Shown one piece after another: positions 1 to 37,338 of a stretch of DNA of 37,338 bases (the first letter of the stretch is position 1; each line of letters starts with the position of its first letter). Origin of the DNA: a virus; IMG/VR virus record IMGVR_UViG_3300019766_000015, positions 1 through 37,338 of that record; one strand, given 5' to 3'. Under the pieces are notes generated by a model. The model worked only from the letters and a program-made list of their open reading frames with translations, did no database searches and had not been told where the DNA came from. The position numbers and the translations under genes were made by a program.

Positions 1-2240
1 ACACATTTGATAACTGCAGTGCTTCCGGATATAGAAGTTTCAATTCTTGTATTTCCCGTTGTTGGCTGTAAAACATTGGGAATTTTTACGTTGTCTCTAT
101 CTAAAACAGAAGACATGAAGCCGATTACTGGACCATCCTTTTCTCTTAATGTTAGCTCAAACCACTCATTTAAAAACGCAGTCGCGTGCGTTATTGTAAT
201 TTGAGCCGTGATTAATGGATTTTGAGGGTCTACAGCAATTCCAGTTATAGGAGTTCCGTCGGAAAGAAATAGCTGTACATCATACGTAAAATTAGGATCA
301 TCATTAAATGGCCGCGTCTTTACGTTGTATTCCTGGTAATCATCGACATCATTTATTCGAGGGTAGTAACCTATAAATAATTGCCAATCTCCATCTGTAA
401 ATCTTGCCCAATTTTGGTTTTTACCATTATTAGGAAGGGAAGGGTTATAAAAATAATCTGGGATTCCGTTGTTTGCGATCCATGATTCTATTCGGGAAAT
501 AAAGCCATATTCCAATTCCATTCCATACTCCGTGGCAGAATCAAGGTTTACTGACCTTTTTAAGGATATGTGATTTCTGTCCGATGCCACTGGAAGCAAA
601 GCACTCCTTTCAATTGTTTTATTATATTCATGCACCCCATTGATATATACACCATCTGAAGTGTCTGCGAAATCAAAGAAATTATCCTCAAGCGTCTCCT
701 CTTCAAGTGTTACATCATTTTTAATAAATACCCTCGTTCTCACGCCCTCGTAAATAGTGTTCTTTTGAAGTGTGAATCTAGATGTATATAACAGATCATC
801 TCCTGTAGTTGTATTGGAAGTGGTGTTTGTTGTGATGTCATTTCCTGCGTGATCGTAAAGAAACTCATTAAAAACACCTGCGAACTGAATACCTAAAGTT
901 GGCGCATCAATCACGTCTTCGTCATATAGTTTAATGTGTGCACGATTGGACACATTAGCACTCAGCAAGTGGTTTGATAATGCCGCGTGAATTGTGATTC
1001 TTCTATCATCAATAGGAATAGGGTCGTTAACATTTTCAAAGAAATCAATCATGTTAACGGGGATAACTTTTCCCGTTACAGTAACATTGGTTGCGCTTAC
1101 CTCAAATTGAATGTCTGTTAAATCAAATCTTGAGCCGTCAGAAGTTAATCCTTGATAAACCGTAGCATCTGGAGTTAAAGAGTGGTTAAATATTGTATTT
1201 GGAATATTCCACTTCAACATCTCACCAAGCAAAAATGGTTTATCTTGATATCTTGCCGCATCTCTTGGTCTCCATGTCAATCCTATCTGAAACTTTGAAA
1301 GCGTTTGACTTTGATCTGTCGCGGAGATGACAGCGGTAAAAGTGGAAGGATTTGAAAAGTCTACTCCATCGATAGGATTTCCTAAATAATCCGCATGAGA
1401 AATGGAAGAAAGCTCGTATTGATTATTTCCATTGGCAAAGTTTTGGTTGTATGCGGCAATATTGCCTGTAGTGATTGGACTGTCTACCGATTGTACACCA
1501 TCAAGATTTCCACTCTCTGTATAATTTCTTATCGAGTGAAATGGTGATAACTCGTATTCCGGTTCTTCAAATCCATCTTGAATCACACCCCACTGATTAA
1601 ACGAGTAGTCTATTTTGTAGAAGCGCGAAATCCCTCTAACTCCTCCAACTGACTCAAGGGTTAACGTTACATCATATACATGTCCACCGGACTTGTACTG
1701 GCCAACTTGTATCATTGGAGTTGGAACTCCAACAGCTAAAGAGCCGATATTATCTACTCTGAATAAGTTTGTGTTTCCATCAATAACCGAGTTTTCAGAA
1801 GGTGTGTCTGTTGGAGCGAGGTTAAAAACAAATTCCACTGACTCAGGGGCTTGATTTAATGAGATTCTCATTCCTGACAAAGCTCCACTTGGAAATGTAG
1901 CCGTATCAAATGGAGAAGGCAGTGGAGCACTCATATAAAAGGTATCACCCACTACTTCGGTTATTTGGCGGACGTATAAACTTGAACTACCTCCATTACT
2001 AAATTGAATGGTGATATCTATTCCTGGTATTAACGCAATGTAATCAGTCCAATTTCCGGACTGTAAACTACAAGCGAGGCCATTCATAACAAAAGGACTT
2101 GACGCTCCCGAACCTACATAATACTCATTTTCGTAGCGCACAAACGCAGACACCTTTCCGAGTGCATCTTCTTGCAAGAAGGATAACTGCGTTCCTGAGT
2201 AAGCATTTGTATATTTTCTTTCAATTATATTACAGGCCAT
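1..2240 (-). CDS. Large tail protein, 3' end outside window (partial)
   Basis: The minus frame is open from an ATG at 2240 to the window edge, giving at least 746 residues with no stop. It begins MACNIIERKY. The visible protein is rich in Asn, Thr, Ser and aromatic residues, with alternating hydrophobic patterns typical of beta-structured tail proteins. I see no transmembrane helix or catalytic motif. Its ATG lies inside the last codons of the preceding 74-aa gene (AATGGCCTGTAA), so it is translationally coupled. Its place after tape measure and baseplate genes suggests a distal tail, fibre or receptor-binding protein. That role is inferred from position and composition only, because I do not recognise the family. 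Confidence 0.8.
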   Translation of the reverse strand, partial: MACNIIERKYTNAYSGTQLSFLQEDALGKVSAFVRYENEYYVGSGASSPFVMNGLACSLQSGNWTDYIALIPGIDITIQFSNGGSSSLYVRQITEVVGDTFYMSAPLPSPFDTATFPSGALSGMRISLNQAPESVEFVFNLAPTDTPSENSVIDGNTNLFRVDNIGSLAVGVPTPMIQVGQYKSGGHVYDVTLTLESVGGVRGISRFYKIDYSFNQWGVIQDGFEEPEYELSPFHSIRNYTESGNLDGVQSVDSPITTGNIAAYNQNFANGNNQYELSSISHADYLGNPIDGVDFSNPSTFTAVISATDQSQTLSKFQIGLTWRPRDAARYQDKPFLLGEMLKWNIPNTIFNHSLTPDATVYQGLTSDGSRFDLTDIQFEVSATNVTVTGKVIPVNMIDFFENVNDPIPIDDRRITIHAALSNHLLSANVSNRAHIKLYDEDVIDAPTLGIQFAGVFNEFLYDHAGNDITTNTTSNTTTGDDLLYTSRFTLQKNTIYEGVRTRVFIKNDVTLEEETLEDNFFDFADTSDGVYINGVHEYNKTIERSALLPVASDRNHISLKRSVNLDSATEYGMELEYGFISRIESWIANNGIPDYFYNPSLPNNGKNQNWARFTDGDWQLFIGYYPRINDVDDYQEYNVKTRPFNDDPNFTYDVQLFLSDGTPITGIAVDPQNPLITAQITITHATAFLNEWFELTLREKDGPVIGFMSSVLDRDNVKIPNVLQPTTGNTRIETSISGSTAVIKC

Positions 2241-2454
2241 TGTTTGTCGTTTTTTCGCGTTTATTTTGCAATTCAAGTAGTCTTCGTTGCATGTCTTGAG
2301 GTCCTTTATTGTTCTTTAAAATGGAAAGAACCTCATTACCATCACTTAATTGATCTTTTGGCGTTATGGGATCCGCAGCCATTTTTGACATCAACTGCTC
2401 AAAACTCTGAACATACCTAGTTGTCATTTCTTGAAGTAATTTTTTGTTATCCAT
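2230..2454 (-). CDS. Small tail-region protein, 74 aa
   Basis: A hydrophilic, helix-prone protein that starts MDNKKLLQEM and has a Gln/Lys/Arg-rich C-terminus. A longer reading to 2508 is possible, but the ATG at 2454 overlaps the stop of the upstream baseplate gene by 8 nt (CATGGATAA), matching the coupling seen throughout this operon. Its own end overlaps the next tail gene by 11 nt. Small proteins in this position are often tail assembly or connector factors, but I do not recognise the family. Confidence 0.72.
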   Translation of the reverse strand: MDNKKLLQEMTTRYVQSFEQLMSKMAADPITPKDQLSDGNEVLSILKNNKGPQDMQRRLLELQNKREKTTNNGL

Positions 2455-4135
2455 GGAGTAGTATTGTTTCTGTTTTTGATTTTTCTGAAGCATCGATTGA
2501 ATATTCAATAGTCATTGTTGTGTCACTAGGCAACCAGCTGTACTTCGATACTTTTAATTGCGTATTAAATTCATCATTCACGTAGTATGAATTAAGTAAT
2601 TTCTTAAACTGCTCGATGGAAAAAGGCACTTCACACTCTTCAATGGCGCGGAAGTTTTCTTTTACTTGATTTTGCGTGTGGTTCTTTTGATAGATCGCTT
2701 TTGCGCCTATCTTATCAATGTAGTTTGCTGTTTGCTTCCCTCCTACACTCCAGATAAGCTTTGTTTTCACAAAATGATCATCTGATATAATCAGCTCTCC
2801 GATACTCCCCGTAATTTCCCCAGACAAGTTCGAATTTCCTCCAAACCCATTGATAACAATATCAATGACACTTGCAACGATGTACGCTTGCTGCTCAAAA
2901 TACGATAGATTATCCTTTCTTTTACCTAAAACGAAAGGAATTTCTATATTTTCCGAACCTTCAATATCCACAAGATCCAAGTCAGAACTCCCGATATATT
3001 TAGTTCCATAATCCGCGCGAACGCCTTTTATTTTGTCTAGTGTATATCTGTCCGAACTGTCTACATCATAACTGATAAGCTTGTGCGACCATCCTTCATC
3101 GAAATTAAACCCTTTTCTGTTTACAAGTTTCTCTTGATCGTTTAATGTAGTTTGAATCGTTTGAGTGGGTTGATTTTTGAAAAACTCATCACTTTCAATG
3201 TGAAGAACATTTCCGATAATCATCATGCGCGCATCAAACATTGTCTTAACGGCTTGTATAGCTTTTCCGACAGTTGGAATAGTATCTAACGAACTAGGGT
3301 ATTTGCCGTTGAAATAATCGGTACCGTTAAACACATCCCCGAGAACAGATTGGTTTGTCTCTTGAAGAGGCACCGCGATAACCCCCATGTTTGAATATGA
3401 ACTTAAAAGGTTCGAACTCAAGGTATAGCCAAGGTGTTCAACTCCCAACCTTACCAAGTTGTATAATTTGTTTTCGTACAGGTACCTCTTTTTAGGGAAG
3501 TAAACACGAAAGGTCTTCTTTGTTGTGATTATCCACGCGGCAATCATTAAGGCTGTATGAATAGCCTCAGTAATTAATTGAGCTGCTGACTCCGCGAACC
3601 CTGAAGCACCTCCAAGGATAGAAGATATAGCATTTGCAATGGCTCTAATCTTATCGTAAAGAGCGAGTGTCAAACTCACCTCTTGAATAAAGAGCGTTAT
3701 CAATAAACTTCCAGGGTTTGGATCAACAACACGATACGGAATATTGGAAGCTCCTGTAATTGCTTTCTTTAGATTAACTTGATCCCAATTTGTTCCATTT
3801 GCACGTTTCATTAAGCGGCCTAACCCATACCGCTTTTCAATTCCAATAGTGATATAATCATCCTCCTCTTGATATGTCTTCTTAGGAGAAAGAACAAACT
3901 CCTCTTCGATAGTTTCTATTTTTATCAAAATTGGAATAGCTGCCTGCAGACCTATATTGTTCTGGATGCTTAATATCAAAGATTTTCCTTCTCTGGCAAA
4001 CGTTAAAGAATCAACCGTTAATTCAAGTTCTGAAAAATCCGTTGTGAGATCAATTGTAACACCGATAGCTTCCTTTCCTTCAGGAAAAACCTCTTTGTTT
4101 TCAATAAAATACTGTATTTCTGTAAATTCTGACAT
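2447..4135 (-). CDS. Probable tail baseplate/distal tail protein, 562 aa
   Basis: This is the first gene after the tape measure, where siphophages encode distal tail and baseplate hub proteins. The N-terminus (MSEFTEIQYF) reads as beta-rich. Residues about 145-215 form a hydrophobic, Ala/Ile-rich stretch that could be one or two membrane-active or buried helices, including a long Ala/Ile/Leu run near 190-205. The remainder alternates polar and beta-strand-like segments. The ATG lies 4 nt after the tape-measure stop at 4140. The role rests on gene order, and no enzymatic motif is visible. A hub that interacts with the host membrane would fit the hydrophobic segment, but that is speculation. 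Confidence 0.72.
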   Translation of the reverse strand: MSEFTEIQYFIENKEVFPEGKEAIGVTIDLTTDFSELELTVDSLTFAREGKSLILSIQNNIGLQAAIPILIKIETIEEEFVLSPKKTYQEEDDYITIGIEKRYGLGRLMKRANGTNWDQVNLKKAITGASNIPYRVVDPNPGSLLITLFIQEVSLTLALYDKIRAIANAISSILGGASGFAESAAQLITEAIHTALMIAAWIITTKKTFRVYFPKKRYLYENKLYNLVRLGVEHLGYTLSSNLLSSYSNMGVIAVPLQETNQSVLGDVFNGTDYFNGKYPSSLDTIPTVGKAIQAVKTMFDARMMIIGNVLHIESDEFFKNQPTQTIQTTLNDQEKLVNRKGFNFDEGWSHKLISYDVDSSDRYTLDKIKGVRADYGTKYIGSSDLDLVDIEGSENIEIPFVLGKRKDNLSYFEQQAYIVASVIDIVINGFGGNSNLSGEITGSIGELIISDDHFVKTKLIWSVGGKQTANYIDKIGAKAIYQKNHTQNQVKENFRAIEECEVPFSIEQFKKLLNSYYVNDEFNTQLKVSKYSWLPSDTTMTIEYSIDASEKSKTETILLHG

Positions 4136-4139
4136 AATA

Positions 4140-7100
4140 TCACGCTTTAGTTCTTCCTAATCTTGATCCTCCATCTTTTCGAGAATTCACGTAATGCTTT
4201 TCGTTGCCGTATCTATCCTTATGGATAAACGCGATTAGTTCATGCCCCATTTTTGCGGTATCGTTTTCTGGAAAAACGATTGATTTTATAGCTTTCTCAA
4301 TTCTTTCATTGCTATCATTTACAGCATCCAACTTTTTAATCATTCGATCATCGTTGAAATGATACTGCTTTATCTGAGGTGTTTGTAAGGCTTGCTGAAC
4401 CGAAAGCTGATTTATCATTTCGGGAGTTAACCCTTCACCATTTTCAACCGGCGCATACTTTGTTACCAAATCAACAACCGACTCGTTACTCATTCCTTTC
4501 AACTTCTTATTCCCTTCTGCGTTGATAACACGCTCGTTCGCATGCGTAACACCTGTAACTGCCCCGTACTGATCGCTAAACATTCCTACGCTACCTGTAT
4601 CTTCCGCTCCATGGAAAAACTTTGGTAAAGAACCGAGTATCAATTGCAAAGCTCCCGCAGACAAAGAGGCTTCTCCTAATGCTTGAGGAACTGTTTTTCC
4701 TTCTCCTAAAGCATTATTAAAAGCCAAAATTGCAGAAGTTGCGAATTCAACGGCTTGCTTTTGCTTTTCTAAACGTATCTTTTCAGCGTTGGCCGCTTGA
4801 ATTTTTTCTTCCTGCAGAGCGATTGATTGATCGTTTTCAAGAATACCCCTTTCGGCATTTGCTTGAATTTCATCCTTCAATCTTTTATCAGCTTCAGCAA
4901 CTCTTTCTGTCGCTTCAATCTGCTTTTCATTAAACGCTTCGTAAGCTTCCAGCCCTGCTTTTATCCACTTATCTCTATTATCTGCCCTTTCCTTTAGTTG
5001 CTGTTTCTCTCTTTCAATCCTTTCCTCTTCAAGTCGATCAAGCTCTTCTTGTGCTGCTCTCTCCGCTTCAATTCTACGTGAGTCGTAATCTTCTTGTGCA
5101 AGCTCAATTTCTTTTAAGCCATCCTTCTTTTTCTGAACAATATCATTTTCTAGTTTTTGCAGTTCGATATTTCTTCTCGTTTCTGCAAGCTTGAATCTTT
5201 CTTGAACTTCCTCTCTACTCCCTCCTAGATCAACAGCCGCCTGAATCTCCTCTTCGTATTGCCGCTCAATCATCTCCTGTCTTAATTTATCTTCTTTATC
5301 GATGTAAGACATGTATGCGTCTGTTCTGATCTCTCCTTTTTTATTCGCTAAATCGACCGCACTTTGAAGTTCAGATTCTTGAGATTTCTCGATACCTTCA
5401 AGTAGGCTGTCATCAATCAATTCCTGACGTTCTTTTTCTATGTCGGAAACACTTTTTAATTGATCGGCTAAATCCTTATATGATTTAGCGGCTTTTTTAG
5501 CCTCTTTACCTCCGTTTGCTGTTGATTTATTTGTTTCGTTTTGCTCGATTGACAATTCAAATGACGCGTCCTTTGCATCATCAAGAGCCTTAGAATATTG
5601 CGGTAGCTGAGTGTTGACCCCTTTTATATTAGCCTCTAATTGGGCTACTCCGTCATAGACAGATTCTGCACTAATATTGCCTAGGAAATTCTCTTGAAAA
5701 ACACCCAATCTTTTTGTTATCTCTTCAAACTCTTTCAGTTGATCCGTTCTCGGTAAAGCTTGTCCATTTGTAACTTTTATCTTTTCTAGAAATGCTATCT
5801 GCTCTTTGTACACTCTTCTTCTAGATAAAGCTTGTTCGATTTCTTTTTGAAAATCTTCTTCTTTGGCTTTTGAAGAAGATTTTAATATTGCATCAAATTG
5901 CTTTTGTGTTATCTCTTCTTTTGAAAGAGCTAAACGTGCATCGTCAATAACTTTCTTTCTTCTTTTTTCAATGCTCTCAATTCTGGAGATAGCCTTTTCG
6001 TTACCGATTTCAATTTGCTTATCAAGCCTAGCCAAATCCTCACGAGCTTGAGCTGCACCTGAAGCCATGTCCCAAAAAGCAGAAGCCATTTCAAGAACGA
6101 GTTCGATAGCTACAGAAAAACCAATTCCCTTTAAAGCTTTTCCAATATTCTTTAATCCAGAAATTGCACCTTTCCCTCCTTTAGTCATTTCCTTAAATCC
6201 AGAAACCACCTTTTTTAGACTTTTACCAAACTTCCCGTTTAGAGCATTTAGAACCTTTATTCTAGTCTGATAAATAACAAAGAAAGTAAGTAGTTTTCCA
6301 CCTACAGAAACAATGGTACCAAGATTTTCCGCAAGGAACTTTAAGGCGTTTTTCAGTCTCAAAGTCACTCCTGCGGACTTGTCAAATTCGATGATGTACT
6401 CTTGAAACTTCTTCGTTGCTTTCGAAAAAGTAGCGGAAAGCGTGTCGTTTTTCGTGTTAAACTCCTCTGTAATGGAAAGATTATCATCTATTGCTTTAGC
6501 GTTAATCTCCTGTAATTCGGTAAGGCGTTCAGTTTTATTTGTAAGTAATCCAACGATCGATGTCGCTCTTGCGCTTTCAACACCGTAAGATTCGAGTATT
6601 TTTGTAAGGTTAAAAAGCCCCTTTTCATTGTTTTTCGCTCCACTAGCAACAAGTTTTAAGGCTTCAATAGGCGCTTCTTCTGCTATCTTCTTGAACTCTT
6701 CAGGTGTTTTTCCAGCAATGGAAGAGAACTTTTCAAAGTTATTCGCTAAAGAAGGAAGTAGTTTGTTTAACGTTGTAGAAGCAACTTCGATAGATTGACC
6801 TCCCTCGTCAAAGAACGCTCCCAAAGCTTGAACATCAGAAAGCTTTAAAACTTCGGAGAACCCAGCCATTCTATTTGTAAAATCAAGTATTGCGGGTGCT
6901 CCCGCTTTACTTTCAGCGGAAAGAGTGTTTATACCAGAACCCACCTTTTCAATCGCTTCAGCAATACCAAATTCCGCTTCTAAACCAAAGTTTGACGCGA
7001 TTTTCCCAAGATTCGTAGATATCTCATCCGCTGAACCTTCCAAGTCATCACCTAACGCAACGAATACCTTATCGGCCGCCTCTGCAAATCCTTTTAAATT

Positions 7101-8069
7101 GGCAACACCTGTTATTCCTAATCGACCTCCAGCCTCAACGAGCTCTTGAAGATTGGTGATTGAAGTTTTTGTATCTATCTTGAATAGATCTTCCGAAATT
7201 AAACGAGCATCCTTATCTTCTAACCCTGTAGTTTTTCGAATGTCAGCAACCTTTTCATCGAACTCTTCCAGAACCTCAATTGACTCTCGAACCGTTGAAA
7301 CAATACCAATTCCAGCACCTACACGAAGAATTGTAGCTCTTGCAGACTCCCAAGCTTTCCCGTATCTCCCGACATCTCTTTTCCCGTTTCTGGCCTCTTC
7401 GTTAATCTTTCGAAGGCGATCATCAAGAAGCTTAAATGTTCCAGCGGCTTTCCTTGCTTGCTTGCTGTTTATGCCGTACTGAGCGGCCAATCTTTTAAAC
7501 CTCGCTTCAGCAGAATTAACTTGTCTCTCAAGGCCTTTGAACGCACTCTTTTCGTTAATTAACGCTTTTCTTGATTTGATTGAGTTATTTATAGCTTTTT
7601 GATGCTCCCTCGCTAATGCTTCTCTGTCTCTTTTTTCCGATTTAAGATCTTGAGACTTCTCCTTTGCTATCTTCCTGTTCTGAACGCGAATCCTTTCCTG
7701 CTCCCTCGCCAGTTGTGTCTCTGTTCTTAGTTTTTTCTGAAGAAGCGCTTCACTTTCTTTTTCCTTTTGTACAAGGATCTTATTTAACTTAGCCTCCTCC
7801 TGCTTTACTTTGATTGAGTTATTTATATTGCTATTTATCTTAGCTCTTAAATCAGCTTGTTTTTTGAGATCAGCAAGCGTTTTTGGATCGGAGGATAAAT
7901 CATCTTTTAATTCTTTGGCACTCGAAGCAATTACCTTGTATGTTTCTTCAAGGTTGTTTAATTCTGTTCGAATTTCAGCTACTACATTCTTTGAGTTCTC
8001 AAACTCTTTGTTCAGGTCTTTATAGGCCTTTTCCAAGTCCCCTACCGCTCTTACTCTTTCATCAGCCAT
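4140..8069 (-). CDS. Tail tape measure protein, 1309 aa
   Basis: This is the longest gene of the window and sits directly after the tail-chaperone candidates, as expected for a tape measure protein. Residues 1 to about 240 are a Lys/Glu-rich coiled coil. Residues about 245-480 resemble the TP901-type phage minor tail domain (VGAGIGIVST, then LGITGVANLKGFAEAADK and the Ala/Gly-rich segments after it). Hydrophobic helices lie near 576-600 and 648-673. A second long Glu/Arg-rich coiled coil covers roughly 860-1120. In known siphophages about 0.15 nm of tail is specified per residue, so a tail near 200 nm would be predicted. The ATG overlaps the previous stop by 8 nt. Confidence 0.93.
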   Translation of the reverse strand: MADERVRAVGDLEKAYKDLNKEFENSKNVVAEIRTELNNLEETYKVIASSAKELKDDLSSDPKTLADLKKQADLRAKINSNINNSIKVKQEEAKLNKILVQKEKESEALLQKKLRTETQLAREQERIRVQNRKIAKEKSQDLKSEKRDREALAREHQKAINNSIKSRKALINEKSAFKGLERQVNSAEARFKRLAAQYGINSKQARKAAGTFKLLDDRLRKINEEARNGKRDVGRYGKAWESARATILRVGAGIGIVSTVRESIEVLEEFDEKVADIRKTTGLEDKDARLISEDLFKIDTKTSITNLQELVEAGGRLGITGVANLKGFAEAADKVFVALGDDLEGSADEISTNLGKIASNFGLEAEFGIAEAIEKVGSGINTLSAESKAGAPAILDFTNRMAGFSEVLKLSDVQALGAFFDEGGQSIEVASTTLNKLLPSLANNFEKFSSIAGKTPEEFKKIAEEAPIEALKLVASGAKNNEKGLFNLTKILESYGVESARATSIVGLLTNKTERLTELQEINAKAIDDNLSITEEFNTKNDTLSATFSKATKKFQEYIIEFDKSAGVTLRLKNALKFLAENLGTIVSVGGKLLTFFVIYQTRIKVLNALNGKFGKSLKKVVSGFKEMTKGGKGAISGLKNIGKALKGIGFSVAIELVLEMASAFWDMASGAAQAREDLARLDKQIEIGNEKAISRIESIEKRRKKVIDDARLALSKEEITQKQFDAILKSSSKAKEEDFQKEIEQALSRRRVYKEQIAFLEKIKVTNGQALPRTDQLKEFEEITKRLGVFQENFLGNISAESVYDGVAQLEANIKGVNTQLPQYSKALDDAKDASFELSIEQNETNKSTANGGKEAKKAAKSYKDLADQLKSVSDIEKERQELIDDSLLEGIEKSQESELQSAVDLANKKGEIRTDAYMSYIDKEDKLRQEMIERQYEEEIQAAVDLGGSREEVQERFKLAETRRNIELQKLENDIVQKKKDGLKEIELAQEDYDSRRIEAERAAQEELDRLEEERIEREKQQLKERADNRDKWIKAGLEAYEAFNEKQIEATERVAEADKRLKDEIQANAERGILENDQSIALQEEKIQAANAEKIRLEKQKQAVEFATSAILAFNNALGEGKTVPQALGEASLSAGALQLILGSLPKFFHGAEDTGSVGMFSDQYGAVTGVTHANERVINAEGNKKLKGMSNESVVDLVTKYAPVENGEGLTPEMINQLSVQQALQTPQIKQYHFNDDRMIKKLDAVNDSNERIEKAIKSIVFPENDTAKMGHELIAFIHKDRYGNEKHYVNSRKDGGSRLGRTKA

Positions 8070-8565
8070 TGCCTATACTGTTTTTTCTTTGCCTCGCAGC
8101 TAACTGTTCCATTTTTTCGGTGTACATCTCTTGTAGCTTGTGAAACTTGAATACCGTTATCTTGTCTTCATCGATTTCAAAACCTCGATCATTCTCCAGG
8201 AGAATAATTGTTTTGTCGATATCTGTAATTTTCTGATTGTTGATTTCGCCCAAAAGCTGTTGGATTTCAAACTCCCAACGCCTAACGTCATTCAATGCAA
8301 TTCTGTTCCCGTCTATTTCAGCAGAAACACGCGCTTTCATCAATTTGTTTTGATAAGAATTTAAGAGGATGGCTTTTTCATTTAATCCAAAATAGCGCAC
8401 GAAATCTTCCTGAAGCTCTTGAACCGCAGCGTGATCTTCTTTCCTTATAGGTGTCGATTTACCGTCCGGATCATAATTTACCCGCGAAAATCTTGCGTCA
8501 TTACCGACACATCTCCATGAAGAGAGAGGCATCTTTTTTATCGTTCTATAGTGTTCTATTGACAT
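8062..8565 (-). CDS. Candidate tail assembly chaperone (downstream member), 167 aa
   Basis: A mostly helical, charged protein between tail-tube and tape-measure genes. In lambda-like tails this slot holds two overlapping chaperone reading frames (G and GT). Here the ATG at 8565 lies inside the upstream gene and overlaps its end by 20 nt, in another frame. I could not find a clear slippery heptamer in the overlap, and this gene has its own ATG, so coupled reinitiation is more likely than frameshift fusion. The end overlaps the tape measure start by 8 nt. The chaperone role is inferred from position and overlap. Confidence 0.72.
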   Translation of the reverse strand: MSIEHYRTIKKMPLSSWRCVGNDARFSRVNYDPDGKSTPIRKEDHAAVQELQEDFVRYFGLNEKAILLNSYQNKLMKARVSAEIDGNRIALNDVRRWEFEIQQLLGEINNQKITDIDKTIILLENDRGFEIDEDKITVFKFHKLQEMYTEKMEQLAARQRKNSIGNG

Positions 8566-8995
8566 ATTCTTCGTGATTCTTTCGGATTAATTCAAATACT
8601 ATTTTCTCGTGTTCTTTTGTGAGCTTCATGTGTTGATCGGAAAAACCCAACTCAGCGGTTAATTCCTGAAAGCGATCTTCATCCTTTAAGATCTCCCACC
8701 CATTAGTAGTTATTACCACACCTACGCTTTCCAGATATTGCCCTGTTTGTTCGAAGCTTACATGATCTGTTTGTAGGCCTAACTCTGAACGAACAGCAAC
8801 GGTAAATGCTGTATACTCCCCTAGATCAAATCCATCACCGTCAATTCCTTCCCCGTCATTTCCTAACTGCTTCTTTGTGATTAAGTGAATTATCAAGTCC
8901 TGAACTTCAGTGTCAACAGCTTCTATCCACGCTCTATCAACATCAAACGATGCTAACGATTCAAGAAAATCAACTGTTTTGTCTAAAAAATCCAT
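8546..8995 (-). CDS. Candidate tail assembly chaperone (upstream member), 149 aa
   Basis: An acidic protein starting MDFLDKTVDF, located after the tail-tube genes. An upstream ATG at 9049 would add 18 residues. That extension runs straight through a strong terminator hairpin at 9010-9047, so the ATG at 8995 is preferred. The sequence has a central acidic Gly/Asp segment and helical flanks, which suits a lambda-G-like chaperone that binds the tape measure during tail assembly. The family is not recognised with certainty. Expression is probably reduced relative to the tail tube by the terminator immediately upstream. Confidence 0.7.
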   Translation of the reverse strand: MDFLDKTVDFLESLASFDVDRAWIEAVDTEVQDLIIHLITKKQLGNDGEGIDGDGFDLGEYTAFTVAVRSELGLQTDHVSFEQTGQYLESVGVVITTNGWEILKDEDRFQELTAELGFSDQHMKLTKEHEKIVFELIRKNHEEYVNRTL

Positions 8996-9009
8996 TACTT
9001 CTAAAACAC

Positions 9010-9047
9010 AAAAAGGGAACGACCATAATGCGGCCACTCCCTTTTCC
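9010..9047 (-). terminator. Intrinsic terminator inside the late operon
   Basis: On the minus strand an outer stem AAAAGGGA/TCCCTTTT continues into a G-C/G-U paired inner stem (GTGGCC with GGTCGT), with a 5-7 nt loop and a trailing T run. It lies after the tail tube and 76-aa genes and just before the chaperone/tape-measure genes. Partial termination here would favour tail tube over tape measure transcripts. Confidence 0.7.
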
Positions 9048-9068
9048 ATTAAAAATTTAAGCTTTGGC

Positions 9069-9299
9069 TTAACTCTCCTTTTTGGATTGTTTCGTCGCTG
9101 CCTCTTTTGAGCTTTTTAATTCAGCTCTTTTTGTTGTCTTTACAGAAAACCCATTCGAACGCTTCCAAACAGCGGTGATTGTTGTTTTCGAATACCCCGG
9201 AAAGCGATTTATCGCTTGCTCTTCTGTGATGGATTGAAACGCTTTCGGGTTCCAATTTTCTCCATCCTGATTAATTGTTTCTTGTTTTCTAATCGCCAT
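9069..9299 (-). CDS. Small basic protein after tail tube, 76 aa
   Basis: A 76-residue protein with a Lys/Ser/Thr-rich basic tail (roughly residues 52-76), starting MAIRKQETIN. It is 12 nt downstream of the tail tube gene and is the last gene before the terminator at 9010-9047, so it should be made in the same high amount as the tail tube. A structural or assembly role is possible. I do not recognise the family. The middle segment contains an SITEEQAINRFPGY sequence that may be a small helical fold. Confidence 0.7.
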   Translation of the reverse strand: MAIRKQETINQDGENWNPKAFQSITEEQAINRFPGYSKTTITAVWKRSNGFSVKTTKRAELKSSKEAATKQSKKES

Positions 9300-9311
9300 A
9301 ACTAAATAGTA

Positions 9312-10259
9312 TTAAACTGCTTTAGCTGAAGAAGAATTAAAGAAACGATTACTCGCTACAGAAGGTGAAATTGATACTTCGATTTCGTTCCCTGCGGTCA
9401 TTGCTGCTGTAGCTGTGAAAGTATAAACACCTTCCCCAACTTCGACAGTTGATCCAGCCACGGCACTCCCTGTTGTAACATCAGTAAATGAAATTTCCGC
9501 ATCTGTAAGTCCAACAAACCCGTTACCGCTCGCGATAGTCTTGAAGCCATCATAAACACCCAGTGTAAGAGTTGTTGTATTTACAGCAACTACAGACGTT
9601 TCAACAGGAATTAACGCTTCGAAATCATCAAATGTCAATCCATGCTCTTCTTGAGTAATCGGAACCATTTTCTTAATATCGTCCTTTGTTTCAAGGTCGA
9701 ATTTAAACGGAACCATACTAGTTGCTGCGTTTGTTGTGAATCCATAAGAAGAAGATAATGACTCGCCAGTGATTCCAATTCCGCGAACGAGTGTCGTTGC
9801 AAGATCATCAGATACCATCCAAATGTTTAACGAAACATCGATCATCCAAATATCAGTCTCACCACATCTATTCTTTTCAAATTCAGCATACAAGCGTGTC
9901 GTTGCATCTTTACCCATAAATTGTCCCGCAAACTCATACACTTCACCACCTGGGAGACGAAACTTTGTGTCGTCAGAAGCTGTCTGATACTTAACGTCCG
10001 TTGGCGTGCTTCCAAATTCAAACACTTTAGGCGTTGGATAAATACGCAGATCATCAGAAGTTGATTGTGTAATCAAATTCTTAATTGTCGTCCCTAAATT
10101 CGCATCATTAAGATCAAGCGTGTTTCGCTGTGAATTGCCGTTCAATCTTGGTCTAAATACAAACAAGTATGGAACGTCTGGAACAGTAACGCAACCTGTA
10201 CGTCCCATAATTCCATATGTCTTTTTGCCACATTGGCAATTTTCTAAAAATGTAACCAT
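9312..10259 (-). CDS. Probable major tail tube protein with C-terminal Ig-like domain, 315 aa
   Basis: Position after the tail completion gene and before the chaperones and tape measure is that of the major tail protein. The N-terminal part (about 1-215) is a mixed, mostly beta sequence with a CQCGKKTYGIMGRTGC segment near residues 8-23. After residue ~220 the composition changes to Val/Thr/Ala/Gly repeats (TTLTLGVYDG, GVYTFTATAAMTAGNEIEV). That matches the Ig-like decoration domains often added to phage tail tubes. The gene ends shortly before a 76-aa gene and a terminator, consistent with high expression. The assignment is from order and composition, not a diagnostic motif. Confidence 0.75.
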   Translation of the reverse strand: MVTFLENCQCGKKTYGIMGRTGCVTVPDVPYLFVFRPRLNGNSQRNTLDLNDANLGTTIKNLITQSTSDDLRIYPTPKVFEFGSTPTDVKYQTASDDTKFRLPGGEVYEFAGQFMGKDATTRLYAEFEKNRCGETDIWMIDVSLNIWMVSDDLATTLVRGIGITGESLSSSYGFTTNAATSMVPFKFDLETKDDIKKMVPITQEEHGLTFDDFEALIPVETSVVAVNTTTLTLGVYDGFKTIASGNGFVGLTDAEISFTDVTTGSAVAGSTVEVGEGVYTFTATAAMTAGNEIEVSISPSVASNRFFNSSSAKAV

Positions 10260-10291
10260 TCTTTCTTTTTTTTAAAACTATTTTAGACTGA

Positions 10292-10834
10292 TTAACAGGA
10301 AAGTTCGTAGCTGAGTTCAAAATTGAATCTCATCACATGAAACACCCCTATATTATCAAGTCTTAATTTCTCTTTTTCGAATTCCTTATATACATCATCG
10401 ATCTCCGTTTCGACACTAATCAAAGGGAAGACGTTTTGCAGCTTATTAATAGCTAAAACAAAGTCATTCATATGCTCTTCATCAGCTCGATGCGAAACAT
10501 TTCCTTTTACTTCATCAAGCAAGCTTTGAACGATCATTGATACCTTCACCTTCCATTTGCCGTTGACAAACTGACGAACAGGATCTACAATGAAAAACGA
10601 TGTTACCGAAACTGAATCATCCAAGTAAACATCGATGTACTCACCTTTCTCCGTGTACACTTCTGCGATATATTTCTTATGATCCAACCTTGTTGGATTC
10701 ATGTTCGCTCGATGATAGCTATTCCACGTCCAGTTGTTTGACGGGTTATTCACCAATATATCATTGTACAAATACCTCTGTAGTCGATCAATTTGAACGT
10801 CAACACCTTTGGGAGTATCTTTCAAAACAATCAT
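10292..10834 (-). CDS. Probable tail completion/terminator protein, 180 aa
   Basis: A compact alpha/beta-looking protein starting MIVLKDTPKG. It begins at an ATGA overlap with the upstream 378-aa gene and is followed by the tail tube. Proteins of 130-180 aa directly before the tail tube gene are usually head-tail joining or tail terminator proteins (lambda gpU-like). There are no transmembrane segments or catalytic motifs. The role is inferred from position; the family itself is not recognised. Confidence 0.68.
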   Translation of the reverse strand: MIVLKDTPKGVDVQIDRLQRYLYNDILVNNPSNNWTWNSYHRANMNPTRLDHKKYIAEVYTEKGEYIDVYLDDSVSVTSFFIVDPVRQFVNGKWKVKVSMIVQSLLDEVKGNVSHRADEEHMNDFVLAINKLQNVFPLISVETEIDDVYKEFEKEKLRLDNIGVFHVMRFNFELSYELSC

Positions 10835-11967
10835 ACAGAACCGATTTGAACGTCAATAAAATCATCGCCTTGCTCTTTAGAAAGTTGAATATCGTAAGCT
10901 TTAGCTAACTGCCTTTGTGCCTCCTTAATCGAATCCTTATACCTTTTCGCGACAGTATTCCCTTCGGTAACTGATAACTGAGCTTTAATAAATTGCGGCT
11001 CCATTATCATTCGCTCAGTGCTATTCCTTCTATTCCCTGCGTTATGAAGGACCATTTCAAAAAACTCATACTCGAAAGCTTGACGAACAAACCTTGCGAA
11101 CTCATTTGAGTTATTATCGATGTACTTCTTAGGATCGAATAACGCTGTAATGTTGAATCCCATGCCGTTGTGACTAGCAGAGGATACGTACTCCGAAGAT
11201 TCAGGAGTTGCGCCTGTTCCTGTTGCTGGATAAGCTGTAAAACCTTCGTAATTATATGGGTCAACATAATCATACGAAGCATTTACCGACTGTGAATCAA
11301 TAGCGAATGTAAACTCACCTTTCCCGCTGAATGAATAATTGACTTCATTGAATAGAAGCTTCCCATTATCAACCGGCACAGAAATTGTTTGTATCAATTC
11401 CTTTTGATGAACAACATAAACGTCGATGCTTCCAGTTGTATTCGCTTGCACAGCGATTTCATTTATACGAAAATCAAGGTAATCAGATCCTTTCGCTTGG
11501 AACACCCATGCAGAATAATTCCCTTCAAGATCGTTAACATGATCACCTTCAGCATATAAATAATGGTTAGAAACAAGTTTCTCCACAAGTCCAAGTTCAT
11601 TGTATACGCGATCTTTTACGCGGCTTATCATGATCTTAAGCCTTATCGATTCCTTGTTAGTTTCTAGCCAAAATTCATCATCCGTTAATGCGTTTCCAGT
11701 ATTTGGCGATTTGATTGACTGATAGATTACTCCATTTTCCTCAACCAAATCACCAGCCTGTCTACTTTCTAGAAAAGAACTATACTCCTTTGATGAGTCA
11801 TAATTCGATAATGTATAATCAAACTTCGGTAGTTCTGACAACAAATTCTTTATCGTAATCAGCGAGTGAACACCACTATTTAGAATAACGCCACTAGATG
11901 ACGCGCTCATTAACTGATCGTCCAATACAACTGAAGACGTAAAATCTGATACTAAACCTACCTTCAT
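10831..11967 (-). CDS. Structural protein of the head-tail region, 378 aa, unknown
   Basis: The gene lies between the capsid/decoration genes and the tail completion gene. The N-terminal ~110 residues are mixed. Residues ~130-240 read as a beta-sandwich-like segment (SIDVYVVHQKELIQTISVPV, then NEVNYSFSGKGEFTFAI). The C-terminal ~100 residues are helical and charged. The fold pattern could suit a head-tail connector with an added beta domain, or a minor head protein. Its size is larger than a usual adaptor. I do not recognise the family. The ATG is preceded by the 118-aa decoration-like gene with only a 4-nt gap. Confidence 0.7.
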   Translation of the reverse strand: MKVGLVSDFTSSVVLDDQLMSASSSGVILNSGVHSLITIKNLLSELPKFDYTLSNYDSSKEYSSFLESRQAGDLVEENGVIYQSIKSPNTGNALTDDEFWLETNKESIRLKIMISRVKDRVYNELGLVEKLVSNHYLYAEGDHVNDLEGNYSAWVFQAKGSDYLDFRINEIAVQANTTGSIDVYVVHQKELIQTISVPVDNGKLLFNEVNYSFSGKGEFTFAIDSQSVNASYDYVDPYNYEGFTAYPATGTGATPESSEYVSSASHNGMGFNITALFDPKKYIDNNSNEFARFVRQAFEYEFFEMVLHNAGNRRNSTERMIMEPQFIKAQLSVTEGNTVAKRYKDSIKEAQRQLAKAYDIQLSKEQGDDFIDVQIGSV

Positions 11968-11971
11968 CTTC

Positions 11972-12328
11972 TTATCCGAATTTAACGGTAACTTCTGTTT
12001 CCGCTGCTAATTTATTTTGAACACTTAACCCTTCCGTTGCGTCATAATACACGTTGATTTTTGACGTTGTATCCTTCGCGACTCCAATGGACGTATGTCC
12101 AAATAAAACGGCTAACGTAGCAGTTCCTCCAACAATATGTACGCTTACTACCGCTGAGTTATTGTTAGTGTTGTCGATAACGGTAATTAACCCGGTATTA
12201 TCTTTAACACCTGATACGGCAACCGCATCAACTGCGAGTGTCGCCTTTAGGCCTACAACGTTCATTCCTACCGCGCCTATTTCTACTACGCTATTGCCTT
12301 CTTGGCCTACTTCTTTTTGAGTTATCAT
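11972..12328 (-). CDS. Probable capsid decoration protein, 118 aa
   Basis: A Val/Ala/Gly/Thr-rich, almost entirely beta-patterned protein (for example SVHIVGGTATLAVLFGHTSI) immediately downstream of the major capsid gene, 25 nt after its stop. Small beta-rich proteins in this position are usually head decoration or stabilisation proteins (lambda gpD-like in role). No signal peptide, Cys or membrane segment is present. The function is inferred from position and composition. Confidence 0.7.
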   Translation of the reverse strand: MITQKEVGQEGNSVVEIGAVGMNVVGLKATLAVDAVAVSGVKDNTGLITVIDNTNNNSAVVSVHIVGGTATLAVLFGHTSIGVAKDTTSKINVYYDATEGLSVQNKLAAETEVTVKFG

Positions 12329-12353
12329 CTTTGTTGATTTATGTGATTAATAA

Positions 12354-13430
12354 TTAAGAAGAAAGCCCTTGAAGTTTCACAATATCCGAAGTGTACACGT
12401 CACGATCTTGGTTGTATCGGTACACAACATAAAAGCGATCCCATAATGCCATCTCCTCGAAATGAGACATGATTCCGTTTGAATCATCACCTGGAGAAAC
12501 CATAGCAGTCGTATCAGACGCTTCTCTGTTCGAGAAAACATTCAATTGGGACTGAACATACGGCATTTCCATATCTGTTACTGACCATTTCTTTTCACCA
12601 ACTTCTGTTTCGTTGACGAAATCCCATGGAGTATTTAGGATAGTTCCAATCGCTCCATCACGAATCAACCAACCCTCAAAAATATTTGAAGTAGTAGTTA
12701 TTGAATCACTTTCGTAAACACGGTCTGGTCCGAAGAAACCTAAGGCTTGAAGATTTTTTTCGTTAGCAGAACCATACTTCGCCATTTCTGACAATTGTAA
12801 TTGAAATCCCGCAGGGTTTGATACGGCTCTCCATTCTCCATCCATTTTATTAGCGCGCATCAACGCTTGGGAGTTATTAAACATAGTTTCCTTTTGTGCT
12901 GCCTTATTTATCTGAAGCGTATCAGTAGCAGTTTGAAATACAAATGTTCCGTCGCCTTGAGAAACTTGCGTTGTATGATCTAAAAGACGAGTCTTCAATA
13001 GCTCCAATTGAGTAGCGATGATCTCCTCTTTCTTTTTTCCCATATCTTCAAGCACGCGCAACACTTGTCTACGTCTGTAAGTCTCTCCATCCACCACGTT
13101 GTTTGCATGCATAGATGGGTAGTATCTCAATCCTGAGACAACATTGAATGGTTGGAAGTAATAGAATTCCGTTTCCATTAAATTTGCAGGAATCGAGAAT
13201 CCTGGAGAAGTGGTAACCGTTGTGGTCCCATCTTTAATTACCGGAATCTTCGCCTTTCTTTGAGAAGAAATTGTTCTTAACTGTTCGCGGACAGAGTCGG
13301 AGATGTACTCATCCATTCTGTCTTCTCCAGCTTTGACCGCTTGCAGGATACCCAATCGGTCAGGTCTACGAGCATCCCCGACCTTGTTGTCTTGGATGTC
13401 GTTCAATAGTGTATTGTCTAAATACGCCAT
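12354..13430 (-). CDS. Probable major capsid protein, 358 aa
   Basis: The gene follows a scaffold-like gene and precedes a decoration-like gene, the standard place for the major capsid protein. Its length is normal for an unprocessed capsid protein. The N-terminus is polar and helical (residues ~1-55), followed by a segment with VIKDGTTTVTTSPGFSIPA near 65-83, which could be the start of the shell fold. The C-terminal part contains WDRFYVVYRYNQDRDVYTSD, reminiscent of strands in capsid P-domains. No protease is seen nearby, so scaffold-assisted assembly without a dedicated protease is inferred. The identification is positional. Confidence 0.75.
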   Translation of the reverse strand: MAYLDNTLLNDIQDNKVGDARRPDRLGILQAVKAGEDRMDEYISDSVREQLRTISSQRKAKIPVIKDGTTTVTTSPGFSIPANLMETEFYYFQPFNVVSGLRYYPSMHANNVVDGETYRRRQVLRVLEDMGKKKEEIIATQLELLKTRLLDHTTQVSQGDGTFVFQTATDTLQINKAAQKETMFNNSQALMRANKMDGEWRAVSNPAGFQLQLSEMAKYGSANEKNLQALGFFGPDRVYESDSITTTSNIFEGWLIRDGAIGTILNTPWDFVNETEVGEKKWSVTDMEMPYVQSQLNVFSNREASDTTAMVSPGDDSNGIMSHFEEMALWDRFYVVYRYNQDRDVYTSDIVKLQGLSS

Positions 13431-13519
13431 AATAACTTTTAATTTTTAGTTAATAAAATAATCTGATTTCATGCAGTCCTTCGCATTGTATATAATTGTA
13501 AAAGCGGTCTATTGCTCTT

Positions 13520-14419
13520 TTAATTAGCTGATTTGATTTTCAAGTATAACTCTTGAAATTGTTTTGTGTATTCCTTGTTATTCTTATGCTTATCAACACC
13601 TTTTGAAGTTAAGTGTTCACGAATAAGTTTTTGTTTTTCTCCTGCTGTCGCGTTGGCAGGAACAGCGAAAGGAACACCCTCAATCTTTTTATCGTCCTTA
13701 GTTCTTGCTCCTGTACCTGGTTGCTGCCTTCCGTCAACAAGCCCTTGAATTTCTTTGTTTTTAGCCACTAAATCAGCAAGCTTGTACACCTTGTTCGCAT
13801 TATCTTTATCAATGATAACCCAATCATCATCAACCTTCTCAAGCTTCCCTAGTGCTTTAGTTTCTTTCACGAAATTATTCCATTTCGCATCAGCTTCGTA
13901 CTCATTGGTTCCCTCAGCAAATCGCGGCTTATTGCTATTGAAAGCAAGATCGTCTTTCATTTTTGAATTCGACTCCAATAAAGCATTGTACTTCTCTTCA
14001 ATACCTGATTCTTTGAAGGTGTCAAATTCTGCTTCTTTTACTTGGAGAGCATCAAACTTCTCTTTTAGCTTGATCATCTCTTCCTTAGAAGCTCCATCCT
14101 TCTCAGCGTCGATAAGTTTTTGCTCTGCCGCTGCCAGCTTAGCGTTGATGTTGGGCATGTACTCGTTGTTTACACGAACGAAATAATCTTTAGCTTGTTC
14201 ATTAGGGAGCCTGGCAATACCTGATTCTTTTTCAATCTTCTTTGTCGCTCCTTCGAGAGTGTTGGAAGATAATTCGTTTGCTTTTTCGCTGATCGTCTTA
14301 TCCCACTCTCCCTTTAAGTCAACAACATGCGCGTTTACATGCGCGGATACTTCTCCGATCTTATCTTTTGGAATCCCAAACTTTTCGGCTGTTTCTTCGT
14401 TTAATTCAAAATCACTCAT
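13520..14419 (-). CDS. Probable capsid scaffolding protein, 299 aa
   Basis: A highly charged, Lys/Glu/Ala-rich protein with a long predicted coiled coil (about residues 85-160: KLAAAEQKLIDAEKDG, then MIKLKEKFDA and further heptads). The C-terminus is basic and helical, as scaffold proteins use to bind capsid subunits. It lies directly upstream of the major capsid gene. Composition, coiled coil and position together fit a scaffold well. It starts MSDFELNEET with an ATG at 14419, after a stem-loop at 14446-14478. Confidence 0.8.
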   Translation of the reverse strand: MSDFELNEETAEKFGIPKDKIGEVSAHVNAHVVDLKGEWDKTISEKANELSSNTLEGATKKIEKESGIARLPNEQAKDYFVRVNNEYMPNINAKLAAAEQKLIDAEKDGASKEEMIKLKEKFDALQVKEAEFDTFKESGIEEKYNALLESNSKMKDDLAFNSNKPRFAEGTNEYEADAKWNNFVKETKALGKLEKVDDDWVIIDKDNANKVYKLADLVAKNKEIQGLVDGRQQPGTGARTKDDKKIEGVPFAVPANATAGEKQKLIREHLTSKGVDKHKNNKEYTKQFQELYLKIKSAN

Positions 14420-14445
14420 AATTGTCCTTCATTATTTGATTTAAT

Positions 14446-14478
14446 AGAGCGGGATCTTGTTGTTTTTTACCCCGCTCT
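14446..14478. other. Stem-loop before the scaffold gene
   Basis: An 8-bp perfect stem, AGAGCGGG/CCCGCTCT, with a 17-nt loop, lies in the 70-nt gap between the 188-aa and scaffold genes. The T8 run is on the plus-strand side, so as a terminator it would act on plus-strand (antisense) transcripts. On the minus strand it lacks a good U run and may instead be an RNA processing or stability element. Confidence 0.5.
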
Positions 14479-14489
14479 TAAGTTTTTTT

Positions 14490-15056
14490 TTATGCTTGGT
14501 TAGCTTTCGCTTTTTCAATGTGAGCTCTCAACGTCTTCACTGTTGATGTGTGGTGCGCCTTTCTTCCTGTGATTTTCTCAAATTCCTCACGAAGTTCTTG
14601 CAACTCGCCTTCATCTTCTGGCGCTTCAGCCTCTTCCTTACCGTTTGACTCTGGCGCTACACTTTCTTTGGGCGTAACTGTTTTTACGCCTGACAGTGCG
14701 TCAATCTTAGCTTCAAGCTCTGCGATTCGTTTTTGATCCTCCGTTAACGGCTTCTCCTCACCTTTAAAGGCTACGGTCAATTCTTTTTGAATACCCGCGA
14801 AAAGATCTTTATCATCCAATTCTTCATAAGAAGGGAAGCCGCTCTTTTCGTCTTTTTTGATCTCAAAGATATTCACTAGATCAGCCTTGTGAACACCCAT
14901 TGTAGTAATATTCTTTAAGAACATATACCACTCTGGCACGCCATGCCTTAACGAGATTGTTTCAACGTTCTGCTTTGCTTCTCTACCTTCATTGATGAGA
15001 ATTTTTCCTTTATCCAACTTCACCTTCAACTGAAGGCCTTTGTACTTTTTCGACAT
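14490..15056 (-). CDS. Head-region protein with C-terminal SAP/HeH-like segment, 188 aa
   Basis: Basic N-terminus (MSKKYKGLQL), a middle Glu/Pro/Ala-rich linker (about residues 120-155), and a C-terminal ~30 residues with the pattern ELREEFEKITGRKAHHTSTV followed by a helix. That pattern is like the small helix-extended-helix (HeH/LEM/SAP-like) modules seen at the ends of phage structural proteins. The ATG overlaps the end of the portal gene by 47 nt, so it is coupled to portal translation. The function is unknown; a DNA- or capsid-associated role is plausible. Confidence 0.7.
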   Translation of the reverse strand: MSKKYKGLQLKVKLDKGKILINEGREAKQNVETISLRHGVPEWYMFLKNITTMGVHKADLVNIFEIKKDEKSGFPSYEELDDKDLFAGIQKELTVAFKGEEKPLTEDQKRIAELEAKIDALSGVKTVTPKESVAPESNGKEEAEAPEDEGELQELREEFEKITGRKAHHTSTVKTLRAHIEKAKANQA

Positions 15057-16719
15057 TTGTTTCGATTATCTGTGTTAATAAATTGCTTATCTCAATTCTT
15101 CTGTCTGAATTGCTTCCGTTTATGTTTTCCCAAAAAACCAGAATATCACCATAAATAGCCTCAAACATTCCGAGCCAATAGTTGAATCGTGTTTGTAATT
15201 GAAAGGTGATGTCCCCGACCTGTTGAGCGTCTATCGCTAGTTGAAAGTCCTTTTTATCCACGTAAGGAATAAGCGAGTATTCGATCATATTTCTTTTATG
15301 CTTCTCGGAATTCGCTCTTTTTTGACCTCCAGAGGCGCGCATTAAGAGTTCGCGTGTCTCTATAGGATTCGGAGACTTTTCAATTAATTCATAAATTCTT
15401 TCAGTGGAAGCAAGGAAAAAATCGGCACCAAATGACAAATCAACACTTATACTAGATGGTCCGTATTTAAGTCCTAAAAAGTCAAATTCGGAACGCTCAA
15501 CAACTCGTGTTAGAATCTTTGAAACAGATCTTAGCTTGTCCTCTTTTGATACATACGATTTACCAACTTGTAATTCGTTCTTTGCGCTTTCGTCTGCTTC
15601 TGAGTGATCTCCCACAATTGCAGAAATGATAAATGCCTGAGTGTCCTTTATCCTTTTATCAATAAACTCAAGCAATTCAACTGGGGCATAAAAGTAGTTA
15701 ATGTAATTCTTCACCACATCCATATCAAGCCCCATATCACCTTTCTTAGGTGCGGGTACCTCAATTATAGTTCCAGCTTGCGTTATCGCTCCTTTAGTGT
15801 TCGTTTGAGTTTCTAACCCAGAAGATAAAGGAGTTCGGTCTTTTAAATTTGGTTGTTTGTCTGTTGAACCTTTCGACGCGTTTGTGTTCGCTCTTGATTC
15901 TCTTTGCTTAAACGTTGTAACAACAGGGAAAGTGCCATTTACATCAAGCATCTTTCTAAACGTTCGAAGTAGGTTGTATTCTTCTAGATCATTTTTGATG
16001 AATGAGAAGATTGACTTTTTGACAATGCCATTATTACCAAACGCTTCCTTGGTAACAAACTCAACGGGACACCTCCCGAGATCGTGAGGCACTTCAATAG
16101 CTTCTTTGTCTTCGTCTTTCGGGTAAAAAGCAAACATCTTAGTGTCGATGTATGAATAACCTTTCTCACCGTCTAATTCAGCGAAATACGCAACTCTTTC
16201 AATGATTCCGTTACTTTCCTCAATCGCTTTTACCTTTTCAATCGATAGAATAGTTCTTTCAGGAACATTGATGTCAATCATATCGGTAACTACCAGGTCG
16301 TTGAATCGAAACAAAAGCGCATCAAATATCGTGTCGTTAAAGTCTTTTGATTGCAACTCTTCAGGCTGCTCTATCTTCTTTCCTCTGAGTGAATAATTGA
16401 AAAACGAGTCTTCCGCATGAAACACACGGCTCAAATCGATCTTAATCTTATCGTTGATCAATTGAGAAGAAGGAAGTGGGTATCGTAACTGTTTGAACGC
16501 AGATAAGAAGTTATCTGTCTTCAATATGCTCTTCATGTAATTTAGGAAGTAATCAGGAGATCCAGAACGTTCATGTCTGTTTACCCATGCCTCTACATAA
16601 GATTGAGAAATGTCCGTTTGAGTTTTAGATTCAATAAGGCAGTTGATTTCCTTCTGTTGCCTAACTGCTTCAGCTAAGCCGCTTGATCCAATACCTTTAT
16701 TTATGAAATCCCTTGACAC
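15010..16719 (-). CDS. Probable portal protein, 569 aa
   Basis: The gene is placed between large terminase and head genes, with a length typical of portals. Long helices dominate the C-terminal half, and a central segment (ALLFRFNDLVVTDMIDINVP, then strands with aromatic residues) suits the portal wing/clip region. A Thr/Ser/Lys-rich stretch near 275-320 looks like a disordered loop. The most upstream in-frame start is GTG at 16719 (GTG TCA AGG GAT), with no ATG before residue 62, so a GTG start is likely. A -7-like TATGTTTG lies at 16745-16752. Identification is from order and architecture. Confidence 0.8.
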   Translation of the reverse strand: MSRDFINKGIGSSGLAEAVRQQKEINCLIESKTQTDISQSYVEAWVNRHERSGSPDYFLNYMKSILKTDNFLSAFKQLRYPLPSSQLINDKIKIDLSRVFHAEDSFFNYSLRGKKIEQPEELQSKDFNDTIFDALLFRFNDLVVTDMIDINVPERTILSIEKVKAIEESNGIIERVAYFAELDGEKGYSYIDTKMFAFYPKDEDKEAIEVPHDLGRCPVEFVTKEAFGNNGIVKKSIFSFIKNDLEEYNLLRTFRKMLDVNGTFPVVTTFKQRESRANTNASKGSTDKQPNLKDRTPLSSGLETQTNTKGAITQAGTIIEVPAPKKGDMGLDMDVVKNYINYFYAPVELLEFIDKRIKDTQAFIISAIVGDHSEADESAKNELQVGKSYVSKEDKLRSVSKILTRVVERSEFDFLGLKYGPSSISVDLSFGADFFLASTERIYELIEKSPNPIETRELLMRASGGQKRANSEKHKRNMIEYSLIPYVDKKDFQLAIDAQQVGDITFQLQTRFNYWLGMFEAIYGDILVFWENINGSNSDRRIEISNLLTQIIETNVEKVQRPSVEGEVG

Positions 16720-16744
16720 TTACAAATAATTTACATATTAGATA

Positions 16745-16752
16745 CAAACATA
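16745..16752 (-). promoter_or_regulatory. Possible -7 box upstream of the portal gene
   Basis: On the minus strand TATGTTTG matches the Bacteroidota TAnnTTTG element and lies 26 nt before the GTG start of the portal gene. I found no clear TTG at the usual 19-21 nt spacing, so this is weak. Confidence 0.3.
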
Positions 16753-16781
16753 GGAAAAAGTAAACACATTTTCACATTTAA

Positions 16782-16813
16782 TTGCACACTATTGTGAATT
16801 ATCCATACATTTA
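16782..16813 (+). promoter_or_regulatory. Promoter for the 98-aa moron gene
   Basis: TTG at 16782-16784 and TACATTTA at 16806-16813 are separated by 21 nt. They match the Bacteroidota -33/-7 pattern except for the last base of the -7 box. The start codon follows 41 nt downstream. Confidence 0.5.
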
Positions 16814-16854
16814 TAGTGTCAATACTGGCGCAGTAAGCACGAAAACAAAACAAA

Positions 16855-17151
16855 ATGTCAAAAACACTCAATAACACAACGGCATCAAAGGCTTCCGAAA
16901 ACGTTTCGGATATTGAATTCTGGGGAAATGGAGACACTTTCAAATTAATCAGTAAAGCATCCTCAAAAAAAGAAGGTTGGATGAAATCGACAAAAGCAAT
17001 GGAGATCCCTTATTTAGGATGTGTGATACAAGTTACTACTCAACAAGGAGATAATGTCGCTGAAGCTTTAACTTTTGTTCCTGGAGCCAGAATTAAGGAG
17101 CTTAAAGATGAGAACGGTAAAACAATCGAAAGAAAGATTGTTCTTTTATAG
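16855..17151 (+). CDS. 98-aa moron-like gene of unknown function, opposite to the late operon
   Basis: This is the only plus-strand gene inside the morphogenesis region, between large terminase and portal. It has its own candidate promoter (16782-16813) and terminator (17172-17205), the classical arrangement of a phage moron. The protein is hydrophilic, with no signal peptide or membrane helix. The first ~20 residues are Ser/Thr/Asn-rich. The rest contains FWGNGDTFKLISKASSKKEG and GCVIQVTTQQGDNVAEALTF, suggesting a small beta-rich fold. I do not recognise a characterised family. Expression independent of the late genes, for example in the lysogen, is inferred. Confidence 0.8.
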   Translation: MSKTLNNTTASKASENVSDIEFWGNGDTFKLISKASSKKEGWMKSTKAMEIPYLGCVIQVTTQQGDNVAEALTFVPGARIKELKDENGKTIERKIVLL

Positions 17152-17171
17152 TACAAGCTCTAAATTTTAGC

Positions 17172-17205
17172 AAAACCCCTTGCATTTACTTGTAAGGAGT
17201 TTTTT
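17172..17205 (+). terminator. Terminator of the 98-aa gene
   Basis: AAAACCCCTTGCA pairs with TGTAAGGAGTTTT (one mismatch and one G-T wobble) around a 6-nt loop and runs into T residues, 20 nt after the stop codon. It ends shortly before the 3' end of the convergent large terminase gene and may also serve that gene in reverse. Confidence 0.65.
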
Positions 17206-17217
17206 ATTGCTTTTTTT

Positions 17218-18720
17218 TTACGAATGTGAAGCGTCTCCTGGGTTGAATTGATGCGAGATGTGTCCGTACTTTGTCGCGTCCCAAAAGTGGTTGAAATCGT
17301 CAATCGGCTGATTTATAGGCATGCCGTTAACTTCTTTCCAGATGTAGTTTTGCTGCTCTGTAGACACCTCTTTATGAAGATGATTCTGAACGATGTGTAT
17401 CTTCTTTCGCTTCATTGAAGTAAGCCAATACACGTTATTTTGTGTTTTCGACACCTTTGAGATATCCCACCCCATGTCATAAAGCTCAAGGACCATTTGA
17501 ACTGCTCCATGCTTTTCACTCATGTACTTATCAGAACTGTCCGCGATATTTGGAACCAAAGGATCAACACCAACGGCAATCATCGCAGCGTCTAGCTCTG
17601 AAGCTGTCGGAATAGGTTTGTAAAGCAATGGTTCAACGTAGATGTTACCTTCAAAAGCAAACGCATCATTTCCATCATCATCAATGTACGGAGTGTTTGG
17701 AATATCATCTTCCGCATATCGGTTAACAACACATGGATCGTGCGTAAATCCAAAATCTGTGCAATAAGTGTGGTCTACATGCCATGGGAATTCGGTTATC
17801 CAGGTTACGTTCGGGAAAATTACACCCTTCATCGCTCCTCTAATACCTAAACCGTAACATTTCCAGTTAAAAACGTCCGCTGTTCCTTGATCTACATTTC
17901 TTTGATGTGGTGGTGGTTGATTTCCGTCGCTAACTTCTTTACCATTGAATAAGATCGACCCTTCAGGTGTTACAACATAAGAGCCAGGCTCCCAAGGCTC
18001 GTAAGAAAGTATTTTCCGCTTTTCGTTGGTGGAAACAAATGGATTATCTAGGAATGTTGTTCGTAAGAAAGCGACATCATCTCGTTTTATTACTGAGGAG
18101 AACACCCAGTGTTGAGTAAATGACGGGTTGTAATCCCCCCAAAACATGATTCGGCAACGTTGTTCCAGTTGGTTGAAAACCTCTTGGTTTATGGTCATCA
18201 TTTCGTTGAAGAAGACATAATCAGATCCAGCTCCGTGTGCTTTTCCAATCTTATCACACCCCATAAATGTAATCGTTGTCTTTCCTATCTTGAATGATTT
18301 GACTTCTTTTGCTCGATGAAAAGGATTGTCGAGCTCGTAATGATCTAATCGACGCTTAAAATCATCATATAGAGTGTCTTTAAATTCCGTGTATGTCTCA
18401 CGAACGATAATTATTTTACATCCAAATTCAGCATGCTTATGAATGGCTAAGTAAATGATAAAATCAATTCCCGACCATGTTTTTCCGCTTCGAGAACTTC
18501 CTTCCAGAACAACACCTCCAACACCGTAGACGCGCTGAAGCTTTCCATCTTCATCAACCTCATAATTTTGCTCGGCTAATGATTCTGCTAAAAGGCTGTA
18601 GTTTTTATTCTTCCCTTCTCTGAAATCAAGCAACGACAATCTACGCTGATAGATCTCCTCCTCATGCTCCAATTCAAGCAACTCAACAAGCTCTTGATCC
18701 GATAAAAGTTCATAATTCAT
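17218..18720 (-). CDS. terL: Terminase large subunit, 500 aa
   Basis: ATP-driven DNA packaging motor with a headful or cos nuclease. Walker A is GSSRSGKT at 74-81, Walker B is DYVFFNE at 167-173, and a WGDYNP coupling segment is at 194-199. The C-terminal RNase H-like nuclease shows D322 (CTDFGFTHDP), an Asp at 394 or 397 (NIADSSDK), and D474/D481 (DDFNHFWDATKYG). This layout fits the terminase_3/PBSX-type family. A TTG at 18732 extends the frame by four residues, but the ATG at 18720 (MNYELLSDQE) is preferred. It is convergent with the 98-aa plus-strand gene. Confidence 0.95.
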   Translation of the reverse strand: MNYELLSDQELVELLELEHEEEIYQRRLSLLDFREGKNKNYSLLAESLAEQNYEVDEDGKLQRVYGVGGVVLEGSSRSGKTWSGIDFIIYLAIHKHAEFGCKIIIVRETYTEFKDTLYDDFKRRLDHYELDNPFHRAKEVKSFKIGKTTITFMGCDKIGKAHGAGSDYVFFNEMMTINQEVFNQLEQRCRIMFWGDYNPSFTQHWVFSSVIKRDDVAFLRTTFLDNPFVSTNEKRKILSYEPWEPGSYVVTPEGSILFNGKEVSDGNQPPPHQRNVDQGTADVFNWKCYGLGIRGAMKGVIFPNVTWITEFPWHVDHTYCTDFGFTHDPCVVNRYAEDDIPNTPYIDDDGNDAFAFEGNIYVEPLLYKPIPTASELDAAMIAVGVDPLVPNIADSSDKYMSEKHGAVQMVLELYDMGWDISKVSKTQNNVYWLTSMKRKKIHIVQNHLHKEVSTEQQNYIWKEVNGMPINQPIDDFNHFWDATKYGHISHQFNPGDASHS

Positions 18721-18820
18721 ACAGAAGCGCAAAATAAATTGTACATTTACTTCACGTTTTTGTAATCAATAAGTGAGTTTATGATGAAAAAAAACAACTA
18801 ATACCCGCCAAAGTATTTTA

Positions 18821-18857
18821 ACAGTCGAATCTTAATTGGTTCGACTGTTTTTTTTTT
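18821..18857 (+). terminator. Stem-loop with T run upstream of large terminase
   Basis: A 9-bp perfect stem, ACAGTCGAA/TTCGACTGT, with a 10-nt loop is followed by about ten T on the plus strand. In that orientation it is a good intrinsic terminator, although no plus-strand gene precedes it closely. On the minus strand it sits in the 150-nt gap before terL and lacks a U run. Confidence 0.5.
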
Positions 18858-18873
18858 GTTTTGCTTTACTTAA

Positions 18874-19116
18874 TTACCAAATTATCTCCCCACAGCCACT
18901 ACATACTTCGCAACCATTACCAATACATGCATGGCAATCATAGATAACATTTGCATTGCTTGGCTGGATGTAGTCTACGTGTTTACTTGGTGGTTCATCA
19001 TATATTCCTATCATATTGCTATGCGGAAATGGCTTAACAACAGCCACTTCAAATATTGATCCGGCGTATAAAACGCGACTTCCTTTTCTTAATTTATCTA
19101 ACTCTTCTTGATTCAT
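18874..19116 (-). CDS. Small Cys-rich zinc-knuckle protein, 80 aa
   Basis: The C-terminus has a DnaJ-like cysteine cluster, CHACIGNGCEVCSGCGEIIW, suitable for binding one or two zinc ions. The N-terminal part has a short SH3-like beta look (GSRVLYAGSIFEVAVVKPF). An ATG at 19137 is available, but the ATG at 19116 forms an ATGA overlap with the stop of the upstream 54-aa gene, which decides the start. Its role is unknown. Neighbouring zinc-ribbon and terminase genes suggest DNA metabolism or regulation. Confidence 0.7.
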   Translation of the reverse strand: MNQEELDKLRKGSRVLYAGSIFEVAVVKPFPHSNMIGIYDEPPSKHVDYIQPSNANVIYDCHACIGNGCEVCSGCGEIIW

Positions 19117-19277
19117 GTCGTTTTGTTTTGATAGCATTTTTTACACAAATACATGTTATAGCCATATCCGTTAATTCTCTTTTGACAAATAAAGCAATGA
19201 TATAGACTTACCCCGTCAGAATAAAGTCCTTGAGTTTTCAATCTCTTTTTAAGCTTTCTTGGTATTCTGTTTTTCAT
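19113..19277 (-). CDS. Small zinc-ribbon protein, 54 aa
   Basis: A basic 54-residue protein with two CxxC pairs (C28-x-x-C31 and C45-x-x-C48), forming a likely zinc ribbon. The N-terminus is Lys/Arg-rich (MKNRIPRKLKKRLK), suggesting nucleic acid binding. It starts 11 nt after the preceding P-loop gene and ends in an ATGA overlap with the following Cys-rich gene. This coupling plus the cysteine pattern supports a real gene although it is short. The function is unknown. Confidence 0.65.
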   Translation of the reverse strand: MKNRIPRKLKKRLKTQGLYSDGVSLYHCFICQKRINGYGYNMYLCKKCYQNKTT

Positions 19278-19288
19278 ATCGTTTTGCT

Positions 19289-19633
19289 TTATCTTCTTTT
19301 CGGCCTCCCTATATACTTTTCGAAGGGATGCTTTTTAACTGGTTTAACGTCTTTGCACTGAGTTAACACGTCTGATAAACGATTAGCGTCTATCAGTGAG
19401 TCGTTAGCATTTCTGGATAAACACCCTACCATTGAGTGTTTTTCAATTCCCAGCACCAATTCTTCGAATTCCGCTTGTGCTTTTAGTGCTTCTGCTAACT
19501 GAGCGAATAAGGCTGATTTCCCACTTTCGGAAGCGCCTACAATAACAATACCCCGATCCTTTAAGGTTTCGTGAGCTTTAATTATTTCGCATCTAGTAGG
19601 AAGCTTTTTATCGCAGTCGTTTAAACAAGCCAT
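19289..19633 (-). CDS. Tiny P-loop protein next to terminase small subunit, 114 aa
   Basis: It carries a complete Walker A motif, GASESGKS at residues 33-40 preceded by a hydrophobic strand (GIVIVG), the hallmark of a P-loop NTPase. The protein is only 114 residues, and I see no convincing Walker B (candidate hydrophobic strand FEELVLGIEKH without the DE pair). Cysteines near the N-terminus (C3, C7, C15) might bind metal. A GTG at 19639 overlaps the terS stop; the ATG at 19633 is preferred. It could be a nucleotide-binding accessory factor for packaging or a truncated ATPase. Confidence 0.72.
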   Translation of the reverse strand: MACLNDCDKKLPTRCEIIKAHETLKDRGIVIVGASESGKSALFAQLAEALKAQAEFEELVLGIEKHSMVGCLSRNANDSLIDANRLSDVLTQCKDVKPVKKHPFEKYIGRPKRR

Positions 19634-19635
19634 TT

Positions 19636-20166
19636 TCACCTCATTTTACTCTTCAAAGCTGCGATTCTTTCTGCGCGTTCCTCTGGGGTTAATATTACTG
19701 TTTTTTGTTGGTTGTGTATCTCGAAGAAACCAATATGCTTCGTAATGATCTCCAATGCCTTTTCCTTGGAGATGAATTTCAACTTAATCGTTTCCTCCAT
19801 CATTTCCTCACCAAGGGATCTCTTGATATGCTCGTAGGAAGAAACAAGTCTTCTTAATTCAATCGGCAATTCCTTGATTTCTAAAGGGCTTAAACCAATC
19901 GTTTCGGTGATATCTGCGTATAGCCAGTTTTTAAGTTCATTAAGAATCTCTATATGACTTGTACCAAGCATTTCAGTAGCATCATCTTGCTTTTTCTTCT
20001 TATACTGGTTAACCTCGGTTATCCTAAGTATCTTCTCAAAATTAGCTGTAGCCGTGTCAGGGCTTGCTTTCGGGTAGAATTTCTTATACGCTTGAGCGCC
20101 ATTAAACCCGTTAACAAACCACTCATCTACAACCAAGCAATACTTTTTAAATGTGCTATCTCTCAT
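19636..20166 (-). CDS. terS: Terminase small subunit, 176 aa
   Basis: DNA-recognition subunit of the packaging motor. The N-terminus has the typical helix-turn-helix pattern with VNGFNGAQAYKKFYPKAS followed by DTATANFEKILR, as in the terminase_2 family. The middle is helical (oligomerisation), and the C-terminus ends in a basic Lys/Arg helix (EERAERIAALKSKMR) that usually contacts the large subunit or DNA. It overlaps the previous gene by 11 nt (ATGAGAGATAG). Four small genes separate it from terL. Confidence 0.88.
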   Translation of the reverse strand: MRDSTFKKYCLVVDEWFVNGFNGAQAYKKFYPKASPDTATANFEKILRITEVNQYKKKKQDDATEMLGTSHIEILNELKNWLYADITETIGLSPLEIKELPIELRRLVSSYEHIKRSLGEEMMEETIKLKFISKEKALEIITKHIGFFEIHNQQKTVILTPEERAERIAALKSKMR

Positions 20167-20593
20167 TTGCTCTGTAGTTTTCTTCCCTATTCCTGTACAT
20201 GGTTACCATCTCCTTATGCTTCTCCTTCTCCTCATCAGAACAAAGCGACAAGTCCATTTCATTTAGCATCTTCAAGGAAAGTGTTATATTTTGATTGTAC
20301 TCCAATACCTTTTGAACTGATCGATCCTTTATCATATCTAAGCGCTCCATAAAAGGTATAGTTACTTGAGCTTCTTTGTAGATGTAATCAGGATAAGGAA
20401 CACCGAGACGAGGCAAGCGGGGTAGACTGACCTGAGTTTCTTTTATATGAGTTTCGTTGGTTCCAACGTAATACTTAACCACTTCTTCAATAGCTTCACC
20501 CAACTCTTTAGGATCGGACATCTCTACACTATCACTTCCTCTTCTCCATTCGTTATGAGTGTTTAATACTTCAATTGCTTTTTCTAATTCCAT
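20156..20593 (-). CDS. Phage protein upstream of terminase small subunit, 145 aa
   Basis: The N-terminal 40 residues (MELEKAIEVLNTHNEWRRGS) resemble a short helical module common in phage proteins, with the pattern LNxHNxWRRG. The remainder is charged and helical, with a Tyr/Pro-rich stretch near residues 65-80. A GTG six codons upstream (20611) is possible, but the ATG at 20593 is preferred. It overlaps terS by 11 nt. The function is unknown. Confidence 0.72.
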   Translation of the reverse strand: MELEKAIEVLNTHNEWRRGSDSVEMSDPKELGEAIEEVVKYYVGTNETHIKETQVSLPRLPRLGVPYPDYIYKEAQVTIPFMERLDMIKDRSVQKVLEYNQNITLSLKMLNEMDLSLCSDEEKEKHKEMVTMYRNREENYRANER

Positions 20594-20613
20594 ACTTATC
20601 AAATTTAACACAT

Positions 20614-20709
20614 TTATGTAACCTTTTCAAAAGATGTTTGTTGTTTAGAAGAAAAACGCAAAGCCTCTTCAATGTCGTGCCGTGACAAATCAGAAGACTT
20701 TGCTTTCAT
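20614..20709 (-). CDS. Possible 31-aa peptide
   Basis: A short ATG-started frame (MKAKSSDLSRHDIEEALRFS and 11 more residues) that fills the gap between two better supported genes, with stop and next start close together. The LSRHDIEEALRFS segment reads as a natural amphipathic helix. There is no other evidence, so it may be a small regulator or chance. Confidence 0.35.
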   Translation of the reverse strand: MKAKSSDLSRHDIEEALRFSSKQQTSFEKVT

Positions 20710-20741
20710 CCGTAAAAGGTTGGATTTGGAATGTAATAAAC

Positions 20742-21026
20742 CTACTTAGTGTTTTCCTTAAACCACTCCCAACGCTCATTTACAAATTCTTTCGCCTCTG
20801 CCAGTGAATGGCACGCCTTATGTTCTTTAGCTGTATCATTTAATTGTGTTGGGAAATTGCAGCTAGCAATGTATTTTTCAACTCCTTTCATAGTGTGCTT
20901 ACTTATCCACGCTATTTGAATATTATTTAATACCGCAATTCTCGCCCAACGCCCCATATGGTCTAAATCATCATTATCACTATATCTATTATAGTACTCT
21001 ATCATATTTTTTTTCTCTTTATTCAT
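20742..21026 (-). CDS. Small protein of unknown function, 94 aa
   Basis: A hydrophilic protein with aromatic residues throughout (Trp27, Trp40, and WEWFK near the C-terminus), starting MNKEKKNMIE; an internal ATG at residue 8 is an alternative start. The SLAEAKEFVNERWEWF segment is a convincing C-terminal helix like those in small phage proteins that decorate an alpha/beta fold. No known motif is recognised. It lies in the middle region between a broken frame and the terminase genes. Confidence 0.65.
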   Translation of the reverse strand: MNKEKKNMIEYYNRYSDNDDLDHMGRWARIAVLNNIQIAWISKHTMKGVEKYIASCNFPTQLNDTAKEHKACHSLAEAKEFVNERWEWFKENTK

Positions 21027-21035
21027 ATCTATTAT

Positions 21036-21261
21036 TTATTTGTTTCTACAAAGCCCAGAGCAATCACATTGGGTTACTTCATCTGAATAACACCATTGCT
21101 TTCCTTCAATATAATTAATTTTTGCCCTATGTGTCGATATAAAATCAATGGTATCTCCTTCTTTTGGAAGGTCAACTTCATACTCCTTTCATTGATTCCG
21201 TAAAAAACGAGTGTTGTTGCGCTGGACGTTTTTCTAATCTTGAAAAAATGCCTACTATCAT
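21036..21261 (-). pseudogene. Small gene apparently split by a one-base frameshift
   Basis: An ATG at 21261 opens a frame of 27 codons ending in TGA at 21178. A second, overlapping frame runs open from 21188 to the stop at 21036 and encodes a natural-looking segment (EYEVDLPKEGDTIDFIS, later CYSDEVTQCDCSGLC) without any ATG, GTG or TTG near its beginning. Removing one A from the AAA at about 21187-21189 would join them as ATG AAG GAG TAT GAA GTT, giving a 74-aa protein or a 51-aa one starting at that ATG. A sequencing error, a real mutation or programmed frameshifting are all possible. Confidence 0.5.
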
Positions 21262-21274
21262 TTTTATTCGCTTA

Positions 21275-21487
21275 TTAAACATCATTACAATCAGGAGCAG
21301 GATGTCCGTCATTTATCATTTGGGTAATTATTTCTTGGTCTGTTTTTGTTTTGTCATTAAAGGTTATGTATCCACATTTTAGGCAGCGTTTTTCTTCACT
21401 ACCATAATCTACTAACTTACAACGGTGGGTAACACCACCTATATGTAATACCTTGCTTTGTTCCTTTTCTTTTACTGCTTCTCTCAT
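21275..21487 (-). CDS. Small zinc-binding protein, 70 aa
   Basis: A 70-residue protein with a C-x-x-C pair (RCLKCGYITF, residues ~34-43), plus C23 and His residues (THRC) that could complete a zinc site. It starts MREAVKEKEQ. It is co-directional with, and close to, the ASCH-like gene upstream (3-nt gap). This kind of one-ribbon protein is frequent in phage middle genes. The precise role is unknown. Confidence 0.65.
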   Translation of the reverse strand: MREAVKEKEQSKVLHIGGVTHRCKLVDYGSEEKRCLKCGYITFNDKTKTDQEIITQMINDGHPAPDCNDV

Positions 21488-21489
21488 AT

Positions 21490-21870
21490 CTATCTGTTTT
21501 TAATTATTTCCCCGTGTTTAATTACAAAATATAACTTCCCTTCTTTAGCTCCCCATAATGGATTTCCTGTACGTATCTCGATTCCTTTATGCTCAAGGGT
21601 GCAAAAACGATCTAACTCTTGTTTAGAAGGATATGCATCTGTCATGATGTTGTGTTGGAAAGGCTTAAACGAAATGTTAGGATTATCTAAAATCTCTTCC
21701 ACAGAATTCCAATCAAGCATTGTTTGCCAAAATTTTCTAGGCTTTTTCTCTCCTTCAAAAAGCAAAAATTTGTTACAGAAATAAGGCGTGATCTCCCTGT
21801 AATCCTCTTTCTTGACCCCCGCCTTGGTCATCTCAAACCATTGTCGTTTTAGTGATAGTTGTAAGTTCAT
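21490..21870 (-). CDS. ASCH-domain-like protein, 126 aa
   Basis: The N-terminus matches the ASCH fold signature: a beta strand with LSLKRQWFEMTKAG, then KKEDYREITPYF. In ASCH/PUA-like proteins the Lys/Glu residues of this region line an RNA- or nucleoside-binding cleft. The C-terminal strands (KEGKLYFVIKHGEIIKNR) complete a small beta barrel. Known ASCH proteins bind RNA, and some hydrolyse modified cytidine. The specific substrate here cannot be told. It starts 10 nt after the methyltransferase gene, so a link with modified cytosine metabolism is conceivable. Confidence 0.7.
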   Translation of the reverse strand: MNLQLSLKRQWFEMTKAGVKKEDYREITPYFCNKFLLFEGEKKPRKFWQTMLDWNSVEEILDNPNISFKPFQHNIMTDAYPSKQELDRFCTLEHKGIEIRTGNPLWGAKEGKLYFVIKHGEIIKNR

Positions 21871-21879
21871 AGTTATGCG

Positions 21880-23097
21880 TTATGCGTTTTTCATTATTTT
21901 GATTAATTTCTCAACGATCAGTTCAAGTACTCTTACAGTGATCGAGTTACCAGCTTGTTTGTATAATTGTGAATCACTTACACCAGCTTTACGCGCTTTT
22001 TGTACGTGCTTATCTGGAAAGTCTTGTAAACGATGACATTCTAACGGAGTTAATTTTCTGATTGTTTTACCGTTTAAAACGGAAGGTCTTCCGCATTCAG
22101 TGTCCATAGTTGGCGCGATTCCTTCAGAGTCAAAAACTCGATTCTGTTTGTATGGCTGCTTTCCTCCACTTTCCTTTGATGGGTTTATCTGCATTACCTT
22201 GATACCCTCTCCTTTGTTAGTAGATAATGTGGGACTTATTCCTTCTGAATCAAACACATTTCCGTTCATGTCATTTCCAGAAGGGTTCGAATTACCCATA
22301 ACCTTGATCATATCAAAGGAGTGTTTAGCAGAAAGACTGCCGCCGCCGCCTACACGAATTGTTTTTGAAACATCGCCAGGGATTAGATGATCTGTATCAA
22401 CATTGTTTTTGATTAATTGGTTAATGGCCTGATTACTTAAAAAATACTTTTCATCAACTTCAGGTTCCAGAATGTCTTTTAACCTCTTCGTCAATAGTTC
22501 CTCTTTTGGCCAAGTGAATTGATTATCTTCATCATCCCTAATTCCAAGAATGAAAACACGCTCTCTATTTTGGGGGACTCCGTGTTTTTTTGAGTTTAAG
22601 ACTTTCCAGTAAATGTGATAAGGAACTGCTTTTTCATCGGCAAAAATAACCGGCACACCATTAACTGATTTTCCTCCAAGCATATTACACCATTCTTGAA
22701 AGGTTTTTCCTGAATCATCAGAAAGGAGGCCTTTAACGTTTTCGAAAATAAAGAACCGGGGTTTATTTTTCTGGATAAACTCATGCGAATTGAAGAACAA
22801 TATACCGCGTTCATCTTCTTTGCCCTTTCTATTCCCTGCAATCGAGAATGCTTGACAAGGCGGTGAGGTCATATAAATGTCCAAAGGATCTTTTGGGATT
22901 TCTCTTTCATAAACATCTTTCGGGTAATATGAAGGTTCTCCGTGATTTGCTATGTATGAAGTTCTGGCAAACTTATCCCAATCACACGCAAATATTCTTT
23001 CGTGTTCAGTATTTTCTATTTTGGGAACAACTCTTTCAATTGCGTAATCGAACGCCCCAACTCCGCTAAAGTCTGATCCTGTTTTAATTGTATTCAT
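21880..23097 (-). CDS. C5-cytosine DNA methyltransferase, 405 aa
   Basis: Transfers a methyl group from S-adenosylmethionine to C5 of cytosine in a specific DNA sequence. The conserved motifs are in order: SAM-binding FSGVGAFDYAI (10-20), catalytic SPPCQAFS with C81, FIFENVKGLL with E119 (117-125), QNRERVFILGIR (176-187), then the target-recognition region, LTPLECHRLQDFP (349-361) and QAGNSITV (381-388). All catalytic residues are present, so it should be active. The recognition region contains a repeated VFDSEGI(S/A)PT segment at 281-290 and 321-330. GTG at 23100 is an alternative start. A partner restriction enzyme is not obvious; protection from host restriction is likely. Confidence 0.93.
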   Translation of the reverse strand: MNTIKTGSDFSGVGAFDYAIERVVPKIENTEHERIFACDWDKFARTSYIANHGEPSYYPKDVYEREIPKDPLDIYMTSPPCQAFSIAGNRKGKEDERGILFFNSHEFIQKNKPRFFIFENVKGLLSDDSGKTFQEWCNMLGGKSVNGVPVIFADEKAVPYHIYWKVLNSKKHGVPQNRERVFILGIRDDEDNQFTWPKEELLTKRLKDILEPEVDEKYFLSNQAINQLIKNNVDTDHLIPGDVSKTIRVGGGGSLSAKHSFDMIKVMGNSNPSGNDMNGNVFDSEGISPTLSTNKGEGIKVMQINPSKESGGKQPYKQNRVFDSEGIAPTMDTECGRPSVLNGKTIRKLTPLECHRLQDFPDKHVQKARKAGVSDSQLYKQAGNSITVRVLELIVEKLIKIMKNA

Positions 23098-23116
23098 CAC
23101 ACTATCTTTTGACTGG

Positions 23117-23338
23117 TTAGTTCATTTTTATCTTCATGTACGCTTTAAGCTCTTCACTTTCCGTACTAATCACTCTTCCATTTATGACGGCATCTCTTCT
23201 CCTGGATAACATCGCTATCCTTTCGGCTTCAATCCAATCTTTCGCGAAAAGATTTTCCCCGAAGAGAACACCTCTTTTTAAATAGTACATATCGAATTTA
23301 AAGAGGGTAATTGCTGTGTTATTTGCGCTATCGTCCAT
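23117..23338 (-). CDS. Small protein between nuclease and methyltransferase, 73 aa
   Basis: A 73-residue protein starting MDDSANNTAI, with an ATG that overlaps the end of the VRR-NUC gene by 11 nt (ATGGACGATAG). A longer reading from 23386 exists but lies wholly inside the nuclease gene. The sequence is helix-rich, with a basic ERIAMLSRRRDAVINGR segment. It ends 20 nt before the methyltransferase start. The function is unknown; the coupling suggests it works with the nuclease. Confidence 0.65.
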   Translation of the reverse strand: MDDSANNTAITLFKFDMYYLKRGVLFGENLFAKDWIEAERIAMLSRRRDAVINGRVISTESEELKAYMKIKMN

Positions 23339-23711
23339 CCATATATTTTTTAATGCATTCAATCGCTTCCTTAACGCCTGTTGCAAAAGTCGCGTAGTAA
23401 CCTAATTTATTTAGATCATCGATTGTTTTTTGCTGTCCCTCTAAATGCTCATCCTTGAGTAATTCGCCATTTTTCTTGAATGGAGTTTTCGCCTTCAGCT
23501 CAATAAACAACCCGTGATACTTCCCTTTAGGTTTGAAAATGATCAAATCTGGCGTTTTAAATCCGTCTTTTTGAATTGCTTTATTCCTTCCTGCTTGAGT
23601 CTTTGTGAGCTTCAAGTTGGCGACCGTATCGCTCATAAAAAGAACGTGTGGATGTTTCAATTTCAAATAAATGCAAACGGACTTTTGTATTCTGTATTCA
23701 ACGTGATTCAT
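23328..23711 (-). CDS. VRR-NUC family nuclease, 127 aa
   Basis: A small PD-(D/E)XK-fold nuclease. Motifs: TPDLIIF with D55, LFIELKAKTP with E71 and K73, then QQKTIDDLNKLGYYATFATG with Q93/Q94 and a closing Gly, which is the usual VRR-NUC order. Family members cut branched DNA such as flaps or Holliday junctions, and single-domain phage versions of 100-130 aa are common. An ATG at 23753 would add 14 residues but lies within a terminator hairpin, so the ATG at 23711 (MNHVEYRIQK) is preferred. It is the first gene after the terminator, so its own promoter or read-through is needed. Confidence 0.85.
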   Translation of the reverse strand: MNHVEYRIQKSVCIYLKLKHPHVLFMSDTVANLKLTKTQAGRNKAIQKDGFKTPDLIIFKPKGKYHGLFIELKAKTPFKKNGELLKDEHLEGQQKTIDDLNKLGYYATFATGVKEAIECIKKYMDGR

Positions 23712-23736
23712 TCTCTTTTTCTCTATATCGTTAACC

Positions 23737-23775
23737 AAAAAAAGCATCTCCATGCTGAGAAGATGCTTTTTTTTT
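23737..23775 (-). terminator. Intrinsic terminator of the RNA unit
   Basis: On the minus strand the stem AAGCATCT/AGATGCTT is extended by A-T pairs to about 13 bp, has an 11-nt loop and ends in T7. It lies between the tRNA-like region and the VRR-NUC gene and works in either direction by sequence. Confidence 0.8.
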
Positions 23776-23883
23776 ATTCACGGTAACCGAAGACCACAGA
23801 ACGCCTCGTTCATCTGCTCGATTGCCTACCTAAGATTATTCAATCTTCTTTATTTTAATTGGATCAGCAGATTGTTAAATAAC

Positions 23884-23915
23884 AAATCGCGAGAATCGGG
23901 AGACTCCCGCGATTT
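23884..23915. other. GC-rich hairpin in the non-coding RNA
   Basis: Outer arms AAATCGCG and CGCGATTT (8 bp) enclose an inner CGGGA/TCCCG pairing, in otherwise AT-rich DNA. It lies about 40 nt after the tRNA-like element on the minus strand and has no trailing U run, so it is a structural RNA element rather than a terminator. Confidence 0.6.
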
Positions 23916-23956
23916 AACCTAACCTAAATCTAACCACTATGACCCTATGAAGGGAG

Positions 23957-24041
23957 TACTCCTTACAGGACTCGAACCTTCGACCTTGGTATCATGTTTT
24001 CTGACTGCAACCCCACGCTCTACCCGCTGAGCTAATCAACC
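23957..24041 (-). tRNA. tRNA-like element with mismatched halves (not a canonical tRNA)
   Basis: The minus strand reads GGTTGATTAGCTCAGCGGG then TAGAGCG: a normal acceptor 5' half, T8-A9 and perfect D arm (GCTC/GAGC). A T-loop GGTTCGAGTCC follows. The two acceptor halves do not pair (GGTTGAT versus AAGGAGT). The 3' T stem (CCTGT) fits ACAGG rather than the GAAGG present, and the anticodon arm has about 12 extra nt between TGGGG-TTGCA and TACCA. GCA (Cys) would be the nominal anticodon. I infer a chimeric or degenerate tRNA, or a tRNA-mimic domain of a larger RNA; aminoacylation is doubtful. Confidence 0.45.
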
Positions 24042-24045
24042 AAAC

Positions 24046-24059
24046 CGTGCCGAAGCACG
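24046..24059 (-). other. UUCG-tetraloop hairpin
   Basis: On the minus strand CGTGC-TTCG-GCACG forms a 5-bp stem with the extra-stable C(UUCG)G tetraloop, 4 nt upstream of the tRNA-like element. It supports an RNA-level function. Confidence 0.65.
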
Positions 24060-24108
24060 ACTCTCTAAATCTTAAACCAAATCATATCAATAATTCCTAT
24101 CGACATAA

Positions 24109-24139
24109 CAAATATAAAACACTTTTTAGTTTATCGCAA
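24109..24139 (-). promoter_or_regulatory. Strong Bacteroidota-type promoter of the RNA unit
   Basis: On the minus strand TTG (24139-24137) is followed after 20 nt by TATATTTG (24116-24109), a full match to the TAnnTTTG -7 element. The start point is expected near 24103. The promoter lies entirely within the 15-bp inverted repeat at 24110-24152. Confidence 0.72.
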
Positions 24140-24152
24140 GTGTTTTATATTT
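24110..24152. repeat. Perfect 15-bp inverted repeat (operator candidate)
   Basis: AAATATAAAACACTT at 24110-24124 and its exact complement AAGTGTTTTATATTT at 24138-24152 flank a 13-bp spacer. One arm contains the -7 box and the other meets the -33 TTG, so a dimeric regulator bound here would control the promoter directly. No U run follows, so it is not a terminator. Confidence 0.75.
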
Positions 24153-24185
24153 TATTTTCAGAAAAACTTTTATTCTTTGATTTTA

Positions 24186-24359
24186 TCACCTCTCATCGGA
24201 GAAGAAAACTATTTCTGAAACCTGAGCGAGCACAACTACTGACATCGTAATTTTTGCCCACAAATCCCAATTCATAGCGTTTAGATTAGACGAGATAAAT
24301 GACAGTAGCAAATACACTACCAGTGCGATAATCGATTGTTTTTTAATCTTCTTTTTCAT
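24186..24359 (-). CDS. Small membrane protein, 57 aa
   Basis: A 57-residue protein with a basic N-terminus (MKKKIKKQS) and two hydrophobic helices (about 8-24 and 36-53) connected by a short polar loop with Trp residues (NWDLW). This is the size and shape of small phage membrane proteins, including some holins and superinfection factors, but also of orphan membrane peptides. It ends just before the inverted repeat and promoter. It follows the 41-aa gene by 15 nt. I cannot assign a function. Confidence 0.6.
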   Translation of the reverse strand: MKKKIKKQSIIALVVYLLLSFISSNLNAMNWDLWAKITMSVVVLAQVSEIVFFSDER

Positions 24360-24374
24360 TTCAACGATGTTGTT

Positions 24375-24500
24375 TTATGGCTTTTCTATTTTAGCCGATT
24401 TGTAACCTGATCTTGCCGCGTTTGCTGCTTGCATGATCCTTCTTTTAGTTGCTGGAAACCGCAGTTTTCTACGTTTCCAACGAAATTTATTCTTATTCAT
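24375..24500 (-). CDS. Small very basic protein, 41 aa
   Basis: MNKNKFRWKRRKLRF begins a 41-residue protein with 14 Lys/Arg. It shares an ATGA stop-start overlap with the 118-aa HTH gene upstream, which supports translation. The composition suggests nucleic acid binding. Its family is unknown. Confidence 0.55.
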   Translation of the reverse strand: MNKNKFRWKRRKLRFPATKRRIMQAANAARSGYKSAKIEKP

Positions 24501-24853
24501 AAAACTCGATTATTTGAACTTTTAAGCCTGTTGTAAATCATTAACTCTTCAGAATGAAGAGAGTCAACGGTATAAACTGGAAGTCCACTCATTAACTCGT
24601 TTTCTGAGGCGTATGCTGTTTTTTTATCAAAACACTTACCTTCAATAAACTTTCCTTTTACCTCCACGTCGGCAGGTTTTTTGAAGTAGTCAGACTTTTG
24701 CATAATCTCTTCGAGTGGAGTTTTCTTGATTATACTTCCAATTGAGCTTTCGGAAAAACCTATCTTTTTAGCGATCTCCTTTAGCTCAATAACCATGTAG
24801 TTCTTTAAAATAAACTCTCGCTGCTTGTCTGTGATGTGATTTCTAGCTTTCAT
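24497..24853 (-). CDS. Helix-turn-helix regulator-like protein, 118 aa
   Basis: Residues about 10-45 form a typical HTH pattern: ITDKQREFILKNYMVIELKE, then IAKKIGFSESSIGSIIKK, where GFSESS marks the turn and recognition helix. This is like the HTH seen in phage GcrA- or sigma-like small regulators. The C-terminal half is charged and lacks a recognised domain. Lying at the end of the early operon, close to the inverted repeat at 24110-24152, it is a candidate for the regulator of the RNA/late promoter. That link is inference. Confidence 0.7.
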   Translation of the reverse strand: MKARNHITDKQREFILKNYMVIELKEIAKKIGFSESSIGSIIKKTPLEEIMQKSDYFKKPADVEVKGKFIEGKCFDKKTAYASENELMSGLPVYTVDSLHSEELMIYNRLKSSNNRVL

Positions 24854-24864
24854 TTGTAATATTT

Positions 24865-25083
24865 TTAGTTATCGAAAAACAAATCCAATTGCTTTCCGGT
24901 TATTCCTTTAACTTTTCCATCTGGAAAGCAAACTGGACACATTGACACTTCTTCAGTTGTATTCCAAGCTCTCCTGTTTAGTGAGTTGTCACATTTAACG
25001 AACTTTTCCTCCACGAGATGAGCAACACTATCAATGACAACTTTCCCGCTTACCACGCAACCATTTTGATTGTAAACCTCCAT
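24865..25083 (-). CDS. Small Cys-containing protein, 72 aa
   Basis: It starts MEVYNQNGCV. The Cys pattern (C9, C31 and CPVC near residues 49-52) suggests one zinc site. A longer frame to 25155 exists, but its extra 24 residues overlap the end of the previous gene, and the ATG at 25083 lies 7 nt after that gene's stop. The C-terminus KQLDLFFDN resembles a beta-clamp-binding peptide (QLxLF), so interaction with the host sliding clamp is possible. Confidence 0.65.
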   Translation of the reverse strand: MEVYNQNGCVVSGKVVIDSVAHLVEEKFVKCDNSLNRRAWNTTEEVSMCPVCFPDGKVKGITGKQLDLFFDN

Positions 25084-25090
25084 AATCCAA

Positions 25091-25399
25091 TTAAGCTTTT
25101 GCAAGCGGAACGTTCCAGGACTCCAATTTTTGAAGTTCGTAGTACAGCATCGCAAGGTTCCTAGTACTCGATCTTACGATTGCGTTTTTCTCAATCACTG
25201 AATTGGAGTGAATTCCTTTGAATTTTTCTTTTATCTGATCGGCTTGATATGTCCAAAGTTCTGCGGAAAAACGAACATCTCGGTAATATTTATACCCACC
25301 ATCCAGAGTATCAGGGAGATTGTCAACATTCTTTTCAAACCACTCTTTGAGTTGATCGTAATCGACTTCTTTGAAATTTTCAATATCAAACTGAATCAT
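25091..25399 (-). CDS. Unknown early protein, 102 aa
   Basis: A helical, acidic to neutral protein that starts MIQFDIENFK with an ATGA overlap with the preceding replication-related gene. The C-terminal region contains NLAMLYYELQKLESWNVPL. The coupling to the helicase-loader-like gene suggests involvement in replication. No motif or known family is recognised. Confidence 0.65.
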   Translation of the reverse strand: MIQFDIENFKEVDYDQLKEWFEKNVDNLPDTLDGGYKYYRDVRFSAELWTYQADQIKEKFKGIHSNSVIEKNAIVRSSTRNLAMLYYELQKLESWNVPLAKA

Positions 25400-26181
25400 A
25401 ATTTTACTCCTCGTTTAATCGCTTCGTTCACGACAATTACCGACACTCTACACCTCCATTCGTAAACAGAGAAAGACAAGCCTAGAAGCTCCTTTGAAAC
25501 CGCTCCTAAACCTTTCTTTTGGGCTTCCAGCTCTGTTTTTTGTTGACTCATCCGTTCTTTTTCTTGGTTTTTAAAATCAACCAACTCTTCTGTTGTAAAG
25601 GATGGCTTTAAAGCAAAATACAAGGCGTTTGCATTGAATTTATCGCCTAAAAAAGTTGTTTTTGAGTTGTTAAACATCTCAACAGATTGATTAAAAAACA
25701 CCTTTTTTCTTCTTTCTGATTCCTCAATAGATTCTTGAATTTTCAAGACATCTTCTTCCCTTTTTAAGGCGATGGCTATTTTATTCCGATGAGCAACGTA
25801 AGCGTTGAATATTGTCTGAAAATAAAGCGGGGAGAAATTTCCAAAAGGATTTAACTCATCTTTCCCGGATCCAACTTTGAAATCTCCAGCAATAGCCATT
25901 TCAAAAGCCATTTTTATTTCATTTGGAGTGTAGTTTCCAAGCCTTCTTTTGATAAAATCAATCAAAACTGCCGTTTGTGCCTCGTCAGGAAACTGTTCCT
26001 GCCTTAGACCTACAAGAACGAAACAGTATCTCAACGATTGAATTATCGCTTCATTGCTAGGTGTATTTCGGATCTTGGCAACCGAATTAATCTCACTCCT
26101 AACTCGCTGAACTACCCCAATTGGAAAGTTTGTCGCTAAATCCTTGGTTTGTTTTTTTACCTGTATTCCATTTTTGTTCAT
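25396..26181 (-). CDS. Probable replication accessory/helicase-loader-like protein, 261 aa
   Basis: The region around residues 65-130 contains VLIDFIKRRLGNYTPNEIKM followed by AFEMAIAGDF and FSPLYFQTIFNAYVAHR. That pattern is frequent in phage proteins encoded directly after a replication initiator, the position of lambda P. The middle is a Lys/Glu-rich coiled coil. The ATG lies 83 nt inside the upstream initiator gene, an unusually long overlap; no later ATG precedes the conserved part. It may load the host DnaB-type helicase, as no helicase gene is visible here. The function is inferred. Confidence 0.65.
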   Translation of the reverse strand: MNKNGIQVKKQTKDLATNFPIGVVQRVRSEINSVAKIRNTPSNEAIIQSLRYCFVLVGLRQEQFPDEAQTAVLIDFIKRRLGNYTPNEIKMAFEMAIAGDFKVGSGKDELNPFGNFSPLYFQTIFNAYVAHRNKIAIALKREEDVLKIQESIEESERRKKVFFNQSVEMFNNSKTTFLGDKFNANALYFALKPSFTTEELVDFKNQEKERMSQQKTELEAQKKGLGAVSKELLGLSFSVYEWRCRVSVIVVNEAIKRGVKL

Positions 26182-26812
26182 TACGCTTCCATGTTGATAA
26201 TCGTGCTTTCACACCAAATGTCTTTTCTTTCTCGAATCGCATCTTACGATCTCGATCACCGTGTTCAGTCCAATGCCTTCCAAAGTCTCGAATCATCTCC
26301 TTTGGAAATTCAGGATGAAAATCATTTAGGGAGAGAAGGAAGATTTTCTTCCGCTCCTCTATCTTCTTTTCCTTATTACCTTCTTTTCTTTCTTTCCCTT
26401 CTTTATTTTGTCGCGCTGCTGTCGCGCTGCTGTCGCACTGCTGTCGCGTCGGTGTACGCGCTGCTGTCTTACTTCTGTTTTTCGGGTCGTTGTAATCGTC
26501 GTATTTACAGAGGATTAACACCGTTTCACCCTGTCTTACTTCGCGTCTTATCGACCCTTCAGACGTTAGATTTTTCAAGAACTTTGAAACCTTTGAATTA
26601 CCCCATCCATAACGCTTCATGAGATATCTAACGCTTGCAATCTGTTCTCCACGCTCCAACTGGATCCACTTGTCGTTAACAATTTCTGTTCCCGCTTCAA
26701 ATCGTGCCGATACAATTAGATCGATCCACGCTTCCGCTGGAGAAAATGTCCTTGACTGCGTCCAAAGAGCGTTTTTGAAGAACTTTCTGCTTAACATTAA
26801 ATAACCTTCCAT
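26099..26812 (-). CDS. Replication initiator (O-like) with winged helix, 237 aa
   Basis: The N-terminal half (about 1-100) is a winged-helix DNA-binding domain of the replisome-organiser type: MLSRKFFKNALWTQSRTFSP, then DLIVSARFEA, and RGEQIASVRYLMKRYGWGNS with SKVSKFLKNLTSEGSI as recognition and wing. A Thr/Ala/Arg/Ser linker (about 115-135) is encoded by 11-bp DNA repeats. Then comes a Lys/Glu-rich stretch and a C-terminal helical domain ending near a Trp-rich patch (RLSTWKRNEQKWN). The start TAATG overlaps the 122-aa gene. The layout (DNA-binding domain, iterons in the linker, partner-binding C-terminus) closely parallels lambda O. Confidence 0.82.
   Translation of the reverse strand: MEGYLMLSRKFFKNALWTQSRTFSPAEAWIDLIVSARFEAGTEIVNDKWIQLERGEQIASVRYLMKRYGWGNSKVSKFLKNLTSEGSIRREVRQGETVLILCKYDDYNDPKNRSKTAARTPTRQQCDSSATAARQNKEGKERKEGNKEKKIEERKKIFLLSLNDFHPEFPKEMIRDFGRHWTEHGDRDRKMRFEKEKTFGVKARLSTWKRNEQKWNTGKKTNQGFSDKLSNWGSSAS
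26410..26468. repeat. 11-bp iterons inside the initiator gene (candidate origin)
   Basis: GCGCTGCTGTC occurs at 26413-26423, 26424-26434 and 26458-26468. GCACTGCTGTC is at 26435-26445, and a diverged unit is between them. Because 11 is not a multiple of 3, identical DNA units encode different residues, so the repetition is kept at DNA level. GC-rich iterons next to a purine-rich tract match the lambda O-type origin design. Confidence 0.65.
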
Positions 26813-27180
26813 TATACAGCAGTATTTAAGCGGTTAAACGCCCTTCTCTGTTCTGACATAAGGAAAGAGTCTCTTTCGCTCTTAAAAATATCGCTGCACT
26901 TCTCTTCGCACGATTTTAAGGCTAAATCAAAGGCGTTATTCTTTTTTCTATACTCCTGTGTCAACGCAACCTTAATATTAATCGCATGAGGTGTTATTGA
27001 TACTCCTGTAAGTTCTTTATGATGCTTGGCTACAAAGCTTGGAGTAGCATCTTTGATCATTAATCGAATGATAAACAGGTATGCTCTCTGAGCTTGTCTA
27101 TTCATGTCATCGGTGATTTCTACTCGAAATTCCGATTCAACGATTTCTTTTACTCGACTCAACTTTTGATCTATATTCAT
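26812..27180 (-). CDS. DNA-binding-like early protein, 122 aa
   Basis: It has two helical segments, one with TDDMNRQAQRAYLFIIRLMI and one with FVAKHHKELTGVSITPHAIN, which together resemble a helix-turn-helix of the DnaA domain IV or small phage regulator type. The C-terminus is rich in Arg/Glu/Phe (SEQRRAFNRLNTAV). The TAATG overlap with the initiator gene indicates cotranslation. A regulatory or replication role is likely, but the match is weak. Confidence 0.65.
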   Translation of the reverse strand: MNIDQKLSRVKEIVESEFRVEITDDMNRQAQRAYLFIIRLMIKDATPSFVAKHHKELTGVSITPHAINIKVALTQEYRKKNNAFDLALKSCEEKCSDIFKSERDSFLMSEQRRAFNRLNTAV

Positions 27181-27185
27181 AAGTT

Positions 27186-27380
27186 CTATTTTTTAAATGG
27201 TTTGAAATAAACAATCCAAAGAGTAAGGATTGTGATAATCTCGATTCCGCAAGCTGTAAAAGCATACGCAGAAGAGGCTCCTAGCATAACTGCCGTAACC
27301 AGCCACACACAAGAAATTGCAAGCGCGCAGCAGATTAGATAAATAGCTACGGAGGCTTTTTGTTGTTTTTCTGTTAACAT
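27186..27380 (-). CDS. Small membrane protein, 64 aa
   Basis: Two hydrophobic segments (about 10-33 and 38-57) with a short polar loop, a Lys/Gln N-terminus (MLTEKQQKAS) and a Lys-rich C-terminus (YFKPFKK), so both ends probably face the cytoplasm. The ATG overlaps the stop of the nuclease-motor gene (GTATGTTAAC), showing coupling. A different frame of 87 residues crosses this region but is not supported. It may anchor the replication or recombination complex, which is speculation. Confidence 0.65.
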   Translation of the reverse strand: MLTEKQQKASVAIYLICCALAISCVWLVTAVMLGASSAYAFTACGIEIITILTLWIVYFKPFKK

Positions 27381-29518
27381 ACCTTCTCCTTTTTCCAGAA
27401 TGATTGAAAACGAACCGTTCCAGGGTATTCAGGTGAGCGAAACAACCCGTCTCCATTTCCTGCTAACGTTTCCGCACCACCTTCGTCGATCACAACTTTT
27501 GAATCAACTTCTTTTTGAACTCGGAAGCATATCTGAACAGGAAGGTTAACTTTTGCGTTACCATCAATTACTTTTGTGTCGGCTCTTTGAGTAGCAAGAA
27601 TTAATCGGAACCCTGAATCTCTACCCTTCTGAAGTAGAGATTGAATATTTTCTTCTAGGGACTTTAATTTGCCGGTTACTTTGTTCTGAAATTTCGGCTG
27701 CGGAAAAGGGTTATTTTTTGTTGCTTTATAGTAACCAACTTTAACATTCTCACGGATTTCAAGTTCCTTTCCAGTTCTTGACATCATGTAGGCGTCTGAG
27801 AACTCATCCATGACAACGAGGATAGTTTTCTTCTCTCGCTTTGATATCATGCCATTCATTAAATCAACAAGCTCCTTCGCTCGATTTTCGATATCAAGAA
27901 TATCATTGTAAACAGACACGTTTGAATTGCCGTTATATTCAAGGAATTCGAATTTCGGATCAAAAATCTCAATTTGATCAACCCCGGCAACTAGCGTGGA
28001 TTCAACCGACGATCTAATTGATACCGATTTTCCAGAGCCTGTCCCCCCGCATATAAGAACGTGTGGTGTTGATTGGTTGTTTAAATCCCAATAAATGCAC
28101 CTCCCGAAATTATCCATACCTATCGGAATCTTCATATCTTTTACCATAGATGCGTCCCAAAGAAGATCTTTCTCTCTTTTCTTTGAAGACTCTATTGCCA
28201 CGTAAGATTTTCCTTCATAAACGAATAGGTCGGGCATGATTCGTACGTTAGACACGTTTAACGCGTTGGCGATGTCCAGTTTTCGAGCGTGAACGCTCTG
28301 TATTTTTGTCCCTGCTGATAATTGCAGTAGGTAAGTATCTGAAGAATAGCCGTCAAATGTGTGAGCTACTTCGGAGATGATATTGAACGAACGCAAAACG
28401 TGTTCGATCTTTTCTTTCTTTGTCATGTTGGTGTTATTAAGGTCGTATTTGATAAATGAGTTTGCGTTTTCTTGAAAGTTTTTAATGATCTTTGGATCAA
28501 TAACAGTTGTATTGGAGTCTCTGACTTTCTTTAGTCTTTTTTCGATCATGTCCTTTTTTGACTCGTCGATGTCGAATTGGCCAATCTCTCCGATTTGTGT
28601 TTTACACCAGAATTCGTGCAGCTCTGCTTTGTCAACGAAATTGTCCGCTTCATTCATTAGATAGACATAATCCGGGTCAGAAACAGCCTCGATCATTCTC
28701 TTTAACGGCTCATACAAAAGAGCTTCATAAAGCTTTCGTGTATCATCGTCAAGAATAACAGCGTATGATTGAAGTTGAGCCTTATTCTTGTCTCTATTCT
28801 CAGAGTGTTTATTTTCTACAAATCGAACTTCATCTACTTTAATTCCTGTAGCCATTTCATAAAGCAGAGCGTAAGTAATTGCTTGTCTTCCAATGATTAA
28901 TTTCGCCTCTGCATCATCAGTGAATGATGATTTTGATTTATGGTCAATAATGACAACTCTATCATCGTGCGTCTGAATAGGTAAATCAATAACTCCACTA
29001 CAAGGAAGAGGTATGTCTACCCCATTCACAGTGATGAATTCTTTTAATTTCAACTCAACCCCCAGAACGCGCTTGATGTCATCTTCATAAAGTGCCTTTT
29101 CCTTGTAGAAATTAGACAGAAGCTTTGTTACTACTTTTGTCGCTTTCAACTTACACTCTTGAATGGAAGGCGTAGTTTTTTGAATTTTCCAAACATTCGC
29201 ATGCACTTCGTCAATGTATGTGAATGCGATCTTTTCCAATTCTGGAAGACTTACAATAGCTCCATCTTGAAAACCTTTAAAATAAACTTCCAATGCTTCA
29301 TGGTATGCACTCCCTGCAATTGTAGTGGCTGAATACTTAGATTTCGTGAGGTATATGTACCGCATTTCGAAAGCTTTTTCATTTCTAGCGAAAGACGATG
29401 TTTTCGAATAGCTCCAGGAGTTGATTAAGAAATTACTGAACAACTCCTCTTTTTCATCAACATTCATAGATTGATAAAAGTGCTCAGGCTTTTCAATTAT
29501 TGTTAATCCTTCAATCAT
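27374..29518 (-). CDS. RecB-like nuclease fused to FtsK/SpoIIIE-type DNA motor, 714 aa
   Basis: Residues 1-~310 are a RecB/Cas4-like PD-(D/E)XK nuclease: GSAYHEALE with H73 and E74, GVIDL with D178, IIDHKS with D192 and K194, then QAITYALLYE with Q212/Y216. Residues ~365-460 resemble the FtsK alpha domain, including YLLQLSAGTKI and GKSYVAIESSKKRE. Residues ~460-714 are the FtsK motor: Walker A GGTGSGKS (491-498), Walker B ILVVMDE (566-572), LATQR (641-645) and the FtsK signature VDSKVVIDEGGAETL (671-685). The DNA-guiding gamma domain is absent. It starts in an ATGA overlap with recT. A processive resecting exonuclease for RecT is inferred. Confidence 0.9.
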   Translation of the reverse strand: MIEGLTIIEKPEHFYQSMNVDEKEELFSNFLINSWSYSKTSSFARNEKAFEMRYIYLTKSKYSATTIAGSAYHEALEVYFKGFQDGAIVSLPELEKIAFTYIDEVHANVWKIQKTTPSIQECKLKATKVVTKLLSNFYKEKALYEDDIKRVLGVELKLKEFITVNGVDIPLPCSGVIDLPIQTHDDRVVIIDHKSKSSFTDDAEAKLIIGRQAITYALLYEMATGIKVDEVRFVENKHSENRDKNKAQLQSYAVILDDDTRKLYEALLYEPLKRMIEAVSDPDYVYLMNEADNFVDKAELHEFWCKTQIGEIGQFDIDESKKDMIEKRLKKVRDSNTTVIDPKIIKNFQENANSFIKYDLNNTNMTKKEKIEHVLRSFNIISEVAHTFDGYSSDTYLLQLSAGTKIQSVHARKLDIANALNVSNVRIMPDLFVYEGKSYVAIESSKKREKDLLWDASMVKDMKIPIGMDNFGRCIYWDLNNQSTPHVLICGGTGSGKSVSIRSSVESTLVAGVDQIEIFDPKFEFLEYNGNSNVSVYNDILDIENRAKELVDLMNGMISKREKKTILVVMDEFSDAYMMSRTGKELEIRENVKVGYYKATKNNPFPQPKFQNKVTGKLKSLEENIQSLLQKGRDSGFRLILATQRADTKVIDGNAKVNLPVQICFRVQKEVDSKVVIDEGGAETLAGNGDGLFRSPEYPGTVRFQSFWKKEKVC

Positions 29519-30357
29519 GGCATCTGAATTTTAGCCTGTCCACCTTTCGAAGCTTTATTTTCCTTCATCGCTTCTTTCTTTTCTTCAATAACCTCTTCAA
29601 GAGGTACGTCTTCCGCTTCTGGATTATCCGGATATTCGATATTTTCCGTTTTGGAATCATTTATCACACCTTGATCCGCATTTATTGCTTTCTGCATCTC
29701 GATAGACAACGGGGCTTCACCACTGTTTAAACAAAGTTTCGTTACCGTTTTTGACGCCATACCGTCAAAATTCACGCTCCATTGTCCGTATTTATGGCTG
29801 TAAGTTTTCGAATACTTTTCAGCATGCTCCCTGATTTGCTCCACTGTCATAAAGAAAGTCTTCTCAAAGCCATTAATCAGTTCAAAGCGACACGCATAAC
29901 CAACAACAGTGTTTGATTTTTTTGATTTCCAATCGAATTTAAAGCCAAGAAAACTGTCATCCTCAACGTACTGACCTTCAAACACCGTTTTTGTATCTAA
30001 TGCTTTAAACTGACCTGATCGAATTGCAAGCTGTTTTAATCCCTTGTACCCTAGAATGAATTGAGCCATCACTTTATAGCTCCCGTCTTTTTGCTTGTTG
30101 TTAAAAGGAACTATATATGCATGTCCGAAAGATGGGTTTAAATTCAAATCCAGAAGTGTTGCTGTTATCGCTGCGTTTAGTACACTTGGACTGTCTGCAT
30201 TCTTCAGCATCTCATTTTGACTAACCACTTGTGTTAGGTTGGTAGCAAATCCCGTTGATTTGGTTCCAAGAACTTCTTTGATAAATTTTTGAACCGTTTC
30301 TTTTCCGATGTAGTCTTTTAATTTAAGCTCTTCCTTTTTTACTATTGAATTACTCAT
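29515..30357 (-). CDS. recT: RecT single-strand annealing recombinase, 280 aa
   Basis: The RecT core is clear: residues 55-105 with NAAITATLLDLNLNPSFGHA, YIVPFNN and AQFILGYKGLKQLAIRSGQ, then a central beta region (NTVVGYACRFELINGFEKTF) and WSVNFDGMASKTVTKLC. The tail after ~235 is acidic and Lys-rich, probably disordered and used for SSB or oligomer contacts. RecT anneals complementary strands made by a partner exonuclease. Here the partner gene follows with a stop-start overlap. It acts in phage recombination and replication. Confidence 0.95.
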   Translation of the reverse strand: MSNSIVKKEELKLKDYIGKETVQKFIKEVLGTKSTGFATNLTQVVSQNEMLKNADSPSVLNAAITATLLDLNLNPSFGHAYIVPFNNKQKDGSYKVMAQFILGYKGLKQLAIRSGQFKALDTKTVFEGQYVEDDSFLGFKFDWKSKKSNTVVGYACRFELINGFEKTFFMTVEQIREHAEKYSKTYSHKYGQWSVNFDGMASKTVTKLCLNSGEAPLSIEMQKAINADQGVINDSKTENIEYPDNPEAEDVPLEEVIEEKKEAMKENKASKGGQAKIQMP

Positions 30358-30387
30358 TTTGTCGTGTTTTTACGTTTTTTTATTGAA

Positions 30388-31248
30388 TTACTTATTTAGA
30401 TCCATTACGATTCCCTCGCAGTATTTTTCGCCATCCTTCATGATGTCAAATTTGTGGTACGGGTAGTTTGATGTAAATTTCCAAGGGTATTCTGCTACCC
30501 ATAAAATTAAGTCTCCAGAAACAGCGACTGCATCACCTACGGCAATCAAATGCTTTTCCTCAATTACGCCCTCAACCCATAAGGAGCTGGGCTTATCCGA
30601 ATCGATAGAATCTTCATCACCATAAACAATCAATAGATTATGCTCTTTGGCAAATTCACGATCTTCGTAAACTGTTTCGGAACGATATTCATTACCATTT
30701 AAAGCCATCGCCATTGCTTTTGCTTTACCGGAAGGTTGATCTTCTGTAACAGTTTCTTCGATATAAACCTCTGTGATTTCATCATTATCAACTTCCTCTA
30801 CCTCTTCTTGTTCAACATTCTCCGTATAAGGGAAAATTTCAACAATTGGAGAAACGATAACAGAAGGAACTTCAAAGTCAACCATTAACGTTGATAAACA
30901 CTCTTCAAGACGCTCATACGCTTGCTTCACTGAGTTTGCAGAAACCAACATTACTTGTGTCACTTTTCTTGCTTTTTCTGAATCAGAAGCAACACCTTGG
31001 TATTTGATTTTACATTTGTACCAAACATCGCTATCTTCATAATGAAAAATGTCGTGAATCTCAGTTCTTGTAATACCTACAACATTAAACTCTCCACGGA
31101 TAACCTGTCCTAGTTCTTCATAAATTCTAGTTTCGGCATCGCTATAATTCATTGCCGCTAATAAATACGGTTCTGAAACTCTCTTTAACGCTCCGTTATC
31201 AAGCTGCTTTGTGTACTTCACCTTTACTGTAAACCAATTGTTATTCAT
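30388..31248 (-). CDS. DUF4494-like protein with second C-terminal domain, 286 aa
   Basis: Residues 1-~140 follow the DUF4494 pattern known mainly from Bacteroidota and their phages: WFTVKVKYTKQLDNGALKRV, then YLLAAMNYSDAETRIYEEL and VIRGEFNVVGI. A Glu/Val-rich acidic linker (about 140-170) follows. The C-terminal ~110 residues resemble short stand-alone phage proteins with a NLLIVYGDEDS segment and end YPYHKFDIMKDGEKYCEGIV. No function is known for either half. It lies between small unknown genes and recT. Confidence 0.78.
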   Translation of the reverse strand: MNNNWFTVKVKYTKQLDNGALKRVSEPYLLAAMNYSDAETRIYEELGQVIRGEFNVVGITRTEIHDIFHYEDSDVWYKCKIKYQGVASDSEKARKVTQVMLVSANSVKQAYERLEECLSTLMVDFEVPSVIVSPIVEIFPYTENVEQEEVEEVDNDEITEVYIEETVTEDQPSGKAKAMAMALNGNEYRSETVYEDREFAKEHNLLIVYGDEDSIDSDKPSSLWVEGVIEEKHLIAVGDAVAVSGDLILWVAEYPWKFTSNYPYHKFDIMKDGEKYCEGIVMDLNK

Positions 31249-31257
31249 CTTACTTTT

Positions 31258-31473
31258 TTATTTTACGTTGTTGTTTTTAAATAATCTTCGCTCACCATTC
31301 GACTTGAAAAGAAGATTCTGGAGCATTTCACTTTTATCTTCCAGGATCTCACAGTTCGAATTGTCTTTTAAACATTCCTCTTCCTTATTCCATTGATCAA
31401 CAAGCTCGCGCAATTGCTGTTTTGAAGCAAAACCCAAAACCACTTGTTCGATATTTGAAAGCGAAAGACTCAA
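31258..31473 (-). CDS. Small protein with apparent TTG start, 71 aa
   Basis: The frame reads TTG AGT CTT TCG CTT TCA at 31473, 8 nt after the previous stop, and no ATG occurs before residue ~49, so TTG is the most likely start. The protein is helical and charged, with Cys34 and Cys41, and contains VLGFASKQQLRELVDQWNKE. No motif is recognised. A small early regulator is possible. Confidence 0.55.
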   Translation of the reverse strand: MSLSLSNIEQVVLGFASKQQLRELVDQWNKEEECLKDNSNCEILEDKSEMLQNLLFKSNGERRLFKNNNVK

Positions 31474-31481
31474 TGTTTATT

Positions 31482-31727
31482 TTATTTTTCTTGTGCTTTA
31501 TTGATGATTTCAGCCATCGCTTTGATGGCATTCTTTTTCTTTCCGCAATCTCTTGATGGAATTGCGCGCTTTCGCTGGATTATCTTATCCAGGTACGTGT
31601 AATCCATGTCGTTGTCAATAGACAATTGTTGGATAAAGCGTTTAGCCACTTTATTATTGATCGCTTCAGAGATCACTTCAGGCAACAAGTGCCCTTCATG
31701 CTCTTTTTTCAATTCGAATTTCTCCAT
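31482..31727 (-). CDS. Small helical protein, possibly DNA-binding, 81 aa
   Basis: It starts MEKFELKKEH at 31727, one nt after the upstream TAA (TAAGATGG); a longer reading to 31784 overlaps the previous gene and is less likely. Residues 30-60 (INNKVAKRFIQQLSIDNDMD, then YTYLDKIIQRKRAIPS) may form a small HTH. The C-terminus is Lys/Ala-rich. The family is not recognised. Confidence 0.65.
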   Translation of the reverse strand: MEKFELKKEHEGHLLPEVISEAINNKVAKRFIQQLSIDNDMDYTYLDKIIQRKRAIPSRDCGKKKNAIKAMAEIINKAQEK

Positions 31728-31728
31728 C

Positions 31729-32079
31729 TTATTTACTTGGTTGTATTTTTGTCTGTCTAGCAACAGATTCTTTGATTTGATCAATTCTCGGTTCCGTTGC
31801 CGTGAATTTTAAAAGACGATCAGCATTGGAGACCTTGAAGTAGTCAGCTAAAGCGATGTTGATTGACTTATCAAGCATCTCGATGTTCTTTTTCATCTCG
31901 CGGATAGTCCAAGGAAAAGCATCTCTTTGCTTCATCGCTATTAATGCACCTCTATTCTCTTCACGTTTCAAGCTTAATTCAACAATGCTGTACGCTACCT
32001 TTGAAGGCTTCTTTTGAGTTAAAGACTCGTGCAGTAATCCAAGCCTAGAAAAAGTTATTATTAGTGTTTTATCTTCCAT
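31729..32079 (-). CDS. Unknown early protein, 116 aa
   Basis: A basic, helix-rich protein starting MEDKTLIITF. It contains IREMKKNIEMLDKSINIALA, a regular amphipathic helix, and ends in a Lys/Gln-rich stretch. It is the second gene of the early operon, about 90 nt after the first. I do not recognise a family. Early position suggests a regulatory or host-takeover role, which the sequence itself does not show. Confidence 0.65.
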   Translation of the reverse strand: MEDKTLIITFSRLGLLHESLTQKKPSKVAYSIVELSLKREENRGALIAMKQRDAFPWTIREMKKNIEMLDKSINIALADYFKVSNADRLLKFTATEPRIDQIKESVARQTKIQPSK

Positions 32080-32166
32080 GTCGTTTCGTTTGTTACCACC
32101 TCAACCCCGTCGAACCAAATCAATGTCGTTACGGGGCTAAAGTGTGCTTGCAATTGCTGTTTTTAT

Positions 32167-32580
32167 CTACAGACATCCTTCTTTGGATAAATGCTCTTTG
32201 CTCTTGGAAATGATCAATTTGTCAAGCTTACTATTCATTGGAATTACAGTATCAAGCCAATCCTCATGAATCAATACAGGTCTCCCGTCCATTTGAACAG
32301 TTACGCTCTCAATAAATAATCTTGAGTTATCACGACCTATTTCGAAGGCGATGTGATCACCCTCCTTTTCGAATGGTCCAAAATCAACCTCGAAGGTGTT
32401 TTCTGTTTCGATCCTTCTACAGTCGTAAGGAATGTCGTTAGAAACGATGCGAATAATCTTCTTTGTTATCGCGATGTCTCTTTTTGCTCCAACTTTAAAT
32501 TCCGTTGAAGGTGAAATAACATAATCCAAGAAAGATGTTACTAAATCAAATGGTGATGTTGTTTGGGTTAAAGGTGTCAT
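32167..32580 (-). CDS. First gene of the early operon, 137 aa, unknown
   Basis: It starts MTPLTQTTSP, about 40 nt downstream of the operator-covered early promoter, so it is the first product after derepression. The sequence is beta-rich in the middle (NTFEVDFGPFEKEGDHIAFE) with a Lys-rich helical end. No HTH is evident, so it is not an obvious Cro. A role in early regulation or host interaction is plausible from position. The family is not recognised. Confidence 0.68.
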   Translation of the reverse strand: MTPLTQTTSPFDLVTSFLDYVISPSTEFKVGAKRDIAITKKIIRIVSNDIPYDCRRIETENTFEVDFGPFEKEGDHIAFEIGRDNSRLFIESVTVQMDGRPVLIHEDWLDTVIPMNSKLDKLIISKSKEHLSKEGCL

Positions 32581-32618
32581 AATATTGAAGTTTTTTGTTT
32601 CCTTTGTAAGTGTCTAGA

Positions 32619-32648
32619 CAAATATACGCAATATTTCGTATTACGCAA
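32619..32648 (-). promoter_or_regulatory. Early leftward promoter
   Basis: On the minus strand TTG (32648-32646) and TATATTTG (32626-32619) are separated by 19 nt, a full match to the Bacteroidota vegetative promoter form. The -33 element lies within operator copy 2, and the -7 box overlaps the end of copy 1, so repressor binding should block RNA polymerase. Confidence 0.75.
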
Positions 32649-32666
32649 TATTACATACGCAATATT
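32625..32666. promoter_or_regulatory. Three-copy operator of the phage repressor
   Basis: TACGCAATATT occurs at 32625-32635, 32642-32652 and 32656-32666, between the divergent early operon and repressor gene. Flanking CGTAT/ATACG segments add partial dyad symmetry. A fourth, inverted match (AATATTGCGT) lies at 32843-32852 inside the repressor gene. Confidence 0.72.
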
Positions 32667-32687
32667 TCTATTTTTAACATTTGAAAA

Positions 32688-33419
32688 ATGAACAAACCAC
32701 TCCATATCAGCCACTTAGATATAATTGAATACCGCAAAAAAAACGGAATAACTCAAGGTGAGTTCGCGAAAATGATCGGCACATCACCGCGAACAGTCCA
32801 GAATTACGAATCTGGGGGAAAGATCCCGAATTCAAAACAGGCAATATTGCGTGAATTGTTAAAAACAGATAAAATACTTCCTCCGAAACTGGAAGATGAT
32901 TACATTGCAATTCCTGAGACTTCAGGAAACAGTAACTTTAACCGAGTAACAACCCTACCTAACGGTCAATACCTTATGACTATGCCATTATTAAACACAG
33001 AAGCACAAGCGGGCTACCTAGACGCATATGATGACGCGAATTATTTAACAGATCTTCCTTTACACACAGTGATCGTTGATCAGGTACAAGAAGGGAATTA
33101 CATTGCTTGGAGCGTTAGAGGTGACAGTATGGATAATAATGATAGTCATTCAATAAAACACGGCAGCATATTAACCACCAGAGAGTTGAATAAGTCGAAT
33201 TGGAAAAACAGTCTTCCAATTCGCAAACATCCTTATTGGGTTATTATACACAAAGATGGGGTATTGTTCAAGCAGATCAAAAAACATGACGTAGATAACG
33301 GAATTATTACGTGCCACTCTTTGAACGCCTCTCCAGAATTTAAAGACTTTGACCTTCAGCTCAATGAGGTTTTACAGCTTTGCTGTGTCATTCAATACAC
33401 GACAACTGTTGGAAATTAA
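32688..33419 (+). CDS. LexA/CI-like phage repressor (HTH + S24 peptidase), 243 aa
   Basis: Maintains lysogeny by binding operators and is inactivated by RecA-stimulated self-cleavage. Residues ~8-58 are an XRE-type helix-turn-helix (GITQGEFAKMIGTSPRTVQN). The linker holds the cleavage site A108-G109 (EAQAGYLDAY). The S24 catalytic dyad is S147 (VRGDSMDN) and K195 (GVLFKQIKKH). All parts are complete, so it should be functional and SOS-responsive. It is divergent from the early operon, with three operator repeats in the 107-bp gap and an extra half-site-like match within its own coding sequence. Confidence 0.93.
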   Translation: MNKPLHISHLDIIEYRKKNGITQGEFAKMIGTSPRTVQNYESGGKIPNSKQAILRELLKTDKILPPKLEDDYIAIPETSGNSNFNRVTTLPNGQYLMTMPLLNTEAQAGYLDAYDDANYLTDLPLHTVIVDQVQEGNYIAWSVRGDSMDNNDSHSIKHGSILTTRELNKSNWKNSLPIRKHPYWVIIHKDGVLFKQIKKHDVDNGIITCHSLNASPEFKDFDLQLNEVLQLCCVIQYTTTVGN

Positions 33420-33470
33420 TTGATAATGTATAACTTAGTCGTATAACCACTAAAAAAAACAAAACTAATC

Positions 33471-33845
33471 ATGAAGCTACTTTATATCATTCTGTTAATG
33501 ATAATAACTAATTCTTGTGGAGAATCAAAAGCTGAAAAGGATGACCGATTCAAAATCAATTCATGTAAAATGGAAATTCGAGCCTCTTGGAATAATGCTA
33601 AGTATAGATATCATAACGAAACTGGTCCTACACAAGATGATAAGATGTCTTTTTTCAGTTATGAAAAGTGGAAAATAATATTAGCATCAGAGACTTGTGA
33701 TTTCGATGATTTAAAATGTTATAAAGAATCCTATTTAGACTCATTGGAATTATTAATAACGAAAGATCAATGTAAATGTGGAGAAGAACCTTTACCAGGA
33801 ATTACTGATATTGACGGATGGAGCCATGAGACATCCTGCATGTAG
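33471..33845 (+). CDS. Small lipoprotein, candidate lysogenic-conversion gene, 124 aa
   Basis: The N-terminus MKLLYIILLMIITNSCGES is a signal peptide with Cys16 in a relaxed lipobox, as is usual in Bacteroidota. The mature part is hydrophilic, with several Cys pairs (including CDFDDLKC and CKCGEE), suggesting disulfides. It would be attached to the periplasmic or outer-membrane side. It follows the repressor gene by ~50 nt on the same strand, so expression in the lysogen is probable. A superinfection exclusion or host-surface role is inferred; the family is unknown. Confidence 0.72.
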   Translation: MKLLYIILLMIITNSCGESKAEKDDRFKINSCKMEIRASWNNAKYRYHNETGPTQDDKMSFFSYEKWKIILASETCDFDDLKCYKESYLDSLELLITKDQCKCGEEPLPGITDIDGWSHETSCM

Positions 33846-33863
33846 GCACTAAAACAGGGAATA

Positions 33864-34127
33864 ATGGATGAAACCTGGACAATTGTTAGAATATGCTTGA
33901 TAACGTTCTTTCTTGGAGGTTCTGCGCTTTGTTATTGGATCGCTGATCGATTAGAAGCAAAAGAGCTTGCTGAAAAGAATGCGGCCAAGAAAGATAAAAA
34001 GGAAGCAAAACCGAAACCAAAGCTTATCGAAGAAATCGACAAGAGTAGGCTTATTGATGGTCACGAAAAGGTTTTTGTATACAAAGGGCAAGCTGGAGAG
34101 TATGTGGATTACGTAATTGTTGAGTAG
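33864..34127 (+). CDS. Membrane-anchored small protein, 87 aa
   Basis: One transmembrane segment at about residues 7-26 (VRICLITFFLGGSALCYWIA) is followed by a Lys/Glu/Ala-rich linker and a small C-terminal beta-like segment (KVFVYKGQAGEYVDYVIVE). The charge distribution suggests the C-terminus is cytoplasmic. It is the second gene of the repressor-linked set, 18 nt after the lipoprotein. The function is unknown; a membrane-based exclusion factor is one possibility. Confidence 0.68.
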   Translation: MDETWTIVRICLITFFLGGSALCYWIADRLEAKELAEKNAAKKDKKEAKPKPKLIEEIDKSRLIDGHEKVFVYKGQAGEYVDYVIVE

Positions 34128-34193
34128 TCAAAAATCACCCCAAAAGATTACACAAATGTGCAATTAATGGTTTTTTCTTGTTACTTTTAAGGT

Positions 34194-34592
34194 ATGAAAA
34201 ATCTATTGTTGTTAATCGGTTTATTGGTATTTGCGTTTAACGCAAGTGCTAACACATGCGTTTTAGATCTTAAGTGTGTGCCGACAGTAAATGATTTTTC
34301 GGACATCAACACGATTGATTCTGTTGATCTTGAACTTACTTCTGATAGCTTGTGCTTTGAAGATGTAAAGGTTCGCGATCCAATCGAAGTCACAGTGTCA
34401 TGTTCGAAGAATGTTTTAAGATCAAACGAAGGAATTTCACTAAATTCATTTTACTTTCTGAAGAAGGAGCGGGAAGGTTTTGTTTTAAATACAAAGGATG
34501 CTTTTTGTAAAAAAAATATTATCAGCACTTTAAAAAAGGAACTTATTTATCGTAGATCGAGAGACGGATTGATGAGTGTTTATGAGTCTTAG
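34194..34592 (+). CDS. Secreted small Cys-containing protein, 132 aa
   Basis: MKNLLLLIGLLVFAFNASA is a good signal peptide with cleavage after ASA, leaving a mature protein that begins NTCVLDLKC. Several Cys (C22, C28, C53, C69 and C105) could form disulfides in the periplasm. A weak -7-like TACTTTTA lies 12 nt upstream of the ATG, so it may have its own promoter. It is the last gene before the terminator at 34.62 kb. The function is unknown; a role outside the cytoplasm in lysogens is inferred. Confidence 0.7.
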   Translation: MKNLLLLIGLLVFAFNASANTCVLDLKCVPTVNDFSDINTIDSVDLELTSDSLCFEDVKVRDPIEVTVSCSKNVLRSNEGISLNSFYFLKKEREGFVLNTKDAFCKKNIISTLKKELIYRRSRDGLMSVYES

Positions 34593-34616
34593 GATAAAAG
34601 AGGAATTTGATAAAAT

Positions 34617-34649
34617 TAAAAGGCGATGTGTTATGCATCGCCTTTTTTT
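34617..34649. terminator. Bidirectional terminator
   Basis: AAAAGGCGATG and CATCGCCTTTT form a 10-11 bp stem with a 7-nt loop, with A and T runs on both sides. It separates the plus-strand repressor-linked genes from the convergent minus-strand accessory block. Confidence 0.85.
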
Positions 34650-34651
34650 AT

Positions 34652-35026
34652 TCACTGTTTAAAGACCAACTCCTCGCCTGTTAATGCGAAGTATAGGTTT
34701 TGAAGTTGGTGTACGTACATTATATCGTTACTTAAAAACCAAAATACATCACACTCATTTATTCCAACGGTAAAATCTTCAAGGTCTACAATTAAAGTAC
34801 CTCCAAGTGAAAATCTTAAACGTTCGTAGTTTTTAAACCCAAACTTTAACAGCCATTCTTCGGTTAGTGGGATTGGCGAAAAGTACTTTAGTTCGACAGG
34901 ATTATTTGACTTATCTGTATGTTGAATATGTTCATCATCAAATCGATACACCTGAACATTTTTGGACCATCCATCTTTATTCCCGTTTACCCAATTCCAC
35001 CTTCTTAATTCTTCTGATCGTATCAT
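34652..35026 (-). CDS. Small phage-family protein with 'PIPLTEEW' motif, 124 aa
   Basis: The central PIPLTEEWLLKFGF and the C-terminal YVHQLQNLYFALTGEEL segments are characteristic of a family of small proteins in Bacteroidota genomes and prophages. The neighbouring 142-aa protein has the same two segments (PIPISEKWHNRFGV and YVHEWQNLYNSLTGEKL). The function is unknown. It is last in a minus-strand block and ends 3 nt before the terminator. Confidence 0.75.
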   Translation of the reverse strand: MIRSEELRRWNWVNGNKDGWSKNVQVYRFDDEHIQHTDKSNNPVELKYFSPIPLTEEWLLKFGFKNYERLRFSLGGTLIVDLEDFTVGINECDVFWFLSNDIMYVHQLQNLYFALTGEELVFKQ

Positions 35027-35027
35027 C

Positions 35028-35456
35028 CTACTTCTTTTTCAATTTCTCTCCGGTTAATGAATTGTACAGATTTTGCCATTCGTGAACATATATATATCTT
35101 CCAGCAACGTCTTTATTCCAAATAGTGATTAATGAGTCATTTAGTGAAATTCCATCATTTGATTGTCTTAAGTAGACGTAATCATCTGTAAAAACAACTT
35201 TCACACGAATATTTACTTTTCGTGGAAGTTCATATTCAAATGAATCAAATCCATTCTTTTCTACTCCAAATCGGTTATGCCATTTTTCAGATATTGGAAT
35301 TGGTTTATGGCGTTCGTTGAATTTGACGGGATCTTCTTCAAAATTCTTGATGTCTTGATGATCAATCGTGCATAAATGTATATCAGAAAATCCTTTTTCA
35401 GTTCTGATCTCGTAATACACATGGTTCCCTGGTGAAATGTTTTTTATCTTTTCCAT
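35028..35456 (-). CDS. Paralogue of the 'PIPLTEEW' protein, 142 aa
   Basis: It shares with the following gene the arrangement of a beta-rich N-terminus, a PIPISEKWHNRFGV motif at about 70-83, a variable middle and a C-terminal YVHEWQNLYNSLTGEK segment. A longer reading to 35498 overlaps the upstream membrane-protein gene; the ATG at 35456 lies 5 nt after that stop and gives MEKIKNISPG, so it is preferred. The two genes are only 1-2 nt apart, consistent with tandem duplication. The function is unknown. Confidence 0.75.
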   Translation of the reverse strand: MEKIKNISPGNHVYYEIRTEKGFSDIHLCTIDHQDIKNFEEDPVKFNERHKPIPISEKWHNRFGVEKNGFDSFEYELPRKVNIRVKVVFTDDYVYLRQSNDGISLNDSLITIWNKDVAGRYIYVHEWQNLYNSLTGEKLKKK

Positions 35457-35461
35457 GATGA

Positions 35462-35896
35462 TTAGTTTATCGGTGTTCCTTTTTCTCCTGTTTCCCAATC
35501 GATAGGATGAGTTCCTGTTCCTCCATCTTTGTATTTGTAACGTTGTACAGGTGTGGTGTCGTAGAGTGTTGTTTCTAGTTCAACTGATTTGATCTCAGTT
35601 GAAATTCTCAAGAATTGTTCTATTGAACAGGAAAGACTTCCGCCTTCATCAAGTTCAAATTGAACAAACCCGTCTTTTATCGCCGATACTTTCACTTCGT
35701 AAGTTGTTGGCTCTTCAAATGGATTATTATCATTTAGTTTGTATGAAAGTAGATAACGCTCATTTATTTGAATAGCGTTTTGGATTTGTTTTTCAGTATC
35801 TTGACAACGCTTAAGAACCATTCCTGTAGTTATAAATCCTAGTATTATTAGAATCGATCGAGAAACGAAGTATTGGATTTGTTTTTTAAAATTCAT
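35462..35896 (-). CDS. Membrane-anchored accessory protein, 144 aa
   Basis: A basic N-terminus (MNFKKQIQYF) precedes one hydrophobic segment (about 11-28, SRSILIILGFITTGMVLK). The remaining ~115 residues are soluble and beta-rich, with a Gly/Thr-rich end. This suggests a single-pass protein with most of the chain outside the cytoplasm or on one membrane face. It lies between the GIY-YIG nuclease gene and the paralogous pair. The family is not recognised. Confidence 0.65.
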   Translation of the reverse strand: MNFKKQIQYFVSRSILIILGFITTGMVLKRCQDTEKQIQNAIQINERYLLSYKLNDNNPFEEPTTYEVKVSAIKDGFVQFELDEGGSLSCSIEQFLRISTEIKSVELETTLYDTTPVQRYKYKDGGTGTHPIDWETGEKGTPIN

Positions 35897-35907
35897 AATG
35901 CGTTACT

Positions 35908-36693
35908 TTAAAAGTTTAATGTTTTTTGAGTCGAATCAACGACTGACTTTTTATTACTGATTACTGAGTTGTACCCATTTTCTATTGAATCAAATTCGAC
36001 AATGTAATTTGATTCAATTTCGAACACCTTTTTATCTGGAGTGTTTGAAGGAAGCTCTTTCAACACTTCAAATGTCCAATCACTCAAGGCGGTGGTTCTT
36101 AAATGCAAACCAAAAGGACTGGAAGAATGTTTTAAATGATTCCACCAACGAAAAAAAGGCGCATTCCTAGTCTTTCCGATGTAACATTTCCCTGTGCTTT
36201 TTTCCGTGCATTTGTAGATGTAATTTAAACTGTCTGATTTTACATGAAACTCATCGTCTGGAAGTTCTACATCCTTGTAATACTCCTTCTTATACTCCTC
36301 GAAACAATGACCGTCGTTATTACAAAACAACAAATCGATAAAAGGAGGCTTATTCGTATACCGTGGTCGAGAAACATACTTGTTTTCATGCACCTCTCCG
36401 CAATTGGCGCATGTCCAAGATCCGTTTTTTACCTGGTTCAATTCCCAGTTAAAAAGCTTTCTTATCACTACATAAAAGAATTGCGCATCATCTTTTGTTT
36501 CCCTCTGGTACACTTTTCCGTTTTGAAAGAATTGAGGGTGCTTTTCCAGTAAAAAACGCTTAACCTCTTCTTTATCTTCAGCTTCAATTATAGGCTCCTT
36601 TAACACTTCTGTAGTATCAAAGAAAAAGTTCTTTTCTATCAAAGATTTAACCACTCTAATTGAAGCGCTAAATAGTATCTTTTCCTTACTCAT
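35908..36693 (-). CDS. GIY-YIG nuclease with N-terminal zinc ribbon, 261 aa
   Basis: The GIY-YIG fold is at about 155-245: YIYK (158-161), CYIGKT (170-175), R182/H186 in FFRWWNHLKH, and E225/E227 in FEIESNYI. Upstream, C95-x-x-C98 (CANCGE) and C124/C130 form a likely zinc ribbon. Residues 1-85 are helical and may recognise DNA or a protein partner. A GTG one codon upstream of the ATG at 36693 is possible. Standalone GIY-YIG proteins include homing endonucleases and restriction or repair nucleases. The cargo-like location suggests an accessory or homing-related nuclease, but the specific role is open. Confidence 0.82.
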   Translation of the reverse strand: MSKEKILFSASIRVVKSLIEKNFFFDTTEVLKEPIIEAEDKEEVKRFLLEKHPQFFQNGKVYQRETKDDAQFFYVVIRKLFNWELNQVKNGSWTCANCGEVHENKYVSRPRYTNKPPFIDLLFCNNDGHCFEEYKKEYYKDVELPDDEFHVKSDSLNYIYKCTEKSTGKCYIGKTRNAPFFRWWNHLKHSSSPFGLHLRTTALSDWTFEVLKELPSNTPDKKVFEIESNYIVEFDSIENGYNSVISNKKSVVDSTQKTLNF

Positions 36694-36716
36694 CACTTAC
36701 TTTTTAGGTTCGTAAA
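36692..36716. repeat. 25-bp direct repeat, copy 1
   Basis: A 25-bp sequence identical to 37162-37186 covers the last codons and stop of the 154-aa gene (YEPKK*) and the bases just before the GIY-YIG start. The copies are 470 bp apart. Confidence 0.8.
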
Positions 36717-37161
36717 AATCTATACCGACCGCCATTAATTCGTTGCCAAAATATTGCGGCATATCCTCTTCACTTTCAATGTGATTGTATTCTTTGGAGT
36801 TCCCGTAGTGTTTTATATCATCAAATGAAACTTCATAAGAGATAGGACAGCTAAATGAAAAGCATTTTCCATGAAAATTAACACCGAGTTTTTTTAGATA
36901 TTTTGTCTTTTCAATTAAACTCATCCTTCTTGCTTTTTTAAGGAATTTTTTCGCTAATCTTCGATTACATTTTATATTTCTACGAGTAAATGATATTGCA
37001 ATCAGCCCGTCGAGATAAGTAATATGATTGCCTTTAGCATCCAAAAATTCCCCCTCCTCGCAGTCTTTATGATTACAACCATAACCATTATTTAAAGGGC
37101 TTTGATCGTCAAAATAACCGCAACTACTACATAGTGAGTTTAAATTTGTAATCATCTCCAT
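36697..37161 (-). CDS. Cys-rich probable zinc protein, 154 aa
   Basis: It has an N-terminal CSSCGYFD (C11, C14) and a GCNHKDC motif (about 28-34) that could bind zinc, and a later CFSFSCPIS pair. A basic central region (FTRRNIKCNRRLAKKFLKKA) suggests nucleic acid or membrane contact. Starts at 37161 and 37155 are equivalent. The gene is enclosed by two identical 25-bp repeats, and its C-terminal YEPKK is shared with the gene upstream. The function is unknown; it resembles other small Cys-rich phage accessory proteins. Confidence 0.7.
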   Translation of the reverse strand: MEMITNLNSLCSSCGYFDDQSPLNNGYGCNHKDCEEGEFLDAKGNHITYLDGLIAISFTRRNIKCNRRLAKKFLKKARRMSLIEKTKYLKKLGVNFHGKCFSFSCPISYEVSFDDIKHYGNSKEYNHIESEEDMPQYFGNELMAVGIDFYEPKK

Positions 37162-37186
37162 ATCACTTACTTTTTAGGTTCGTAAA
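37162..37186. repeat. 25-bp direct repeat, copy 2
   Basis: Identical to 36692-36716. It covers the last codons and stop of the partial upstream gene (YEPKK*) and the bases preceding the 154-aa gene. Confidence 0.8.
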
Positions 37187-37338
37187 CTTTGCTTTCTGAA
37201 GCGTCGATAAACTCCTTTACACCTTCAGTATTAAAGTGTAATTTTCTCATAAGGTCAACAACAACACTTGGCAAATATTGGATATCGTGATAAATATTGT
37301 GTTCAGCAATACTTTTAAGATCTTTAATTAATCTATTG
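37167..37338 (-). CDS. 3' end of a gene extending beyond the window (partial)
   Basis: The minus frame is open from the window edge to a TAA at 37167, giving the last 56 residues of a protein. They read as helical, with DIQYLPSVVVDLMRKLHFNT and FIDASESKVYEPKK. The final YEPKK and following bases are identical to the end of the next gene. No domain can be assigned from this fragment. Confidence 0.6.
   Translation of the reverse strand, partial: NRLIKDLKSIAEHNIYHDIQYLPSVVVDLMRKLHFNTEGVKEFIDASESKVYEPKK

Follow-up and report, generated by a model that had tools for sequence, protein, structure and literature searches.

A nuclease and an FtsK motor in one phage gene

The DNA analysed here, referred to as a whole as the window, is an IMG/VR virus record of 37,338 bases. 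Its minus strand carries, at positions 27374-29518, a single uninterrupted open reading frame for a protein of 714 amino acids, in which a nuclease and an FtsK-type motor are joined. A preliminary description of this DNA, which did not give the strand, had proposed such a chain, and the chain is real: Pfam and PHROGs agree with the single reading frame, PHROGs assigning its first half to exonucleases and its second half to FtsK/SpoIIIE-like proteins. The positions given there for the catalytic residues (H73, D178, D192, K194, QxxxY and both Walker motifs) also proved correct.

The N-terminal domain (aa 34-260, positions 28739-29419, minus strand) is a RecB/Cas4-type PD-(D/E)XK nuclease, recognised by Pfam PDDEXK_1 (1.4e-13), by residue conservation and by Foldseek. 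All motifs of this type (GxxxH, E, D, (D/E)xK and QxxxY) are present, in the order G69xxxH73, E155, D178, D192xK194 (D192-H-K194) and Q212xxxY216. Members of the Cas4/AddB/Dna2 subgroup bind an Fe-S cluster through four cysteines; no cysteine is found in the columns conserved to at least 95% in an alignment of 53 sequences, which places the nuclease of the fusion outside this subgroup.

The nuclease is followed, on the same strand, by an FtsK alpha domain (aa 362-443, 28190-28435; Pfam FtsK_alpha, 6e-9) and an FtsK motor domain (aa 461-705, 27404-28138). The latter is supported by a PDB profile match to the FtsK motor (2e-43), by Foldseek matches to 2iut and 6t8o and by Pfam FtsK_SpoIIIE over aa 461-554 (5.2e-8). 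Walker A (GGTGSGKS, aa 491-498, 28025-28048), Walker B (aa 567-572, 27803-27820, ending in D571-E572) and the C-terminal motor motifs are all in place, as expected of an FtsK/SpoIIIE protein. Two other parts of such proteins are missing: the N-terminal half is occupied by the nuclease and has no membrane segment, and the chain stops about 9 residues beyond the motor, so that the DNA-guiding gamma domain is absent, as had been stated before. An AlphaFold2 model built from the 53 sequences reached a mean pLDDT of 89. Its best PDB match in Foldseek was the FtsK motor, in the C-terminal half and with DNA-bound FtsK among the matches; further matches were to Dna2, ACE1 (Cas4 family) and AdnAB.

Directly upstream of the fusion lies a gene for a RecT annealase of 280 amino acids, ending in KIQMP (29515-30357, minus strand; Pfam RecT, 1.7e-35; phrog_148, 2.4e-61). 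Its stop codon overlaps the start codon of the fusion by 4 bases (ATGA), which confirms the coupling to RecT claimed earlier. Next upstream is a gene for a DUF4494 protein (30388-31248, minus strand; Pfam DUF4494, 7e-46), whose extra C-terminal part matches phrog_25176; blastp found no DUF4494 gene beside the fusions of the relatives described below. The replication module, also on the minus strand, further includes a DnaD-like helicase loader (26099-26812; phrog_2514, 4e-21), and a VRR-NUC or Holliday junction resolvase-like protein is encoded at 23328-23753 of the same strand (Pfam, 3.5e-5; phrog_5702, 2e-9). A terminase large subunit (17218-18732, minus strand; Pfam Terminase_3, 2e-14), a terminase small subunit and a portal protein are encoded as well, so the phage is predicted to have its own packaging motor in the form of the terminase large subunit. 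Other genes of the window include a C5 cytosine methyltransferase (21880-23100) and a weak match to GIY-YIG, under the curated cut-off, at 35908-36696.

The hosts are probably Bacteroidota, Bacteroides-like, judging from two similarities. DUF4494 matched only Bacteroides ihuae among 14 control genomes, and one contig that carries a relative of the fusion (L219) is related in part to Bacteroides phage BF1-TP2. The phage BF1-TP2 itself has an ERF-like annealase, which lacks the tip described below, and no fusion among the matches listed.

Relatives of the fusion and the exchange of their partners

With the window protein alone as query, the viral and genome collections scanned gave no full-length relative and one FtsK only. 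Relatives were reached by way of the RecT neighbour, which led to a first full-length relative with 53% identity, again with RecT nearby, and then by alignment-based scans (58 loci, later more). In this manner 78 distinct full-length relatives, 662-735 amino acids long in the alignment, were recovered, all of them from one metagenome-heavy virus collection, IMG/VR. None of 50,697 phage and 72,556 plasmid records matched over more than 80% of the fusion, and the nuclease half searched alone gave zero matches in the phage records. The phage and plasmid matches listed cover at most about half of the fusion, essentially a motor without its nuclease; FtsK/SpoIIIE-like phage proteins (phrog_1358, phrog_3551) are the closest sequence relatives of this half. 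No separate copy of the nuclease domain was detected in the loci of the relatives; a single match there ran into the end of its contig and is incomplete. Matches in H1, H2 and H4 were rejected as fusions, being cellular-type FtsK genes on fecal scaffolds.

Among 53 distinct aligned sequences, residues H73, E155, D178, D192, K194 and Q212 of the nuclease and K497, E572, Q644 and R645 of the motor are invariant, and Y216 is essentially so. In pairs of sequences free of synonymous saturation, dN/dS is about 0.05-0.10 in the nuclease and motor halves alike, by which measure both halves are under purifying selection. Because of these low values and the 78 distinct full-length relatives, the fusion has to be regarded as more than a chance product. 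In one relative (L050:2104-4213) it is split into two overlapping frames, as by a frameshift.

A partner in the annealase slot, directly upstream of the fusion, could be assigned for 76 of 79 fusions. Most partner genes adjoin or overlap the fusion gene, the overlap being mostly 4 or 1 bases. The arrangement is thus that of the 'SynExo' pairs, in which an exonuclease gene adjoins the gene of a single-strand annealing protein, with 31 of the 76 partners being counted as annealases by position only. RecT, the partner named in the preliminary description, holds for the window and is one of about ten partner families. Recognised annealases are RecT of phrog_148 (17), Sak4-like proteins (14; AAA_24, phrog_1366, with a weak match to Sak4), RecT-like proteins of phrog_561 (6), Rad52 (4), ERF (3) and a Bet-like protein (1). 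In the remaining 31 cases the same slot is held by phrog_3657, the commonest partner family (21), or by proteins that match no family (10). The last figure takes in a group that looked RecT-like by eye, since its scanned member matched no family.

These partners have been exchanged many times. On the tree of the 79 fusions, partner type requires at least 34 changes, compared with a theoretical minimum of 9 and an average of 47 for shuffled labels. Fusions 72-86% identical to each other can have partners from different families; the two in L009 and L053, for example, are 86% identical, and the first has RecT as its partner and the second a phrog_3657 protein. In L038 a probable HNH homing endonuclease gene, recognised by eye (6468-6995), lies between annealase and fusion.

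The C-terminal tip of the partner proteins

RecT of the window ends in Q-M-P followed by the stop codon (29515-29526, minus strand), and the unrelated partner annealases have this tip in common. Sak4-like partners end in KVELP, phrog_3657 proteins in KLDLP, ERF in KVSMP, Rad52 in KIIMP and the Bet-like protein in QIDLP, a form that can often be written as hydrophobic-[DEN]-[LM]-P-COOH. The ending [LM]P is found in 57 of the 76 partners, and 71 of them end in [LM][PLMA]. A general habit of these phages was rejected as explanation, as only 3 of 1037 other genes from the fusion loci end in [LM]P.

As a control, 240 loci were fetched for three of the families (RecT, phrog_3657 and Sak4-like). Where the fusion stands alongside, the [LM]P ending is found in 23 of 25 annealases, the two exceptions having LM; where the fusion is absent, the ending occurs in 0 of 183 (Fisher, 1e-28). 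In a further 29 loci, where the contig ends early, it was found in none. One seeming exception, in L027, was dismissed: its RecT gene (L027:6168-7013) contains a premature TAG, and the frame beyond it ends in GEEMP.

The tip might also be a by-product of the ATGA overlap, which constrains only the final base (A) of the last codon. This was rejected as well, because the tip is kept at gaps of -1, +1 and +2 and also where other genes intervene between annealase and fusion (L009, L038, L047 and L053; in the last three an HNH-like gene or several genes), and so cannot be an effect of the overlapping start. Tip and fusion are nevertheless separable, as RecT is tipless in L059 and L061, whose fusions make up the branch that diverges most.

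Proposed function of the fusion

In loci that lack the fusion, an exonuclease is a common neighbour of these annealases. A stand-alone enzyme of this kind (phrog_5715 and weaker RecE-like matches) is encoded in 125 of the 183 annealase loci without the fusion and in 0 of the 78 with it, for one exonuclease family searched within a few kb. From this difference the fusion appears to take the place of the exonuclease in a recombination system of two components. A predicted role in end resection is well founded, since it stands at the exonuclease position of other phages.

The domains and their conservation, the exchange of partners, the association of tip and fusion and the want of a stand-alone exonuclease nearby can all be read from the sequences. 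Building on them, we consider it quite probable that the fusion is a motor-driven end-resection nuclease served by interchangeable annealases, which would dock by their short C-terminal tag. As the resection subunit of a phage exonuclease and annealase system it would act as follows. Its FtsK-type motor subunits would, we infer, assemble into a ring around double-stranded DNA and, by hydrolysing ATP, pump the duplex toward their N-terminal side, that of the alpha domain, where the nuclease domains would degrade one strand, as NurA does with HerA; by analogy it would be the 5' strand that is removed. The annealase, whose gene lies directly upstream, would be held on the fusion itself by its last few residues, be loaded on the remaining, exposed strand and coat it. 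Such a contact between annealase and exonuclease, known from lambda, would here be cut down to a portable tip. With recognition confined to this tip, unrelated annealase families would become usable and could be swapped repeatedly by the phages. We lean towards the broader view that this is a plug-in recombination machine, in which the same tag of 2 to 4 residues lets the motorised nuclease accept unrelated annealases and is gained or kept at each swap.

The tip could instead bind a third protein present in these phages, for instance a sliding clamp or SSB, or some further protein of the phage. Clamp-binding motifs are likewise short hydrophobic peptides near protein termini. Many Sak4-like proteins from loci without the fusion (L263-L305) have acidic or F-terminal ends (DDDVF, DDEPMF, TPIEGF, GGVNVF) that resemble the C-terminal tip of SSB and are perhaps another docking tip, so annealases may make other contacts through their C-termini. 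Against a third protein stands the control above: annealases of the same families lack [LM]P in all 183 cases without the fusion, and such tracking of the fusion, their constant neighbour, would not be expected of a tag for a host clamp or SSB. A sliding-clamp motif in particular is thought unlikely, as its conserved Q is absent, K being the commonest residue at the corresponding position (28 of 70), and as the tip always lies at the very end of the chain. We therefore regard a target other than the fusion as unlikely.

The fusion might also be an exonuclease that works independently of ATP, with an FtsK part whose sole task would be to position the enzyme, on DNA or at replication forks, and which would not drive resection. 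Motorless stand-alone exonucleases do fill the same slot elsewhere. The lysine of Walker A, the glutamate of Walker B and the C-terminal motor motifs are nevertheless invariant, and strong purifying selection acts on the motor, which makes this explanation rather improbable.

Less probable still is a phage-borne nuclease for defence or superinfection exclusion, of the DndH/HerA type. The defence protein DndH does combine a REase domain with a C-terminal HerA/FtsK domain, and one of its clades has FtsK alpha (PMC10853773). PADLOC likewise matched the fusion to mad8 and SspH, but its strong matches are confined to the motor and it gave no match to DndH. The gene also lies in a replication module, start-coupled to annealases and at the position of the exonuclease of other phages. 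That the fusion is a motor for packaging or segregation, as the DNA-pumping FtsK-type ATPases and a terminase family listed by PHROGs among the weaker matches for the motor might suggest, is scarcely credible given the terminase subunits and portal of the window, the RecB/Cas4-type nuclease and the absence of gamma and membrane domains.

A motor-driven resection nuclease of this kind differs from each known system that it resembles. AdnAB, Dna2 and AddAB, too, resect ends with a RecB-type nuclease fused to a DNA motor; this motor is an SF1 helicase, whereas that of the fusion is an FtsK-type pump for double strands. In HerA-NurA, a motor ring of the HerA/FtsK class is likewise coupled to a nuclease, which is held by the N-terminal HAS barrels of HerA, and resection leaves 3' single strands (PMC9960219). 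HerA-NurA, however, consists of two cellular proteins without an attached annealase gene, and Pfam finds in the fusion FtsK alpha and PDDEXK_1 in place of a HAS barrel and a NurA nuclease. DndH shares with the fusion a nuclease of REase fold and a HerA/FtsK ATPase on one chain; unlike it, DndH has TRD and DAM domains, a type-II-like REase and no annealase partner. The fusion contains the nuclease and the FtsK module only, in a context of annealase and replication genes and outside any dndFGH operon. DndH is a precedent for such a nuclease and motor in one chain, so that in itself the fusion is less novel than the preliminary description had supposed. Its use with an annealase in a phage recombination system was found neither in the open-access literature nor in the databases searched. 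A single chain with a double-strand pump and nuclease domains would be a phage resection enzyme of a new type.

Closest in gene order are the SynExo pairs, lambda Red alpha/beta and RecE/RecT. Such pairs are the basis of recombineering. Their exonucleases are motorless and, unlike the fusion, do not stand beside about ten annealase families with one common C-terminal tip. In lambda, the C-terminal region of the annealase contacts the exonuclease (PMC5052646). Pairs tested so far work only with their own partner; components of Red and RecE/RecT cannot be mixed, and non-cognate pairs fail (PMC5052646). The interchangeable annealases and their common tip are a more surprising part of the present results than the bare fusion, and one tip on unrelated annealases was not described in the open-access literature or the databases searched. 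If the nuclease-motor does accept unrelated annealases via the tip, partner specificity would be a portable tag.

The great diversity of annealases makes new families of them difficult to recognise, and the tag would offer a test for such families from sequence alone. Should the plug-in reading be true, the tag would also mark as new families phrog_3657 and the proteins without family match in the same slot. No credible Pfam match, no significant fold match in the PDB and no match to the RecT profile was obtained for phrog_3657, which from its position is likely a new annealase family; the strands and helices predicted for it follow one another in an order that looks compatible with an annealase. 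In loci of this family (L151-L230) the phrog_3657 gene either precedes the fusion or, where the fusion is absent, has a stand-alone exonuclease nearby in 46 of 55 cases.
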